Source: Limisphaerales bacterium | GTDB taxonomy: Bacteria; Verrucomicrobiota; Verrucomicrobiia; Limisphaerales; SXTU01 | NCBI GenBank assembly: GCA_009773355.1 | Contig: WRPG01000003.1 | Location: 1 to 64,000 of the forward strand | DNA: 64,000 nucleotides | Direction of reading: 5' to 3' | Part shown: one piece after another, positions 1 to 64,000 of the stretch | How the letters are laid out: each line of letters opens with the position of its first letter | Position numbering within the stretch: position 1 is the first letter of the stretch | Program-made: the position numbers and the translations under genes | Notes under the pieces: model-generated | What the model saw: the letters and a program-made list of their open reading frames with translations, nothing else | Told to the model about the DNA's origin: nothing | Database searches by the model: none

Positions 1-2
1 GT

Positions 3-137
3 GGTCACGCCTGCGGCGAGGGCCGCGTGGGCCGGCTCCTGCGCACGCAAGGCCTGTGCGCCCGCCCCCGCCGCCGCTTCCATCCGCAGACCACGGACAG
101 CCGCCACGACGGCCCCATCGCGCCCAACCGCCTGGCC
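3..137 (+). pseudogene. IS3-family OrfB transposase remnant
   Basis: Frame 3 from the window edge reads a 45-codon piece containing GEGRVGRLLRTQGLCAR and then TTDSRHDGPIAPNRLA, which matches the HTH_21 region just before the DDE integrase core of IS3-family (IS150/IS2-type) OrfB proteins. The similarity stops abruptly at base 137, where an IS110-type sequence starts in another frame. The DDE catalytic core is therefore missing and the piece cannot be active. The upstream end lies outside the window. Confidence 0.7.
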
Positions 138-675
138 ACCCGCCGAAGCAGTGGTGCGCCCCGTCGTGCGCCAGGTCATCCGCAGTCTCCAAACACAAAT
201 CGCCAAGCTGGACGCGCAACTGGCCGCCACCTTGCAGGCCGACCCCGAACTCCACCGCCAGGCCCAGCGCCTGCGCACCATCCCCGCCGTGGGCCCCGTG
301 CTCTGCGCCGGCCTGCTGGCCGAACTGCCCGCCGACCTGCGGGACGCCCGCGCCGCCACCGCCTACGCCGGCCTCAACCCCCGCCACCGCGAAAGTGGCA
401 GCCGCGTGCGCGGCCGCACTAGCCTGAGCAAAATCGGCAACGCCCGCCTGCGCCGCCTCCTCTACGTGCCGGCCCTGGCCGGGTTGCAATACAACCCCGT
501 GCTGCGCGCCCAAGCGCAGCGCCTCGCCGCCCGGGGCAAGACCGGCAAAATCCTGGTCGGGGCACTCATGCGCAAACTCCTCTGTCTCTGCGTGGGGGTG
601 CTGCGCTCTGGCCAACCGTGGAACCCAACCGGTCGCCCCAACCCCACGACTTCCGGACTGAAGCCTTCTCCTTAA
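138..675 (+). pseudogene. IS110-family transposase, C-terminal fragment
   Basis: Frame 1 encodes the C-terminal half of an IS110/IS116/IS902 transposase. Visible are an approximately 30-residue helical stretch (LQTQIAKLDAQLAATLQ), the IPAVGPVLCAGLLAELP helix-hairpin segment, AYAGLNPRHRESGSRVRG, SKIGNARLRRLLY and the closing RKLLCLCVGVLRSGQPWNP, ending at a TAA. The N-terminal DEDD RuvC-like catalytic domain is absent; its place is taken by an IS3-type remnant in a different frame. The fragment is inferred to be dead. It borders the 3' end of the convergent exported dehydrogenase gene. Confidence 0.8.
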
Positions 676-777
676 TAGCGCCTTTTCTTCTTCCCTTCCC
701 AAGACCGTATCTACGGCGCTGGGCAGCTCGATTTCGGAGTTCGGGCTGCACCAAACTTTGAAGGAGCCTGCCGCACC

Positions 778-795
778 GGGGACAAGAGTGTCCCC
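778..795 (-). terminator. Small hairpin downstream of the dehydrogenase gene
   Basis: GGGGACA and TGTCCCC form a perfect 7-bp stem with a four-base loop, 12 bases past the stop codon of the minus-strand gene. There is no T-tract, so it is at best a weak or Rho-assisted terminator. Confidence 0.3.
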
Positions 796-806
796 ATCAC
801 AGCGCG

Positions 807-3800
807 TTACAGCGCGCCGAGCGCGATGGCGGCGAGCGCGTCGTCCTTTTCCTTGCACTTGGGGATGAAGTCCAGCGCGCGGAGGCAACGGTCGCGGTCG
901 GTGGTGGTGGTGGACTTGTCGAGGGCGAGCTTGCCGAGCAGTTCGGCGGCCTTCGGGGTGCGTGAACGCCAGATGACTTCACGGGCACCGGGAGTCTTCC
1001 ACCGGTCACCGACCGCGCCAAGCCACGCGGCGAAGAACTTTTCCTCCTGCCGGTCGGCGGCGATGCCCAGCGCCTCAACATACCAACGATCCTTGCCATC
1101 GTGCTGCTGCGCGAGCTGCGCCCAGAGTGCGGGCGCTTTGGGCGAGGAGTTGTGCCGCAGGGCAATGGCGCACTCGCGCCGGACGAGCGGCGAGGCGTCC
1201 TTCACCAGCTTCTCGACGAAGGGAATCACATCGAGCTGATACATGCGGGCGATGCGGAGGCCGACGGCGCGGACATCATCGGACTCGTCTGAGAGCGCCC
1301 CGGCAGCGGCGGAGGGCGCGTTGCCGTTGTGAAGGGCGGCGATCAGCCAGCGGGCACGGGCGCGGAGGCGTGGATCGGCGTCGCTGGCGAGCCTGACCAA
1401 CGCAGGCTCGGCCTTGGCCGGCATCTGCTTCATTGCCTGCCAGGCGACGTAACGCGTGGCGAAGTTCGGGCTTTTGAACGCCTCGATGCAGCCCGCCGGC
1501 GTGCTGAAGTCGAACTTGGGCACCTTGTAGCCCGTGTGGCCCTTGGGTGTGACGCGGAAGAGGCGGCCCCGGTCCAAGTCCTGCATGTTGTGCCCGCCGA
1601 CGCCGGGGTCATACCAGTCCGCGACGATGAGCGAGCCGTCGGGTGCGACCTTCACGTCGGCCGGGCGGAACCAGCGGTCGCGCGCGCCTTCGAGCACGTT
1701 CACGATGCGCGCCCGGTAGCCCGCGCCGTCGCGCTCGACCGGATACGCGCGCGTGACGTTCGGGCCGGCGTCGCAGTGGATGACCTGCCCGCGAAACTCG
1801 GCGGGGAGCAGGCTGCCCTCATACACCGTGAGGCCCGTGGGCGAGCCGCCGCCGGTGTTGAGCAGGTTGGGCACGACGCCGGGGTCGTCGAGGTGCCAGT
1901 GGTAGCGGAACTTCTGGTCGTCGGGCAGCTTCGCGCTGGTGCTCGCCTTCTTCCACGCCTCGTTCCAGCCCGCGCCGCTCAACTCGTCGCGGTAGCCGTA
2001 GTTGCCGAACTCCATCACGTAGTTGATGCGCACGCCACGGTTGCCGTCGTCGTCGTTGTCCGACTGCCAGAGCGTGCCGAAGCTGTCCACGGCGACCATC
2101 CAGTTGTTGCGGAAGTTCCAGCCCAGCGTCTCAAAGCGCGAGCCGTCGAGGTTGCAGCGGAAGACCATGCCTTCGAGATACGGCTTGCGCTTGTCCTCCA
2201 CGCGGTTGCCCGCGAGGTCCACGATCACCTCGCCCTTCGCGTCCTTGATCTGCTTCCCGGCGTTGCCAAAGTTGAAATAGAAACGCCCGTCCGGCCCGAA
2301 CGTGAACGCGTGGATGCCGTGGTCGTGCTGCGCGCCGGAGATGCCGCTGAACAGGACTTCCTCCTTGTCCGCCCTGTCATCGCCGTCGGTGTCGGTGAGG
2401 ACGAAGACCTTGTCACCGCAGCTCACGATGGCGCGCGTGCCCTTGCCGTCCGGCGTGCCAAGCACGCAGACGCCGTGCGCGGAATCGAACTGCGTGCCCT
2501 GCGCGAAGACCTTCACCTTGTCGGCCTTCCCGTCGCCGTTGGCGTCCTCGAGGATGAGGATGCGGTCGCCCTCGGGGCGCTTGCCCTTGTGGCGGCGGTA
2601 GTTCACCACCTCGCACACCCACACGCGCCCGCGATGGTCAATGTCCGTGCTGGTCGGGTTGAGCATCATCGGCTCGAAGGCGAACAGCTCCGCCTGCAAC
2701 GCCGGGTGAACGTCGAGGTTCGGCACGGCCTTCCCCGGTTCGCGATTGACCGTGTCCACGGCGGCGACGCGCTTCTGCGTGACGCTGTAGAGGTCGGGCT
2801 GCGCGGCGAAGACGAGGAACTGCACGGTGCTGCCGCCGCCCTGGTCGCTGCCGCCGTTGTCGAGGCCGGCGCGGGCCTTGAAGCGGGTGAACTTGTGGCC
2901 CTCGGGCAGCGTGTAGCTGATGAGCGAGTTCGCGTGCGTGCCAATGCCGTGGCTGACGGATTTGCCGGCGACCTTGAGCGGGTCGCCCTTCGCGTTCGCG
3001 CCGACGCGCGCCTGGCCCCACTGGGCGTTGGCCGCCGCCCACTTCAGGTCTGTCAACTTCGTCTCCTTGCCGCCCGCGTCCACGAGGCGCGGCTCGATCC
3101 AGTCCGCCCAGTCGGCGGTGTAGCCATCGCCCGCGTCAGTGACGACGAGGTGCAGCTCCTTCCAGCCCGCGATGTCCACATCCACGTCCACCGCGTGACC
3201 AGCGGTCTGCTTGGTGACGACGGCGCTCTCGAAGGCGGCCTTGCGGGCGGCGGCTTTCGCGGCCTTCTCCGCCTTGGGGCTTTCCGCCTGCTTCGGCTGG
3301 GCAGGCTTGGAGGCCGGGGCCTTGGGCGCGGGTTTCGGATCGAGGTTTGCCATCAGCTCCGCCTGCGTGACCTTGGATTCGACGCCGTTCCTGGGGACTT
3401 CGACTTTCGCCAGCCAGAGCAGCGCGTTGAGCACGACCTTGCGCTGGTTGTCATTGCCCCAGTTCAGGTGGAAGTGGCCGCCGGTGAAGCCGAAGCCACG
3501 TCCGCCGTCGGGCCGTTCGACCGCCCACATCATGATCTCGTCGCGGCCCTTCGCGGCCTGGATGTGCGGGTAAGGCCCCTTGGGATAAACGTAGGGGCCG
3601 TCGCGGACGGCGTCGCTCGGCTTGGCGACGAGGATGGGCTTCACGCCGGCCGGGTCGTCACGGAAGCGCATGTTGAAATACCACTCGTCCTTCGAGCTGA
3701 ACGGCTGCACGCCGCGCGTGATCGGGTGCGTGATGAACGACTTGTAGTCCGGCTCCCAGATCGGATTGCAGGAGAAGCTGTTCTCGTAGTAGCCGCCGAT

Positions 3801-4202
3801 CCAGTCCTTGAACTCCGCGCCGCCCTTGTCCTTGAGCACCTCCACGCCGTAATGGCCGCAGCCGAAGCCGACGCCCCGTTTGATGAGGGCGGCGAGCGTT
3901 TCCTTGTGGTTGCCCTGCACGGCGGGGTGGCCGCCGCCGCCGTCGGCGTAGATGAAGACGGCGTCCGCACCCGCGAACACCTTCTCATCGCTCACCCAGC
4001 CGTTCGTGTGAACCTCGACCGCGAGGCCGGGGACGCCCCTGAGGCACTTCTCCAGCAGCAGCGAGCCGGCCCGGAACTCGTGCATGAGCGGCGGGTGGCT
4101 GGGCTTGCCGGCGATGATGACGAGCTTGCGGGGCTTGTCTGCGGCGAGGGCGGTGAGGGCGGCGGCGAAGACAAAAGCGGCGAGCAGCAATGGACGTTTC
4201 AT
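807..4202 (-). CDS. Exported ThuA / NPCBM / membrane-bound dehydrogenase-type protein
   Basis: This 1131-residue protein starts with a signal peptide (MKRPLLLAAFVFAAALTALA). A ThuA-like domain covers about residues 25-265. An Ala/Lys/Pro-rich linker (about 285-330) leads to an NPCBM-type carbohydrate-binding domain (about 330-470), then the PVC membrane-bound dehydrogenase beta-propeller (about 490-880), which carries calcium-type loops DANGDGKAD and DTDGDDRAD. HEAT-like repeats fill the rest. Family knowledge suggests periplasmic oxidation of a sugar or related polyol, but the substrate cannot be read from the sequence. Many PVC homologues end in a CxxCH cytochrome c domain; this one stops after the HEAT repeats, close to transposase debris, so C-terminal truncation is possible. 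The ATG at 4202 is clear. Confidence 0.85.
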   Translation of the reverse strand: MKRPLLLAAFVFAAALTALAADKPRKLVIIAGKPSHPPLMHEFRAGSLLLEKCLRGVPGLAVEVHTNGWVSDEKVFAGADAVFIYADGGGGHPAVQGNHKETLAALIKRGVGFGCGHYGVEVLKDKGGAEFKDWIGGYYENSFSCNPIWEPDYKSFITHPITRGVQPFSSKDEWYFNMRFRDDPAGVKPILVAKPSDAVRDGPYVYPKGPYPHIQAAKGRDEIMMWAVERPDGGRGFGFTGGHFHLNWGNDNQRKVVLNALLWLAKVEVPRNGVESKVTQAELMANLDPKPAPKAPASKPAQPKQAESPKAEKAAKAAARKAAFESAVVTKQTAGHAVDVDVDIAGWKELHLVVTDAGDGYTADWADWIEPRLVDAGGKETKLTDLKWAAANAQWGQARVGANAKGDPLKVAGKSVSHGIGTHANSLISYTLPEGHKFTRFKARAGLDNGGSDQGGGSTVQFLVFAAQPDLYSVTQKRVAAVDTVNREPGKAVPNLDVHPALQAELFAFEPMMLNPTSTDIDHRGRVWVCEVVNYRRHKGKRPEGDRILILEDANGDGKADKVKVFAQGTQFDSAHGVCVLGTPDGKGTRAIVSCGDKVFVLTDTDGDDRADKEEVLFSGISGAQHDHGIHAFTFGPDGRFYFNFGNAGKQIKDAKGEVIVDLAGNRVEDKRKPYLEGMVFRCNLDGSRFETLGWNFRNNWMVAVDSFGTLWQSDNDDDGNRGVRINYVMEFGNYGYRDELSGAGWNEAWKKASTSAKLPDDQKFRYHWHLDDPGVVPNLLNTGGGSPTGLTVYEGSLLPAEFRGQVIHCDAGPNVTRAYPVERDGAGYRARIVNVLEGARDRWFRPADVKVAPDGSLIVADWYDPGVGGHNMQDLDRGRLFRVTPKGHTGYKVPKFDFSTPAGCIEAFKSPNFATRYVAWQAMKQMPAKAEPALVRLASDADPRLRARARWLIAALHNGNAPSAAAGALSDESDDVRAVGLRIARMYQLDVIPFVEKLVKDASPLVRRECAIALRHNSSPKAPALWAQLAQQHDGKDRWYVEALGIAADRQEEKFFAAWLGAVGDRWKTPGAREVIWRSRTPKAAELLGKLALDKSTTTTDRDRCLRALDFIPKCKEKDDALAAIALGAL

Positions 4203-4284
4203 GACGATGTGCCGGGCAGCTTAGGAAATCGCCCCGGCTTGGGAAGGAGAGAATTCTCGCGCCGGTCACCGCCAGGCCCCGCGC

Positions 4285-5787
4285 TCAGGGCAGCGGCAGC
4301 CGCAGCGGTTCCGTGGTGCCTTCAATCGAAAGGACCACGGCGCTCCGCTCGACCGCCTCGCAGCGGGCCTTGCGCTGCGCGCCGCCGGACGGGAAGACGA
4401 GTTCCGTGCCGGGCGAGACGGTGTAGGTGGACGGGCCGATTTGCAGGAGCGCGGTGCTGCGCTTCGAGGTGATGGTGATGTTCTTCACCGCGACGGCCAG
4501 GTCGCCGAGCTTGGTTTCCGGCCCCCGCGCGGCGGGAGCCGGGGCTGGGGCGGTGGCCGGCGCGACGGCGGGAGAGGCCGGGGCCGGCTTCGAGCTGGCG
4601 GCGGCGTTTGCTGGTGGCGGGGGCGCCGGGCTGGCGGGGGCGGTGGTCTTCGGCGGTGCGGCGGCGACCGGGGCGGGGGAGTAACTTTCGGCCACCAGCT
4701 TGGCGACCTTGTCATTGAGCGCCACCGCGCCGGTCACGTCGCGGATGATGCCCTGCTTGTCCACGAGCCACATCGAGGGGAAGTGCTGGACGCCGTAGCG
4801 GCGGAGGTTCGGCACCTCGCCGGAGCGGCCCTCCAGAAGCTGCGGCCATGTCAGGCCCTTGGCCTTGACCACGCGTTCCAGATCGGCCCGTGAGTCGTCG
4901 CCGCTGACACCGATGATTTCAAAGCCCTGCTTGTTGTAGCGCTCATAGACTGACTTCACGTTGGGAATCTCCGCCATGCACGGCGGGCACCAGGTCGCCC
5001 AGAAATCAATCAGCAGCACCTTGCCGCGCAGCTTGTCGGTGTCCACTTCGCGCCCGTCAATGGCCTTGAACTTCAGCGCGGGGAAGGGCTTGCCGAGCCA
5101 GTGGAGATACGCGGCGTCCTGCGGTGCGCCCGGAGGCGCGATGGGGCCGCCGGGCTTGGTCGCGGCGGTGGGCTTGGCCGGCTCGTCGCCGCTCCGGTCG
5201 AGCGCGGCCTTGTTCTCGAAGACCCCGCGCGCGGCGTTGACGGGGTTGCCGGTTTCCTTGAGCAGCGCGGTGATCTTCCGGTCCAGGCCCGCGCCGGCGC
5301 TGATGAAGCGGATGACGCCGTTGCGGTCGAGCAGCCACATGGAAGGCCAGTGCCGGATGCCGAAGGTCTTGCCCGGCGCGGCCTCCTGCCCGCCGCCGTC
5401 GAAGTATTGCGGCCACCGGAGGTTCTCGCGTTTCACCACGTCCTCCAGCCGCTGCCGGTCCGCGTCGAAGCTGATGCCGACGATCTCGAAGCCTTCCTTG
5501 TTGTAGCGCTCGTAGGCGGCGCGGACGTGGGGAATTTCCTCAATGCACGGCGGGCACCACGTCGCCCAGAAGTCGAGGAGGACGACCTTGCCATTGAGTT
5601 TCTCCAAGTCCACCTCGCGGCCGTCGAGGGCCTTGAACTTCAGCGGCGGGCTGGGCTTGCCGACCATCGGCAGGTAGCGCTCGTCGGACTGGACGAGCAA
5701 TTCCTCCTTGCCGTCGGCGCGCTTGCAGGCGATGAGGGTGGCGGCGAGCAGTGCAATCAGCAGCAGGCGGGACAAAAGCGGTTGCAT
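4285..5787 (-). CDS. Lipoprotein with two tandem TlpA/ResA-like thioredoxin domains
   Basis: The 500-residue product begins with a lipoprotein signal whose lipobox ends LIAC at Cys21. Two complete TlpA-like redoxin domains follow, each with WATWCPPC: the first pair is Cys78/Cys81 and the second lies near residue 270. Both domains keep the upstream LDGREVD / IDGREVD strand and the KVVLLDFWATW core. A Pro/Ala-rich linker of about 60 residues separates them from a small C-terminal domain of roughly 75 residues (LGDLAVAVKNITITSKR) that I do not recognise. The expected role is disulphide reduction or cytochrome c maturation at the periplasmic face. The duplication within one chain is unusual; most family members have one domain. 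Confidence 0.88.
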   Translation of the reverse strand: MQPLLSRLLLIALLAATLIACKRADGKEELLVQSDERYLPMVGKPSPPLKFKALDGREVDLEKLNGKVVLLDFWATWCPPCIEEIPHVRAAYERYNKEGFEIVGISFDADRQRLEDVVKRENLRWPQYFDGGGQEAAPGKTFGIRHWPSMWLLDRNGVIRFISAGAGLDRKITALLKETGNPVNAARGVFENKAALDRSGDEPAKPTAATKPGGPIAPPGAPQDAAYLHWLGKPFPALKFKAIDGREVDTDKLRGKVLLIDFWATWCPPCMAEIPNVKSVYERYNKQGFEIIGVSGDDSRADLERVVKAKGLTWPQLLEGRSGEVPNLRRYGVQHFPSMWLVDKQGIIRDVTGAVALNDKVAKLVAESYSPAPVAAAPPKTTAPASPAPPPPANAAASSKPAPASPAVAPATAPAPAPAARGPETKLGDLAVAVKNITITSKRSTALLQIGPSTYTVSPGTELVFPSGGAQRKARCEAVERSAVVLSIEGTTEPLRLPLP

Positions 5788-5799
5788 CAGAAGATCAGT

Positions 5800-7002
5800 T
5801 CACGTCGCCATCGCCGGTTTGCCGCCGAAGCCGCACAGCTCGCCGATGAACCGCCCGATGGCCTTCAGTCCGGCGATGATGCCCACGTCCGTCACGCCCC
5901 AGCCATACACCTGCGCGAGCGCGTCCTCGTGCGTGCTGTAGCGCGGCGGCAGCGTGAAGACGGCGGTGTGCTCCTCGCCGTTGGCCGCGACGATCTCACT
6001 GTGGAAGACGCCCTTGCCCACGGCGTAAGTCGCCTTCGGCAGCGTGAGCGTGCGCGGTGCCAGCAGGAGCCAGGGGCGGTAGGTGAAGACCAGTTCGCCG
6101 GCCTCGTTGCGCGCGAGCGTGCCGTAGGTGCGGATGGGCACCTGGTTGATTTCACGGGCGAGGAACATGGCGTTGCCCTTCGCGTCCGGCTTGAAGCGCG
6201 TTCGTCCGAACGTGAAGTAATCCCAGATGAACTGCGTGCCGCAGACCGTCAGCCGGAACGCCCAGCCCGCGAGGAAGTAGCTCGCAACGATGATGATGAG
6301 CGACCAGACCAAGCCCACCATCGGGTTCGCGAAGCCGGTGACGGTGACGGTGGAGAGCAGGAAGGTGCGGAACGCCTTCAGCCCCGCGTCCACCGTGCCG
6401 AAGGGGCTGATGAGGATGAGCATGTTGATGGCGTGGCCCGAAAGCCAGACGACGGCGAAGGCGATGATGGCGAAGGGCACCAAGAGGAGGTTCAGGATGC
6501 CGGAAATGCCGAGCGAGGCGAACATCGCGTTGCCGGCGATGGCCTCCTTCACCGCGTCCGAGCCAAACACGCTGGCGACGATGGGCACGAACGCGCCGGC
6601 GGCGACCAGGCCGCTGACCTTGTTCTCCAGCGCCTCGGCGACATCGAGCGGCTTCTTGAGCGCGGTGGGGATGACCACGCCGCCGGTGTCCTTGAGCGCG
6701 ACCGCGCCCACGAGCAGCAGCGCCGGCCCCCAGAACCACATCTGCGCGAACCACGGCAGCTTGTCGCGCTGGCTGGACTCGGTCTTGAAATACTTGAAGG
6801 CCCCGTAGGCGCTCGCGCCCAGCAGCGGCGAGATGGCGACGCCCGTGACGGTCGTGACGGTGTGGGCGATGTCCATGCCGGGCGTGGATTTGGCCGCCGG
6901 CGGGGCGGGCGCGGGCTTTGCCGCCGGCGGCTGGGCCGCGTGGGCGAGAACCAGGGCGAGACCGAGGACAAGCACCGCCAAGGGCCAGAATCGCTTCTTC
7001 AC
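5800..7002 (-). CDS. Integral membrane protein of unknown function
   Basis: A 400-residue protein is read from a GTG (MKKRFWPLAVLVLGLALVLA signal/TM segment); the frame stays open upstream, but the sequence there lacks protein character and overlaps the divergent gene. After a Pro/Ala-rich stretch come several hydrophobic segments: around TVTGVAISPLLGASAYGAF, the ILWG-like segments near residue 90, a central block of two or three helices and LVWSLIIIVASYFLAG. The C-terminal 150 residues are soluble (TRFKPDAKGNAMFLAREIN onward). It ends only 12 bases before the TlpA-like lipoprotein gene starts, so the two are probably cotranscribed. I cannot assign a function; a DUF4126-like fold is one possibility. 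Confidence 0.75.
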   Translation of the reverse strand: MKKRFWPLAVLVLGLALVLAHAAQPPAAKPAPAPPAAKSTPGMDIAHTVTTVTGVAISPLLGASAYGAFKYFKTESSQRDKLPWFAQMWFWGPALLLVGAVALKDTGGVVIPTALKKPLDVAEALENKVSGLVAAGAFVPIVASVFGSDAVKEAIAGNAMFASLGISGILNLLLVPFAIIAFAVVWLSGHAINMLILISPFGTVDAGLKAFRTFLLSTVTVTGFANPMVGLVWSLIIIVASYFLAGWAFRLTVCGTQFIWDYFTFGRTRFKPDAKGNAMFLAREINQVPIRTYGTLARNEAGELVFTYRPWLLLAPRTLTLPKATYAVGKGVFHSEIVAANGEEHTAVFTLPPRYSTHEDALAQVYGWGVTDVGIIAGLKAIGRFIGELCGFGGKPAMAT

Positions 7003-7135
7003 GCGGCCAAGGTTTGCCAGCGTCGGCGCTTTGGCAAGCCGCTTGTCGGCCGGGAGAGCGCGAAACCCCTGGGCGGCCGCCGTGGGCGGAAATTTTTGCG
7101 TGCGTTTTGGATGTCGGCGCGAATAATCCGCCGAC

Positions 7136-8398
7136 ATGACCATCTGGATTCTGGCTTTGGTTCTGTTTGGGGTTGTCGGCGCGCTGGGCCGGCAGGTGGG
7201 CGGCATCCGCATGGGGATTTCGCTCCTGGGCGTGATCGTGGCCTTGTTCGTCGCCGGGCCGCTCGCGCCGCATGTGCGCACGGCGCTCGGAGCCGTCGGC
7301 TTCAAGAACCCAGTCACCGTCTGGTCGCTGGCCGCGCCGCTGGCCTTTCTGGGCGTGATGCTGGTCTTCAACAGCATCGCAATGGCGGTCTACGTCAAGA
7401 TCAGCGGCTACTACAAGTTCCGCGCCACGGACGACGTGCGGATGCGCTGGGAGCGCATTGACAACGGGCTGGGCCTGAGCGCGGGATTGCTGGCGGCGGT
7501 GGTGTATCTGGTCGCGGCGTCCGCCTATATCTTCCACGTCGGCTACGTGACCGCCCAAGTCGAGTCGCCCACCGACAACCCGGTCTGGCTCAAGGTCGTG
7601 AACAAGCTGCGCGCCGATCTGAGCGGCACGAAGTTCGACCGCGTGGCGGCGGGGGTCGGGCAGGCCTCGCCGGCGTTTTTCCAGACGGCGGACGCCCTCG
7701 GACTGCTCTATCACAATCCCGACTTGCAGGCGCGGCTGCCAGACTACCCCCTGTTCATGTCCCTCGCCGAGCAAGGTGATCTGCAAGGCGTGTTCACCAA
7801 TGAACTCTACGCCGTGCTGTTGCCGGCCAGGACCAACATCTCCCTCATCCTCAAGGATCCGGGCACCAAGCAGGTCATCGCCAACGGGGAGGTTCAGCGG
7901 GTGATGGCGGAGCTGGACCTCGCCGACCTGCTGAACTTTCTCCGGACGGGCGGGTCCGAGAAATACGCCAAGGAGCCGCTGGTGGGCAAATGGCAGTTGG
8001 ACATCAACAGCACCGTCCGCCAATACGCGCAGGCCAACCCCAAGACCACCGTGGTCAACCAGAACCGGCTGCGGGCGCTGTTGCGCTACCGGATGTCCGA
8101 CTACGTCCTGTTGAGCACCCCGGACGAAAAGCTGTATGTGAAGGGCGCGCAAAAGCCCATCGGCAACTTCACCGCCGTGCTGGGCACGCTCTTCACCATC
8201 CCCCCCCAGGCCGCCAACCCTGAGGGCAAGCCGCCCACGTTGACCCTGGCGCAAGGCTCATGGAAGAAGGAGGGCGACAAATATCAGATCAGCATCCAGA
8301 GCGAGCAGGGTGAGAAAACCGCCGAGGTGTCCCTCACCGGCGGCAAGCTGGCCGTTCCGATTGGCAACAACACGCTGGTGTTTGCCAAGGTCAACTGA
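7136..8398 (+). CDS. Membrane protein with CvpA-like N-terminus, unknown function
   Basis: The 420-residue product starts MTIWILALVLFGVVGALGRQ and has four predicted membrane helices in its first 150 residues, an arrangement resembling CvpA-type proteins. The remainder is soluble and contains an amphipathic segment around residues 150-260 (AGVGQASPAFFQTADALGLL). The gene is divergent from the membrane protein at 5800-7002, with 133 bases between the start codons, so the two may share a regulatory region. No catalytic motif was recognised. Confidence 0.75.
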   Translation: MTIWILALVLFGVVGALGRQVGGIRMGISLLGVIVALFVAGPLAPHVRTALGAVGFKNPVTVWSLAAPLAFLGVMLVFNSIAMAVYVKISGYYKFRATDDVRMRWERIDNGLGLSAGLLAAVVYLVAASAYIFHVGYVTAQVESPTDNPVWLKVVNKLRADLSGTKFDRVAAGVGQASPAFFQTADALGLLYHNPDLQARLPDYPLFMSLAEQGDLQGVFTNELYAVLLPARTNISLILKDPGTKQVIANGEVQRVMAELDLADLLNFLRTGGSEKYAKEPLVGKWQLDINSTVRQYAQANPKTTVVNQNRLRALLRYRMSDYVLLSTPDEKLYVKGAQKPIGNFTAVLGTLFTIPPQAANPEGKPPTLTLAQGSWKKEGDKYQISIQSEQGEKTAEVSLTGGKLAVPIGNNTLVFAKVN

Positions 8399-8418
8399 CC
8401 GCCTTCGCGCCGGGCGGT
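8398..8418. terminator. Possible bidirectional hairpin between convergent genes
   Basis: ACCGCC (8398-8403) pairs with GGCGGT (8413-8418) around a nine-base loop, between the convergent genes ending at 8398 and 8430. No T-run follows on either strand, so support is weak. Confidence 0.3.
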
Positions 8419-8429
8419 GATGGGGGCGC

Positions 8430-8849
8430 CTACTTCTTGAACTCCGCCGGCTGCACCTGAAGCGTCGGCGTGTTGAACAAACCCGGCGGCGCGGCATTGG
8501 AGGCGATGAGCGTGCCGGGCTGGTTGGTGTCCGCCGGGGTGGCGGGGGTGGTCGCGACCTGCGGACGGGCTTGGGCGCCCGACTGTTTCGAGAACCAGAC
8601 TCCGCCCAGCACCAGCACGACGGCCACCGTCGCGTAACTGGTCGCCAGCGCGGGGGACAAATCCCACGTTTCCAGCCAGCGCCGCCAGAACGGCTCCGGG
8701 TGCGCTTCCGCGTGCGCGATGCGGGCGCGGACCTCGCCGGGCAGGCGGTCGAAATAGCCCGGCGGCGGCTCCTCGTGGCGCTTGAGCGCGAGGAGCTTTT
8801 TCACGGCTTCAAACTCGTCCGGGTTTTGCGGGGCCGGTTCCATAATCAC
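8430..8849 (-). CDS. Probable membrane anti-sigma factor
   Basis: The 139-residue protein has a charged N-terminal half (EFEAVKKLLALKRHEEPPPGYFD, LPGEVRARIAHAEAHPE) of the kind found at the start of many sigma-binding proteins, one membrane helix (ATSYATVAVVLVLGGVWF) and a short Thr/Pro-rich tail. Its start overlaps the stop of the ECF sigma gene as GTGA, giving translational coupling; an ATG two codons downstream at 8843 is an alternative start. The anti-sigma role is inferred from topology and position; no zinc-binding HxxxCxxC motif is present. Confidence 0.75.
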   Translation of the reverse strand: MIMEPAPQNPDEFEAVKKLLALKRHEEPPPGYFDRLPGEVRARIAHAEAHPEPFWRRWLETWDLSPALATSYATVAVVLVLGGVWFSKQSGAQARPQVATTPATPADTNQPGTLIASNAAPPGLFNTPTLQVQPAEFKK

Positions 8850-9472
8850 TTCAGGTAGTCGGACAGGATGCCTTGCAACTGCTGGCGCGCGTAGAACAGC
8901 CGCGTCCGCACCGTCGCCGTGTTGCAGCCCAGCACCTTCGCAATCTCGTCATGCGGCAGGCCCTGGATGTCGTGCAAGGTCACCACGATTCTGTGATTCT
9001 CGGACAGGCGCTGCATGGCGGCGTTCAATTTTTCCTTCAACTCCTCCAGCGCCAGCGCGCGGCGGGGCGTCTTGTCCGACACCAGCGCGACCAGGTCGGG
9101 ATGGTGCTCGGCCTCGACGTCGAGGTCGGCGAGGCTCATGGCGTGCTTGCTCGCGCGGAAATTGCGCTGCTTGAGGTGATTGAGCGTCCGGTTGACGGCG
9201 ATGCGGTAGAGCCAGGTGAAGAAGCTGGAGTCGCCCTTGAAGGACTTGAGCGCCTGCCACGCCTTGACGAAGGCCTCCTGCGCCAGGTCGTTGGCGTCCT
9301 CGTGGTGCGCGGTCATGTGGTAGATGACCCCGTAAATCTGCCGCTGATAGCGCCGCACGAGTTCGTCATAGGCGGCCTCGTCCCCGCCCTGCGCACGACG
9401 GACCAGCGTCAGGTCGTCGGGCTGCGCGGGGGCGTCAGCCGGGGCGGGAGGGGCTGCGGAGGCTTCGGCCAT
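8846..9472 (-). CDS. RNA polymerase ECF sigma factor (SigE/RpoE type)
   Basis: This 208-residue protein shows sigma region 2 (DELVRRYQRQIYGVIYHM, then DANDLAQEAFVKAWQAL and FFTWLYRIAVNRTLNHLK) and region 4 (LSENHRIVVTLHDIQGLPHDE, IAKVLGCNTATVRTRLFYAR). The layout is typical of group ECF sigma-70 factors, which respond to envelope or redox signals. It lies between the polyprenyl synthetase gene, 6 bases upstream, and the coupled membrane protein that probably sequesters it. Confidence 0.95.
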   Translation of the reverse strand: MAEASAAPPAPADAPAQPDDLTLVRRAQGGDEAAYDELVRRYQRQIYGVIYHMTAHHEDANDLAQEAFVKAWQALKSFKGDSSFFTWLYRIAVNRTLNHLKQRNFRASKHAMSLADLDVEAEHHPDLVALVSDKTPRRALALEELKEKLNAAMQRLSENHRIVVTLHDIQGLPHDEIAKVLGCNTATVRTRLFYARQQLQGILSDYLK

Positions 9473-9478
9473 GCTCGC

Positions 9479-10525
9479 CTATCCGCCCAGCGCGATGGTC
9501 TGGCGGCCGAGGAATTCACTGAGCGTCGCCAGCGCCGCGCGGCCTTCCGTCTCCGGCAGGATGGCGAGGGACTTGTTCGCGGTGGCGAGGAATTGGAAAA
9601 TGACCCGGCGCGATTCCTTGAGCGCGTCGTGCTGTTTCAGAAGGGCCAGAACTTTTTCAATGTGGTGCGGACGCCATGCCTGCACGAGCTCCCGTAGTTT
9701 GGCCTTTTCCTCCGCGCTGGCGCGCTCCAGCACCACGAGGATGGGCAGGGTGAGCTTGCCGCTGGCGAGATCGGTGCCGAGGGATTTGCCCACGCTGGCC
9801 TCGGAGCCGAACACGTCCACGCAGTCGTCGTAAATCTGATACGCCGTGCCCAGCGCCATGCCGTAGTCGCGCAGCGCCGTGCGCTCCGCCTCCGTCGCGC
9901 CGGCAAGCAGCGCGCCCAGTTCGCACGAGAGCGCGAACAGCTCGGCGGTCTTCATCGCCAGCACCTTGAAATACTCGGCGCGGCTCACCTCGAAGTTCAG
10001 CCGCCGATGCGTCTGGAGGATTTCGCCCGAGCAAACCGTGTTCGTCGCCGAGGCCACCGCACGGCAGATGATCGGCGTCGGGAAGCTGGCGGCCAGCCGG
10101 AGCGAATGGGCGAAGAGGCAGTCGCCCACCAGCACGGAAATCTCGTTGCCCCAGTTCGCCGCCAGCGTGGGCCGGCGGCGGCGGATTTCCGCCGAGTCCA
10201 TCACGTCGTCGTGGACCAGCGTGGCGAGGTGAACCATCTCGATGACCACGGCGACGGTGACGTGGTCATCCGTGGTGCGGCCCGCGGCGTTCGCGGCGAG
10301 GGCCACGAGGGCGGGGCGGAGCTGCTTGCCCTGGTTGGAGAGCGCGTAGCGGGCGTAGGCGGAGATTTCGGGGTCGAAGGCCCCGACCTGCTCCTCCAGC
10401 CGGCGCGACACGGCGTCCAGAAACGGCTGCACCGGCTCCACGATCCGCTTCCAAACGACGCGGGATTCTTCGGGAACCGAACCGGGGGGCTGGGAGGCCG
10501 CCGTCTTGCTGCCGGCTGCGAGCAT
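9479..10525 (-). CDS. Polyprenyl diphosphate synthase
   Basis: A 348-residue trans-isoprenyl diphosphate synthase. The first aspartate-rich motif is LVHDDVMD and the second is YQIYDDCVD; a GKQLRPAL substrate-binding segment precedes them and [16 protein letters not shown] follows. It condenses isopentenyl diphosphate onto an allylic primer in the cytoplasm and would supply the side chain of the quinone or a long-chain polyprenyl carrier. The chain-length-determining residues before the first motif (VHLATLV) do not settle the product length. It is the first gene of an operon with the ECF sigma factor. The ATG at 10525 precedes an unstructured 20-residue tail. Confidence 0.92.
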
Positions 10526-10663
10526 TGCGGGGCGAACTTAGGTCGGCCCTCCGGCCAAGTCAAAGCTTATGCCCGCCGCCGACACCGGCGCTTGGACGCG
10601 CGAATCTTTCCAAGCTCGATGGTTGACATTTTCCGTCGAGAGCGCACTTTTTGCGCACAACCC

Positions 10664-11500
10664 ATGAACGAAAACGTCCCCCCAACCCGGAACGCCCGGC
10701 GCGCTGGCGCTTCCGGCTTCACGCTGATCGAATTGCTGGTGGTGATCGCCATCATCGCGATCCTGGCCGGGATGCTCCTGCCGGCGTTGAGCAAGGCCAA
10801 GGGCAAGGCCAAGACCACCCAGTGTTTGAGCAATAACCGTCAGCTTGCTCTGGCGACGTTGCTCTACAAGGACGATTTTGACGACAAGTTCCCCTTCGGC
10901 ATCCATGTCAACACCGCTGCGGAACTGCTCGACCCAGGCTCATGGGTGGTGATGCTCGTCCGCTACATGGGCAGCACGACCAACAGCCAGCCCAAGGCGT
11001 TCGTCTGCACGTCCGATCCCACGCCCGGAGCAGGAGCCAACGCCTTCGTGGTCCATTATCGCGCCAACCGGCACATCTTCCGGGACAACGCGTTCACTGT
11101 TCCCAGCGCAATGCGCGGTTCAATGATGTCAAGACCCTCCGACTACCAAATGCATCTGGAGAAGGATTCCGGCAACACTGCTTACACCATCAACTCCGGT
11201 GGATACAACACCCATAGGGTCCAGTGGAACAAGACAACGGGCGGCGGCGCGGGTGGATTTGGCCACAACGGCATGATCCGCCACAATTGGGGCATGACGG
11301 TTTCCGCCGCCGACGGCCGCTCTGTTTGGCTAAAAATGCCGCCGTTCACTCCGACGGCGGGAAACCCCACAGGCACTCCGGCCCCGGATATGGAAGACCT
11401 TGGCGACATAGCCGGCTCGGATCAGACCAGCGCCAACTGGCCCAAGATCGCCAAAGCCAAGATCTTCATCCGCGAGCGCAACGGCAACGGTGGATTCTGA
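10664..11500 (+). CDS. Type II secretion-like pseudopilin (N-methylated prepilin)
   Basis: The 278-residue protein has a basic leader, a prepilin peptidase site G18/F19, and the helix [19 protein letters not shown] followed by LLPALSKAK, the form found in huge PVC pseudopilin families. The C-terminal body is Gly/Asn-rich with [22 protein letters not shown], a diverged version of the H-X9-DG motif of this family. The chosen ATG puts the leader at 18 residues, the usual length. Function as a surface fibre or secretion pseudopilin is inferred from the family. A TTGACA at 10623-10628 could be a -35 element; no good -10 was found. Confidence 0.9.
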
Positions 11501-11532
11501 GCACGGCTTGCTAAAACGGTGTTGGGAAACGA

Positions 11533-11559
11533 AAAGCGGCGGCCAGTGGCCGCCGCTTT
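11533..11559. terminator. Perfect bidirectional stem-loop between pseudopilin and hppA
   Basis: AAAGCGGCGGCCA and TGGCCGCCGCTTT form a perfect 13-bp inverted repeat around a single central base, with A/T pairs at the foot of the stem on both sides. It sits in the 82-base gap between two convergent genes and would act as a Rho-independent terminator in both directions. Confidence 0.85.
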
Positions 11560-11582
11560 CGCTTTCAGGGTTGTGAGCCGGC

Positions 11583-14045
<2,463 letters not shown>

Positions 14046-14217
14046 AATGAGTCTTGTGGACTGTGTTTTCGCCGGCGCGGGGCCGTTTTCGACACCGCGC
14101 CGTGCTTTGTTTTGTTAGGCGACGCGCCAGTGAGTAGAGGGAAGCAAACGGAGGGTCAAGTCCTAATCCCGGCGCGGCCAAAAACGGTTCACGCGGCTTG
14201 CTCCCGACCGCACAAGA

Positions 14218-14376
14218 TCAGTTGCCTGACGCCGCATCCGGTTTGTTCGGCGGTGCCCCGGCCAGCAACGCAGTGAGGTTGTAATGCGTGTGGCGCGTGT
14301 GGCTGGCGACGTTCTTCGAGTCCGCGTTCGCCACCCAGAAATCCAGAGTGTCCGGCGCGAACAGGACGGAGTCGCC
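14218..14376 (-). pseudogene. C-terminal remnant of a C45-type acyltransferase/hydrolase
   Basis: Reading on the minus strand, 52 codons (starting GDSVLFAPDTLDFWVANAD and continuing SKNVASHTRHTHYNLTALLAG) look like the conserved C-terminus of choloylglycine-hydrolase-like / isopenicillin-N acyltransferase (peptidase C45) proteins. There is no start codon or upstream domain; the frame runs into the end of the adjacent nuclease-family gene at 14378. I infer a gene whose 5' part was deleted, bringing the nuclease gene against its tail. The 172 bases between this remnant and hppA (14046-14217) hold nothing else I recognise. Confidence 0.55.
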
Positions 14377-14377
14377 G

Positions 14378-15298
14378 CTACTTTTCCGGCCCGAGCGAGA
14401 AGGTGACCAGCACGGGCCGGTGGTCCGAGGCCTCGCGCCACCACGGCAGCGCGAGGACGCACGTCTGCTCGGGCACGATGCGGCTGGCGAGCGCGCGGTT
14501 CGCCAGCACATAGTCGAAGCGCGAGTAGGCGTCCTCGCGGTTGTAGAAGTAGGTCCACGTCACGTTCGCGGCGGTGCGTTGCAGCGGCGCGTCCGGTCCG
14601 GCGCGCGTGGCCTCCTCGGGGCGCAGGTCCACGAGCGCGGCGCGTCCGCGCCCGAGGACGGTGCGGACGGGCTTGGCCGCCCGGGTGTCGTTGAGGTCGC
14701 CCAAAACCAGCAGCGGGGCGTCCGGGCTGGCCTTGAGCCGGGCGTCAACCTTCTCGCGCAGCAGCAGCGCCTCCTGCTCGCGTAGCCCGGCTTGGTCCGC
14801 CTCGGGCACGGGGCGTTTGGACTTCAAATGCGCGGCGAGCAGCGTGAACTGAAACTGCGGCGTGACTTGGAGGTCCACCTCGATGAAGCCCCGGCTGACG
14901 CGGAAACGCCGGTCGTTGAGCAGGAAGCTGTCGTTGGTGTGCGGCCGGCGCGCGACGACGGGGAAGCGGCTCAGGACGGCGACGTGGATGTTGGTGTCGC
15001 GCCCGCTGATGTGCTCCCAGTGCGGGTAGTCGAGGCCGGCGGCGCGCAGCGAGTCGCGCAGTTCGAGAAAGGCGTTGGTGCCGCCCATCTCCTGAAGTGC
15101 GACCACATCCGCGTGCAGGGCCAGCAGCGTGTCGCGCACCTTCGCCTTCGCCTCGGCGGGCTTCGCGGTGCGGCCCGGCACGGGTCCGGCGAGGTAGTTC
15201 TCCACGTTGTAGGTCGCCACGCTGAAGCGGTCGGCCGCCAACGCCCCCGCCGCGAGCAGCCAGCCGGCGGCGAGCAGCAGCAGGAAATGGGGACGCAT
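14378..15298 (-). CDS. Secreted endonuclease/exonuclease/phosphatase-family protein
   Basis: A 306-residue protein with a signal peptide (MRPHFLLLLAAGWLLAAGALA) followed by the EEP fold. Motifs in order are ATYNVENYL, DVVALQEMGG (catalytic Glu), a central AAHLKSKRP, LVLGDLND (metal/nucleotide site) and the closing ASDHRPVLVTF (catalytic Asp-His). The ATG at 15298 is preferred to an in-frame TTG three codons upstream. Substrate could be DNA, RNA or phosphoesters; the export signal argues for nutrient scavenging, which is inference. It is divergent from the ErpA-like gene. Confidence 0.88.
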   Translation of the reverse strand: MRPHFLLLLAAGWLLAAGALAADRFSVATYNVENYLAGPVPGRTAKPAEAKAKVRDTLLALHADVVALQEMGGTNAFLELRDSLRAAGLDYPHWEHISGRDTNIHVAVLSRFPVVARRPHTNDSFLLNDRRFRVSRGFIEVDLQVTPQFQFTLLAAHLKSKRPVPEADQAGLREQEALLLREKVDARLKASPDAPLLVLGDLNDTRAAKPVRTVLGRGRAALVDLRPEEATRAGPDAPLQRTAANVTWTYFYNREDAYSRFDYVLANRALASRIVPEQTCVLALPWWREASDHRPVLVTFSLGPEK

Positions 15299-15377
15299 GG
15301 CCCGCAAGATTTAGGGATTCCACCGCTCGTCGGCAAGCGCATCATCGGGCGGCCGGGCGGCCGGCATGAAGCTCCGT

Positions 15378-15406
15378 TTGACACGCCCGCAGGCCGCCAC
15401 TACGTT
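15378..15406 (+). promoter_or_regulatory. Candidate sigma-70 promoter of the erpA-like gene
   Basis: A perfect TTGACA (15378-15383) is followed after 17 bases by TACGTT (15401-15406). This lies 15 bases before the ATG, giving a very short leader. The -35 and spacing are good; the -10 matches only three of six positions. Confidence 0.4.
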
Positions 15407-15421
15407 CGCCGCAGAACTCAG

Positions 15422-15772
15422 ATGAGCACCGCCACCCTCGCCGAACCCGTCGTCAGCCTCACGCCCAGCGCCGCTGAGCAGGTGAAGTCCATGCTCGCAA
15501 ATGAAACGGACAGCGCCGGCAAGCGGCTGCGCGTGTATGTCGAGAAGGGCGGCTGCTCCGGGATGCAATACGGCATGGTCTTCGACGAGCAGCGCGACGG
15601 CGACGTGGCCGACGAGTTTCACGGCGTGGGCGTGCTCGTGGACGCGGTGAGCGCGCAAGTGCTGCATGGCTGCGTCATTGACTTCAAGGACGAGCTGACC
15701 GGGGGCGGGTTCAAGATTTCCAATCCCAACGCCAAGCAAAGCTGCGGCTGCGGGAAATCATTTGAGGCCTAG
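15422..15772 (+). CDS. erpA: Iron-sulphur cluster insertion protein, HesB/IscA/ErpA family
   Basis: The 116-residue A-type carrier has the three conserved cysteines at the expected places: Cys45 in EKGGCSGMQYGM and Cys108/Cys110 in QSCGCGKSF. Such proteins accept a cluster from the ISC or SUF scaffold and pass it to apoproteins in the cytoplasm. The length is standard and the ATG is followed by STATLAEPVVSLTPSAAEQV, the usual N-terminal helix. No isc or suf gene is nearby. The name erpA rather than iscA or sufA is a best guess from the family. Confidence 0.9.
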   Translation: MSTATLAEPVVSLTPSAAEQVKSMLANETDSAGKRLRVYVEKGGCSGMQYGMVFDEQRDGDVADEFHGVGVLVDAVSAQVLHGCVIDFKDELTGGGFKISNPNAKQSCGCGKSFEA

Positions 15773-15804
15773 CCCGGCTTGATCACCCGGCGCAGGCCGA
15801 AGCC

Positions 15805-15835
15805 AGCCCCTCCGTGCGATGCGGAGGGGCTTTTC
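15805..15835 (+). terminator. Rho-independent terminator after erpA-like gene
   Basis: AGCCCCTCCG and CGGAGGGGCT form a perfect 10-bp GC-rich stem with a seven-base loop, followed by TTTTCGTTTT. It lies 33 bases past the stop codon. Confidence 0.85.
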
Positions 15836-15882
15836 GTTTTCAAGGGCGGGAACTTGCGGACTCGCCGGCGTGATCGGGGAGT

Positions 15883-15917
15883 TTCAACCTTGAACTTTGA
15901 ACCCTGAACTTTGAACT
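15883..15917. repeat. Heptamer tandem repeat, TTGAACY type
   Basis: Five consecutive 7-bp units (TTCAACC, TTGAACT, TTGAACC, CTGAACT, TTGAACT) sit immediately upstream of the Gfo/Idh oxidoreductase start codon at 15925, covering the place where a ribosome binding site would be expected. The same unit recurs at 38529-38549 and 52798-52829. Confidence 0.85.
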
Positions 15918-15924
15918 TCGGGAA

Positions 15925-16986
15925 ATGAGCCAGCCCTTCCGCGTCGCGTTCATCGGCGTTGACCACCCGCACGGCGCGGCGTGGCGCGAGTCGCTGCTGC
16001 ACCTCGCCGACGAGGTCGCCATCACCGCGCTCGTCCCGGAGTTCTCCGGCACGCTCGCGAGCCTGGAGGAGCGGCTCGCACCCCTGCCGCGCTTTGACAC
16101 CATCGCCGATCTCCTCGCCCGTGGCGCGCACCTCTTTGATGGAGCGGTCATCTGCCTGCCGAACGACCGCACGCCCGCCGCGCTGGAGCAGCTCGCCGCC
16201 GCCGGCAAACACGTCCTTTCCGAAAAGCCCTGCGGATTGAACGCTGCCGCCGCCCGCCCGGCCTTGGAGAAAGTCCGGCAGTCCGGCGTGGCGTTCCAGA
16301 CCGGCTACCTCTGGCGCTACGACGAAGGCTCGCAGCGGCTCAAGGCGATGATTGCCGAGGGCCGCTTCGGCAAGCTCATCAGCGTGGAGATGACGCTGGT
16401 GACGAGCGACGCGCACCGGCGCGGGCCGGGGCACTTTCTCTTCGATCCGCAGAGGAGCGGCGGCGGCTTCTTCAACTGGCTCGGCTGCCATTACCTCGAC
16501 CTGCTTGGCTACGTGACCGGCCAGTCCGTGACCGCCGTGACCGCGCGCACCGGCGTCTTCGGCGAGACGCCACTGGGCGTCGAGGACGGCGGCTCGGCGA
16601 TCTTCGACCTGTCGGGCGGCGGGCTGGCGACGTTCACCGGCGGCTACTGGCTGCCGCGCTGGGCGGGCGAGTGGCGGTGGGCCTTGCGCGGCAGCGAGCG
16701 CTGGGTGCACTGGGATCCTAACCGCGCGGGCACCAGCGGCGTGCTGGAGATTCACGGCCCGCAGCCGCAGTTTCACGCGATGGAAGAAGTCTTCTCCCTG
16801 CCAGCAGACAAGACGCCCGGCTACAGCGGTTATCGCAGCCGCGAGTTGATCCGTGACTGGCTGGCCGTCGCGCGCGGCGAGCGCCGCGAATGCCGCAACA
16901 CACCCGCCTCCGCCCTCGCCACGCTGGAGCTGCTGGACGCCATGTATCGCTCCAGCGCGGAGGAGCGCCGCGTCCACCTCCCATAA
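15925..16986 (+). CDS. Gfo/Idh/MocA-family NAD(P)-dependent oxidoreductase
   Basis: The 353-residue protein has an N-terminal Rossmann fold (RVAFIGVDHPHG, a diverged GxGxxG), the conserved EKPCGLN motif around residue 105 that carries the catalytic Lys-Pro pair, and a C-terminal alpha/beta domain with GGGFFNWLGCHYLDLL, where the His is expected to act in catalysis. Such enzymes oxidise or reduce sugars, inositols or related compounds. No cytoplasmic export signal is present. A heptamer repeat abuts the start. Substrate unknown. Confidence 0.88.
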   Translation: MSQPFRVAFIGVDHPHGAAWRESLLHLADEVAITALVPEFSGTLASLEERLAPLPRFDTIADLLARGAHLFDGAVICLPNDRTPAALEQLAAAGKHVLSEKPCGLNAAAARPALEKVRQSGVAFQTGYLWRYDEGSQRLKAMIAEGRFGKLISVEMTLVTSDAHRRGPGHFLFDPQRSGGGFFNWLGCHYLDLLGYVTGQSVTAVTARTGVFGETPLGVEDGGSAIFDLSGGGLATFTGGYWLPRWAGEWRWALRGSERWVHWDPNRAGTSGVLEIHGPQPQFHAMEEVFSLPADKTPGYSGYRSRELIRDWLAVARGERRECRNTPASALATLELLDAMYRSSAEERRVHLP

Positions 16987-17110
16987 GCCCGCCGCGCAGC
17001 GGGCGCAGGCGCCCCGGCCGCTTTGCGCGAGCCAACCCCGAAACGGTTCGCCCTGCTTCCCCACGCGGCACCCGCAAACCAACCCGGCGGGCCGCGCTCC
17101 GAAGCTTCCG

Positions 17111-18394
17111 TCACCGCCGGGGCCGCGCCAGCAGCAGCGCGTTCGCGACCCAGCCGGAGCCGATGACACCGAGGAGGAAAATCCCAAACGCCGCGTTGCC
17201 CAGCGCGTTGAGCGTGGGCGGGCCGTCGGCGGGGACGAAGTCCAGCGCCATGCTCAGGATGCCCGCCGTCGCCATCAGCACGGTGTAGACGCTCATCATC
17301 CGGCGCGGCCAGCCGGTCGCGCACTTGAACGTGGCCGACAGCGGGATGAGCAGCGCACCAAACACCAGCGCGCCGATGACATACGGTGATTCGAACCCGG
17401 CCGCGAAGCACATCCCCAGCGACGTCAGCGCCAGCGCCACGCACGCGCCCACCCAGTTCGCCGCGCGCGTCTGCTCCTCGGAGAGCGCGAGCCGGCCAAA
17501 CTTGTTGAGGCGCAGCAGCAGGTTGAACAGCGGGTCAGCCGTCCAGGTGAGCAGCGCGAAGGCGATGTAGAGCACGCGCACCGGCAGCACCCACGGCGCG
17601 AGGTCGGGGTTGGAGCGCGCGAGCTGGCCGAGCAGGCGGTTGCCGAACCAGCCGCCGAGAAGGATGCCGAACTGCACCTGCGGCTTGAGCTTCGCCATCC
17701 AGAGGAAGTAGCGCAGCATCAGCGAGTAGGTGAAGTGCCGCGCCTTGAGCGACTCGATGATGCCCTGCCGCGCCCACTCGTTGTCCGGGTCGAGCCGCAG
17801 CGACTCGCGGAAATGTTCAAGCGCCTTGGCCGGCTGGTTTTGTTCGAGCAGCGTCCAGCCTTGGTTCGCGTGCGTGAAGGAGTTGTCCGGGTCGCGCGCA
17901 AGGGCGGTGGCGATGGTCGCGCCGGCCTCGGCTTTGCGGCCCAGCTTCACGAGCGCGACGGCGCGGAGATTCGTGCTGGCGACGTGCTGGGCATCCAGTT
18001 GCAGGCCGCGCTCGGCGGATGCGAGCGCCTCGGCCCAGCGGTAATTCGCGAGGTGAATCTGCGCCTCCAGCGCGTGGAAATCCGCGTCCTCGGGTTCGAG
18101 GCGGATGGCTTCGCGCACGGCGTCGAGCGCGGGCTTGAAGTCATGCCGGTCGTGCAGCACATGCGCGAGTGCGTAGTGGGCGAAGGGCAAGTCCGGCGCG
18201 AGCGCGACGGCCCGCTGCGCCTCGTCCTGCGCCTCGGCGAACTGCTCGCCGTCCGCCAGACACACGGCGAGCAAGGCGTGTGGCAGCGCGGCATCGGGGT
18301 CGCCCGCCAGCACGCCGCGCAACTCCGGGATGGCCAGCTCATGCCGGCCTTGCTCGATGAGGAGCAAGGCGCGCTGAAGTTGCGGCAAGGTCAT
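17111..18394 (-). CDS. TPR-repeat membrane protein
   Basis: The 427-residue protein starts MTLPQLQRALLLIEQGRH and has about six TPR units over residues 1-215, with typical signatures such as LPFAHYALAHVLHDRHDF, SFTHANQGWTLLEQNQPAKAL and HFRESLRLDPDNEWARQG. The second half is hydrophobic with about five helices (VLPVRVLYIAFALLTW, WVGACVALALTSLGMCF, YVIGALVFGALLIPL and two more). The ATG at 18394 is chosen because everything further upstream is the palindromic element at 18396-18540. Function unknown; a membrane scaffold is the simplest guess. Confidence 0.82.
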   Translation of the reverse strand: MTLPQLQRALLLIEQGRHELAIPELRGVLAGDPDAALPHALLAVCLADGEQFAEAQDEAQRAVALAPDLPFAHYALAHVLHDRHDFKPALDAVREAIRLEPEDADFHALEAQIHLANYRWAEALASAERGLQLDAQHVASTNLRAVALVKLGRKAEAGATIATALARDPDNSFTHANQGWTLLEQNQPAKALEHFRESLRLDPDNEWARQGIIESLKARHFTYSLMLRYFLWMAKLKPQVQFGILLGGWFGNRLLGQLARSNPDLAPWVLPVRVLYIAFALLTWTADPLFNLLLRLNKFGRLALSEEQTRAANWVGACVALALTSLGMCFAAGFESPYVIGALVFGALLIPLSATFKCATGWPRRMMSVYTVLMATAGILSMALDFVPADGPPTLNALGNAAFGIFLLGVIGSGWVANALLLARPRR

Positions 18395-18395
18395 G

Positions 18396-18540
18396 GCGTG
18401 TCTTGGACTGCGCCGGCAGAGCGCAGCGGCGACGGCGCTTTGGCTTCCCGCATGGCGGCAAATGCGCCGAATTGCCCGACCGCTCCGCGGGACGGAAAAG
18501 CGGCGTCGCGCTCCGCTTGCCGCCGCAGTCCAAGACGCGC
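18396..18540. repeat. Long inverted-repeat element, GTCTTGGACTGCG type
   Basis: The ends carry GCGTGTCTTGGACTGCG and its inverted copy CGCAGTCCAAGACGCGC, and the homology continues inward for about 45 bases per arm with few mismatches, leaving a central part of roughly 55 bases. The element begins one base after the start codon of the minus-strand TPR gene and so occupies its whole 5' leader. It is the only copy of this family in the window. Confidence 0.8.
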
Positions 18541-18575
18541 GACGGACCACGAGGCGGCGCTGGGAAACACGGTGC

Positions 18576-19937
18576 TCACACCTTGAGATACTTCAGCACC
18601 TCGTCATACGCGCCGCCTTGGTTCGCGTAGAGGGCGTAGTTGCGCGCGGTGGCGAACCACTCGCGGGTCGTGGGCTTGAGCGCGCTGATGGCTTGCGCGA
18701 GATCCTTCGTCCGCAGCGGCGTGGGCACGCCGGACTTCATGGCCTCGCGAAGTTTGTTCTCGATGGCGAGGTCCACGACGGCTTTCAAGTCCGCACCGGA
18801 GAAGCCGTCAGTTTTCTTCGCGAGCGAGTCGAAGTCCGCGTCCTCTGCCGGCTTGCCGCGCAGTTGCAGGCGCAGCACCGCAGCGCGCGCGGCGGCGTCC
18901 GGCGGAGGGACGAAGAGGATGCGGTCGAAGCGCCCGGGCCGGCGGAACGCGCTGTCGAGATGCCATGGGGCGTTCGTCGCGCCGAGGATCAGGATGCCCT
19001 CGTTGCTCGACTTCACGCCGTCGAACTCGGCGAGGAACTGGTTGATGAGATGGCGGCCCGCGCTCTGCCGCATGTCCGCGCGGCTCGCGCCGAGCGCGTC
19101 CACCTCGTCGAAGAACAGCACGCACGGGCGGTGCCGGCGGGCCTGCTCGAACAGTTCGTGCAGGTTGCGCTCGCTGTTGCCGATCCACATGTCGAGCACA
19201 TCGTTGATGCCCACGGCGATGAAGCCGGCCTTGATTTCGCCGGCGGTGGCGCGGGCCAGGTGCGTCTTGCCGCAACCGGGCGGACCATACATGAGGATGC
19301 CGCCGCCGATGGCCTTGCCGTAGGCCTTGTAGAGGTCCGCGTGCGTGAGCGGGTGGATGATCTTGAGGCGGATTTCCTCCTTGAGCGCGTCCATGCCGCC
19401 CACGTCGGCGAAGGTGATCTTGGGCCGCTCGACCTCGACCTTCGAGCTTTCCGGCTCCGGCTCCCAGCCGGCGCGGAGCTTGCCCTCGAAGACCTCGCTC
19501 TCCTCCTCGTCGGCCTCGATGCCGAGTCGCGTGGCAAATTCCAAATCCGCAGCGGAAGCATCCTTCTCCACCCCACGCTTGTATTGGATGACCGCCTGCT
19601 CGACTTCGCCGACGCCCGCAAGCAGCCGCGCGTGCAGCACAAAGGCGCGCGCTGGCGCATTGGCGGACTTCGTCAGCGACTCGATGAGCGCGAGCGCGTG
19701 GCTGTTCTTGCCTTGCGCATGGAAGGCGCGGGCGAGGCCGAGCTGGAGCGCGGGATGGTCCGGCGCTTGTGCGAGCGCTTCGCGGTATTCCTTCTCCGCC
19801 TCGGCGGCGCGCCCGGCGGAGAGCAGCGAGTCAGCGAGATGCTGGCGCAAGGGGACGTTGTTGGGCGTGAGCCGCAACGCCTCGCGGAGCGCGTCGAGAT
19901 TGTCGCCGCCGGAACCGGATGAAGGGCTGCCTGCCAT
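18576..19937 (-). CDS. TPR-AAA+ ATPase
   Basis: A 453-residue protein with TPR-like helices in residues 15-135 and one AAA+ domain from about 175 to 430. Visible motifs are Walker A GPPGCGKTHLARATA, Walker B PCVLFFDEVDALG, sensor 1 ILILGATNAP and the arginine-finger region SAFRRPGRFDRILF, followed by the lid with DGFSGADLKAVVDLA. This places it in the Cdc48/spastin-like classical AAA clade, which unfolds or remodels proteins. The ATG at 19937 is preferred over a TTG 12 codons upstream. A linker with many Glu residues separates the domains. Confidence 0.9.
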   Translation of the reverse strand: MAGSPSSGSGGDNLDALREALRLTPNNVPLRQHLADSLLSAGRAAEAEKEYREALAQAPDHPALQLGLARAFHAQGKNSHALALIESLTKSANAPARAFVLHARLLAGVGEVEQAVIQYKRGVEKDASAADLEFATRLGIEADEEESEVFEGKLRAGWEPEPESSKVEVERPKITFADVGGMDALKEEIRLKIIHPLTHADLYKAYGKAIGGGILMYGPPGCGKTHLARATAGEIKAGFIAVGINDVLDMWIGNSERNLHELFEQARRHRPCVLFFDEVDALGASRADMRQSAGRHLINQFLAEFDGVKSSNEGILILGATNAPWHLDSAFRRPGRFDRILFVPPPDAAARAAVLRLQLRGKPAEDADFDSLAKKTDGFSGADLKAVVDLAIENKLREAMKSGVPTPLRTKDLAQAISALKPTTREWFATARNYALYANQGGAYDEVLKYLKV

Positions 19938-19991
19938 GCTGCGCAGGAGAGCGGAATCGGACGGGAAAATCAAGCCGCGCCGCGCGCCGGC

Positions 19992-21212
19992 CTACTTGTC
20001 CGCCACATCCAGGCAAATCAAGTCCGTCCCGCTCCGGCAGTAGATGCGTCCGTTGGACAGGACCGGCGGTGCCCAGGTGCTGTTGCCCCCGAGGACTTGC
20101 GCCGCCGCCAGTTCGCGGAAGCCGGCGGGCGAAGCCTCTGCCAGACCGAGCCGCCCGCGCTCACCGTAGAGGAGCAGCCGGCCATCGGCGATCATGAGCG
20201 AGCCTTTGCCATAGGCGGGCGTGGACCATTTCACCCCGCCGGTGATCAGATCGAGGCAGCGGAGCTGGTTCTCATCGAAGCCGTAGAGATGCCCCTGCCA
20301 GAGCACGCAGGCGTTGAAGTGGTTCCGCATGTTCTTGCTGGACCATACGGGGCGCACGGCGTTGGCGGAAACTTGCAGCAGCGCGCAGCCGGCGCCGTAG
20401 CCGGACGAGATGAAAATTTTGTCCTCGAAGACGACCGGCGTGGCGGCGTTCACGTCGTAGCTGGTGCGCCAGTTGTAATGCCAGAGCACACGACCGTTGC
20501 TGACCGCACGACCGGTCAAACCGCCCGCGCTGAACACCGCCACCGCGCGGTCGCGCGCGAGGTCGAAGGCCACGGGCGAGGCATAGCCCGCCGCGTAAAT
20601 CCCGTTGGCCCACACCACGCGCCCGGTCTTCTTGTCGAGCGCCGCGACCGAGCGTCCATTCGAGCCGGTCTCCAGGATGAGCAGCTCGCCCTCGACCAGC
20701 GGCGAGCCGGAGAAGCCCCATTGCGGGATGAAGCCGCCAAAGTCATCCACGAGCCGCTTGGACCAGACCAGCGCGCCGTTGGCCGCGCTGAGGCAGAGCA
20801 GATGGCCGTTGCGGCTGACGGTGAAGACGAGGTTGCCGTCCACCGTGGGCGTGCAGCGCGGGCCGGGGTAGCCGTTCGGGTCGGCGGCGGTGCAGGGATA
20901 CTTGTAGTCCCACACCAGCTTGCCGCTGGCCGTGTCGAGGCACATGACGTGGTCCACGTCGCTGACGTTGCCCATCGTGTAGAGCCGGCCACCGGCGACC
21001 GACACGGAGGAGTAGCCGACACCCACCTTCGCGATCCACAAGCGACGCGGCCCTTCCTTCGGCCACTGGACGAGGAAACCCTTCTCCTCGGAAATCCCGT
21101 TGCGCTTGGGGCCGCGCCACTGCGGCCAGTCAAAGGGCTCCGCCTGCGCGTGGGCCAGCGCGGGCGCGGACAAGGCCAGCGCGGCGGCGAACTGTCGGCG
21201 GCTGAGAGTCAC
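19992..21212 (-). CDS. Tat-exported PQQ-like beta-propeller protein
   Basis: The 406-residue protein starts from GTG with a twin-arginine signal (LSRRQFAAALALSAPALAHA). It continues with WPQWRGPKRNGISEE, the hallmark opening of PVC propellers, and repeats of the form GKLVWDYK, GALVWSKRLV, GRVVWANGI and GRVLWHYNW, one per blade. This resembles BamB and quinoprotein dehydrogenase propellers, but no PQQ-binding or calcium-ligand residues could be confirmed, so enzymatic activity is uncertain. It lies 54 bases downstream of the AAA ATPase start on the same strand. Confidence 0.85.
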   Translation of the reverse strand: MTLSRRQFAAALALSAPALAHAQAEPFDWPQWRGPKRNGISEEKGFLVQWPKEGPRRLWIAKVGVGYSSVSVAGGRLYTMGNVSDVDHVMCLDTASGKLVWDYKYPCTAADPNGYPGPRCTPTVDGNLVFTVSRNGHLLCLSAANGALVWSKRLVDDFGGFIPQWGFSGSPLVEGELLILETGSNGRSVAALDKKTGRVVWANGIYAAGYASPVAFDLARDRAVAVFSAGGLTGRAVSNGRVLWHYNWRTSYDVNAATPVVFEDKIFISSGYGAGCALLQVSANAVRPVWSSKNMRNHFNACVLWQGHLYGFDENQLRCLDLITGGVKWSTPAYGKGSLMIADGRLLLYGERGRLGLAEASPAGFRELAAAQVLGGNSTWAPPVLSNGRIYCRSGTDLICLDVADK

Positions 21213-21341
21213 GGCCCGAAACTAAGCCCCGGTCGCGCGGAGCGTCAAACGATTCGTCCCCGGGTTCTGGAGCGGGCTTTCGCCGACGGTGGGCCGCTTC
21301 TTCTGGCTGGACGCGGCGCATGAGGCTGCTAAAAACGCCCC

Positions 21342-22613
21342 ATGAACCCCCGCGGTCTGCTGCTGGTCGCCACCTTGGGCGCGAATTGCGTTCTCGCCGT
21401 CTTGCTCTTTCGCCCGCCCGACGCGCCTCCGTCCGCCGGACCTGCGGCGGCGGCCGGCCAGCTGGGCAGCTTGTCTCCCCAGCCCAAGGCCGCCGGCGCG
21501 CGGGCGAGGAGTCAGGCCGAGCCAGCGGCCACACCGGAGCCGACTCCCGCCCCGCCGGACTTCAACTGGGCGTCCATCGAGTCCGAAGACTTCAAGAAAT
21601 ACATCCAGAACCTCCGCGACCTCGGCGTGCCGGACGAAACCATCCGCGAGCTGATCCGCGCGGAGATCACGAAGCTGTATCGGCCCAAGATGCTCGCGCT
21701 GCGTCCGGCCTCGAACCCGGAGAAATACTGGGAGCGTAATTACGGGCCATACAACCAGCAGACCGCCGAGCAGCGCCGGCAGCAAACGGCGCTCTACAAA
21801 GAGCAGGCGGAGCTGCTCAAGAGCCTGCTGGGTGAAACTCCGATGGCCAGTGAGCATCCCCTGAAGCGTGCCTTCACCAACGCGCCGCCGGAAGTGCTGA
21901 AGCAGATCACCGAGTTGCAGACCAAGTTTTTTGAGAAGCAGCAGGCGCTCTACGAGAAGACTGCTGGCTACATAGACGGCTCCGCCACGGTCGAGCGCCG
22001 GAAGCTGGAGCGCGAGTTCTACGACGAGGTGGCGAAACTCACGTCGCCCGAGCAGGTGCAGGCCTACAAGCTCCGCAACTCCGACCTTTCGCGGAACTTG
22101 CGCGAGGAACTGCGCGCCTTCGCACCAACCGAGGAAGAGTTCAAGGCCATCTTCCGCCAGCGCGACGCAGTGGGAAACCCGCGCGATGGAGTGACCAGCG
22201 CGGATGCTTCCAGCCCTGAACAGGCCCAACAAATGCGCCAGGCTCAACTGAAAGCACAGGTGATAGCCGAGGCAGCGTTCGCTGAGTCTTTCGGGCCGGA
22301 ACGCGCCAAGGAATACAAGCTACTGCAAGATTACGCCTTCCGTGACCTCGCCGAGGCGGGCGTAGCCCGGGAGAATTTGCTCCGGCTCGCCGCGATGAAG
22401 GACACCGCCGTAGCTTCTTCCCTGAGCATCCAGCGGAACACGGCGCTCTCGGCCGAACAACGCACCACCGCACTCCAAGCCATCCGCACCGAAACCGAAA
22501 AGGAACTGGCCGGGCTGCTGGGCGAGCGCCGGGCCAAGGCTTACCCTTACAGCGGTGGCTACTGGATTCAGACCCTTGCCCCGACCGTCACCACTCGCGT
22601 CGCCACCCCATGA
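21342..22613 (+). CDS. Membrane-anchored coiled-coil protein, paralogue 1
   Basis: The 423-residue product has an N-terminal anchor (LLLVATLGANCVLAVLLF), a Pro/Ala-rich spacer of about 55 residues, then a helical, charge-rich body. The body starts with FNWASIESEDFKKYIQNLRDLG followed by PDETIRELIRAEI and a conserved-looking NPEKYWE; heavy Gln/Glu/Lys/Arg content suggests extended helices. The next gene encodes a protein with the same architecture and matching segments (LRAVGCPEETIQDLMVAAV, NEAEYWKASDY). I do not recognise the family. It is the first gene of an operon in which each stop overlaps the next start by four bases. Confidence 0.78.
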   Translation: MNPRGLLLVATLGANCVLAVLLFRPPDAPPSAGPAAAAGQLGSLSPQPKAAGARARSQAEPAATPEPTPAPPDFNWASIESEDFKKYIQNLRDLGVPDETIRELIRAEITKLYRPKMLALRPASNPEKYWERNYGPYNQQTAEQRRQQTALYKEQAELLKSLLGETPMASEHPLKRAFTNAPPEVLKQITELQTKFFEKQQALYEKTAGYIDGSATVERRKLEREFYDEVAKLTSPEQVQAYKLRNSDLSRNLREELRAFAPTEEEFKAIFRQRDAVGNPRDGVTSADASSPEQAQQMRQAQLKAQVIAEAAFAESFGPERAKEYKLLQDYAFRDLAEAGVARENLLRLAAMKDTAVASSLSIQRNTALSAEQRTTALQAIRTETEKELAGLLGERRAKAYPYSGGYWIQTLAPTVTTRVATP

Positions 22614-23914
22614 AAGCCATCCCGCTCATCATCGCCCTCTCGCTCCTCGCCAACGCCGCGTTGGCCTTCAAGTGGTGGCAGTCGCGGCCGACAAAGGCTG
22701 CGCCCGCCGCGCCCGTTCCGGCAATCCAGTCCGCCGCCAAGCCCGCCTCGAAAGCCCGTGCATCGGAGCCAGAGATGGTCACAAGTGTCACAGGCACCGC
22801 CAAACCAACTTCGTCTACAAAGCCTATCTGGGCGCAGTTCTTCTCCGACGACGACTTGAAAGGCTCCATCCAGCGGCTGCGCGCAGTGGGCTGCCCGGAG
22901 GAGACGATCCAGGACTTGATGGTCGCGGCGGTCACGCGCCGCTTCGCCGACCGGCGGAAGGCGGCGCTGGCGGGGATGTCCTCGTCCAACGAGGCGGAGT
23001 ATTGGAAGGCGAGCGATTACAACTCGCCCGAGGCCCGCGAGCGCCAGAAGAAGTATCGCGAGCTGGAGCGGGAGGCCTCCGCACTGCTGGTGGAGCTGCT
23101 GGGCTTCGACCCGCAGAAGAAGCAGCGCGAGGAGAGTGGCTACTTTGACTATTACGAACGGCAGGTGAGCTTCGTCGCCCCGGAGAAGCGCGAGCAGTTG
23201 CGCCGCTACCTGGAGGAGTTTGGAGAGAAGGAGCAGGAACACTACCGCCGCAACCGAGGCCTGCATGACGCCCAGGAACGCGCCGAGCGGAAGGAACTGC
23301 AGGAGGAGAAGAAGCGCGGGCTGGCAGCTTTCCTCACGCCAGAGGAAGTGCGTCAGTGGGAGCTGCGATCCAGCCAGATGGCCAGCCAGCTCCAGAGCGA
23401 AATCACCACCATGAGTTTGACCCAGGCCCAATACGAGGCGCTCTTCGCCGTCCGCAGCAAGGTGGGCGACGCCATTTTCTTCTGGAGCGACATGACCGAG
23501 GATCCGAAGGCCCGCGAGCGAACCGAGCAGGCGAAGCAGCAGTTGCAGAACGACATCAAGGCCACGCTTGGCGAGGAGCTGGCGAAGGAGTGGGAGCTGG
23601 GGCGCAACTTCGACTATCAGCAGCTCTTCCGCCTCGCCAAGACGGAGAACCTCCCGGCTGACACCGCCAGGAAGGTTTATGGCTACAAGGAGCAGGCCGA
23701 GGCCAAGGCGAAGGAAGTTCGCACCATGACGGACCTGAGCCGCGAGCAGCAGCAGCAGACGCTGGCCGCCCTGCGCACCGAGACGGAGAACGCCATGAAG
23801 GCCACGCTCGGCGACAAGCTCTACAACACCTACAAGTCCCGCGCCTACTGGCTGAACTCCATCAGCTACACGCCGCCGGTCCGCCCCAGCCCCACGGTTT
23901 CCAGGCAGCCATGA
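22610..23914 (+). CDS. Membrane-anchored coiled-coil protein, paralogue 2
   Basis: The 434-residue protein starts four bases before the previous stop (ATGA). It has a signal-anchor MKAIPLIIALSLLANAALAFKWW, a Pro/Ala spacer, and a helix-rich body matching paralogue 1: IQRLRAVGCPEETIQDLMVAA, NEAEYWKASDYNSPEARERQ, SQMASQLQSEITTMSLTQAQYE and the C-terminal LAALRTETENAMKATLGDKLY. The family is unknown to me; duplication in tandem suggests that the two proteins form a heteromer. A truncated gene at 63912 starts with a very similar anchor. Confidence 0.78.
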   Translation: MKAIPLIIALSLLANAALAFKWWQSRPTKAAPAAPVPAIQSAAKPASKARASEPEMVTSVTGTAKPTSSTKPIWAQFFSDDDLKGSIQRLRAVGCPEETIQDLMVAAVTRRFADRRKAALAGMSSSNEAEYWKASDYNSPEARERQKKYRELEREASALLVELLGFDPQKKQREESGYFDYYERQVSFVAPEKREQLRRYLEEFGEKEQEHYRRNRGLHDAQERAERKELQEEKKRGLAAFLTPEEVRQWELRSSQMASQLQSEITTMSLTQAQYEALFAVRSKVGDAIFFWSDMTEDPKARERTEQAKQQLQNDIKATLGEELAKEWELGRNFDYQQLFRLAKTENLPADTARKVYGYKEQAEAKAKEVRTMTDLSREQQQQTLAALRTETENAMKATLGDKLYNTYKSRAYWLNSISYTPPVRPSPTVSRQP

Positions 23915-25077
23915 GCGGGCGGACTGCCCTGGTCGTCGGCGCGGGCGTCTTCGGCCTCACTGCCGCGCTGGAACTGCGCGCACGCGGCTGGCGCGTGACG
24001 GTGATTGACCCCGGTCCGGTGCCCACGCCCACGGCGGCTTCCACCGACATCAGCAAGGTGGTGCGGATGGACTACGGGGCGGATGAATTGTGGACCGGGC
24101 TGGGGCGCGAGTCCTTGAGGGGTTGGGCTGAATGGAATCGCGAGTCTCGCGAACCGCTCTTCCATGACGACGGTTTCCTCGTGCTGTCCCGTGCGCCAAT
24201 GCAGCCGGGCGGCTTTGAGTTCGAGAGTTTTGAGATGCTCAGGTCCAAAGGTGTGAAGCTCGAACGCCTCGACTCCGCTGAGGTGGCGCGACGTTTTCCC
24301 AATTGGGCGGCGGAGAAATATCCCGATGGCTACTTCAATCCCAGCGGCGGCTGGGCCGAAAGCGGGAAGGTCGTCGCGTGGTTGGCGCGGAAGGCCCGGC
24401 GCGAGGGCGTGCAAGTGTTCGAGAGCTGCGCCTTCGCGCGGCTGCTGGAGAGCGGCTCGCACGTCATCGGCGTGCAGGCGAAGGACGGTTGCGAGTTCCG
24501 CGCTGACCTCACGCTGCTAGCGACCGGTGCGTGGACGCCGACGCTGCTGCCGGAGTTGAGCGACGTGATGTGGGCCACGGGCCAGCCGGTGCTGCACTTC
24601 CGCGTCGCGAATCCCGCCGAGTGGCAGGCCCCGCGCTTTCCCGTGTGGGCAGCCGACATCGGGCGCACGGGCTGGTATGGCTTCCCGGCGCTCGCGGACG
24701 GCACGCTCAAGGTCGCCAACCACGGCCCCGGCCGTCGTGTGCATCCGGACGACCCTCGCGAAGTCTCACCCGACGACGAGCCACGCTTCCGCGCCTTTCT
24801 GCGCGATACGTTCCCCGCGCTGGCCGATGCGCCGCTCATCGGCACGCGGCTCTGCCTCTACTGCGACACCTTCGACGGCAACTTCTGGATCGACCACCAC
24901 CCGCAGCGCCCCGGTCTCGTCGTCGCGGCGGGCGACAGCGGGCACGCCTTCAAGTTCGCGCCCGTGCTTGGCGAACTCATCGCGGACGCGGTCGAGCGCA
25001 AGCAGGACAGCGCGATGAAACGCTTCGCTTGGCGCGGGCGGAAAGCCATCGGCGGCGAAGGCGCGCGGGCGCGTTGA
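23911..25077 (+). CDS. FAD-dependent oxidoreductase (DAO/sarcosine oxidase-like)
   Basis: The 388-residue protein has an N-terminal dinucleotide fold (ALVVGAGVFGLTAALELRARG, with GxGxxG) and a substrate domain of the D-amino-acid oxidase / monomeric sarcosine oxidase type. A typical C-terminal FAD segment reads PGLVVAAGDSGHAFKFAPVLGE, in the place where sarcosine-oxidase relatives have a similar GFxxHGFKxxP motif. It oxidises a secondary or primary amine or amino acid, with the substrate unknown. Its ATG overlaps the stop of the preceding coiled-coil gene by four bases, so it is coupled to that membrane pair. Confidence 0.9.
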   Translation: MSGRTALVVGAGVFGLTAALELRARGWRVTVIDPGPVPTPTAASTDISKVVRMDYGADELWTGLGRESLRGWAEWNRESREPLFHDDGFLVLSRAPMQPGGFEFESFEMLRSKGVKLERLDSAEVARRFPNWAAEKYPDGYFNPSGGWAESGKVVAWLARKARREGVQVFESCAFARLLESGSHVIGVQAKDGCEFRADLTLLATGAWTPTLLPELSDVMWATGQPVLHFRVANPAEWQAPRFPVWAADIGRTGWYGFPALADGTLKVANHGPGRRVHPDDPREVSPDDEPRFRAFLRDTFPALADAPLIGTRLCLYCDTFDGNFWIDHHPQRPGLVVAAGDSGHAFKFAPVLGELIADAVERKQDSAMKRFAWRGRKAIGGEGARAR

Positions 25078-25080
25078 ACC

Positions 25081-25179
25081 CGTGCCGGCGACTTCCAGTC
25101 GCCGCGTTGCGGGTTGATAGGTTGAAACCGTTTGGGGTTGTCCGCACCTCGCAGACGGCGACTGGAAGTCGCCGGCACG
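25081..25179. repeat. Inverted-repeat element, family B (copy 1)
   Basis: Perfect 24-bp terminal arms (25081-25104 and 25156-25179) enclose a 51-base core. Each arm contains its own hairpin around GGCGACTTCCAGTCGCC. Total length is 99 bp. It starts 4 bases after the stop codon of the FAD oxidoreductase and could form a long stem at the end of that mRNA. Confidence 0.9.
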
Positions 25180-25225
25180 GCATCATGGTTGAAGCCACCT
25201 CCCCCTTCCGCGTCCAAGCCAGCCG

Positions 25226-26425
25226 ATGAATCCCGACCTTCCCCGCCGCGACCTGCTCACGGGCGGCGCGCTTGCTGCCGGCCTCGCGATGCTCAACGAC
25301 GCCGTCGGCGCGGACAACCTCGCCGCGAATGTCGCTGACCGCACGAGCAGCATCAAAATCTCCGCGCTCAAGCCGTTCCGCGTCGGCACGAAGGCTTACC
25401 TGAAGGTCGAGACGAACCACGGCATCTTCGGCTGGGGCGAGGTCACCGGCCTCGACCCGAATGTCGCGTGCGTCCTCGCGAATTCCCTCTTCGAGCTGCT
25501 CAACGGCGAAAACCCCACACGCATCGAGCATCTCTGGCAAAAGGTCTATCGCGCGCACCGCAACATCCGCGGCGGCTCGTTTCTCACGCACGTCCTCTCG
25601 GCGATTGACTGCGCGCTGTGGGACATCGCCGGCAAGCTCTGGGGCGTGCCGGTCTATCGCCTGCTCGGCGGGCCGGTGCGCGACTATGTGCGCCTCTACC
25701 CGACGCCCAAGGCCCACAAGACCGGCACCGGCGGCCCACATCCCTTCAGCGGCGGGCCGAAGGACGTGGACGAACTTGTGAAACGCATCCGCGACAGCCG
25801 CGCGCGCGTCGGGCCGGACGGCGCGGTGATGTTCGACGCCCACTGCGCCGTGCCGCCGCCGATGCTCATCCAGTTCGCGAACGCCATCGAGCCGTTCGAC
25901 GTGCTCTTCATCGAGGAACCCGCCGTGCCCGGAAACATCGAGGTCTTCAAGCGCCTCAAGCAGGCCATCCGCGTCCCGCTGGCCACCGGCGAGCGCGACC
26001 GCACCATCTGGGGGATGATTCCGTATTTGCAGGAACGGTGCATTGACATCCTCCAGCCCGACTGCGCGCACACCGGCGGCATCTCGCAGATGCGGAAGAT
26101 CGCCACGCTGGCCGAGACCTACCTGGTGCCGCTTGCGCCGCATTGCACCTGCTCGGAACTCGGCCTGAGCGCCAGCCTGCACGCGACCTTCGCCACGCCG
26201 CTCTTCCTGATTCACGAGGCCTACCTCGACGGCCACCTCATGCCCGCCGGCGTCGCGCGACCGTCCTTTGAAATCAACAAGGACGGCAACGCCCTCCCCC
26301 CGACCGGCGTAGGCCTGGGCGTGGAAGTGGACGAGACGCAGTTCGCGAAGGTGAACGCCGACCCGAAGCGCCAGTTCAAGTGGCCGCACCCGACGTATCA
26401 GGACGGCTCGGTGCGGGATTATTGA
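25226..26425 (+). CDS. Exported enolase-superfamily (mandelate racemase/MLE-like) dehydratase
   Basis: The 399-residue protein has a Tat-like signal (LPRRDLLTGGALAAGLAM) and then the enolase-superfamily capping domain and TIM barrel. The three metal ligands are visible in order: the Asp of VMFDAHCAV, the Glu of FIEEPAVPG and the Glu of LATGERDR; PLAPHCTCSELG supplies the late-barrel His. The pattern resembles galactonate/mannonate-type dehydratases. Substrate is probably an acid sugar. It stands alone, after a palindromic element and before the restriction-modification genes. Confidence 0.88.
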   Translation: MNPDLPRRDLLTGGALAAGLAMLNDAVGADNLAANVADRTSSIKISALKPFRVGTKAYLKVETNHGIFGWGEVTGLDPNVACVLANSLFELLNGENPTRIEHLWQKVYRAHRNIRGGSFLTHVLSAIDCALWDIAGKLWGVPVYRLLGGPVRDYVRLYPTPKAHKTGTGGPHPFSGGPKDVDELVKRIRDSRARVGPDGAVMFDAHCAVPPPMLIQFANAIEPFDVLFIEEPAVPGNIEVFKRLKQAIRVPLATGERDRTIWGMIPYLQERCIDILQPDCAHTGGISQMRKIATLAETYLVPLAPHCTCSELGLSASLHATFATPLFLIHEAYLDGHLMPAGVARPSFEINKDGNALPPTGVGLGVEVDETQFAKVNADPKRQFKWPHPTYQDGSVRDY

Positions 26426-26480
26426 TACGGCGTCTGGCTCCATTCGCAGATTCCGAGGCGACCAATTCATTGCTTTCGTT

Positions 26481-26494
26481 CTGACTATAGTCAG
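26481..26494. promoter_or_regulatory. C-box-like operator of the restriction-modification controller
   Basis: CTGACTATAGTCAG is a perfect 14-bp palindrome, 18 bases upstream of the first controller start codon. It contains GACTATAGTC, matching the GACT...AGTC operator consensus known for R-M controller (C) proteins. Only one clear palindrome is visible, whereas many C systems have two; the second half-site may be degenerate. Confidence 0.7.
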
Positions 26495-26512
26495 CGGACA
26501 TCCCGCCACCCC

Positions 26513-26755
26513 ATGGCTACGATGCCGCCGATGGGCAAAGACCTCAAAGCAGCAATTGGCGGAGTTTTGCGCGCAAAGAGGGACAAGCTCTCCCTATCCC
26601 AAGAAGAGGTCGCCGAACGCGCAGGCGTTGACCGGACCTACGTGAGCATCCTTGAACGAGGGCTCAAGAGTCCGACCGTTGAAACGCTTGAGAAAATCTG
26701 CGCCGCACTTGGCACGTTGCCCGAACGTGTGCTTGAGGAAGCGAGGAGGAAGTAA
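26513..26755 (+). CDS. Restriction-modification controller protein (XRE-type HTH)
   Basis: The 80-residue protein is almost entirely a Cro/C1-type helix-turn-helix: LRAKRDKLSLSQEEVAERAG, then VDRTYVSILERGLKSPTVET and LEKICAALGTLPERVLEEA. This is the size and pattern of C proteins, which delay restriction until methylation is complete by binding an operator upstream of their own gene. In-frame ATGs also exist at residues 4 and 7. Its TAA directly abuts the ATG of the nuclease gene, and GAGGAGGA just before the stop is a strong ribosome binding site for that gene. Confidence 0.9.
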   Translation: MATMPPMGKDLKAAIGGVLRAKRDKLSLSQEEVAERAGVDRTYVSILERGLKSPTVETLEKICAALGTLPERVLEEARRK

Positions 26756-27757
26756 ATGCCTGTTCTGCGACTTCCAAAGCTTCCTCAACTGCTCGACCGA
26801 AAAATCTACAAGACCGGGCAGACGCGTGGTGCTGACGACGATGTGATTTATCAGAACCGCGTGAGCCGTTCGAGCACCGTCCTCATTCCTTACCGCTGCT
26901 GGGATTTGTGCGCCAACCCGCAAGATGGCGGGGACGGATACGAGAGCGGCTTCATTGTTCTGCTTTCTCCATTGGAGTATTTTGGAAAACCAAACATCAC
27001 GGAAGAACTGGCTGCGAAGGGGCTGGCGCTTGGCACGAACGCGCTGGTGTTTTACGAAACAAGAGAGGCTTGGCAGGCGCACAACCCCGACACGCTGAAG
27101 TGGAAACCTGCCAAGAGGCGGACGAACCCTCTGGGTGGCCGCTACGTCGCCCGGATTCCGGCAACCACGGCAACGGAGAATGGCGGTCGAATCATCCGCG
27201 GGTTCGACGTGACCTCAAACAAGGGCGCAGGCATCCGCGTGTATGAGTATGCGAGCAGCGCCACGACGGCGGAGTGCCGCCTGCAACTTGAAGCACTGTT
27301 CTGGCTGTGCGCCGATTCCGAAACGGTTGCCTGCTCGAACGGGATGACCCCGGAGGATGCGGCATCCCGCAGGGCGGCCATCTTCGCTCAAGGCAAGGAA
27401 TCGAGATTGCTGGACACTACCAGATTGGTCAAAGCGCGCATCTTGAACGCCGGCGGCAAGACGATTTGCCCCTTGTGTCTTGAGGAATTGTCCGGGCAAG
27501 GATTTTTCAATCGAATGGCGCAAGCCGAAGGGCGTGAAGTCACGGACTTGACGGTCACACAGTTGAACCTGTTCCACATCGCCGAGTTGCGATTCGGCGT
27601 CCTGAACCATCGTCCCTACAACGTGGGCTGGGGCCATCACCACTGCAATGTTGTGGTCAAGGACTCCGGAATTCTTGAGACGTTGGAGTGGATGCGCCAG
27701 GTGCTGAGTCGCAACCTCCAAGCGGGTCACTTGCCCACCGTGAACAAGGCAAGCTGA
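26756..27757 (+). CDS. Type II restriction endonuclease, HNH-type (BstXI-like)
   Basis: A 333-residue protein translated immediately after the controller gene. The C-terminal part carries a Cys-x2-Cys knuckle (CPLCLEELSGQGF), a conserved-looking NLFHIAELRFGVLNHRPYN and WGHHHCNVVVKDSG, consistent with an HNH/beta-beta-alpha-metal nuclease. From memory this resembles the BstXI family (CCA-N6-TGG), but that assignment is not certain. The N-terminal 200 residues hold GGRYVARIP and other positions I cannot interpret. The 3' end overlaps the convergent methyltransferase by 31 bases. Base composition is visibly less GC-rich than in neighbouring genes, suggesting transfer. Confidence 0.78.
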   Translation: MPVLRLPKLPQLLDRKIYKTGQTRGADDDVIYQNRVSRSSTVLIPYRCWDLCANPQDGGDGYESGFIVLLSPLEYFGKPNITEELAAKGLALGTNALVFYETREAWQAHNPDTLKWKPAKRRTNPLGGRYVARIPATTATENGGRIIRGFDVTSNKGAGIRVYEYASSATTAECRLQLEALFWLCADSETVACSNGMTPEDAASRRAAIFAQGKESRLLDTTRLVKARILNAGGKTICPLCLEELSGQGFFNRMAQAEGREVTDLTVTQLNLFHIAELRFGVLNHRPYNVGWGHHHCNVVVKDSGILETLEWMRQVLSRNLQAGHLPTVNKAS

Positions 27758-28917
27758 CGGGCCTTGTTGCCGTTGATTCTCGGCAGCGCATGGCCATTTC
27801 CGTTACGTGCCGGTGAAAGAAACGGCGCGTCCGCTTCGGTCGCGTCTTCAACCCGTGATGCAATCTCAGCCGCCCAAGTTGCTTCAATCTCCATGGACAC
27901 AGTGCGCCGCTTGAGTTTCAGCGCGGCCAAAGCCGTGCTCCCGCCCCCGCCAAAGCAATCCAGCACGATGTCGCCGGGAAACGTGGTCGCTTCAATCGCG
28001 TGCTCAAGCATGGCCGCCGGCTTCTCAGCCGGGTGCTTGCCTTTGTAAGGCCGCACCGACGGAAACGTCCACACGTCCGTGAACTCCTTTGAAGCATCCA
28101 TCACAAACGGACGAACCACATCTTCGTAAGGCGGCATTAGCTCAACCTTGCCGGTTTCCATCAAGGCCTTCCGCATCTTCTCGTATTGCTCGCGGCTCGG
28201 AGTGTTCCGGCCATCTTCCCAGTTCGACACCGCTCCCCCGTGATTCACCTTCCCGTGCGCCCCAATCTTTGCGGTCAACTGGTGCATGGACAGCCCCGCC
28301 CGCTTTCTCACGTCGCGCAGGAACAAAGCAAACGGAGAGCGGAAGAGGTTTCCCTCTGTGGCTGGCTCGGCAAATAGAATCCGCTCCGAATGCGGATACC
28401 ACTGTCGCAACGCCTCCTTCTTCATCTTGCCTTTCCAGCCATCAAAACCGGGGTCGTTCGGCTTCGTCCAGACGACATGGGAAAGGACGTTGAAGTTTTT
28501 GGAGAACAGCACATCCAGCCGGCCCGACATCGAAGAGTCGCAAAAGCAGAACAACGAGCCGTTCGACCGGAGCACCCTCCGCCACTCGACCGCATACTCC
28601 GCCATCCACTCAAGGTAATGCTGGTCTTCGGCGAAGGCGGTATCGCCGTAGATGTTTCGCTTCTTTGTCGCGTGATAGGGCGGGTCAGTCAGGACCAGCG
28701 AGACGGAACGGTCGGGGAGTTTCCGCAACAAGGGGAGTGAGTCCCCGTTGGCAACGAGCGCATTTGCCGCCGAAAGAATCAGTTCTGGCTCGATGGCTGC
28801 CTTGATGCGTTTGAAAGCTTGCTCTCTTGAATTCACGGGAGGGGCATTACTCAGGTCTTCGTCATGCGGGAGATTTGGACAACGCGCGTGAAAAGAAAAG
28901 CTCTTTGGCGCGGTCAC
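27727..28917 (-). CDS. Type II DNA methyltransferase (beta class, DPPY)
   Basis: The 396-residue product is a site-specific amino-methyltransferase. Motif [16 protein letters not shown], lies near residue 75 and the AdoMet motif [20 protein letters not shown], near residue 320, the order of the beta class. The spacer domain (residues about 185-255) includes an XRE-like [23 protein letters not shown] followed by [19 protein letters not shown], probably part of target recognition. It starts from GTG; a GTG 28 codons downstream is an alternative. It protects the host from the neighbouring nuclease. Its start codon overlaps the stop of a broken tyrosine recombinase (GTGA). Confidence 0.9.
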
Positions 28918-29093
28918 TTCGCCCGGGGATGATACTGCTCATGCACATCGCGCAGGCGCTGGCCGGCGACGTGCGTGTAAACCTCCGTGGTGCTGATGCT
29001 GGAGTGGCCGAGGAGTTCCTGAATCACGCGCAGGTCCGCGCCGTGCTCCAGCAGGTGCGGCGTGACGTGCCGCCCAACACCCGCCTTCTTCAC
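28914..29093 (-). pseudogene. Tyrosine recombinase (XerC/D-like) C-terminal remnant
   Basis: On the minus strand [13 protein letters not shown] is followed directly by [19 protein letters not shown] and then [19 protein letters not shown], the C-terminal catalytic region of XerC/XerD recombinases including the LGH motif and the nucleophile Tyr in EVYTHV. About eight residues containing the conserved Arg of the LRHSFATH motif are missing between VTPH and LLEHG, and a stop codon sits just upstream. The N-terminal domain is absent. It is a broken copy; its last codons overlap the methyltransferase start. Confidence 0.8.
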
Positions 29094-29135
29094 GGGCTAG
29101 GTGATACGCAGCCACATGGTCATGTGCGCGGACGA

Positions 29136-29759
29136 TCAGGCGGCATACGCGGCCACCACGAACCTGTGGATCACGGCCAGTTCCGCCTCGCCCGCGATGG
29201 TGTGTTCCTTGGCGAATTCGTGCCACTCGACTTGCAGCCCGGCGGCCCGCAGTTGACGCACTTGCTCCCGCACCGGCGCGATGGGCAGCAGCGGGTCAAA
29301 CAAGCCATGCGTGAGCAGCAGGCGTTGGTCCCGCGCAAGCGGCGAGGCCTCCCGCAGCAGCCGCGCCGGGTCCGGCACCCAGCCGCTGACGCCCACGATC
29401 CCGGCGAAGCGGTGCGGATAGCGCAGCCCGGCCTCCATCGCCATCACACACCCTTGGGAAAACCCAAAGAGCACCGTCTCCTCCGTGGGAAAGTCCTGCT
29501 GCCGCTGCGCGTCAAGCAGTTCGACCAGCAGGCGCGTGCTCCGCAACACGCCCGGCGTGGCGTCGCCCGGAAAGTCAAACCACGAGTAGCCGCCGAAGTA
29601 ATCGTCGGGCGCGTTGACGAGCAGGTAGTTGAGCCACGGCAGATTCATCGCCTCCGGCAGCCAGCGATAGCCGTCCATGCTGTCACCCAGGCCGTGCAGC
29701 GCCACCAGCAGGCGACGCGAGTCCTTCTGCGCGGCAGGAATCAGTTCCGATGTCAGCAT
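29136..29759 (-). CDS. Alpha/beta hydrolase, phospholipase/carboxylesterase family
   Basis: A 207-residue esterase of the YpfH/EstB type. The oxyanion segment is LLVALHGLGDSMDGY, the nucleophile Ser lies in LFGFSQGCVMAMEAG, the Asp in THGLFDPLLPI and the His in FAKEHTIAGE. The ATG at 29759 gives the standard family N-terminus; upstream in-frame starts at 29813 and 29816 would add about 19 residues without homology and overlap the divergent HAD gene region. Substrates are short-chain esters or lysophospholipids; which one is unknown. Confidence 0.88.
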   Translation of the reverse strand: MLTSELIPAAQKDSRRLLVALHGLGDSMDGYRWLPEAMNLPWLNYLLVNAPDDYFGGYSWFDFPGDATPGVLRSTRLLVELLDAQRQQDFPTEETVLFGFSQGCVMAMEAGLRYPHRFAGIVGVSGWVPDPARLLREASPLARDQRLLLTHGLFDPLLPIAPVREQVRQLRAAGLQVEWHEFAKEHTIAGEAELAVIHRFVVAAYAA

Positions 29760-29854
29760 GGCGCTGGTGTAGCCCACCCGGTCGGGCCGGGGAAGATGAA
29801 CTTCCCGGCGCATCACCGATTGCCGCCCATCGAGGTGGCCGCTACCCTCAACGC

Positions 29855-30532
29855 GTGGTGCGACTGGTTCTCTTCGACATTGACGGCACGCTGGTTCACA
29901 CCGGCGGGGCCGGGGTGCGGGCGTTTGCGCGGGCGTTTGAAACGGAGTTCGGCCTGCGCCACGGGACGGAGCGGATGCGCTTCGCGGGGCGCACGGATTC
30001 CGGGCTGGTGCGCGAGTTTCTGACTTCGCACGGCGTCGAGGCCACGCCCGAGAACTTCCGCCGGTTCTTCGACTGCTACGTCCACTGGCTCGACCACCAT
30101 CTCCGCGAACTCGCCGGCAGCGCGTGTCCCGGCGTGGGCGACTGGCTCGCGCAACTCGCCGCGCTGCCCGAGCCGCCGCTGCTCGGCCTGCTCACCGGCA
30201 ACATCCGTCTCGGCGCGCAAATCAAGCTGCGCCACTACGGACTCTGGGAGCCGTTCGTCACCGGCGGCTTTGGCGACGACCACGAGGACCGCAACGAAAT
30301 CGCCCACATCGCGCGGGCCCGTGGCAGCCGGCGGCTCGGCCGCGAACTCCACGGCGAGGAGATTCTTGTCATCGGCGACACGCCGTTGGACATCGCCTGC
30401 GGGCGGGCCATCGGCGCGCGTTGTCTCGCCGTCGCCACCGGTGGCGCGAAGCTGGAAGAGTTGCAGGCGCACCGAGCGGACTGGGCCGTGCTCGACCTCA
30501 CGCATCTCACGCCTGCGGAAGCCTGCCGTTGA
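29855..30532 (+). CDS. HAD-superfamily phosphatase (phosphoglycolate phosphatase-like)
   Basis: The 225-residue protein starts from GTG directly before motif I, VLFDIDGTLVHTGG, with catalytic Asp8 and Asp10. The helical cap covers about residues 18-85, motif II is LLGLLTGNI, and motif IV is ILVIGDTPLDIACG. Such enzymes hydrolyse small phosphate esters such as phosphoglycolate; the exact substrate is undetermined. It is divergent from the esterase gene and its stop is 10 bases before a palindromic element. Confidence 0.88.
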   Translation: MVRLVLFDIDGTLVHTGGAGVRAFARAFETEFGLRHGTERMRFAGRTDSGLVREFLTSHGVEATPENFRRFFDCYVHWLDHHLRELAGSACPGVGDWLAQLAALPEPPLLGLLTGNIRLGAQIKLRHYGLWEPFVTGGFGDDHEDRNEIAHIARARGSRRLGRELHGEEILVIGDTPLDIACGRAIGARCLAVATGGAKLEELQAHRADWAVLDLTHLTPAEACR

Positions 30533-30542
30533 CGACACGCTC

Positions 30543-30613
30543 GTAGCCGCCGACGTGAGGAGGCGGATTCCGCGATTGCCTTGGGCGTCCGTTCCGCCTC
30601 CTCACGTCGGCGG

Positions 30614-30617
<4 letters not shown>
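30543..30617. repeat. Inverted-repeat element, family A (copy 1)
   Basis: Perfect 25-bp arms (30543-30567 and 30593-30617) contain GCCGACGTGAGGAGGC and flank a 25-base core. It lies between convergent HAD and addA genes. The end of the right arm reads CTAC on the plus strand, so the TAG stop codon of addA (30614-30616) is part of the element. Confidence 0.92.
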
Positions 30618-34633
<4,016 letters not shown>

Positions 34634-34640
34634 GGGTGCA

Positions 34641-34811
34641 AAGCTCCAAATTCCAAGCTCCAAGTTCCAAAGCAGCTCCAACCATCAAGCTCCAAAATCC
34701 AAACCGGCTTCAGTGCCGACGGAGCGGGTGCTGCGTGGCCGGAGCAAACGGCGCGTTTGGAGCTTGGCGTTTGGAGCCTCTTTGGAGCTTGGAACTTGGA
34801 GCTTGGGATTT
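34641..34811. repeat. Heptamer-built inverted repeat between addB and addA
   Basis: The left part (34641-34703) is made of 7-bp units such as AAGCTCC, AAATTCC, AAGCTCC, AAGTTCC. The right part (about 34755-34811) holds the inverted units (TTGGAGC, TTGGAAC, TTGGAGC). Together they could fold into a long hairpin in the 208-base gap of the addB-addA transcript. Nothing else is visible in this gap. Confidence 0.85.
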
Positions 34812-34841
34812 CTCCATTTCGGGGCAGATGCGAAAACTTTT

Positions 34842-37800
34842 TCACGCTTCCGCCTCCTGCTCCGCTGGCTGTTTCAATGCACGAAACGGCTGCGTCCACG
34901 GGTCGAAGCGGCAGATGGCGCGGTAATCGCAGCGGTCGCAGGCCTTGTCGCTGGCGCTGACGCGGACGGGGGAGACGGCAACCTCGCCGGCGAAGATGGC
35001 CTCGCCGAGGCGGCGGAGATTGGCTTCGACTTGCGTGAGCAGGGCGGCGAACTCGGCGGAGGGCAGCGCATCGGAGCCGCGCGCGATGAGGCCGCCGTCC
35101 TTGTTCAGCCGCAACTTGAACTGCCCGCTGGCCGCGCCGCCGGGGCGCGCGTCCAGCAGTGCGCGGTGGGCAAAATCAAAGCGGCCGGCGTGCTGGTAGG
35201 TGGCGCGGCGGGCGGCCTCGTCCTCGGAGAGAATCTCGGCGCGCTCGCCGGTGGAGCCGGTTGCGCCGTGCAGCGGGATGTAAAAGACGCCGGCGGGGTG
35301 GAGCGCGGCAGCAGCCGACGTGAGGAGGCTCTGGCTCGATTCCGCATTCCGCGTTCCGCGTTCCGCATTAGCTGGAGCCTCCTCACGTCGGCTGCTACTG
35401 AGGACATTCAGATACGCAAGCAGTTGAAGCTGGAGGCCGTTCTCGACTTTGAGCGCGTCGAGCTTCTTCGGGCTGCTCTTGTAGTCCACGACGACGGCGA
35501 GGGTTTCGCCTGACTTCTCGTCGCGGCAGAGGTCCACGCGGTCAATGCGGCCACGCAGCGAGAGGACTTTGCCGTCCGCCAGCGCGAGCCGCCACGCGGG
35601 CAAGGGGCTGCCGGGCAGGCCGAAGCCGAGTTCCACCGCGACGGGGTCGAAGGCGTAGCCGGGCATCCAGCCGACCAGCGCGGCGAGGAGCCGTTGCGCG
35701 CTGGCGATGAGCGAGCGCGCGGCGAAGCGGCGGGAGTCGTCCGCCGCGAAGAGCGCGAACTCGGGGCTGGCGAGCAGGTCTTCGCCGACGCGGGCGGCGA
35801 GTGCGGCGGCGTCCGCAAGCGAGAGGTCGCGCCAGCGTCGGCCGGAGGCGGCAACGCGCAAGTGAAACTCGTCGAGCAGGCGGTGGATGAAGCTGCCGCG
35901 CTCGCGGTGGTCCACCTCGAACTCCTTGCGTTCCTCCGCGCCCAGCCCGGCGGCGACGAAGAACTTGAACGGGCACTCGGCGAATTGCTCGAGCTTGCTT
36001 ACGGAGGTGCGGAGTTCGGTGTCGTAGAGCTGGGAGACGGCGCCGGGGGAAAGGCGTGTGGCCGCGCGGGCGGCGGTGATTTCGTGCCAGCGGGTGATGA
36101 CGGGGGCGAGGGCGGGGAGGGATGCTAGGGATTGGAGCGCCGATGGGGCCGAGGGAGAAGAGGCGGCGGCGAGTTCGCGGAGGATTGGTTCCAGCAATTC
36201 CTCCGTGTGCTCGGCTTCGCGCCAGTCGTGCGTGGGCGGGACTTTTTCCAGTTCGAGGTCGGGGAAGAGTTGCTGGACGTGCGCGAGGATGGGCGAGGGG
36301 TGGAGCGGTTTGCCGTCGGTGTCGGCAGCGGAGCAGGTGAGCACCAGGCGCGAGCGGCTGCGGGTGCAGGCGATGTAGGCAAAGTAACGTTCGTGCGCAA
36401 TCTGCGCGCGCGGGTCGAGACCGAGGCGGGTGTCATGCGCGGCGAGGAGGTCGCGTTCGGTCTCGGTGAGCAGGACGGGGGGCGTGGGCGGAGCGGGGAA
36501 GATCCCTTCGTTCAGGCCGAGGATGAGCGCGAGTTGCAACTCGGGATTGCGCGAGCGGTCAATGGTGCCGATGAGCACCTGGTCGAGCGCGGGCGGGATG
36601 ACGCCGACGGAGAGGGAGCTGAGGCCGGCTTCAAGGATGGGGATCCATTCGCGGAGCGGCAGGGCGGGGGCACTGGCGGGGAAGGCGCGCTCCAAGTTGT
36701 CGAGCCACTCGTGCATTTGGCGCAGGACGGTGGCGTGGAGCGGAGGGGCGAGCGCGGGGACAGGAGTGTCGCCTTCACGGGCAAGGGCGTCGTCCCAGGC
36801 TTGCAGGCGGGACTCGATGGCGAGCGTGTCCCACATCGAGCGGAGGGCGGCGGCGAGTTGCGCGCCGGAAATGGCTTCTGACAAACGAATGGGGACAAGC
36901 GAATGAGGAGGAACTGATTCGTTTGTCCCCATTCGTTCGTCAGTTTCGTTTTGGTTGAGTTGTTCGGCCAGCTTCGCGATGGGCGCGGTGAGGCGAGCGC
37001 GGAGGTGCTCGGCGCGCGGGAGGTTGAACTTGGGTTCGGGGATGGCGAGCGGTTCGAGCCATTGCGCGCCGCGCCAGCCGTGGGCGAGGGCGAGGTTTTC
37101 CAGCCAGTCAATGTCCTCGTCGCGGTCGTGGACAAGACCGGACTTGAGCGCGCCGAAGAGGTCGTCGGGCTGCCAGCCGTAGGCAAGCGTGCGGAGGGCA
37201 AGGCGGGTCAGTTCCGCGAGCGGGTGGTGCGCGACCGGCTCGCGGCGGTCGAGGAAGAAGGGAATGCCGTAGCGCGTGAAGACGCGGCGGAGCGCGGTGT
37301 GGTGGTGGTCGAGCGTGCGGAGGATGACGGCGCAGTCGCGGAAGCGCCCACCGGCGCGGACGTGGCGGAGGATTTCGCGGGCAGCGAGGGTGGCCTCGGC
37401 TTCGGGGTTGGCGCACTGGCAGCGACGAAGAGGCGAAGGCGGATGCTGGATGCTGGATGCTGGATGGAGTGTGCTCGTAGCGCGACATTCCAATGTCGCG
37501 GTTTCCATGGTTGCTGTCTCGTCCGAGCAGACCGATTCCGATTCGGAAGCGACGTCTCGACATTGGAATGTCGAGCTACCAGAGGCGGCGGGCGCAGTCC
37601 AGTTGGCTTCGAGTTGAGCGAGGGTTGGGCTGTCGCGGCAGCGGCTGTGGGCGGGGTCGCGCGGGAGTTCTTCGACACTCGCTTCGCAGCCTGGCAGGGC
37701 GGCGATGCGTTGGCGGCAATCCAAGTAAGTGCGGCGGACGGTGGACCAGAGGGAGAGCCAGCTTTGCGAGTCGGCGGCCTGCGGGTCGAGGCAGAAGGCG

Positions 37801-38528
37801 AGCGAGGCGGTGCGGCAGAAGGGGAGGACGGCGCAGAGCAGGTCCAGCTCCTGCGGCGTCATCTCGGCGAAGCCGTCGAGCCAGAGGCCGGCGATGGGGA
37901 ATGGGGAATGACGAATGACGAATGACGAATCGCGGACCAGGCCGGTGGCGAGGTCGAGCAACTGGTCGCCGTCCTGAGTTTGGCTTTGCTCCAGCCATTC
38001 ATGGTAGGCGCGGAGCAGATGGTGGAGGTCGTGGAGCTTGTCGCGGAGCGGGGCGCTTTCGGTGCAACGCTCGGCGAGGCGGGCGAGGCGCGCGGGCGTG
38101 AGCTGGTGGCGCTGAAACTCGCGGAGGAGCTGGCTGAGTTGACGCGCAAAACCGGGCAGGCGCGCGGTGGCGCGGAAGACTCGGAGCGCGGGCTGCTCGC
38201 GCGCGAGCAAGGCGCGCAAGACCATCACGCGCCCCTCGTCATCGAGCAGGTCGGGCACGGTGGCGAAGGTTTCGAGCAGCCAGTTTGCGAGCCGGTCGAA
38301 GGAGACGATTTGCAGCCGCGAGTAGCCGGCGAGGTCCGGGCTTTCCAGCAGTTGGCGCTCAAGCTGAAACGTGGCCTGCTTGGGCGCGAGGAGCAGCAGC
38401 GGTGGACCGTCGGGCGCGCGCTTCAGTTCGGCGCGAATTTCCTCCAGGCAGCGCCACGTCTTGCCGCTGCCGGCGGGGCCGAGGAGGAAGTGGGCGCGCA
38501 CGCCGCGATGGTCGGGCGGGGAGGACAA
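34842..38528 (-). CDS. addB: AddB-like Fe-S nuclease/helicase subunit with in-frame repeat insertions
   Basis: The 1228-residue partner of AddA. Walker A is GPAGSGKT (17-24). The C-terminal RecB-type nuclease has VVDYKSS (about 1020), and the iron-sulphur staple is formed by a Cys in FAECPFKFF (about 850) and the cluster ACDRCDYRAIC (about 1199-1208), as in AddB of Bacillus. ARSEL-like central region LGLNEGIFPAPP is typical. Repeats are translated near residues 201-212, 317-363, 529-551 and 1044-1074, for example as SSSRREEAPANAERGTRNAE. No ATG is available at the start: the frame begins with TTG at 38528, inside a TTGAACY-type heptamer run; GTG at 38501 is an alternative. Confidence 0.9.
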   Translation of the reverse strand: MSSPPDHRGVRAHFLLGPAGSGKTWRCLEEIRAELKRAPDGPPLLLLAPKQATFQLERQLLESPDLAGYSRLQIVSFDRLANWLLETFATVPDLLDDEGRVMVLRALLAREQPALRVFRATARLPGFARQLSQLLREFQRHQLTPARLARLAERCTESAPLRDKLHDLHHLLRAYHEWLEQSQTQDGDQLLDLATGLVRDSSFVIRHSPFPIAGLWLDGFAEMTPQELDLLCAVLPFCRTASLAFCLDPQAADSQSWLSLWSTVRRTYLDCRQRIAALPGCEASVEELPRDPAHSRCRDSPTLAQLEANWTAPAASGSSTFQCRDVASESESVCSDETATMETATLECRATSTLHPASSIQHPPSPLRRCQCANPEAEATLAAREILRHVRAGGRFRDCAVILRTLDHHHTALRRVFTRYGIPFFLDRREPVAHHPLAELTRLALRTLAYGWQPDDLFGALKSGLVHDRDEDIDWLENLALAHGWRGAQWLEPLAIPEPKFNLPRAEHLRARLTAPIAKLAEQLNQNETDERMGTNESVPPHSLVPIRLSEAISGAQLAAALRSMWDTLAIESRLQAWDDALAREGDTPVPALAPPLHATVLRQMHEWLDNLERAFPASAPALPLREWIPILEAGLSSLSVGVIPPALDQVLIGTIDRSRNPELQLALILGLNEGIFPAPPTPPVLLTETERDLLAAHDTRLGLDPRAQIAHERYFAYIACTRSRSRLVLTCSAADTDGKPLHPSPILAHVQQLFPDLELEKVPPTHDWREAEHTEELLEPILRELAAASSPSAPSALQSLASLPALAPVITRWHEITAARAATRLSPGAVSQLYDTELRTSVSKLEQFAECPFKFFVAAGLGAEERKEFEVDHRERGSFIHRLLDEFHLRVAASGRRWRDLSLADAAALAARVGEDLLASPEFALFAADDSRRFAARSLIASAQRLLAALVGWMPGYAFDPVAVELGFGLPGSPLPAWRLALADGKVLSLRGRIDRVDLCRDEKSGETLAVVVDYKSSPKKLDALKVENGLQLQLLAYLNVLSSSRREEAPANAERGTRNAESSQSLLTSAAAALHPAGVFYIPLHGATGSTGERAEILSEDEAARRATYQHAGRFDFAHRALLDARPGGAASGQFKLRLNKDGGLIARGSDALPSAEFAALLTQVEANLRRLGEAIFAGEVAVSPVRVSASDKACDRCDYRAICRFDPWTQPFRALKQPAEQEAEA
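35308..35398. repeat. Family A element with GTTCCGC core, inside addB
   Basis: Arms 35308-35332 and 35374-35398 are near-perfect inverted copies; the core holds ATTCCGC and GTTCCGC units (35339-35369). Read in frame through the addB nuclease domain. Confidence 0.9.
36878..36943. repeat. Inverted repeat GACAAACGAATGGG inside addB
   Basis: A 27-bp arm (36878-36904) is inverted at 36917-36943 with two mismatches. Each arm consists of two 14-bp units (GACAAACGAATGGG and GACAAGCGAATGAG), i.e. twice seven. It is translated in frame between conserved AddB segments. Confidence 0.88.
37441..37467. repeat. Heptamer tandem repeat GGATGCT in addB
   Basis: Three and a half GGATGCT units abut a family C element. 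On the minus strand they encode SIQHPAS-type period-7 peptide. Confidence 0.85.
37477..37579. repeat. Family C element inside addB
   Basis: Arms 37477-37500 and 37556-37579 are inverted copies of a sequence with inner palindrome CTCGACATTCCAATGTCGAG (one arm has CGCGACATT..). Core of about 55 bases. Read in frame. Confidence 0.9.
37894..37928. repeat. Heptamer tandem repeat ATGACGA in addB
   Basis: Five 7-bp units: ATGGGGA twice and ATGACGA three times. The minus-strand product has the 7-residue period SSFVIRHS. No inverted mate was found. Confidence 0.85.
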
Positions 38529-38549
38529 AGTTCAAGGTTCAAAGTTCGC
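38525..38549. repeat. Heptamer repeat at the addB start
   Basis: AGTTCAA, GGTTCAA and AGTTCGC (the complement of the TTGAACY type) cover the beginning of addB, including or touching its putative TTG start codon. The remaining gap to the MFS gene (38550-38581) shows nothing. Confidence 0.75.
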
Positions 38550-38581
38550 GGTGAGGTGAGCGCGAATTGCGGCCCTTCCGC

Positions 38582-39949
38582 TCACGCCTTCGGCCACAGG
38601 CGCACCCACACGCGCTGCGGCGACTCGATGAGGAGGTCGCGCAGCAGCGCCTCCATGCTGGCGGCCTTCGGCTCCTCCAGCCGCGCGCACAGCCCGAGCG
38701 ACACGAGGAAACCCAGCCCCGTCAGCGCGAAGAACACGCTGTAGCGGTTCACCGCGAAGCCGTGCCAGACGAGGTCCAGCCCACGCAGCGAGTCAATCAG
38801 CACGCCCCACAGAATCGGCGAGAGGCCCATCGCCAGGCTGCCGACGACCGAATACAGCGCGAAGAAATGGTCGCGGCCCATCACGGGAATGATGGCCATC
38901 GCCAGCCGCACGTTTGACATGTTGACCAGCGCGGCGGCCAGGCCCATGAGGAATTGCAGCGCCAGCAGGATGGGCAGCGTCGGTTGCAGCGCGCGGCCCG
39001 CGAGCGCCACCCAGCCCGCCACGATGACCATCCAGGCGGCCATGCAGAACATCATCACCGGCCGGCTGCCGAGGCGGTCGAGGCGCGGCCCCAACAGCCA
39101 CAGGCTGCTCAGGCCGCCGAGATACGCCGCGGAACTCACCAGCAGCACCTGGCCTTCGCTCAGGCCGGCCTGCGCCTTGAGCCACGCGATGGTGAACGCG
39201 CCCAGCCCGCCCACCGCGAGCGGCCAGACCACATTCACGCGCAGCAGCTTCCGAAACGGCGGGTGCTGCGAAATCGCCAGCCACGGCACCGGCTCGTGGC
39301 TGTTGCGCCGCGCCGCCTCCGGGACTTCCACGTCGGGGATGCGCTTGAGGAAAACGAGGCTCAGGCCGCCCATCGCCGCGCTGAGGAGGAAGAGCGCCGT
39401 GAACTGCCACGCCGCCGGCTGCGCGCCGAGCGCGAGCGCCGCCAGCACGATGACCAGAAAGCTGGCGAAGTTCACGCAGGCCGCGTCGCGCGCGAGGTAG
39501 CGGCCGCGCACGGTCTCCGGCACGAGCGCCGCGATCCACGGCAGCCACGCGCAGCTCGAAATGCCGCGCGAGAGGTTGAAGGCGAACAGCAGCAGCAGCA
39601 GCAGCGCCAGCCGCGCCGTGGGGTCAAGCACGCCGCCCAGCAGCGGCACCACCGCCATCCCGCCGATGAACAGGACGCGCATCCCCCAGCCCGCATACAC
39701 GAAGCGCTTGTAGCCCACGCGGCTGACGTGGCTGGCCGCCGGGATTTGGAAGATGACCAGCAGCGGCATCATTCCCGCGATGATGCCCAGCACCGTGGCG
39801 CTCGCGCCGAGCGTCTTGGCGTAGAGGATCATCGGCGCGCCGATGACGATGGGAAACGACAGCGCGTTGAAGGTGGCGAACCAGAACGCGTGGTGCAGCC
39901 CCGGGGGAAACCGGGCTGGCTCGGGCGCGCTGGCGGCGGGGTCGCTCAC
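38582..39949 (-). CDS. Major facilitator superfamily transporter
   Basis: A 455-residue membrane protein with 11-12 predicted helices, in two halves separated by a cytoplasmic loop around residues 205-245 (LKRIPDVEVPEAARRNSHEP). The loop after the second helix reads SHVSRVGYKRFVYAG, a diverged version of the MFS motif A. The start is GTG; no ATG lies nearby. Substrate is unknown. It is the gene upstream of addB on the same strand, separated from it by 53 bases. Confidence 0.88.
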   Translation of the reverse strand: MSDPAASAPEPARFPPGLHHAFWFATFNALSFPIVIGAPMILYAKTLGASATVLGIIAGMMPLLVIFQIPAASHVSRVGYKRFVYAGWGMRVLFIGGMAVVPLLGGVLDPTARLALLLLLLFAFNLSRGISSCAWLPWIAALVPETVRGRYLARDAACVNFASFLVIVLAALALGAQPAAWQFTALFLLSAAMGGLSLVFLKRIPDVEVPEAARRNSHEPVPWLAISQHPPFRKLLRVNVVWPLAVGGLGAFTIAWLKAQAGLSEGQVLLVSSAAYLGGLSSLWLLGPRLDRLGSRPVMMFCMAAWMVIVAGWVALAGRALQPTLPILLALQFLMGLAAALVNMSNVRLAMAIIPVMGRDHFFALYSVVGSLAMGLSPILWGVLIDSLRGLDLVWHGFAVNRYSVFFALTGLGFLVSLGLCARLEEPKAASMEALLRDLLIESPQRVWVRLWPKA

Positions 39950-39982
39950 AGAGGGCGCATTGGACGGCAGCGAAGCTGAGGA

Positions 39983-40211
39983 GACAAGTGTTCAGTATTC
40001 AGTCAACGGTGGGGCGAGCGTCCTCGCGAGCCGTCGGCGTGCGACCGAGTGGCCCGGCAGATGCGGGGCGCGGCACTCCGGGCCGCAGCGGCTGAGATGA
40101 GAGCGACGCGCGGAATGACGAGGCCCATATCCTCGAAGCAGCCGCTGCGGGCCGGAGTCCCGCGCTCCATCGCCGGCTGAAAACTGATTACTGAAAACTG
40201 ATTACTGCTTA
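39983..40211. repeat. Nested inverted-repeat element (heptamers plus family F)
   Basis: The outer arms are heptamer runs: TTCAGTATTCAGTC near 39990 and the inverse ACTGATTACTGAAAACTGAT near 40180-40207. The inner arms are GC-rich: 40072-40094 and 40139-40161 (core GGGCCGCAGCGGC), matching at 21 of 23 positions and extendable outward to about 40061-40170. The element fills most of the 272-base divergent gap between the MFS and ABC genes; no promoter is obvious. Confidence 0.8.
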
Positions 40212-40221
40212 CTCTCCGCCC

Positions 40222-41766
40222 GTGCGGCCTTTGCCACTGGTTCAACTCGACAACGTGAGCGTCTCCCTCGCCGGGAAACGCATCCTGCATGGCCTCAACT
40301 GGCGCTGGCGCGCGGGCGAGAGCTGGGCGGTGCTCGGGGCGAACGGCTCGGGCAAGAGCACCTTCCTCCGCCTCGTGGCTGGCGAGCTGCATCCCGACCC
40401 GGTGGACGGCGGGCGGCGCACCTACGGCTTGAACGGCGAATTGTCCACCAGCGCAGTCGGCGTGCGGGAGCGCATGGCCTTCGTCTCGCCGGAGCAACAG
40501 GAGCGTTACCTAAACCTCGAGTGGGTCCGCACCGGCCGCGACGTGCTGCTCACGGGCTTTCACCAGACCGACTATCTCTACCGGCGGCTCACGGCGGAGC
40601 AAAAGGCGGCGGCGGAGAAGCTGGCGGAGGAACTGCGGCTCGGTCCGTTGCTGCGGCGCGACGTGCAGACCCTTTCGCAAGGCGAGTTCCGGCGCGTGCT
40701 CATCGCCCGCGCGCTGCTGGGCCGGCCGCGTGTGCTGCTGCTGGACGAGTTCACGGACGGCCTCGACGCCGCCATGCGCGCGACCCTGCTCGCCGCCGTC
40801 CAGCGCGCCGCCGAGTCCGGGACCAGCGTGCTGCTGGCGACGCACCGCGAGGACGAGCTGCTGCCCGCGCTGCGCCGGCGGCTGGTGCTGGAAGCGGGGC
40901 GGGTCGTAGTGCGGGAAATCGCCGCGAAAGGGCGCAGAGAACACCAAGGGGAGAAGCGAAAAAACGTCCAACGCCCAACGACCAGCGCTCAACGTTCAAA
41001 TGACGGAACCGCGACGACGCGCGCCTTGGAAGTTGGAAGTTGGAAGTTGAACGTTGAACGTTCTCCTTCTGCTTCGAGTTCTCCTTTCCTCTTCCGCCTG
41101 CGCAACGTCAGCGTCTATCTGGACCGCCAGCCGGTGCTGCGGAACGTGAATTGGGAGATGCGCCCCGGCGAGCACTGGGCCATCACGGGGCCGAACGGCT
41201 GCGGCAAAAGCACCTTCCTCAAGCTGCTCCTGGGCGAGCGGCACCCGGCGGTGGGCGGAGCCATCCACCGCTTCGGCGAGACGCGGCGGCACACGCTCTG
41301 GGAAATCCGGGCGCGCGTGGGCTACGTGGGGCCGGACCTCCAGACCGCCTACCGGGACGACCTGACCGCGCGGGAGGTCGTCGCCTCCGGCTGCTTCGCC
41401 AGCATCGGCCTGCTGGACGCAGTGACGCGCGCGCAATGGCGGCGGGTGGACGAGTTGCTGGAGCAGTTCTCCCTCGGCGGCCTCGCGGGGGAGAATTTTC
41501 TCCGCCTTTCCTACGGGCAGCGCCGCCGCGTGCTGCTGGCGCGGGCCGTGGTTCACCGCCCGCAGGTGCTGTTGCTGGATGAATTGTTCGACGGCCTGGA
41601 CAGCGCCGCCTGCCGCCTGCTGGACCAGCAGTTGGGACAGCTTTCCGCCGCCGGTGCGTGCGTGATCTTCACCTCCCATCAACGGCGGGCGCTCGCCATG
41701 GAAGCCATCACCGCCGCGACGCTTAGTCTGGCGGATGGAAAACGGGCTGAAGGAACCACCGGCTAA
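40222..41766 (+). CDS. ABC transporter ATPase with two nucleotide-binding domains (ModF/PhrA-like)
   Basis: The 514-residue protein starts from GTG. The first domain has Walker A LGANGSGKST (near residue 40) and signature TLSQGEFRRVLIARALLG; the second has Walker A TGPNGCGKST (near 320) and signature LSYGQRRRVLLARAVVH with Walker B VLLLDELFDGLD. There are no membrane helices, and no permease gene is next to it. This matches the ModF/PhrA group of twin ATPases. A heptamer-built element is translated as the linker (residues about 248-281, QRPTTSAQRSNDG..SWKLNVERS). Its TAA overlaps the convergent lptD stop. Confidence 0.88.
   Translation: MRPLPLVQLDNVSVSLAGKRILHGLNWRWRAGESWAVLGANGSGKSTFLRLVAGELHPDPVDGGRRTYGLNGELSTSAVGVRERMAFVSPEQQERYLNLEWVRTGRDVLLTGFHQTDYLYRRLTAEQKAAAEKLAEELRLGPLLRRDVQTLSQGEFRRVLIARALLGRPRVLLLDEFTDGLDAAMRATLLAAVQRAAESGTSVLLATHREDELLPALRRRLVLEAGRVVVREIAAKGRREHQGEKRKNVQRPTTSAQRSNDGTATTRALEVGSWKLNVERSPSASSSPFLFRLRNVSVYLDRQPVLRNVNWEMRPGEHWAITGPNGCGKSTFLKLLLGERHPAVGGAIHRFGETRRHTLWEIRARVGYVGPDLQTAYRDDLTAREVVASGCFASIGLLDAVTRAQWRRVDELLEQFSLGGLAGENFLRLSYGQRRRVLLARAVVHRPQVLLLDELFDGLDSAACRLLDQQLGQLSAAGACVIFTSHQRRALAMEAITAATLSLADGKRAEGTTG
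40963..41063. repeat. Heptamer-built element inside the ABC ATPase linker
   Basis: Left units AACGTCC, AACGCCC, AACGACC, AGCGCTC, AACGTTC (40963-40997) face right units TTGGAAG three times and TTGAACG twice (41026-41060), so the two sides are roughly inverted. It sits exactly between the two ATPase domains and keeps the frame. Confidence 0.88.
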
Positions 41767-43958
41767 CCGCCGAGCAGGAGCGCGGGATTGTCGCGGTCCT
41801 GGCCGAGCTTGAAGCGGGGGAAGGCCTTGAGGTTGAACGTCACGCCGATCGTGTAGTCCTGCGAGCCGTTGCGCAGGTCGCGGATGCGCAGGGTGAGCGC
41901 GCCCACCCAACTGCGGAAGTCGCGGTAGAGCGTGTAGTATTGCTCCTCCATCCGGCCGTCCCGCGCCTCGAAGAAGTGCCGCGTGCGCAGGGCGTAGTTC
42001 TCGTTGATGCGATAGTAAAAGCCGGTGGTGATGAGGTTGTTGCCGGGGCCGCCGAGGAAGAGCGGGTCGTTGCGCACGTAGCGGTGGCCCAGCGCCAGGC
42101 TCCAGTGGTCCTCGGGCGAGATCGTCGCCCGGTGGTCGGCGATGCGGAAGCGGCCGTTGTCAATGTCGTAGCGGGTCTCGGAGGTGAGCGTGAGCCAGTC
42201 GCGCGGCTTGAAGTCGAGGTCGGAGAAGGCGTCGGCGAAGGTGCCCTGGCCGGCGCGGGGCTTGAGCCGCCAGTCGGTGTAGAGCGCCCAGTTCAGGAGC
42301 GTGTCAATGCGGTCGTGGCGCTTGGTCTGGACGAGGTTGCGCAGGCTGAAGCGGAAGACGTTCTGGCTGTCCACGGCGTCAATCGCGTTGTAGTCGGGGA
42401 AGTCAATGGGCAGCAGGCGCAGGCTGCCCAGTTCCGTGTCGAACTGCGGCAGCGTCGGCGGCAGCCGGTTGGGCGAGGGGACGAAGGCGTAGTTGACGCC
42501 CGGCTCCACGATGTGCCGGATGCCCTTGGCCTGGAGCCAGGGAATTTCCTTGTTCGGCTCGGTGCGGTGCAGCTTGAAGGTCATTTCCACGCCGGTGTTG
42601 AACACGCCGCGGTTCGCCTCCGTGGCGGTCGCGCCGAAGCCCTCGGTCTCGCCGTAGTGCGTGAACCGTCCGCCCACGCGCGGCGCGACGTTCAGCCAGC
42701 CGAAGAACTGCTGCGGGAGCACGATCTGGTGGTAGGTGTCCGCGCGCCACGCGGCGAAGCTGTTGGCCGCGTTGTCGGCGAACTCGTGCTTGTAGTAGCC
42801 GACCGAGTTGTCGCTCTCGTAAAAGAGCGGGGTGACGCCGATCTGCTGGCGGAAGCCGGTGAGCTTCACGTCCGGCAGGCGCTCGACGGTCTCGAAGAAG
42901 TCGTTGATGCGCGGCTGCGCCAGGATGTTGAGGCTCCAGTTGGACCAGAGCTGGTTCACTTCGAGGAACGAGCTGGGCTGGATGTCCCGCTGGTATTCGT
43001 GCTCGATGAAGTCGCGGATGATGAAGGCGTCGCCCTGCTCGCGCACGACGGCCTTGACGGTGAGGTTGGTGCGGATCTCGACGCGGTGCGAGAAGCTGAG
43101 GCGGTGGCGGTCGTTGTCGAGGGCGCCGCCGATGCCGTTGGTGCCGGCCGCGTCATCGTGCGCGTAGTAGAACTGGAACTCGCCCTGCCCCCAGCGGCCC
43201 GCGTCGTAGTTGAAGTCCGGCCCGACCCCGAGGCCGCGCTTCTGCCGGTAGTCGAGGTGCAGGTCCGTGCTGAAGTTCGTCGTGAACGCGTGATGGTAGG
43301 TGCCCAGCACGTAAGGCCCGTAGAGGCTGCGGTAGCCCGGCGTCACCACCCAGTAATCGCCGTGAGTCTCGAGGCTGCGCGTGTATTTGGGCCAATACAT
43401 CACCGGCACGTTGCCAATGAGCAGGGTCGCGTCCTCGGCCTCGAAGCTCTTGCCGGGGATGATGGTCAGCTTCCGGGCGCGGATGCGGTAACCGGGGTCG
43501 GCGAGGTCGTCGGAGGTGAGAAAGGCGTTGGTGGCGGTGTAAAGGTTGTTCGTCGTCATCGCCTGGAGCGAGAAGCCGCCGACGTAGAACGGCGCGGAGC
43601 CGGTCCGGAACTCCGCCGCCTTGATGACCTTGGTCTTGAAGTTGTATTCGAGCTGCTCGCCGCGCCAGACGTGGCCCTCGCCACGCAGGAACACCGCGCC
43701 CTCGGCCTTGATGTCGCCGGTCAACTGGTTCAACTGCATCTTGCTGGCGGTCAGCTCCGCTTCCTTGCCCTCCTTGCTCCAATACCGCACCAGCACGCCG
43801 CCGCTGCCCTGCGCGAGGCCGCCCTGCCCGAAGCTCACCCGGCCGTCCTTGGTAAGCGTCTCGAGACTCCACCGCTCCGGCGCGTCCGCCGCGCGCGCCG
43901 CTCCAAGGCCGGATGCCAGCACCGCGACGAAGAGCGAAAGGCCCAGGAGACGTTTCAT
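41763..43958 (-). CDS. lptD: LPS-assembly outer membrane protein LptD-like
   Basis: The 731-residue protein has a signal peptide (MKRLLGLSLFVAVLASGLGA), an OstA/LptA-like N-terminal part (residues about 40-170: GDIKAEGAVFLRGEGHVW, then YNFKTKVIKAAEFRTG) and a long region with alternating polar/hydrophobic strands (for example HRLSFSHRVEIRTNLTVKAV) expected of a 26-stranded barrel. It would insert lipopolysaccharide into the outer leaflet, evidence for a diderm envelope. The chosen ATG at 43958 gives a proper signal peptide. The stop codon overlaps the convergent ABC gene by four bases. Confidence 0.85.
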   Translation of the reverse strand: MKRLLGLSLFVAVLASGLGAARAADAPERWSLETLTKDGRVSFGQGGLAQGSGGVLVRYWSKEGKEAELTASKMQLNQLTGDIKAEGAVFLRGEGHVWRGEQLEYNFKTKVIKAAEFRTGSAPFYVGGFSLQAMTTNNLYTATNAFLTSDDLADPGYRIRARKLTIIPGKSFEAEDATLLIGNVPVMYWPKYTRSLETHGDYWVVTPGYRSLYGPYVLGTYHHAFTTNFSTDLHLDYRQKRGLGVGPDFNYDAGRWGQGEFQFYYAHDDAAGTNGIGGALDNDRHRLSFSHRVEIRTNLTVKAVVREQGDAFIIRDFIEHEYQRDIQPSSFLEVNQLWSNWSLNILAQPRINDFFETVERLPDVKLTGFRQQIGVTPLFYESDNSVGYYKHEFADNAANSFAAWRADTYHQIVLPQQFFGWLNVAPRVGGRFTHYGETEGFGATATEANRGVFNTGVEMTFKLHRTEPNKEIPWLQAKGIRHIVEPGVNYAFVPSPNRLPPTLPQFDTELGSLRLLPIDFPDYNAIDAVDSQNVFRFSLRNLVQTKRHDRIDTLLNWALYTDWRLKPRAGQGTFADAFSDLDFKPRDWLTLTSETRYDIDNGRFRIADHRATISPEDHWSLALGHRYVRNDPLFLGGPGNNLITTGFYYRINENYALRTRHFFEARDGRMEEQYYTLYRDFRSWVGALTLRIRDLRNGSQDYTIGVTFNLKAFPRFKLGQDRDNPALLLGG

Positions 43959-44075
43959 GCGTGCGTGAGTGAAACAAACGGCCCGCGCAGTGCCAAGCCG
44001 ATTCCCGCCGCCTTCGGCCCGCCCCGTCTCCGCGCTTGTGCCGTCCGGGCCGCTTGCATAGCTTCTCGCCCCGTG

Positions 44076-44471
44076 ATGACCATCTTGCTGGCCGAAGACG
44101 AGCCGCAGACGGCCCAGTTGATTGAGTTCAAGCTCAAGCAGGCGGGCTATCTGGTCGTCCATGCCACCGACGGCGAGAAGGCCCTTGCGCTGGTCGGTCC
44201 CGCCCGGCCCGCGCTCATCCTGCTGGACGGCCTCATGCCCGTGATGGACGGCTTCGAGGTGCTGCGCCGGCTCAAGGAAGACCCGCGCACCCGGCCCATC
44301 CCCGTCATCATGCTCACCGCCCGCGCCCGCGACAAAGACGTCGTCACCGGCCTCGAACTCGGCGCGGCGGACTACATGATCAAGCCCTTCAGCCCCTCCG
44401 AACTCGTCGCCCGCGTCCGCAAGGTGCTCGGCCCGGCGGCGGACGCGAAGCCCGGCGAGGCGCCGCGCTGA
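44076..44471 (+). CDS. Single-domain response regulator
   Basis: The 131-residue protein is a CheY-like receiver without an output domain. The acidic pocket is ED at positions 7-8, the phosphoacceptor Asp51 is in LILLDGLMPVMDGF and the conserved Lys103 in MIKPFSPSEL. It relays phosphoryl groups in a phosphorelay or to a protein partner; no kinase gene is adjacent. It is divergent from lptD across 117 bases. ATG is chosen over the preceding GTG. Confidence 0.92.
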   Translation: MTILLAEDEPQTAQLIEFKLKQAGYLVVHATDGEKALALVGPARPALILLDGLMPVMDGFEVLRRLKEDPRTRPIPVIMLTARARDKDVVTGLELGAADYMIKPFSPSELVARVRKVLGPAADAKPGEAPR

Positions 44472-44518
44472 CCGCAAGCGGCCTTGCATTCCCTTCCCGC
44501 TGAAGGAACAGTCCCGCC

Positions 44519-44758
44519 ATGCAACTGGCCATCTCCTCCGGCGTCGCCGCGCGGTTGTCGCCGCAGGATGCCGCGTTGCGGCTGGCCATCGGCCTGTTCG
44601 TGTCGGAGGAGGCCACGCTGGGGCAGGCGGCGGAAACCGCCGGGCTGACGCAGGCGGATTTTCTCCGGGAGCTGGGGCGGCGGCGCATTCCCATCCACTA
44701 CGGCTGTGAGGAGCTGGCGGAAGACCTGCGGACGCTGGCCTTGCCCGACGGACGATGA
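44519..44758 (+). CDS. UPF0175-family antitoxin
   Basis: The 79-residue protein shows the UPF0175 pattern: a helix ALRLAIGLFVSEEATLGQAA, then ETAGLTQADFLRELGRRRIP and the end IHYGCEELAEDLRTLALPD. In many bacteria this family is encoded next to a DUF3368 PIN-like toxin, as here; the DNA-binding helix-turn-helix would autoregulate the pair. Start preceded by GAAGGA. Its stop overlaps the toxin start (ATGATG). Confidence 0.88.
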   Translation: MQLAISSGVAARLSPQDAALRLAIGLFVSEEATLGQAAETAGLTQADFLRELGRRRIPIHYGCEELAEDLRTLALPDGR

Positions 44759-45216
44759 TGGTCGTCTCGGACACCTCGCCGCTGACGGCCCTGCTGACGG
44801 TGGGCGAAGCGGGGCTGCTGCCGCGCTTGTTCACGGAAGTGGTCATTCCCGAGGCCGTGCAAGCGGAACTGTCGCGCAGCCATCCTCAACTGCCGGACTG
44901 GCTCCGGGTGCGCGCCGTTGGCGACCGGCATCAAGTCAGCCGGTTCGCGGAAATCGTGGACGCGGGCGAAGCCGAGGCCATCGCGCTGGCCCAGGAGCTT
45001 CACGCCGACCGCTTGCTGATGGACGAGCGACTCGGCCGCCGGCTGGCGGCGCAGCAAGGCTTGCGCGTGGTGGGCCTGCTCGGGGTGGTGCTGCTGGCGC
45101 GGCAGCAACGGCTCATTCCCTCCGCCCGCGCCTTGCTCGAACGGCTGGACCGCGAGGCCGGCATGTATCTGGCCGAAGACGTGCGCGAGACCGCGCTGCG
45201 AGCGGTCGGAGAATGA
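44755..45216 (+). CDS. DUF3368 PIN-domain-like toxin
   Basis: The 153-residue protein has a PIN-like fold with acidic residues in VVSDTSPL (Asp6), DAGEAEAIALAQ and LLMDERLGRR. DUF3368 members are predicted RNases paired with UPF0175 antitoxins. The ATG overlaps the antitoxin stop by four bases, so the two are translationally coupled. The third gene, 8 bases downstream, encodes an amidohydrolase and is probably not functionally related. Confidence 0.88.
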   Translation: MMVVSDTSPLTALLTVGEAGLLPRLFTEVVIPEAVQAELSRSHPQLPDWLRVRAVGDRHQVSRFAEIVDAGEAEAIALAQELHADRLLMDERLGRRLAAQQGLRVVGLLGVVLLARQQRLIPSARALLERLDREAGMYLAEDVRETALRAVGE

Positions 45217-45223
45217 GCCAGCC

Positions 45224-46009
45224 ATGACCATCTGGGATCTCCACGTCCACCTGTCCGGTGTCCCCGGCGCGACGCCCGACGAGCGCATGGGCAGCCTCAT
45301 CGCCATCGCTGACCGCATGGGCATTGAGCGGCTGTGCGTCTACATGGGCATCCCTTGGTCGCGGGATCCGAAGCCCGAGACCTTCCGCAGGGAGAACGAC
45401 CAGGTGCTCGAAGCCATCGGCAAGTTCCCCGACCGCACGTTCGGCTTCGTCTATCTCAACCCCAAGCACGTCGAGGAAAGCCTCGCCGAGCTGGACCGCT
45501 GCGTCGCGCGAGGGCCGATGGTCGGCGTGAAGCTCTGGATCGCGCACCGCTGCAACGCCGCCGAACTCGACCCCATCATCAAGCGCGCCGGGGAGTTGCA
45601 AGCCGTCATCTTCCAGCACACCTGGCTCAAGGTCGCCGGCAACGACCAAGGCGAGTCCACGCCCGACGACCTCGTGCAACTCGCCGCGCGCCACCCGAAA
45701 ACGCCCATCATCTGCGGCCACACCGGCGGCGATTGGGAGCGCGGCATTCGCGCCATCCGCGCGAGCAAAAACCTCTACGCCGACCTCGCCGGCTCCGACC
45801 CCGTCGCGGGCTACACCGAGATGGCCGTGCGCGAACTCGGCGCGGACCGCATCCTCTACGGCAGCGACGCCGGGGGCCGCAGCTTCGCCTCGCAGCTTGG
45901 CAAAGTCCTCGGCGCGCAAATCCCCGACGCAGCGAAGCAACTCATCCTCAGCGGCAATCTGAAACGGCTGATGACGCCAATTCTAAAGCGGAAAGGCATC
46001 AAGGTATGA
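45224..46009 (+). CDS. Amidohydrolase family 2 (metal-dependent hydrolase)
   Basis: The 261-residue TIM-barrel protein opens with WDLHVHLSG, whose HxH binds metal. Further ligands are likely the His of FQHTWLK and of [11 protein letters not shown] and the late Asp of ILYGSDAGG. It has no signal peptide. Related PVC enzymes are annotated as predicted TIM-barrel hydrolases of the amidohydrolase_2 family. Its stop overlaps the start of the following relative by ATGA, making an operon of two. Confidence 0.85.
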
Positions 46010-46881
46010 ACGAAGGTTTTCCCCGTCGCGCCTTTGTGAAACTCGCTTCCACCGCGTCGCTCGCCGTGCTTGCTCCAAGGCCTTCTGCGGCAGCCGAGCC
46101 GAAACAGCCTCCACCCGCCGCCCTCATTGACACCAACGTCACTCTCAGCCGCTGGCCCTTCCGCCGCTGCCCGCTGGACGAGACGCCCGCGCTCGTCGCC
46201 AAGCTCCGCGAGCACGGCGTCACCCAGGCGTGGGCCGGCACTTTCGACGGCCTGCTGCACAAAGACCTCGCCAACGCCAACGCCCGCCTCGCCGCCGAGT
46301 GCCGCGCGCACGCCGGCCTGCTCGTGCCCTTCGGCTCGGTGAATCCCAAGCTGCCCGACTGGGAAGAGGAATTGCGCCGCTGCGCCGAAGTCCACCAGAT
46401 GCCCGGCCTCCGCCTGCACCCGAACTACCACGGCTACCGGCTCGACGACCCCGCCTTCGCGCGTCTGCTCGCGCTGGCTGCCGGGAAGAAGCTCATCGTC
46501 CAGCTCGCCGTCGTCATGGAGGACGAGCGCACCTTGCATCCGCTCGTCCAAGTCCCGCCCGTGGACACCGCCCCGCTCGCGGACCTGCTCAAGCGCACAC
46601 CCGGCTTGCGCCTGCAACTGCTCAACGCCTTCCGCACGCTGCGCGGCGAGCCGTTGCTCCGCCTCGCCGCCGCCGGCGCGCACGTTGAGATCGCCACGCT
46701 GGAAGGCGTCGCTGGCGTCGCGAACCTGCTCAAGCAACTCCCCGGCGAGCGACTGCTCTTCGGCTCGCACGCGCCGCTGTTTTACTTCGAGAGTGCCGCG
46801 CTCAAGCTCAAGGAGTCCGTGCTCACGCCCGAGCAGGACCGCGCCCTCCGCAGCGGCAACGCGCTCCGGCTCCGCGCCTGA
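46006..46881 (+). CDS. Tat-exported amidohydrolase-like protein lacking the HxH motif
   Basis: The 291-residue product has a twin-arginine-like signal ([19 protein letters not shown]). It is homologous in layout to the previous protein, but the N-terminal metal motif is replaced ([15 protein letters not shown]) and the late Asp position reads [21 protein letters not shown] remains. So either it uses another metal site or it is catalytically inactive. It is translationally coupled to the upstream amidohydrolase. Confidence 0.8.
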
Positions 46882-46883
46882 CC

Positions 46884-46953
46884 GTAGCTCGACATTCCAA
46901 TGTCGAGTTCAGCGGCGGCGCTCAACCGACTCGACACTGGAAGGTCGAGCCAC
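46884..46953. repeat. Family C inverted-repeat element
   Basis: Arms 46884-46907 and 46930-46953 match in 21 of 24 positions and contain the palindrome CTCGACATTCCAATGTCGAG. Length 70 bp. It starts 2 bases after the amidohydrolase-like stop codon and is followed by 75 bases with no other feature before the haem protein start. Confidence 0.88.
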
Positions 46954-47028
46954 GGGCCAAGCCTCGTCCGGCGCAGACCAATTTCCGGTGAGGCCGGCAC
47001 GACCACGCCGCGTCAGTCTTTCCATCGA

Positions 47029-48477
47029 ATGAGATTGCGGATGTTAAGCCTGCGCCCGGTCGCCGCCACGCTCTTGGCGCTGGCCGTGGCGGTGTCGGTC
47101 GCCTCGGCGGAGAAAGCCGCGCCCGTCCCGCTGGCCGAACTCCGCGCCGCCGTCACCAAGGCGCTGCCACTGCTGGAGCGCAGTTCCGCCTTCGCCCTGC
47201 AGGAGCGCGCGTGCTTCACCTGCCATCACGGCGCGCACCCGTCGCTCGTGCTCAATGACGCGTGGGCGCGCGGCTTCGGCATCAACACGAACAACTTCGA
47301 GGATCAACTGGCCCGCGCGTATCTGGGCCTGATTGAGGACCGCCCGCGTTTCAAGGACGGCTGGTCCATCGCCGGCACGGCGGACGGTCCGGGCACGGCG
47401 TTGTGGATGCTCGAAGTCGCCGGCTGGAAGCCCGACGCCACCACGGCGGCGGCGGCGGAGTTCTTCCTCGACCAGAACAAGAACCTCGACCACTGGGTGC
47501 CGCCGATGAAACGTCCGCCCACGGTGGGCAGCGAGTTCACCACCACCTACCTCGTCCTGCGCGGCCTGCGGAGCCAGAGCTGGCCGGAACTGGCCATGCG
47601 CGCCCGCACGCGCACCGCCGCCGCCGGGCAGTGGCTGCTGGCCGCGGTTGCCCGCAACACCGAGGACAGCGTGCATCGCCTCCGCGCGCTGCACTTGCTG
47701 GATTTGGACGAGGCGGCGTTGAAGAAAGAGGCGGCCGAACTGCTCGCCGTTCAGGCGGCGGATGGCGGCTGGCCGCAGAAGCCCGACACCGCCAGCGACG
47801 CCTACGCCACCGGCACCACGCTGGCCGCGCTCCACGACACCGGCGCGCTCACGGTGAAGGACGCCGCCTTCCAGCGCGGCCTGCGCTACCTGCTCCAGTC
47901 GCAGGCGGCCGACGGCTCGTGGCACGTCCGCAAGCGCACGCACGACGTGCAGCCGTTCTTCGACAGCTCGTTCCCGCACGGCGTGGACCAGTTCATCTCC
48001 ATCTCCGCCACGAGCTGGGCGAGCTACGCGCTGCTCCGCGCGGTGCCGAGGACAGAGAAGAAAACTTACCTTGCCGCGCATCCGCAGGCCGTCGCCCGCG
48101 TGCTCGCGAGCGCGAGGCCGAATGCCGAGCAGCACTTCACCGAGGGGCAATTCACCTTCTTCCGGGAGAAGATTGAGCCGGTGCTCTCAGCGCAGTGCTA
48201 CGAGTGCCATTCCGCGACGGCGAAGAAGCTCAAGGCCGGCCTCCATCTCGACACGCGCGGCGGCATCCTCACCGGCGGCGACAGCGGCCCCGCGCTGCGC
48301 CCGAGCGACCCCGACCGCAGCCTGCTCTTCCGCTCGCTCACCAGCGACCGGCTCGAACTCATGCCGCCGAAGCACAAGCTGCCCGCCGCCGTCATCGCCG
48401 ACTTCCGCAAGTGGATTGAGATGGGCGCGCCCGACCCGCGCACGGAGCCGGCGGCGAAACCGACGACTTACAAGTGA
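47029..48477 (+). CDS. Exported haem-motif protein with terpene-cyclase-like toroid
   Basis: The 482-residue protein (second in-frame ATG at 47041) has a signal segment (RPVAATLLALAVAVSVASA), a first haem-type motif CFTCHH near residue 65, and a middle part of alpha-toroid repeats resembling prenyltransferase/squalene-cyclase domains (AADGGWPQKP, QAADGSWHVRKRTHDVQPFF). A C-terminal planctomycete-type cytochrome c domain carries CYECHSATAKKLKAGL and ends with the LMPPKHKLP distal-ligand region. It probably handles electron transfer in the periplasm together with exported dehydrogenases; the toroid substrate is unknown. Confidence 0.82.
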   Translation: MRLRMLSLRPVAATLLALAVAVSVASAEKAAPVPLAELRAAVTKALPLLERSSAFALQERACFTCHHGAHPSLVLNDAWARGFGINTNNFEDQLARAYLGLIEDRPRFKDGWSIAGTADGPGTALWMLEVAGWKPDATTAAAAEFFLDQNKNLDHWVPPMKRPPTVGSEFTTTYLVLRGLRSQSWPELAMRARTRTAAAGQWLLAAVARNTEDSVHRLRALHLLDLDEAALKKEAAELLAVQAADGGWPQKPDTASDAYATGTTLAALHDTGALTVKDAAFQRGLRYLLQSQAADGSWHVRKRTHDVQPFFDSSFPHGVDQFISISATSWASYALLRAVPRTEKKTYLAAHPQAVARVLASARPNAEQHFTEGQFTFFREKIEPVLSAQCYECHSATAKKLKAGLHLDTRGGILTGGDSGPALRPSDPDRSLLFRSLTSDRLELMPPKHKLPAAVIADFRKWIEMGAPDPRTEPAAKPTTYK

Positions 48478-48492
48478 GGGTGTGCCTGAACC

Positions 48493-48590
48493 CGTGCCGG
48501 CGACTTGCAGTCGCCGTCCGTGGGATGCGAATGAGCGGGGTGGTCCTGCGCTGTCCACCCGCAACGCGGCGACTGCAAGTCGCCGGCACG
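48493..48590. repeat. Family B element abutting the rsmH stop
   Basis: Perfect 24-bp arms (48493-48516, 48567-48590; hairpin GGCGACTTGCAGTCGCC), length 98 bp. Base 48590 is directly followed by the rsmH stop codon (48591-48593, minus strand), and the other end is 15 bases from the convergent gene. Confidence 0.92.
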
Positions 48591-49811
48591 TCAGCCCGCC
48601 CGTCGCGCCCAGCGGAGTTTCGCGGGTGACGAGCGCGGGTTGTCGCGGCGCTCCTCCGCCGTGGGCCGGATGACTTCGGGGGAAATCTCCGCATAAGTGC
48701 CCTCGCGCTGGCCCGCCTCGAAGGCCTTCTTCACCCGCCGGTCCTCGCCAGAGTGGAACGTGAGCATCGCCACGCGTCCGCCGGGGTTCAGGCACGCGGG
48801 CAGGTGGCGCAGCAACGTGTCGAGCGCGGAGAACTCGTCGTTCACTGCGATGCGCAAGGCTTGGAACACGCGCCGCACTGTGAGGTCCGCCTCGCCCTTG
48901 TGCATCGTCGGCAGCGCGGCGCGGATGGCGGTGACAAGTTCGCGCGTCGTGGTGAATGTGTGGCGAGCCAAGGCGACGGCGAGCTCGGTCGCACGCGGCT
49001 CGTCGGCGTTGGCGTGAAGCAAGTCCGCCAGCGCGGCGGGTAAAGTCTTTGCGAGCAACGCGGAAGCGGACTGACCTCGTTGCGGATTCATCCGCATATC
49101 CAGCGGCCCGTCGCCCTTCGTGGAGAAACCGCGGGTCGGATCATCAATCTGCATCGAGGACACCCCGAGGTCCGCGAGGATGCAGTCCGCCCCTGCCGCG
49201 TAGGAGACGACGTGAGGAGTCTCTAACTGGATTGGGTCTGGCGTTTGGGGTCTGGGATCTGAGGACAAGTGAGACTCCTCACGTCGTCTCCTACTGGCGA
49301 ATTGCGCCAGCGCCTGTGGCAGTCCGGCGAAGTTGCTGCGCACGGCGGTGAACGTCTCTGTGCCAAAGCCCGCCTCGCGCAAGCGCGCCTCCGTCTTCGG
49401 CAGTTCCACCGGGTCCGCATCCAAGCCGAGCAAGTGGCCGCCGGGCTGGAGCCGCGCGAGCAACTCGCGCGCGTGGCCGCCGTAGCCGAGCGTGCAATCC
49501 ACCGCCAGCTCACCGGGTTGCGGCGCGAGCACCAAGAGGATTTCCGCGACCATGATGGGCCGGTGCGTGCCGGCGGGCGTCTTCCCGGAGGCGAGCACCT
49601 TCGCCACTGTCTCGGCGTAGCGCTGCGGGTCGAGCTCCTTGTATTTCTCCTCGAACCGGCGCGGGTTCCTGCCCGAGTAACGTGGCCGGCGGCGATGCGG
49701 CGGCCGAGGCGTTGGATTGTCAGGTGAGGGCAAGGCGAAGTCGGTCAAGATGCGGGGGAGTGTGTTCTTGACCCGGCAAATGCGCAACGAAAGCGGCACG
49801 CATGAGGCCAC
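48591..49811 (-). CDS. rsmH: 16S rRNA m4C1402 methyltransferase RsmH with inserted repeat
   Basis: RsmH methylates N4 of C1402 in 16S rRNA. Motifs are HRPIMVAEILLVLAPQ, the AdoMet loop VDCTLGYGGHARELL, ADLGVSSMQIDDPTRGFS and the closing GGRVAMLTFHSGEDRRVKK plus PRSSPAKLRWARR. An element with family A arms is translated in frame at about residues 173-204, between the Rossmann loop and ADLGVSS. There is a basic Pro/Arg-rich N-terminal extension of about 80 residues, and the start is unclear: GTG at 49811 is the outermost choice, with other non-ATG starts inside. No mra/mur cluster genes are visible nearby. Confidence 0.9.
   Translation of the reverse strand: MASCVPLSLRICRVKNTLPRILTDFALPSPDNPTPRPPHRRRPRYSGRNPRRFEEKYKELDPQRYAETVAKVLASGKTPAGTHRPIMVAEILLVLAPQPGELAVDCTLGYGGHARELLARLQPGGHLLGLDADPVELPKTEARLREAGFGTETFTAVRSNFAGLPQALAQFASRRRREESHLSSDPRPQTPDPIQLETPHVVSYAAGADCILADLGVSSMQIDDPTRGFSTKGDGPLDMRMNPQRGQSASALLAKTLPAALADLLHANADEPRATELAVALARHTFTTTRELVTAIRAALPTMHKGEADLTVRRVFQALRIAVNDEFSALDTLLRHLPACLNPGGRVAMLTFHSGEDRRVKKAFEAGQREGTYAEISPEVIRPTAEERRDNPRSSPAKLRWARRAG
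49200..49294. repeat. Family A element with GGGTCTG heptamer core, inside rsmH
   Basis: Arms 49200-49224 and 49270-49294 are inverted copies (core GACGTGAGGAGTCTC). The interior runs in 7-bp units GGGTCTG, GCGTTTG, GGGTCTG, GGATCTG. It is translated through rsmH. Confidence 0.9.
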
Positions 49812-49862
49812 GAGGGCCGACGGCCGGAAAGGAGGGCGTGATTGACCACGCGCCCCGAGGTT

Positions 49863-50525
49863 TCAACAGGCAGCGAACTGAGTCATCGTGGACTTGCCGA
49901 CGAGCAGGTCGTTCACCGCCTGAGGCAGGGGGGAGAGAATCGAGGCGAACACATCATCGGACACTGCCACCGGCAGCCGCAGCGTTGCCCCACCTGAATC
50001 AAGGAATCCGCCGAGCGTGCGTTGGGAATAGAGCAGCAGTCCTTGTCGTAGTGGCAGCGAATACTGGGCGAGGAACACGCCGAAGACCAACGTGTGCCAG
50101 CCGTGCGCCGCGCCGTCCTCGACCGCGCGCAAGTAACGCTGCACGAGCCGCTGGTCGCGCAGCGGACGGAGCTTGTTGAGCTGCCGGCGGCCCACGGCGG
50201 CGCTGGCGGCGCGGAATTCCCTCAGGCGGGCGTCGCGGCCCAGCGCCAGGTCAAGCGCGAGGAGTTCGCGCAGCTCGTTGCGCGTGGCGTGGCCGTGCGC
50301 GGCGAGGATGGCGGGCAGCTCCACCGGCAGCAGGATTCGGTCGCGGTAGCCGGCGAGGAAACGCCGAAGCGTGGCTTCGTCCCGCACGGCCTCCAGCGTC
50401 AGCGCGGCCGCGGCGAGGGGCAGGGCGGGCAGCGCCTCCGGCGAGCCGAGCTGCGCGAGCAGCTCCCGCGCGTCGCCGGTGAGTTCCGGCGCGAGCGGCT
50501 CGGGTGCGAAGGCAGTGCGCGTCAT
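49863..50525 (-). CDS. Conserved-looking protein of unknown function
   Basis: The 220-residue product is helical and Ala/Leu-rich, starting MTRTAFAPEPLAPEL. Segments with a clear fold-like pattern are RDRILLPVELPAILAAHGHA, TRNELRELLALDLAL and GRRQLNKLRPLRDQRLVQRY, then GWHTLVFGVFLAQYSLPLRQ. A urease-accessory-like (UreF) helical fold is conceivable but not supported by a motif. The ATG at 50525 is preferred to an upstream in-frame start. It sits between rsmH and a palindromic element and has no obvious operon partner. Confidence 0.65.
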   Translation of the reverse strand: MTRTAFAPEPLAPELTGDARELLAQLGSPEALPALPLAAAALTLEAVRDEATLRRFLAGYRDRILLPVELPAILAAHGHATRNELRELLALDLALGRDARLREFRAASAAVGRRQLNKLRPLRDQRLVQRYLRAVEDGAAHGWHTLVFGVFLAQYSLPLRQGLLLYSQRTLGGFLDSGGATLRLPVAVSDDVFASILSPLPQAVNDLLVGKSTMTQFAAC

Positions 50526-50601
50526 GCGTTGCGGCGAGGCTATCGGGGAAGCGTTTGCCAGCAACGCAAATGTCAGCCCGGAAAACTATCGCTTGACGCA
50601 G

Positions 50602-50690
50602 GGAGCGCCGGTGTCCAACCGGCGGCTGGCCTGCATATGGGACATCGCACTCCAGACTTTTGTTTCGCGCCGGTTGGACACCGGCGCTCC
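50602..50690. repeat. Family D inverted-repeat element
   Basis: Perfect 23-bp arms (50602-50624, 50668-50690), each a hairpin around GCCGGTGTCCAACCGGC. Length 89 bp. It ends 3 bases before the metF stop codon position (50694) and lies between two minus-strand genes. Confidence 0.92.
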
Positions 50691-50693
50691 GAC

Positions 50694-51581
50694 TCACGCC
50701 AGCCTGAGGTTCTGCAGGATGCGCGTGGTGGCGTGCGCCTTGTTCAGCGTGTAGAAGTGGATGCCCTCGACACCGTTCTTGAGCAGGTCGGCGCATTGCG
50801 CGGAGGCGTATTCGATGCCGAAGGCCGTGGCCGCCGCGTCGTCCGTGCCGCACTTGTCCAAACCGGCGAGGAAGGGCGCGGGCAGTTGCGCGCCGCACAG
50901 CGCGGTGAAGCGCTTCACCTGCGAACCGCTCGACGCGGGCAGGATGCCGGGCACCAGTGGCACGGTGACGCCCTGCTTCGTGAGGTAATCGCGGAAGGCG
51001 TAGAAGTCCGCGTTGTCGAAGAAGAGCTGCGTGACGACGAAGTCCGCGCCGCAATCAATCTTGGCCTTGAGGCGGTCCCAGTCCACTTGGCGGCCTTCCT
51101 TGCAGGCGATGTGGCCCTCGGGAAAACCAGCGGTGCCGATGCTGAAGCCGCCGAGTTCGCGCAGATGGCTGACGAGCTGGTGGGAATACTCGAAACCGCC
51201 GGGCGTCGCCGTGAACTCGCCGCCGCCGGGCGGGTCGCCGCGTAGCGCGAGGATGTTCTTGATGCCGCGCGCGCGCGCCTCGGCGATGACGGTGGTCAGC
51301 TCGGCCTTGGTCGCATTGACGCAGGTGAGGTGCATCATCGCGGTGAGGCCGTGCTCGCGCTGGATGCGGTCCACGATGCCGATGGTCTTCTCGCGCGTGC
51401 TGCCGCCCGCGCCGTAGGTCACGGAGCAGAAGTCCGGCTTGAGCTTCATCAGCTCGGGGATGTGCCGTTCGAGCAGGTTCTTGTCACCCTCGTCGGTCTT
51501 CGGCGGGAAGAACTCGAACGAGATGACGGGCTGGCCCGCCGCTTTTTTTGCCGCGTGGATGTCGCGGATGAACTGAATCAT
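50694..51581 (-). CDS. metF: 5,10-methylenetetrahydrofolate reductase
   Basis: MetF reduces methylene-THF to methyl-THF with NADH and FAD for methionine synthesis. The 295-residue protein shows the usual markers: ISFEFFPPKTDEG with the catalytic Glu, SVTYGAGGSTREKT, ILALRGDPP, FSIGTAGFPEGH and DFVVTQLFFDN. The ATG at 51581 (MIQFIRDIHAAKKAAG) is preferred; an earlier start would add a Pro-rich stretch. No SAM riboswitch was recognised upstream. Confidence 0.95.
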   Translation of the reverse strand: MIQFIRDIHAAKKAAGQPVISFEFFPPKTDEGDKNLLERHIPELMKLKPDFCSVTYGAGGSTREKTIGIVDRIQREHGLTAMMHLTCVNATKAELTTVIAEARARGIKNILALRGDPPGGGEFTATPGGFEYSHQLVSHLRELGGFSIGTAGFPEGHIACKEGRQVDWDRLKAKIDCGADFVVTQLFFDNADFYAFRDYLTKQGVTVPLVPGILPASSGSQVKRFTALCGAQLPAPFLAGLDKCGTDDAAATAFGIEYASAQCADLLKNGVEGIHFYTLNKAHATTRILQNLRLA

Positions 51582-51637
51582 GGGCGGGAGAGTGCGGGGG
51601 GACGGCGCGTGCGGCAAGTTTGCAGTGGAGGTGGTGC

Positions 51638-51711
51638 GCGTGCTGCGTGTTCCGTGATCTCGTTCGGGGGCGTCCGGTGCTTAATCACGCAACACGCAGC
51701 ACGCAACACGC
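51638..51711. repeat. Heptamer-built inverted repeat between metF and lemA
   Basis: Left units GCGTGCT, GCGTGTT, CCGTGAT (51638-51658) face right units ATCACGC, AACACGC, AGCACGC, AACACGC (51684-51711); 20 of 21 paired bases match. It ends 8 bases before the lemA stop codon and fills most of the lemA-metF gap. Confidence 0.88.
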
Positions 51712-51718
51712 CCTCGCC

Positions 51719-52282
51719 TCAGAACTTCACCTTCGGCGCTTCCTTCTCCGCTTGCGGCGTCTCGAAGAACGGCTCCTCCTTGAAGCCCAGCATCCCGGCG
51801 ATGAGCACGGCGGGGAAGGTCTGGATGCCGGTGTTCAGCTTCGTCACGGCGTCGTTGTAGGCCTGGCGCGAGAACGCGATGCGGTCCTCCGTGCCGGTCA
51901 GCTCGCCCTGGAGCGAGGTGAAGTTCGTGTTTGCCTTGAGGTCGGGATACGCCTCGGACACGACGAGCAGGCGGGCGAGCGCGGAGCTGACTTCGCCCTC
52001 GGCCTTGATCTTGTCGGCGGGCGTCGTGGCGCTGATGGCGCGGGCGCGGGCGGCGATGACGCGTTCGAGCGTCTCCTTCTCGTGCGTCGCGTAGCCCTTG
52101 ACGGTCTCGACGAGATTCGGGATGAGGTCGTGGCGGCGCTTGAGTTGCACGTCAATCTGCGCCCAGGCGTTCTTCACCGCCTGCCGCAGCGCGACGAGGC
52201 CGTTGTAGATGCCCACGCCCCACAGGCCGACGACGATGACGACGGCGACCACCACTCCGAGGAAAATCAGGAACGGAATCAT
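51719..52282 (-). CDS. lemA: LemA-family membrane protein
   Basis: The 187-residue protein has one N-terminal membrane helix (FLIFLGVVVAVVIVVGLWG) and the LemA signature YNGLVALRQAVKNAWAQIDV, with LKRRHDLIPNLVETVKGYA following. It ends with the typical AFSRQAYNDAVTKLNTGIQ and FPAVLIAGMLGF segments. LemA proteins have an extracytoplasmic helical bundle and are often near a peptidase gene; here no such gene is present. Function remains undefined. Confidence 0.93.
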   Translation of the reverse strand: MIPFLIFLGVVVAVVIVVGLWGVGIYNGLVALRQAVKNAWAQIDVQLKRRHDLIPNLVETVKGYATHEKETLERVIAARARAISATTPADKIKAEGEVSSALARLLVVSEAYPDLKANTNFTSLQGELTGTEDRIAFSRQAYNDAVTKLNTGIQTFPAVLIAGMLGFKEEPFFETPQAEKEAPKVKF

Positions 52283-52365
52283 GGCGCGAGCGTAGCAGCG
52301 GCGGGCGGCTTGGCAATGGCGCGAAGGCTACATGTCCAAGCGGGGTTTGTAGCCAAGCGGCCGGT

Positions 52366-53112
52366 TCAGCCGTGCGGCTTCTCCGCCACGTTGATGCTCA
52401 TCACGCCGCCGAGGAAGTTCACGACGCGCGCATCCGCCGCGCCGAGCGCGCGCAGCTTTTCGTCCACGCCGCGCTGCGCGGGGTAGTGCTGGAGCGATTC
52501 GAGAATGTAGGCGTAGGCCGCCGCGTTTTTGCAGAAGACCCGGCCGAACACCGGCACGGCGAAGCGCAGGTAGGCGAAGTAAGCCCCGCGCCACGCCGCG
52601 TGGTCCGGCTTGCCGAAGTCCAGCACCAGCAGGCGCCCGCCCGGCTTGAGCACGCGCCACATCTCGCGTAGGCCGTCATCCACGCTCGCAAGATTTCGCA
52701 AGCCGTAGCTGATGGTCACGAGGTCAAAGTGCGCGTCCGGAAATGGCGTGTGCAACGCATCACCTTGTAGGAATTGCGGATTGTCCGCCGCGCCGCTTTG
52801 AACTTTGAACCTTGAACCTTGAACCTTCCTCGCCTTCGCGACTTCAAGCATCGGCGCGCTGAAATCCATCCCCGTCGTCCTCGCGCCCGCCGCCGCGAGG
52901 GCGAACGCCACGTCCCCGGTGCCGCAGCAGAGGTCCAGCGCGGTGTCGCCGGGCTTCACCGCCGCGAGCCGGAGCAGCCGGCGCTTCCACCAGCGGTGCA
53001 GGCCGAAGCTTTGCAGGTCGTTGATGAGGTCGTAGCGCGGCGCGATGGCGGCGAAGAGGTCGTTGACCCGCTCCGCCCGCCGTTCGCCCGCCACGTAAAA
53101 CTGGTTGCCCAT
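52366..53112 (-). CDS. ubiE: Menaquinone/ubiquinone C-methyltransferase MenG/UbiE, with in-frame repeat
   Basis: The 248-residue enzyme methylates demethylmenaquinone (or the ubiquinone precursor) using AdoMet. The family markers are RYDLINDLQSFGLHRWWKRR, motif I ALDLCCGTGDVAFAL, DALHTPFPDAHFDLVTISYG and LRNLASVDDGLREMWRVLKP. A TTGAACC heptamer run is translated in place of a surface loop (about residues 95-105, KVQGSRFKVQS) between the AdoMet site and GDALH. Probably menG, as nothing indicates ubiquinone synthesis. The polyprenyl synthase at 9479 could supply its substrate. Confidence 0.93.
   Translation of the reverse strand: MGNQFYVAGERRAERVNDLFAAIAPRYDLINDLQSFGLHRWWKRRLLRLAAVKPGDTALDLCCGTGDVAFALAAAGARTTGMDFSAPMLEVAKARKVQGSRFKVQSGAADNPQFLQGDALHTPFPDAHFDLVTISYGLRNLASVDDGLREMWRVLKPGGRLLVLDFGKPDHAAWRGAYFAYLRFAVPVFGRVFCKNAAAYAYILESLQHYPAQRGVDEKLRALGAADARVVNFLGGVMSINVAEKPHG
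52798..52829. repeat. Heptamer tandem repeat TTGAACC inside ubiE
   Basis: Four 7-bp units (TTGAACT, then TTGAACC three times) plus TTCC are translated in frame as a loop of the methyltransferase. The same unit occurs before the Gfo/Idh gene and at the addB start. Confidence 0.9.
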
Positions 53113-53236
53113 CGCGCCGCAGGGTAGCGGGCGGCCTACAAATCGCCCGCAAAATTCTTGTATCCCATCCGCCCCGCCGTGTGTTCATCCTCTGCGCCGG
53201 CAAACGGCCAGACCGAAAACTCAACTCACGACCCCT

Positions 53237-54037
53237 ATGAACGCGATGCACGAAGTGGACTACAAGATTTACGGCGACGACATGCAGTTCGTCGAAGTCG
53301 AGCTGGACCCGATGGAGGCCGCCGTGGCGGAGGCCGGCGGCATGATGTTCATGGACGACGGCATCGAGATGGAGACCATCTTCGGCGACGGCTCGCAGCA
53401 GAACAGCGGCTTCCTCGGCGCGCTCATGGGCGTGGGCAAGCGCCTGCTCACCGGCGAGTCCATGTTCATGACCGTTTTCCAGAACCGCGGCGTCGGGAAG
53501 AAGCGCGTGGCCTTCGGCGCGCCGTATCCGGGCAAAATCATTCCCGTCCACCTCTCCGAAATCGGCGGCGAACTCATCGCGCAAAAGGACTCCTTCCTCT
53601 GCGCCGCGAAGGGCGTGAGCATCGGCATCGCCTTCAACCGAAAGATTGGCGTCGGCCTGTTCGGCGGCGAGGGCTTCATCATGCAGCGGCTCCAGGGCGA
53701 CGGCTGGGCGTTCATCCACGCGGGCGGCACGCTCTACCAGCGCGACCTGGCGATGGGCGAGGTGCTGCGCGTGGACACCGGCTGCGTCGTGGCCTTCCAG
53801 CCGACCGTTTCCTTCGACATCCAATACGTCGGCAAGATCAAGTCCGCGCTCTTCGGCGGTGAAGGCCTCTTCTTCGCCACTTTGCGCGGGCCGGGCCGCG
53901 TCTGGCTGCAATCCCTGCCCCTGAGCCGCCTGGCCGACCGCATCGTCAGCTCCTCGAAGTATGTGCAAGGCGGCGGGGGCCGCGAGGAAGGCTCGCTGCT
54001 CGGCGGGTTGGGCCGCGTGCTGGACGGGGACAACTAA
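53237..54037 (+). CDS. AIM24/TIGR00266-family protein
   Basis: The 266-residue protein has the glycine-rich beta-helical pattern of the AIM24 family: YKIYGDDMQFVEVELDP, AAVAEAGGMMFMDDGIEM, FFEN-like TVFQNRG, KGVSIGIAF, VGLFGGEGFIMQRLQGDG and SALFGGEGLFFATLRGPG. Members are soluble, widespread and of unknown biochemical role. The ATG at 53237 is followed by the usual family start. The upstream 124-base divergent gap to ubiE shows no clear promoter. Confidence 0.92.
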   Translation: MNAMHEVDYKIYGDDMQFVEVELDPMEAAVAEAGGMMFMDDGIEMETIFGDGSQQNSGFLGALMGVGKRLLTGESMFMTVFQNRGVGKKRVAFGAPYPGKIIPVHLSEIGGELIAQKDSFLCAAKGVSIGIAFNRKIGVGLFGGEGFIMQRLQGDGWAFIHAGGTLYQRDLAMGEVLRVDTGCVVAFQPTVSFDIQYVGKIKSALFGGEGLFFATLRGPGRVWLQSLPLSRLADRIVSSSKYVQGGGGREEGSLLGGLGRVLDGDN

Positions 54038-54093
54038 CTGGCCTCCCTTCGCCCGCGCTTGTCCCCGTCGTGCGGCCTGCTACGCTGCGCGCC

Positions 54094-55386
54094 ATGCAAT
54101 TCACCAAGTCACTTGTCGGCGGTCTGCTGCTCGCCGCCAGCCTCAGCGCGTTTGCCCAGCGGCCCAACACCACCAACTACGATGAGAGCAAAGTCGGCAA
54201 CCTCCCGTTGCCCGACCCGCTGATGTGCGCGGACGGCACGAAGGTCACAGACGCGAAGACCTGGCAGACCAAGCGCCGCGCGGAGGTTTTCAACCTGTTC
54301 CAGACGCACGTCTATGGCCGCAGTCCTGCGAAGCCGGCGAGCTTGCTCTACGAAGTCACCAAGACGGACCCGCGCGCGCTCGGCGGCAAGGCGACGCGCA
54401 AGGAAATCGCCATCTGGCTCACGGGCAAGAAGGACGGGCCGCGTCTCGACTTGCAGCTCTTCGTGCCCAACGGTGTGAAGGGGCCGGTGCCGGCCTTCCT
54501 CGGCTGCAACTTCAACGGCAACCACGCCGTCCACGCCGATCCAGGCATCACGCTCAACCCGCGTTGGATGCGCAACAGCCAGGACAAGAAGAGCGTGGTG
54601 GACAACCGCGCCACCGAGGCCGCGCGCGGCTCCGAGGCCAGCCGCTGGCAGGTGGAGATGGTCATCGCGCGCGGTTACGCGCTGGCGACCTACTACTACG
54701 GCGACGTGGAGCCGGATCACGCCGAGGGCTGGAAGACCGGCCTGCGCGCCGCACTGGCGAAGGACGGCGCGAACACGCAGTTCGCGCCGGACGCGTGGGG
54801 CGCGATCAGCGCATGGGCGTGGGGCCTGAGCCGCGGGCTGGATTACTTGGAGAAGGACAAGGCGATTGACGCGAAGAAAGTGGCGGTCATCGGCCACTCG
54901 CGGCTCGGGAAAACTTCCCTGTGGGCGGGCGCGAGCGACGAGCGGTTCGCCCTCGTCATCTCGAACAACTCCGGCGAGGGCGGCGCGTCCATCTCGCGGC
55001 GCGACTTCGGCGAGACCATCGCGGTGCTGAACAAGAATTTTCCGCACTGGTTCTGCGGCAACTACAAGCAATACAGCGACCACCCCGAGAAGCTGCCCGT
55101 GGACATGCACGAGCTGGCCGCGCTGGCCGCGCCGCGCCCGCTCTACATCGCGAGCGCCGAGGAGGACAAGTGGGCGGACCCGAAGGGCGAGTTCCTCGCG
55201 GGCAAGCTCGCCGAGCCGGTGTATGCGCTTTTCGGAAAGAAGGGCACCGGCGTCGCCGACTGGCCCGCCGTGGATCGTCCCGTCGGCGAGTTCATCGGCT
55301 ACCACGTCCGCACCGGCAAGCATGACGTGACGGCCTACGACTGGGAGCAATACCTCCGCTTCGCGGACAAGCACTTCAAAAAGTAG
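54094..55386 (+). CDS. Exported CE15-like glucuronoyl esterase
   Basis: The 430-residue protein has a signal peptide (MQFTKSLVGGLLLAASLSAFA) and an alpha/beta hydrolase fold with nucleophile Ser in AVIGHSRLGKTSLWAG, the GxSRxG form of carbohydrate esterase family 15. It is followed by SNNSGEGGASISRRDFGET, also typical of bacterial CE15 proteins. The catalytic His is likely in YHVRTGKHDVTAYDWEQ. Such enzymes cleave ester links between glucuronoxylan and lignin. Start chosen at the ATG preceding the signal peptide. This supports a plant-polysaccharide-degrading lifestyle. Confidence 0.87.
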   Translation: MQFTKSLVGGLLLAASLSAFAQRPNTTNYDESKVGNLPLPDPLMCADGTKVTDAKTWQTKRRAEVFNLFQTHVYGRSPAKPASLLYEVTKTDPRALGGKATRKEIAIWLTGKKDGPRLDLQLFVPNGVKGPVPAFLGCNFNGNHAVHADPGITLNPRWMRNSQDKKSVVDNRATEAARGSEASRWQVEMVIARGYALATYYYGDVEPDHAEGWKTGLRAALAKDGANTQFAPDAWGAISAWAWGLSRGLDYLEKDKAIDAKKVAVIGHSRLGKTSLWAGASDERFALVISNNSGEGGASISRRDFGETIAVLNKNFPHWFCGNYKQYSDHPEKLPVDMHELAALAAPRPLYIASAEEDKWADPKGEFLAGKLAEPVYALFGKKGTGVADWPAVDRPVGEFIGYHVRTGKHDVTAYDWEQYLRFADKHFKK

Positions 55387-55439
55387 GACCGCGCGGCGGA
55401 GTTCGCTGGCCGGCCGGGCGGGAAGTGAAGCCGTTGCCC

Positions 55440-55537
55440 CGTGCCGGCGATTTGCAATCGCCGTCCTGTGCTCCCGCAGCTTCAGGCCGCCTCGAACTCC
55501 TGTAGCCCCCGGACGGCGGTTGCAAACCGCCGGCACG
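55440..55537. repeat. Family B inverted-repeat element (copy 6)
   Basis: Arms 55440-55463 (hairpin GGCGATTTGCAATCGCC) and 55514-55537 (GGCGGTTGCAAACCGCC) are inverted copies with compensating differences. Length 98 bp. It lies between the convergent esterase and lipoprotein genes and leaves 53 and 10 bases to them. Confidence 0.92.
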
Positions 55538-55547
55538 CGCGCTCGGC

Positions 55548-55952
55548 CTACTGGGCGGAGATCTTCCCCGTCTGCTGGTTGATCACCCACTTCTTGCCGC
55601 CGGGCAGCACGGGGATGGAGGTGATGATCTTGAGGCTGACCATCTCGTTGATGTCCCGGGGCACGCGCTTCTTCTCGCGGATGTAGTCGGCGAGGAAGTC
55701 GTTGAGCGTCTGGGTCATCTCCTGAACGTAGGCAGCGTCGTTGGATTCACGGGTGGTCACCAGAGCGGGGGCCGGTCCGCTCTCCACCGAGGCGGCTGGC
55801 CTCGGGGAGGTTGGAACGGGATTGGCCGGGGCGGCTGGAGGCTCGGCCACTGGCGGCGCGGGTTCCGGTGTGACGCCTTTCCGCCTGTGGCACCCGGCGG
55901 TGACGACGATGGCGCACGCGAGCAACGGCACGACCAAGGGTAGCGTTTTCAT
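55548..55952 (-). CDS. Small lipoprotein of unknown function
   Basis: The 134-residue protein has a lipoprotein signal ending VTAGC, a Pro/Ala-rich spacer of about 45 residues and a C-terminal domain of about 70 residues (MTQTLNDFLADYIREKKRVP, then DINEMVSLKIITSIPVLPGG). The ending KWVINQQTGKISAQ resembles short pseudopilin-associated proteins in Verrucomicrobiota, but I do not know a function. It is 12 bases downstream of the pseudopilin gene and likely in its operon. Confidence 0.75.
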   Translation of the reverse strand: MKTLPLVVPLLACAIVVTAGCHRRKGVTPEPAPPVAEPPAAPANPVPTSPRPAASVESGPAPALVTTRESNDAAYVQEMTQTLNDFLADYIREKKRVPRDINEMVSLKIITSIPVLPGGKKWVINQQTGKISAQ

Positions 55953-55964
55953 GAGGTGGCGTGG

Positions 55965-56786
55965 CTAGTCGTCCATGCGGATGGTCCACATCCCGGAAGG
56001 CGCGTTGATGGGCGTGCCCGCGCGGATGGTCTTATCGAAGGGGATGAACTCCGCGTGCCCGTCCACGAGCAACCAGTTCCATTTCGCGTTGTGGTAATAA
56101 TTCTGGTTCTGGCCGGCAATGGAGGTGGTGGTTCCCGGATTGTAAATGAGTTGGTCTGGACTGTCGGTGACGCTGGTGTTTGAGCCGCCCTGGAAATTTC
56201 CAACTGTGGCCCGCTCGTGGATCATAATGGTGGAAGCGGAGGCGGGAACGATGGCCAGGCGCAACCGGGCAGGGTTGAGAGTGCCGAGCGGGTTGAAGAA
56301 CAATCCCACGCCGCCTGAACTACCCGGGTGCGGTGGATAATTCGCCCCGGACATGGAGCCGGAGCGCGGCATCGAGTAGCTGCGCTTGGCAAGCGTGGTG
56401 TTAATGCGGATGAACTTGTCGGCCGGACATTCGTAGGCTCGCAACGAATCGGCCACGGGCATATTCTGTCCAGCGAGTTGGGAAACGTCCTTCGAGCCGC
56501 CTGTGTAACGGTGGAGGAAGTCGTCAAACGAAAGGTTCGGTCCCGCTGCGACGGGAGCATAAAACGCGGGCGGTATGCCATCGTCATTATCCCCCGCGTA
56601 AATGAGAGCGCCAGTGCCAATCTGCTTGAGGTTGCTTAGACACTTGGTGGCCCCGGCGCGCATCTTTGCCTTCGAGAGCGCGGGCAAAAGCATCCCCGCC
56701 AGGATCGCGATGATGGCGATGACCACGAGCAGTTCAATCAGGGTAAAGCCAACGGAACGACGCGGCGCAGCGCTGAGGGACTTCAT
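55965..56786 (-). CDS. Pseudopilin with H-X9-DG motif
   Basis: The 273-residue protein has a prepilin cleavage site G13/F14 followed by [19 protein letters not shown] and [13 protein letters not shown]. The C-terminal part shows [18 protein letters not shown], the H-X9-DG motif of this PVC pseudopilin family. The ATG at 56786 gives a 13-residue basic leader. It is likely cotranscribed with the following lipoprotein. A TTGACA on the minus strand (56816-56821) is a possible -35, but no -10 is evident. Confidence 0.92.
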
Positions 56787-56886
56787 TGGCTTTTCATGCT
56801 CCTCAGCGTTGAGTTTGTCAACGTCGGGGCCGCACCTGACGCGTCGCACGATGCATCGCGCCCGCTGCCATGCTGGAGCACGGAAC

Positions 56887-59052
56887 TCAGTAGGGCAGCG
56901 GGAACTTCGCCGTCAACTCATGCACGCGGGCGCGGACCTTGTGGGCGGTCTCGACGTTCTTCAGGTCGAGCAGCACCTCGGAGATCATGTCCGCGATGGC
57001 CGCCATCTCCGCCTCCTTCATGCCGCGCGTGGTGACGGCGGGCGTGCCGAGGCGGATGCCGCTGGCCTGGAAGGGCGAGCGCGTCTCGAAGGGAATCGTG
57101 TTCTTGTTGGTCGTGATGCCGGCCTCGTCGAGGGCGATCTGGCTCTCCTTGCCGGTGATGCCGCGCGAGCCGACGTCCACGAGCATGAGGTGGTTGTCCG
57201 TGCCGCCGGAGACGAGGCGGTAGCCGTTGCGCGTCATGCCGGCGGCGAGCGCCCTGGCATTGGCGACGATCTGCTCCTGATACGCCTTGAAGCCGGGCTG
57301 GAGCGCCTCGTGGAAACAGACGGCCTTCGCGGCGATGACGTGCATGAGCGGGCCGCCCTGGATGCCGGGGAAGGCCTGCGAATCAATCTCCTTCGCATAC
57401 TTCGCCTTGCACATGACGAGGCCGCCGCGCGGGCCGCGCAGGGTCTTGTGCGTCGTGGTGGTGACGAAGTCCGCGTAGGGCACCGGGCTGGGATGAACGC
57501 CGGTGGCGACGAGGCCGGCGATGTGCGCGATGTCCGCGAGCAGCATCGCGCCGACTTCCGTCGCGATCTCGCTCATGCGCTTGAAGTCAATGATGCGCGG
57601 GTAGGCGCTCGCGCCGACGGTGATCATCTTCGGCTTGTGCTCGCGGGCCATCGCGGCGAGCTGGTCGTAGTCAATGCGCTCGTCGTCCTTGCGCACGCCG
57701 TAGTGGACGATCTCGAAGAACTTGCCGGAGAAGTTCGCCTTGTTGCCATGCGTGAGATGGCCGCCGTGCGAGAGGTCCATCGTCAGCATCTTGTCGCCGG
57801 GCTTCAGGAAGGCGAAGTAGCACGCCATGTTCGCGCCGGAGCCGGAGTGCGGCTGGACGTTCGCGTGCTCCGCGCCGAAAAGCTGCTTGGCACGGTCAAT
57901 CGCCAGCTGCTCGATGACGTCCACGTTTTCGCAGCCGCCATACCACCGCCTGCCGGGATAGCCCTCCGCGTATTTGTTCGTGAGCACGGAGCCTTGCGCC
58001 TCCATGACCGCCGGGCTGGTGAAGTTCTCGCTGGCGATCAGCTCGATGTTCTCCTGCTGGCGCTGGCGCTCCTTGGCGATGGTTTCGGCGATGGCGGGGT
58101 CCACCGCCGACAAACGCAATCGAGTGTTCGGTTCCATTTTTTTGACTCTTCGTTCGTGGCGCCCGCCCTCGAACTCCGCGGCGAGAAACGCGTCCACAAT
58201 TTTTTTGCCCTCGTCGGGCGAAATCTGCTTCTGGCCGAGGCACAGGACATTCGCGTCGTTGTGCTGGCGGGCGAGGCCGGCCATCTCCTCGTTGAACACG
58301 AGCGCGGCGCGCACGCCGGGCACCTTGTTCGCCGTGATGCTCATGCCCACGCCGGACGAGCAGCAGAGCAGGCCCAAGTCCGCGTTGCCCTCGGCGACCT
58401 GCTCGGCGACGAGCTTGGCGTAATCGGGATAGTCCGTGGACTCGGGTGAGTTCGTGCCGAAGTCCACGACGCGGACGTGCCGCTGTTCGAGGTGCCGCTT
58501 GAGCGCCTCCTTGAGCTGCCAGCCGGCGTGGTCCGCGCCGATGGCGAACGTGACCGCGCGCCCGTTGCCGGGGCCGTCGCCCTCCTGCTCGACGAACCGC
58601 AGCATGGATTCGATGCCCTGCTCGATCTGGTCGCGGCAGTTGAGATACACGTCGAGGTTCCCGCCGATCGGGTCGGCGATGTCCTTCTCCCAGAAGTCGA
58701 GCGTGTCGTCGAATTCGCGCAGCACGAAGGTCTTCTCCTCCGCCTGCGGGTAAAGCAGCGTGACCGCCTCGACGTGGCCGCGCGTCATGCCGAAAATGTA
58801 GTCCGCCTCCTGCACCATCGCGCCGGTGAGCATCCGGCTGCGCTGCCCGACGATGTCAATGCCGAGCTGCTTGAGCGCGGTGATGGCGTGCGCGCTGGGC
58901 GACTGGCCGTTGATGGCCCCGACGCCGGCGGAGAGCACGCGGAAGTCGCCCTTGCCCTTCACGGCGTGCCGGAACAAACCCTCCGCCATCGGGCTGCGGC
59001 AGATGTTTCCGGTGCAGACAAACAGGATGGTTTTTGTGCGCGCCAAGCGCAT
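56887..59052 (-). CDS. glyA: Fusion: LMW phosphatase - ribose-5-phosphate isomerase B - serine hydroxymethyltransferase
   Basis: One uninterrupted 721-residue frame joins three complete domains. Residues 1-160 form a low-molecular-weight (arginine/tyrosine) phosphatase with P-loop VCTGNICRS (Cys13, Arg19) and DIADPIGG. Residues about 168-300 form RpiB ([37 protein letters not shown]). From about 306, [20 protein letters not shown] starts SHMT, with [26 protein letters not shown] and the PLP Lys in [14 protein letters not shown]. In many bacteria these three are separate adjacent genes. An A7 run stands before the internal ATG at 58137, so separate SHMT translation is possible. Confidence 0.9.
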
Positions 59053-59106
59053 TCACGGTGCGGGGCGGCCAACCAATCGTCAACGCGAAATCCTGTCCGT
59101 GCGCGG

Positions 59107-60714
59107 CTACTTCGTCACCGCCTTGATGTCGAACTCGCTCTTGCCGCCGACGACGGCCCGGCCGGAGATGCGGCCCGGGGACGGTTCCGTTTGCTGCTGA
59201 AGGAGGAGATACGCCTGAGCCGGCGCGGGGCTGCCAACCAGCGCGTTGGTGAGGGCGGACTTCTCCTGCTTCCCGGCTGACTGCGCCTCCAGCCGCACAG
59301 CGCCCAAGCTCGCCGCCTGCAACGCGGGCGTCTCCGCCGATGATTGGGCGGGCGCGGCGGGCAGCCACTCGCCGCGAAACTCGACGGACTGGTTGAGCTT
59401 GCGGTTGAGTCCGGCGGCGTAAAAGCGGTAGGCGATTTGCGCGCCCGAAGCCGTCGCCCCGGCGGATTGCGCCTGCTGGTCCGCGAGGTCCTTGCGCACC
59501 TTGGACTCGTCCAGCGCTCGCGCCAGCTTCCCACGGGCCTCCGCCTCGGGCGCGGGCATCACGCTGCCTTCGTAGGTCGAGCCGTCGGCGTCCACGATGC
59601 GCACACGGTCGCCGGTGCGCTCGAAGGCGAAGTCCTGCATGACCTGCGGCACGGGCGGGGAATTGAGATTCTGCCGGTAGCCGGCGCGCTGGTCCAACTG
59701 CTGGAACCGCTGGCGCATCTGCGCCTCACCGCCTCCGCCGGTGGTGTAGGAAAGCTGCCGCGTCAGCGGCACGGCGGCGGCGGGCATGGGCGTGGCAGCC
59801 GGGGCCGCTCCAGCCACGCCGGCCGTGGTTGCTTGGGGAGCACGCTTCAATGCGTCACGGAGCTTGAGCTTCACCTCTTCACCCGCCTTCTTCGCCTCGG
59901 GGGCGGAGAAGGCGAGCGTGTCCTGCGCGGCCTTGAACGACGATTTGGCGGGCTGCGCCGATCCGCCGGCCTCGGCTTTCTCCGCCAGTTTCTTGTCCGC
60001 GTCCGGGATCGTCATGCGCCGAAGCGCGCTCTCTGGCTGCGCGACAGTCCGTCTGGTGGCCGTCGCCGAGGCGTTGGCGGGACCGGACGGGACCGGCAAT
60101 GGAGCGGCGCCCGAGCCGCTGCGGCGGTCGGCGACCTCGCGCTGCGCGGCGGGCATCGGGCCGGACGCAACCGTGGCTCCGCGTGGATTGGCCGGCGCGA
60201 ATCCGCCGGCCGGCGGGCCGGAATGCTTCGCGACTTCTTGGCCTCGCTCGGCCGGTTGCGCGGCCTTTTGGTCCCGCGTCAGACTTTCAGCTTTCACCCC
60301 CAGCTTGTTCGCCGCGACGGCGGGTTGCGGCTTGGTGGCCTGCGGCTCGGATACGGGTGCGGGCGCGGGCAGCTTGTCGGCGAACGTGTGCTCGCGCGCG
60401 CTCCGCTGCGGGTCGTTGCGCAGCACGGCGAGCACCACCGCGAGGCAGGCGAACATCCCGCCGCCCCAGAGGATGCGCTGCTTGTGCCGCGCGAAGAAAC
60501 CGGGCTGCTGGTGCGACATCACGAACGAGCGCACGAAGTTCTTCGCCGCCTCCTCCGAGGTGAGCAGCGGCCGGCTGGTGACGCGCGCGGCCTCGCCCTG
60601 CAGCATCCGGCGCGTGGCGGGATGCAGCTCAACCGGCGCGCCAAGCTGCCCGTCGCGGCGCTGCTTGTAGGCCAGCAGGTCCTTCTCGATGTCGCGTTGT
60701 GGCTCGGCGCTCAT
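59107..60714 (-). CDS. Probable membrane anti-sigma factor
   Basis: The 535-residue protein starts four bases before the sigma stop (ATGA overlap). Its first 75 residues are soluble and charged (SAEPQRDIEKDLLAYKQRRD, then LTSEEAAKNFVRSFVMSHQQ), followed by a membrane helix (ILWGGGMFACLAVVLAVL) and a long low-complexity Ala/Pro/Gln-rich periplasmic part with a C-terminal domain from about residue 385 (QDFAFERTGDRVRIVDADG, YRFYAAGLNRKLNQSVEFRG). The anti-sigma role is inferred from coupling and topology. It is 54 bases upstream of the phosphatase-RpiB-SHMT fusion on the same strand. Confidence 0.8.
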   Translation of the reverse strand: MSAEPQRDIEKDLLAYKQRRDGQLGAPVELHPATRRMLQGEAARVTSRPLLTSEEAAKNFVRSFVMSHQQPGFFARHKQRILWGGGMFACLAVVLAVLRNDPQRSAREHTFADKLPAPAPVSEPQATKPQPAVAANKLGVKAESLTRDQKAAQPAERGQEVAKHSGPPAGGFAPANPRGATVASGPMPAAQREVADRRSGSGAAPLPVPSGPANASATATRRTVAQPESALRRMTIPDADKKLAEKAEAGGSAQPAKSSFKAAQDTLAFSAPEAKKAGEEVKLKLRDALKRAPQATTAGVAGAAPAATPMPAAAVPLTRQLSYTTGGGGEAQMRQRFQQLDQRAGYRQNLNSPPVPQVMQDFAFERTGDRVRIVDADGSTYEGSVMPAPEAEARGKLARALDESKVRKDLADQQAQSAGATASGAQIAYRFYAAGLNRKLNQSVEFRGEWLPAAPAQSSAETPALQAASLGAVRLEAQSAGKQEKSALTNALVGSPAPAQAYLLLQQQTEPSPGRISGRAVVGGKSEFDIKAVTK

Positions 60715-61349
60715 GGCGAACTTGGTGGGTTGGACGGTGAAATTGGGGATTTGCCCGCAGCGAACATGGGCCGGGCGATTTCCTCCAGCTTGTCGAGGCA
60801 CTTGCTCAGGCGCGAGCTGACGGTCTTCTCGTTCAGGCGCAGCGCACGGCTGATCTCCTCGTAGCTCAGGTCGGCAAAGTAGCGCAGCTCGATGATCTCC
60901 TCGCACGGCCCGCCGAGCCGCTCCAGCGCATGGCCGATGAGCAGCGCCCGCTCGCCGTGCAGCAACGCGCCGTCCGGCCCCGGCAAATGGCTTGGCGCAT
61001 CGAGCGTCAGTCCCGTCTCCGGGTCTTCCGCGTGCAGCGAGAGCGGCTGCTGCCCGCCGCCGCGCTTGGCCGCGCGTTGTTTCTCCAAGTAGTCGCGCGC
61101 CTTGTTGCCCGCGATGCGGAAGAGCCACGTCTGCAACTGGCAGTCGCCGTGGAAGCCGCCGATGTGCTTGATGACCGAGAGAAAGGTCTCCTGCGCGATC
61201 TCGTCCGCGTCCTCGCGCGTGAACTGCGGCGAGAGCTGGAACACGTAGCGCCCCACCGCCGCGTAGTGCGCGTCGAAGAGCTCGTCCCACGCCCGCGCGT
61301 CGCCGCGCCGGCAGCGCGCGACCAGCTCGGATTCGGCGGTGGAACTCAT
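60711..61349 (-). CDS. RNA polymerase ECF sigma factor
   Basis: The 212-residue protein has region 2 (WDELFDAHYAAVGRYVFQLS, DADEIAQETFLSVIKHIGGF, LQTWLFRIAGNKARDYLEKQ) and region 4 (GGPCEEIIELRYFADLSYEE, ISRALRLNEKTVSSRLSKCL). A Pro/Ser-rich tail ends the protein. The ATG at 61349 is chosen because it begins the sigma fold. It is the second ECF sigma in the window with a translationally coupled membrane partner. It is divergent from a receiver-ATPase gene across 162 bases. Confidence 0.94.
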   Translation of the reverse strand: MSSTAESELVARCRRGDARAWDELFDAHYAAVGRYVFQLSPQFTREDADEIAQETFLSVIKHIGGFHGDCQLQTWLFRIAGNKARDYLEKQRAAKRGGGQQPLSLHAEDPETGLTLDAPSHLPGPDGALLHGERALLIGHALERLGGPCEEIIELRYFADLSYEEISRALRLNEKTVSSRLSKCLDKLEEIARPMFAAGKSPISPSNPPSSP

Positions 61350-61511
61350 GCGGGGCGAGCCTACCAAAAGCCGCGCGGACAAGGCGAGTCCCGCCTGGGC
61401 CGGCGGCGCCGCCCGCTCCAACTCGCGCTTGAGCTTTCGCCCCGCCCCGCCGATAACGGGCCGCAACAACGCGCGGGAACGGCGCGAAACTTGCATGACG
61501 GCCAGCTTTGC

Positions 61512-62636
61512 ATGAAGATTTTGCTCGTGGACGACGCGGATGTGTTCCGCCAGTCGGTGACCAACCTGCTGCGCACCCGGGGTCATGAGGTGATCGAGGC
61601 GGCCAACGGACTGGAGGGCCTCAAGCTCGCGCGCACCCACCTGCCGGATGTCGTCGTCAGCGACATTGTGATGAGCCAGGTGGACGGCTACGCGATGACC
61701 TCGCTGCTGCGCCAGCACCCCACCACGGCGGACATCCCGCTGGTGCTCATCACCGGCGAGGCCGACCTCAAGGGCATGCGCAAGGGCATGACGCTCGGCG
61801 CGGACGACTACATCGCCAAGCCGTTCAAGATGGATGAGCTGGTCGCCTCCCTGGAGCTGCGCGTCCACCGGCGGCGGGCCTCGCGGGAGGATGTCGAGGA
61901 GAAGCTCGCCTGCCTCGGCACGAGCATCAGCCTCACGCCGCCCGCCGAGCTGGCGCAGCCGCTGGGGCAGGTGCTGGACGCCGCCCGCGCGCTGGACATG
62001 GCCAGCCAGGCGCCCGGCCAGGAGGCGTTGCATCAGCTCGTGCCGCCGCTCTTCGCCGCCGCCCGGCGCATCGAGCGGGCGACGGGCAACCTGCTGGTCC
62101 ACGCGCAGCTTGAACTCTTCGGCACCAACCCCGCGCACCTGGGCGAGCTTCGCCAGACCCACACCGCCGAGGCCGACGCCGTGGTGGCCGCGCAGGCCCG
62201 CCGGTGCGCCGACGCCGCCGAACGCATGGGCGACCTCCAGTTGAAGACCGCGCCCGGTTCCGCCGCCATCACCGAGGCGCGCCTCGCCAAGCTCGTCGAG
62301 GAGGTCGTGCGCAACGCCTTCCAATACTCGCCCGTCGGCACCCCCGTCACCGTCCAGTGCGTGGACGATGGCACGAGCTTCCTGCTCACCGTCACCGACC
62401 ATGGGCGCGGCCTGACGCCGGAGCAGTTGGCGGCGGTGGAGAAGTCCGTGCCGGGAGCCGGCCCGGACGGCGGGCCGCGGCTGACGGGCCTGGGCCTGGC
62501 CATCGCGCGCCGGCTGGCCGAGGTCCACGGCGGCAAGTTCCTCCTGCACAGCGAGCCGGAGAAGGGTGCCACCGTGCGCGTCACGCTGCCCAGCCAGCCG
62601 CTCGCCGCGCCGGCCCCGGCGGAGCGGGAGCCGTAA
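61512..62636 (+). CDS. Receiver-HATPase protein without a DHp domain
   Basis: The 374-residue protein couples a receiver domain (residues 1-120; pocket DD7-8, phosphoacceptor Asp51 in VVVSDIVMSQVDGY, Lys in IAKPFKMDEL) with a GHKL ATPase domain (about 255-360; N-box LVEEVVRNAFQYSPVG, G1 DHGRGLTPEQ, G2 GLGLAIARRLAEVHGG). Between them is a helical region of about 120 residues in which no phosphoacceptor His of the DHp type is obvious. This could be a kinase with an unusual dimerisation helix or a phosphatase/ATP sensor. Confidence 0.87.
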   Translation: MKILLVDDADVFRQSVTNLLRTRGHEVIEAANGLEGLKLARTHLPDVVVSDIVMSQVDGYAMTSLLRQHPTTADIPLVLITGEADLKGMRKGMTLGADDYIAKPFKMDELVASLELRVHRRRASREDVEEKLACLGTSISLTPPAELAQPLGQVLDAARALDMASQAPGQEALHQLVPPLFAAARRIERATGNLLVHAQLELFGTNPAHLGELRQTHTAEADAVVAAQARRCADAAERMGDLQLKTAPGSAAITEARLAKLVEEVVRNAFQYSPVGTPVTVQCVDDGTSFLLTVTDHGRGLTPEQLAAVEKSVPGAGPDGGPRLTGLGLAIARRLAEVHGGKFLLHSEPEKGATVRVTLPSQPLAAPAPAEREP

Positions 62637-62817
62637 GCCGCCGCGCGCCGGTTGATGCGGGCCGTCCGTCTCTCTCCGGCGGAAACTTTCTCCCGCGCGC
62701 CGGGTTCTCCCCTCGTTCCGGGCGGGCGTCAGGCCTCCCGGTTTCTGTTTGCAAAGAACCGTTTGATGCTATGCTGCGCGGCACCGAGTCCGCCAACCAT
62801 CAAGCCCAGTTCCAGCC

Positions 62818-63915
62818 ATGATTGCCGCGTCCATCCTGCTCCGCCCCTCCGTGTTTCGCTCCGCCCTGCTGCTGGCGCTCTGCGCCGCCCTTGCGCCGCT
62901 GGCCGCCTGCAAGAAGAAAGAGGCCGCCGCTCCGGCTGGAGACCAGCCGGCCGCCGAGCAACCTGCGGAGCAGACGCCCAAGGAAGAACCCGCCACCGAG
63001 TTGAAGCCCAAGTGGCCCGCCGGCAGGCGGCTCGTCGTCCAGCTCGCCACCCACACGGACACCGAGATGACCAACCCGGTGACGCAGCAGCCCCTAAAGA
63101 CAGAGAATTTCCTCACGCAGGAATTCGCCTTCTCGCCCGGCAAGGAGCGCGCGGGCGGCGGCTGCGAGGTGGAGGTCGAGGTTGTCTCCGTGCGTTCGGA
63201 GAACAAGGCCGCCGGCAAGACCACGCCGATCTTCGATCCCAAGGGCGACCCCAAGGCCGAGCGCAACAACCCGCTGGCCGGCGCGTTCCGCAAGCTCATG
63301 GGTTCGCGCGTGAAGTATCAAACCGACGCCGAGGGCAAGATCACCAAGGTGGATGGCCTGCCGCAGTTGATGAGCAAGGTGACAACGGGCATCCCCCCTC
63401 AACTGCCGGCTTTCTTCATCGTCCGCAGCCTCGTCAGCGAGGACGCCATCAAGGGCTGGAACGTGCTGCACCAGAACCTGCCCACCAACTCCGTCAAGGG
63501 CGGCGAAACTTGGGAGAGCACCCGCGACCTTCCCTTCGGCGTCGCCAAGTTCGCCCTCACCGCCACCAACACCTTCAAGGGCTGGGAGCAGCGCAACAAC
63601 AAGAAGATGGCCAGGATCGAGACCGCCGGCATCATCGGCCCCAAGGAAGGCGCGCCGGCCGCCGCCATCACCCTCGGCGACGGCGCGACGGTCGCGGGCA
63701 CTGCCTGGTATGATCCCGACCTCGGCATCATCGCCGAGAGCGACGTGACCGCGCAGTTCACCGTGAACATCGCCCAGGCCTCCGGCCAGACCACCAGTTC
63801 CAAGCTCAAGACCAAGACCACCAGCAAGCTCGTCGAAACCGGCGACAGCGGCGGCAATGCCGGCAAGGTCATGGAGAAACCCGCCGCCGCCAAAACCACG
63901 GAGCAGAAGCAATGA
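62818..63915 (+). CDS. Lipoprotein, DUF6263-like
   Basis: The 365-residue protein has a signal with lipobox LAAC and Lys/Glu/Pro-rich spacer. A beta-rich domain of about 290 residues follows (AGRRLVVQLATHTDTEM, FAFSPGKERAGGGCEVEV, GGETWESTRDLPFGVAKFA). Layout matches the DUF6263 family of uncharacterised lipoproteins. The ATG is at 62818; an overlapping ATGA starts the next gene. The 181-base gap upstream shows nothing recognisable. Confidence 0.78.
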   Translation: MIAASILLRPSVFRSALLLALCAALAPLAACKKKEAAAPAGDQPAAEQPAEQTPKEEPATELKPKWPAGRRLVVQLATHTDTEMTNPVTQQPLKTENFLTQEFAFSPGKERAGGGCEVEVEVVSVRSENKAAGKTTPIFDPKGDPKAERNNPLAGAFRKLMGSRVKYQTDAEGKITKVDGLPQLMSKVTTGIPPQLPAFFIVRSLVSEDAIKGWNVLHQNLPTNSVKGGETWESTRDLPFGVAKFALTATNTFKGWEQRNNKKMARIETAGIIGPKEGAPAAAITLGDGATVAGTAWYDPDLGIIAESDVTAQFTVNIAQASGQTTSSKLKTKTTSKLVETGDSGGNAGKVMEKPAAAKTTEQKQ

Positions 63916-64000
63916 ACGCCAAAGTCCTCCTCATCCTCTCCTTGGTGCTCAACCTCGCGCTCGCCGCGGCCCTGCTGAAGCCCAAGCCCCCCGCGCCGCC
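63912..64000 (+). CDS. N-terminus of a membrane-anchored protein (cut by window end)
   Basis: The stop of the previous gene overlaps this ATG (ATGA). The visible 29 codons encode MNAKVLLILSLVLNLALAAA followed by LLKPKPPAP, a signal anchor and Pro-rich spacer. This closely resembles the start of the coiled-coil paralogue at 22610, so it may be a further member of that family. The remainder lies outside the window. Confidence 0.7.
   Translation, partial: MNAKVLLILSLVLNLALAAALLKPKPPAP

Follow-up and report, generated by a model that had tools for sequence, protein, structure and literature searches.

The closest described relatives of the element analysed here are the REPINs and BIMEs, which consist of two inverted REP hairpins separated by a spacer, occur in tens of copies, and are accompanied by an HUH Y1 transposase gene (RAYT, or TnpAREP) that is itself flanked by REPs. 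In the literature consulted, comprising portions of PMC6006769 and PMC3733652, the recognition of REPs by RAYTs was worked out on the GTAG repeats of Proteobacteria. According to PMC6006769, each RAYT has its own REP family, and in several TnpAREP subclasses the foot of the REP reads GT[AG]G. In the E. coli enzyme, residues W94, Q95, E100, H101 and R104 belong to the region that interacts with this foot, and subclasses without GT[AG]G REPs differ in that region (PMC6006769).

Repeats of other kinds have also been described. PMC3733652 presents CGTC-tagged REPs with stems of 8-9 bp that start with A/T pairs and loops of 4-5, reportedly without a transposase. Untagged REPs and TIRtrons, acidobacterial ones included, appear in both papers. 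In the TIRtrons with their TIRYTs (PMC3733652) and in TnpAY1 subclass 2.6 and class 3 (PMC6006769), a tyrosine transposase lies beside inverted, partly self-complementary repeats that are not of the GTAG kind, and some of these are from Acidobacteria.

Here we describe an inverted element in a 64,000-nucleotide stretch of the genome of a Limisphaerales bacterium (the window). With a probability of roughly 0.88, we consider it to be a mobile, non-autonomous REPIN-type repeat, probably recognised by a RAYT/TnpAREP of a distinct clade, that inserted at the overlap of an AAA-ATPase gene and a TPR gene and is now a folded spacer between them.

An inverted element between two genes

The original prediction, made from the window alone, placed a long inverted element with arms of about 45 bases at positions 18396-18540. 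The inverted repeat proved to be real. Its ungapped arms (18396-18418 and 18518-18540) are 23 nt long and 91% complementary, and arms of about 45 bases are obtained if small interruptions are tolerated, with almost the whole stretch pairing on folding. The plus strand folded as DNA gives a z-score of -7.7, and the minus strand folded as RNA reaches -110.9 kcal/mol (z -5.5); in neither case was any of 200 shuffled sequences equally stable. No Rfam family reached its gathering score anywhere in the window.

As predicted, a single base separates the start of the arm at 18396 from the ATG (18394-18392) of a TPR membrane-protein gene (17111-18394, minus strand). The element had also been taken for the whole leader of this gene. 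Although the arm does adjoin the ATG, the stretch is an intercistronic spacer that follows a TPR/AAA-ATPase gene on the same strand (18576-19973, minus strand), a conserved neighbour that the prediction had missed. Of the 181 nt that separate the AAA-ATPase stop codon (18576) from the TPR ATG (18394), the element takes up 145, and a further 35 nt that are not present in congener G002 lie between it and the stop codon (18541-18575). Also missed were that the element is a genome-wide repeat and that each of its halves forms its own hairpin.

Repeat searches, folding and the alignment of copies define the whole element (18396-18540) as a REPIN-like pair of inverted REP hairpins. The left REP (18400-18441, plus strand) has a GTCTTGGACT foot and a stem formed by GCGCCG (18410-18415) and CGGCGC (18433-18438), followed by TTT. 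The right REP (18497-18536, minus strand) is inverted and reads AAA, then the stem GCGGCG (18500-18505) and CGCCGC (18521-18526), then AGTCCAAGAC. Between them, an inner accessory stem of TCCCGCATGGCGG and CCGCTCCGCGGGA (18446-18492) surrounds a variable spacer (18459-18479). This inner stem is missing from some copies in the same genome and from many foreign ones, and a similar stem is present in the REPINs that flank a congeneric RAYT gene (L315).

A dispersed repeat built from two hairpins

The element recurs throughout its own genome. A similarity search of the assembly (6.16 Mb, 162 contigs), in which 40 of 124 first-look candidates were scored, gave at least 87 matches when both strands were counted, and the 11-base end motif matched 75 times versus 9 times for its reversed control. 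On merging the window with 65 fetched stretches, at least 45 places were found to hold the repeat, a number that includes single halves and the window copy. Both half-motifs are present at 31 of the 45, lying within less than 205 nt of sequence with short flanks.

Alignment of 23 of these 31 two-half copies revealed compensatory changes. When each half is folded alone into a local hairpin, 99.5% of cells pair, 38 cells carry double changes and five pairs are changed on both sides. None of 500 shuffles reached the observed number of paired cells, of double-change cells or the covariation score. For two of the five measures some shuffles did: the number of doubly changed pairs was reached by 43 of the 500 and the number of pair types by 49. 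The signal is lost when the partners are slid. In the long hairpin that joins the two halves, 86.9% of cells pair, which is no higher than in the shuffles, covariation does not rise above them, and pairing breaks at the locally covarying columns as well as at some others. Because the compensatory changes fall within the halves and not between them, the unit is a hairpin of ~40 nt, present twice in inverted orientation. Its consensus is TTGGASTGCG-stem-loop-stem-CGCTTT (TTGGASTGCG-NN..N'N'-CGCTTT), with two inverted copies placed around a variable spacer. This double-hairpin layout is the anatomy of a REPIN.

Other palindromes accompany the family. A second inverted repeat (roughly GGGGACACTCTTGTCCCC..GGACAGGAGTGTCC) lies within the spacer of several copies (L042, L043, L045, L140 and L210), and the short palindrome TAGCTCGACATTCCAATGTCGAG, which is repeated in the organism's own genome, is found at about 37556-37578 of the window and in the flanks of L036 and L046. 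At L017 (2068-2194) and at L133, in two genomes, a copy abuts a reading frame that resembles what we take to be the start of tRNA-dihydrouridine synthase (LALAPMQDV), and the start codon of this frame would fall inside the right REP.

Occurrence in other bacteria

The family is present in 27 of 58 relatives, which represent 17 of 48 genera. Searching other species for the left half with a 36-nt pattern (TTGGASTGCGNNGGCAGAGCGCAGCGGCGACNNCGC) gave at least 97 matching stretches, which come from at least 41 assemblies as counted by accession prefixes. Among the matches listed, most are titled Limisphaerales or other Verrucomicrobia, and five assemblies are titled Acidobacteria, Blastocatellia or Pyrinomonadaceae. 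Hydrogenedentes, Planctomycetales and others account for a few more. Two contigs of the IMG/VR viral collection (L211 and L212) match as well. The two halves of several acidobacterial copies are nearly identical, and these represent the clearest form of the element. In 12 genomes chosen for holding the motif, a shorter pattern gave between 1 and 71 matches per genome, with 0 for the reversed control.

A metagenome-assembled genome, JARLJW01 (L120, L129, L130, L136, L141 and L144), contains many single REPs within a longer repeated unit, caacgcgccagcgtgtt-REP-CGCCTGC, which is possibly a local amplification.

A candidate mobilizer beside the repeats

In some relatives, one congener included, the repeats flank a gene for an HUH tyrosine transposase (RAYT/TnpAREP) of ~185-190 amino acids. 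The arrangement is exemplified by an acidobacterial locus (L143, Acidobacteria gp4), where the gene has a left REP immediately on one side and a right REP on the other: the CGCTTT of the left REP is followed after 12 nt by a gene encoding 188 amino acids, and the right REP starts no more than about 10 nt from the stop codon. Five of 99 pattern-fetched loci, from two phyla, hold a RAYT near a REP (L143, L162, L165, L122 and L153); at L153 the hairpins closest to the gene belong to a loop variant, with a copy of the window type some 250 nt away. The RAYT protein scores 78 bits against the NCBIfam model for REP-associated tyrosine transposases (NF047646, REP_Tyr_transpos; cut-off 80) and below the cut-off against Pfam Y1_Tnp, and its best match in the PDB is TnpArep (4er8, E 5e-6).

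A profile built from four REP-adjacent proteins matches 21 of the 58 relatives at E<=1e-6. Strong matches (E<1e-50) comprise 16 genes in 13 of the 58 genomes, four of these in the genus of the window. By our reading of the flanks, every one of the 16 genes is bordered on one side or both by hairpins that share this frame, plainly in 15 cases and in a deviating form in one (L324). Loops of the window type flank three of the 16 (G015, G018 and G007), a CCTC type lies beside the RAYTs of five genomes (G054, G018, G005, G016 and G048), a GACTCGTC-like type beside those of four (G004, G007, G012 and G003), and the other types are single. In congener G007 a RAYT gene stands between two copies whose inner stem resembles that of the window element. 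In G015 some 20 nt separate the gene from one flanking copy and some 90 nt from the other, and the chance of copies this close on both sides is roughly 1e-7. A cognate RAYT flanked by the same REP family was found in relatives only (L143, L162, L165, L122, L313, L314 and L315). From these arrangements we infer that the RAYT moves the REPs, and it is likely their mobilizer.

The assembly of the organism itself, which is 95% complete, yielded no RAYT of the REP-flanked clade at E<=1e-6. Across the 58 genomes, RAYTs are not significantly associated with the element (9 of 27 element-bearing genomes versus 4 of 31 others, p 0.11), and 18 of the 27 element-positive relatives gave no strong match. 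Assemblies broken around repeats, other loop types or RAYT loss may account for these results. In the left flank of one copy in the organism's own assembly (L044), there is a REP-like GGAGTGCGGTGACTCGTCACCG with the loop type of another RAYT sub-clade.

Other transposases were considered and rejected as mobilizers. Three Y1_Tnp genes reside in the organism's own genome, and none is flanked by the element. The best of them (L051, 2900-4100) is flanked by a different palindrome, CCTGGGGCGTTGCCCCAGG, and sits between two copies of a sequence that presumably corresponds to the end of a type I restriction specificity gene (hsdS). The 29 Y1 loci of relatives that were best by Pfam score are likewise unflanked, none of three REP consensus strings matching them over more than 18 nt, and the Pfam Y1 search at E<=0.001 found nothing in six element-bearing genomes. 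In-frame TGA codons raised the possibility of a recoded stop in RAYT genes, which was also rejected: these stops are the ordinary C-terminal ends of a shorter form of the protein. The RAYT gene of Luteolibacter marinus (L122, 5386-5940) has an in-frame TAG near its end and is the sole one with a stop further inside; this copy looks broken.

Foot tag and candidate recognition residues

The repeats share their general organization with the GTAG REPINs and differ from them in the foot. All 23 aligned copies of the organism's own genome carry GGAST where GTAG REPs have GT[AG]G, and foreign copies carry GGAST too, in searches whose pattern itself demanded TTGGASTGCG. The GGAST family was found here mainly in Verrucomicrobiota and Acidobacteriota. 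Differences are also seen in the transposase. In an alignment of 20 RAYTs of the clade, which has a gap next to position 95, all 20 retain HYH together with residues equivalent to Y115, N119 and W94, and position E100 is E or D. Of the foot-interacting positions described for the E. coli enzyme (PMC6006769), Q95 is replaced in 19 of the 20, and H101 and R104 in all of them. These residues may read the GGAST foot.

For the HUH motif and the Y---NP reported as the signature of class 2 TnpAREP, all 20 proteins have HYH, Y and N, whereas the last position is P in 11 and A in 9. The Y----Q signature of IS200/IS605 class 1 is absent, since all 20 have Y---N, with N at the position of N119. As in the CGTC-tagged REPs, many copies of the window genome begin with CGTC and form inverted pairs. 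However, the stem of the GGAST family is GCGNNG, its CGTC is not part of the conserved core and acidobacterial copies do not have it, and in relatives the family has RAYT genes beside it, unlike the CGTC-tagged repeats, which reportedly have none (PMC3733652). The GGGGWSAS motif given there for some TIRs of TIRtrons was not seen on reading the GGAST REP, and class 3, as outlined in PMC6006769, combines Y----Q with a CnGA foot instead of the Y---N and GGAST found here. A member shared with the TIRtrons and TIRYTs, subclass 2.6 or class 3 is nevertheless possible. Most likely the element is a REPIN with its RAYT that falls outside both the GTAG and the CGTC definitions. A search for the motif strings in the open-access PMC text, which covers articles without figures or supplements, returned only the 11-mer TTGGACTGCGG, in three unrelated papers.

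Loop type appears to go with the RAYT tree (n=20). A single change suffices for each of types A, B and E, the ones represented by several rows, and the eight labels taken together require seven changes, the minimum possible, which none of 200 shuffles matched. For type A, the window type, support is weak, its uniting branch having low values (30/22). Near-copies also favour clustering of the labels.

The AAA-ATPase/TPR junction

The end of the AAA-ATPase gene lies upstream of the TPR gene in all 18 loci examined. Each locus comes from a different genome; matches had been found in 23 genomes, and the other five were set aside as fragments or weak matches. The TPR frame begins at the same residue in four congeners, the organism itself included, and the predicted start codon is thus probably correct. 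In congener G002 the AAA-ATPase stop and the TPR start overlap as GTGA (AAGGTGTGACC) with zero spacer. The genes overlap by our reading in 7 of the 17 junctions from other genomes (G002 and six order-level relatives), lie about 50 nt apart or less in 7, and are further apart in 3. Because of this distribution, the ancestral junction was likely overlapping or tight, and the change from overlap to gap is the direction that we infer from these sequence comparisons.

The 181 nt found in the window, set against these overlaps, favour the suggestion that the element may have replaced the native leader of the TPR gene, although what served as leader in the ancestor was probably the terminal part of the gene upstream. 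None of the congeners G002, G007 and G010 has the element at the TPR gene. In G007 and G010 the junction is 223 nt long and is filled by a different palindromic repeat (CTCACCCC / CTCTCCC type; L215 and L224), and different repeats therefore seem to have invaded this junction.

Alternative explanations

Could the element instead act in cis on the TPR gene specifically, as an RNA structure that governs translation or mRNA stability? The strong RNA fold and the single base between element and ATG speak for this possibility, as does the pairing of positions -20 to -1, whose mean probability of being unpaired is 0.15 in the window and 0.39, 0.49 and 0.51 in the three congeners. The start codon itself, by contrast, is most paired in G010, which is free of the element. 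No GGAG, GAGG, AGGA or AAGG occurs at -20 to -4 in the window or in G002, G007 and G010, and strict consensus searches found neither a sigma-70-like promoter nor an intrinsic terminator at the window copy. A site-specific regulatory element is very unlikely because the same sequence occupies dozens of other places: the family is found at 44 further sites in this genome and in many other organisms, and it is absent from the TPR gene of the three congeners. Short, inverted, dispersed and non-coding sequence is equally what one would expect of a classical MITE, an element with terminal inverted repeats that depends on a DDE transposase supplied in trans, and other repeats are sometimes found inside the loop. 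Yet double-stranded terminal inverted repeats have no need of the covariation seen within each half, relatives carry an HUH RAYT between or beside the repeats, and inspection by eye of the flanks at 45 places revealed no obvious target duplications. At the one congeneric overlap site available for comparison (G002), 35 extra nucleotides accompany the element on the AAA-ATPase side. We regard a MITE as highly improbable.

A broader alternative is that the host now keeps the copies as terminators, RNA-stabilising hairpins or protein-binding sites, and that mobility belongs to the past. Four orthologous copies shared with the JACRKB01 assembly show 7 differences in 300 REP positions, compared with 52 in 211 for the spacers (about 25%) and 274 in 1603 for the flanks. 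An exact left-REP pattern picked out the JACRKB01 loci and similarity the organism's own copies, so both are biased, but the right REP, which lies outside the search pattern, differs at only 6 of 144 positions (p 6e-8 versus spacers and 8e-6 versus flanks). Because the REPs are conserved while the spacers diverge, these comparisons suggest that the hairpins have been under selection or gene conversion long after insertion. In favour of retention by the host, the organism also keeps well-conserved REPs with no RAYT detected in its assembly. Against present-day retention by the host, gene conversion between copies would look alike, selection bias affects the left REP and the organism's own copies, only four sites contribute, and the window copy contains no strict terminator. 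On balance we find this alternative somewhat unlikely.

Implications

The reading that we prefer, a REPIN-kind mobile repeat, predicts the following course of events. Two inverted REP hairpins of ~40 nt would be recognised as single-stranded DNA by an HUH tyrosine transposase, and the distinct RAYT clade to which it belongs would read, in place of GTAG, the GGAST foot together with the apical loop. In the window, one copy would have inserted where the AAA-ATPase stop overlapped the TPR start, ending the overlap of the two genes, and would now persist as a strongly folded intercistronic spacer.

A bolder proposal, which we advance tentatively and at slightly less than even odds, is that these repeats constitute a third large REP/REPIN superfamily, defined by a TTTGGAST foot and CGCTTT after the stem and distributed among Verrucomicrobiota, Acidobacteriota and their neighbours. 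In this superfamily the tag-reading residues of the RAYT would have changed, sub-clades would each read their own loop, and hairpins would be selected by the host at fixed sites even after RAYT loss.

With its catalytic residues kept, residues linked to GTAG recognition swapped, a different foot and at least six tree-linked loop types, the clade would offer a natural specificity series for learning how domesticated transposases read single-stranded hairpins. The locus in the window would also show how a REPIN-like insertion can undo an overlapping gene pair, and some of the odd small reading frames in draft genomes of Verrucomicrobia may be repeat sequence.

Follow-up and report, generated by a model that had tools for sequence, protein, structure and literature searches.

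Palindromic repeats that lie in frame within genes have been described in several bacterial lineages. Di Nocera et al. (2013; PMC3733652) reported GTAG REPs inside open reading frames (ORFs), above all in the verrucomicrobium Opitutus terrae and including uvrA genes that were hit twice, and the same paper recalls the Rickettsia palindromic elements (RPEs), palindromic repeats that occur in frame in many genes. In Coxiella burnetii, proteins sometimes gain in-frame residues from a group of MITEs, the QMITEs (PMC5896051). REPINs were defined by Bertels and Rainey (2011; PMC3116915). The REPs of P. fluorescens SBW25 lie almost exclusively outside genes, which overlap 14 of 1,067 16-mers (PMC3116915).

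Here we analyze a REPIN that is read through by a gene for an RsmH-type methyltransferase in a Limisphaerales bacterium. It lies in the first 64,000 nucleotides of contig WRPG01000003.1, referred to below as the window. Like the REPINs associated with RAYTs (PMC3116915), it is an inverted REP pair with a variable spacer, able to form a hairpin and belonging to a dispersed family with characteristic lengths, but in contrast to the almost entirely extragenic elements of P. fluorescens, which have been studied best, a large fraction of its family is coding. The closest parallel is O. terrae, of the same phylum, where GTAG palindromes and their dimers lie within ORFs and encode 20 to 30 residues, and where uvrA genes carry double insertions, as two adjacent uvrA genes are hit in our sample. 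The parallel is one of organization, the REP sequences not having been compared, and it has its limits: here 41% of sampled copies lie in frame within genes, one insertion is orthologous across three species, and the organism appears to be a subdivision-3 relative, judging from its nearest named relatives (L128 to L130, Verrucomicrobia subdivision 3). The RPEs share the in-frame behavior alone (sequences were not compared) and belong to another lineage with reduced intracellular genomes, in contrast to the 6.2-Mb free-standing genome studied here. The QMITEs likewise add in-frame residues at times, but they are MITEs rather than REP doublets and come from yet another lineage. In-frame REPs are thus already known from O. 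terrae and, as RPEs, from Rickettsia, and the interest of the present case is the density of such insertions, their shared inheritance, and their recurrence at one loop.

We consider it about 90% probable that this REPIN inserted ancestrally (in the lineage of at least three species) in a surface loop of the methyltransferase and has been retained in frame and translated as a neutral spacer.

RESULTS

Anatomy of the element

The compared genomes, which include metagenome assemblies, are labeled G001 to G033, and fetched loci carry the prefix L; the source genome (G000) is a draft assembly of 162 contigs. The element comprises 95 bp, with two 24-bp arms (GTAGGAGACGACGTGAGGAGTCTC and its exact reverse complement) on either side of a 47-bp loop (Table 1). 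The preliminary description had placed a 95-bp repeat, translated in frame, at 49200 to 49294 inside an RsmH-family gene; the coordinates proved exact, and the minus-strand frame crosses the element without a stop. Each arm joins a GTAG tag to the imperfect palindrome GAGAC gacgtgagga GTCTC. A search for the arm in shuffled windows returned zero copies, not even a single arm, and folding of the single-stranded DNA gave a 24-bp hairpin with z scores of -7.3 and -8.4 for the two strands, equaled by none of 200 shuffles. With a GTAG beside an imperfect palindrome and many dispersed copies, the arms have the makeup of GTAG-class REPs, and their inverted arrangement in one hairpin of characteristic length (95 bp, with a 24-bp stem) is that of a REPIN. 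By its anatomy, the element is a GTAG-class REPIN.

The loop holds four tandem heptamers (GGGTCTG GCGTTTG GGGTCTG GGATCTG). Only two of the four units are exact copies of the GGGTCTG named in the preliminary description, and the window as a whole has no excess of this heptamer (5 copies versus 9.2 expected). Without enrichment, and with other heptamers in the loops of sister elements, GGGTCTG was dropped as a defining motif. Heptamer arrays of several sequences also stand alone in the window (15876 to 15916, 41033 to 41059, and 52798 to 52824), and they fill REPIN loops in the larger sample described below, where the heptamers differ among copies. Another palindromic repeat family (CGTGCCGGCGACTTGCAGTCGCCG), some of whose members form inverted pairs, occupies window positions 25075 to 25185, 33602 to 33701, 48487 to 48593, and 55434 to 55537. 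No target-site duplication was evident at the flanks of the element, which are C-rich before and G-rich after it; this may reflect a target preference.

Table 1. Features of the 64,000-nucleotide window, numbered from its first letter
Feature	Position	Strand	Remark
Same-superfamily REPIN in frame in AddA-like helicase-nuclease ORF (30617-34684, minus)	30852..30945		
REPIN in frame in AddA-like ORF (30617-34684, minus)	31420..31491		
REPIN in frame in AddA-like ORF (30617-34684, minus)	33126..33219		
REPIN in frame in AddB ORF (34845-38531, minus), inside PDDEXK domain	35308..35398		
rsmH2, long RsmH-type methyltransferase paralogue reading through the REPIN	48591..49748	-	Start codon inferred
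REP arm 1	49200..49223	+	GTAG + imperfect palindrome; 212 arms in the genome at <=3 mismatches, reversed control 0
REPIN loop, 47 bp	49224..49270		
Four tandem heptamers in loop	49234..49261	+	Copy number the same in G003 and G005
REP arm 2	49271..49294	-	Perfect reverse complement of arm 1

A second RsmH-type methyltransferase gene as host

The minus-strand open frame runs from a GTG at 49811 to 48591 (stop to stop, 48594 to 49862; 423 amino acids) and meets no stop within the REPIN; alignment with relatives suggests that the start is likely the TTG at 49748. The product scores 218 bits against Pfam Methyltransf_5 (PF01795) and 189.2 bits against NCBIfam TIGR00006, above the curated cutoff of 154.3, and its predicted fold is that of RsmH. 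In these respects, with both cutoffs exceeded and the predicted fold kept, it resembles RsmH/MraW (TIGR00006, PF01795; 1m6y, 3tka). It differs in its extended N terminus, a long region bearing a HRRRPRYSGKNPRRFEEKYKE / ASGKTPAGTH motif, in having FHSGEDRRVK where canonical RsmH has FHSLEDRVVK, and in lying outside the dcw cluster: the neighborhood includes a metF-like ORF and is not an mraZ-rsmH-ftsL-ftsI cluster. The preliminary description of the host as the widely conserved enzyme RsmH thus holds at the level of the family, but the gene is a second paralogue, which we call rsmH2, and not the rsmH of the dcw cluster.

Canonical RsmH, of 311 amino acids, is encoded by a separate gene adjoining mraZ, ftsL, and ftsI in G003, G010, and G001 (dcw genes were named by sequence recognition, and mraZ of G003 was confirmed by PF02381), and G003, G005, and G010 have both the canonical gene and the long paralogue. 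Pfam, protein, and dcw DNA searches of the source assembly found no canonical rsmH, mraZ, or matching ftsI, which is probably an assembly gap rather than a true loss (completeness, 95%). A second intact rsmH, which the preliminary description had named as evidence against its reading, is therefore likely here, as the canonical copies of G001, G003, and G010 suggest, but cannot be demonstrated in an assembly that lacks canonical rsmH as well as mraZ and ftsI. No account of RsmH paralogues in Verrucomicrobia turned up in a literature search. Long RsmH-type relatives are widespread (L127 to L206; record names include Planctomycetota, Bacteroidetes, Elusimicrobia, and Lachnospiraceae, among others) and seem to form a second, little-described RsmH-like family.

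Inheritance of the insertion and recurrent hits on one loop

The insert lies between NFAGLPQALA and ADCILADLGVSS; its predicted residues include SRRREESHLSSDPRPQTPDPIQLETPHVVSY. The corresponding loop has 17 residues in most relatives, which carry no insert, versus 49 in the source genome, which bears out the earlier figure of about 32 extra residues; since relatives without the insert exist, the segment is indeed foreign. No exact empty site was recovered among the compared relatives. Because 95 bp is not a multiple of three, the insertion must also have altered the flanks by 1 to 2 nucleotides, and because exact excision of the 95 bp leaves a frameshift, the REPIN must be read through.

In two congeners, G003 and G005, this site is occupied by the same REPIN, which is in frame there too and has an equal number of heptamers but diverged arms. 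The insertion therefore predates the split of these species. That the source genome is a draft of 162 contigs might be taken to point to an assembly or binning artifact, but three different assemblies hold diverged versions in the same place; removal of the insert by splicing or translational bypassing was likewise rejected, given the frameshift that exact removal would cause. We regard an artifact or such removal as scarcely credible. The G005 contig (L127; C125 of that assembly) matches RFSE01000022.1, from a metagenome-assembled genome labeled "Proteobacteria bacterium" although it belongs to the same verrucomicrobial genus; the label is probably wrong.

The arms of the three copies differ in type. 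Those of the source genome are perfect and match the main family of that genome, whereas both arms in G005 and the right arm in G003 resemble a second arm type (GTAGCAGCC..GGCTC). This difference suggests that arms were rewritten later, possibly by conversion between copies or by template switching at the hairpin.

The same loop has received other sequences in other genomes. In G033, from another family, it holds a different GTAG palindrome pair (GTAGCGGCGGTCTATGACCGCCGC...) that is dispersed in the G033 genome, and in G010 it holds a third palindrome family, likewise dispersed; in G004 and G002, heptamer arrays (GGAATTC and GGAATGC) add 7 residues, that is, 21 nucleotides or three heptamers. 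No fewer than four kinds of insertion thus occupy this loop across lineages, which marks it as a recurrent and tolerated insertion site.

Substitutions in the insert and in the rest of the gene

In three species pairs, nonsynonymous and synonymous changes number 10:2, 17:6, and 13:7 in the insert versus 48:98, 68:128, and 60:133 in the rest of rsmH2 (Fisher P values of 0.0009, 0.0005, and 0.005; since sequences recur among the pairs, the three tests are not independent). The insert peptide evolves without amino acid constraint while the remainder of the enzyme is constrained.

These numbers bear on whether rsmH2 is a dying pseudogene that tolerates an insertion while canonical RsmH of the dcw cluster does the work. 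Relatives do have a canonical RsmH, and the long paralogue was not found in one member of the genus (G007, 94% complete). However, outside the insert, dN is 0.05 to 0.13 against a dS of 0.5 to 1.2 among the three insert-bearing species, the catalytic motifs are all intact, and the frame is open, so that decay of the gene is highly improbable.

They bear equally on domestication, in which the REPIN peptide would have taken on a function in the enzyme, for instance by contacting RNA or protein with its basic RRRREE helix. Persistence in frame in three species with a constant number of heptamers would fit this idea, as would the residues of the 5' arm that lengthen a predicted helix, but the proportion of nonsynonymous to synonymous changes in the insert is close to neutral, in contrast to the remainder of the gene, and congeners have either no insert or unrelated ones. 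We therefore deem domestication very unlikely.

Finally, the hairpin might act at the level of mRNA or DNA, through translation pausing, transcript stability, or supercoiling, with an incidental effect on coding. The perfect 24-bp stem is in line with such a role, and synonymous divergence, which is lower in the insert (0.11 to 0.38) than in the gene (0.50 to 1.21), fits DNA-level homogenization or structural constraint. Yet G005 has a decayed stem in a gene that is still conserved, and REPINs occupy unrelated genes at varied positions. This role appears unlikely, and a translated insertion without function of its own remains our preferred reading.

Predicted structure

An initial model built on 14 sequences scored poorly (pLDDT, 54) and gave way to an AlphaFold model from a deeper alignment (pLDDT, 90.8; pTM, 0.87), in which residues 110 to 130 of the insert have low confidence. 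Alignment of this model to RsmH structures, a check proposed in the preliminary description, gave Z scores of 31.9 to TM0872 (1m6y) and 30.1 to E. coli RsmH (3tka). The model predicts an intact RsmH fold with the insert as a helix extension and a floppy loop: the residues of the 5' arm lengthen the preceding helix, the remainder is of low confidence, and strand beta-4 (135 to 141) follows. Beta-4 receives the insert at its N-terminal end and has the DLGVSS motif at its C-terminal end, so that by topology the insert would lie at the end of the strand opposite the catalytic motif. The model thus does not support the earlier placement of the insert near the active site.

REPINs in frame in other genes

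Searches of the source genome found 212 arms at up to 3 mismatches (reversed control, 0), and the REP family is present in all 11 genomes of the genus, with 2 to 212 arms each. A census covered 755 kb of the source genome chosen around listed family-A arms, a sample rather than the whole genome, with genes called by a self-trained codon-usage model and Pfam. It holds 70 REPIN pairs, mostly of about 70 or 91 to 95 bp and usually with paired arms of the same type. Twenty-nine of these (41%) are in frame within genes, with a same-frame coding signal on both sides and no stop, and seven others have coding sequence on both sides yet are off-frame or stopped. Retention in frame (29 versus 7) is far above the 12.4% expected without selection (P = 1.7e-20), a null that combines the 37% of element phases that are stop-free with the one in three insertions that keep frame. 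Random windows are in-frame coding in 56% of cases versus 41% for REPINs, so that genes show no more than a mild depletion of the elements. Of the three phases, just two are used in reading the 5' arm (16 and 13 cases); the third, which contains TAG, never occurs. With 29 of 70 sampled REPINs in frame within genes, the rsmH2 element is no singular oddity.

By Pfam, the products of the host genes include ArgJ, AroA, two UvrA proteins, AddA, AddB, 8-oxoguanine glycosylase (OGG), a cyclopropane-synthase-like methyltransferase, DUF1365, and several DUF1553 proteins; in about 12 of them, a single Pfam domain spans the insert. In the window, a further REPIN (30543 to 30617) overlaps the AddA-like ORF at its end and seems to provide the stop codon of that ORF. 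Adjacent uvrA genes at L066 (5132 to 8617 and 8732 to 11701) carry two and one in-frame REPINs, respectively. Among DUF1553 (PSD1) paralogues, L071, L100, and L116 appear to share one REPIN site, which follows TSA(A/T)Y(R/Q)Q(T/S)S, and L121 and L123 another, directly before the SPQNPL motif.

Candidate transposases

Two RAYT-like genes were found in the source genome, one scoring 89.8 bits against NF047646 (cutoff, 80) and the other 56.6 bits. Both are flanked by other repeat families, the nearest family A/B REPIN lying about 0.6 kb from one of them. One gene (L076, 4620 to 5600; contig C27) has GTAGCTCGACATTCCAATGTCGAG REPINs on either side, a family whose 14-mers reach up to 26 copies in the 755-kb sample (both strands counted), and the other is surrounded by the GGAGCGCCGGTGTCC family. 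Among the loci fetched from the genus, no family A/B REPs directly flank a Y1 transposase. Since the RAYT-like genes are flanked by other families, mobilization of the rsmH2 REPIN family by a RAYT is inferred by analogy only.

DISCUSSION

The history of this locus was probably as follows. Two inverted REPs form the hairpin of a nonautonomous mobile element, for whose movement a RAYT (Y1/HUH) transposase presumably acts in trans. Before three or more species of the genus diverged, such a REPIN would have entered a surface loop of the second RsmH-type methyltransferase, between the helix after NFAGLPQAL and beta-4, at the strand end away from the catalytic motif, where a change in length is tolerated. 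The insertion would have been retained because the gene stayed in frame, stop-free, and foldable. The ribosome would then translate the hairpin into some 32 extra residues, partly helical and partly disordered, that serve as a neutral spacer, and other repeats reached the same loop independently in other lineages. The insert is presumably translated in the cell and the enzyme that bears it presumably retains its activity.

Tentatively, and with rather less than even confidence, we propose a broader role, in which REPINs rank among the chief sources of novel protein sequence in this genus: about two-fifths of the copies would be translated in conserved enzymes, certain surface loops would be reinvaded repeatedly by unrelated palindromes and heptamer arrays, and intragenic arms might be rewritten to the current family sequence. 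If this is true, the evolution of mobile DNA drives protein evolution in this verrucomicrobial genus. For annotation, such segments will resemble lineage-specific insertions or mispredicted genes. Since REPINs are common inside conserved enzymes, translated mobile DNA can serve as a natural insertion-scanning experiment, which would reveal the loops that can take up some 30 foreign residues and the later fate of these residues.
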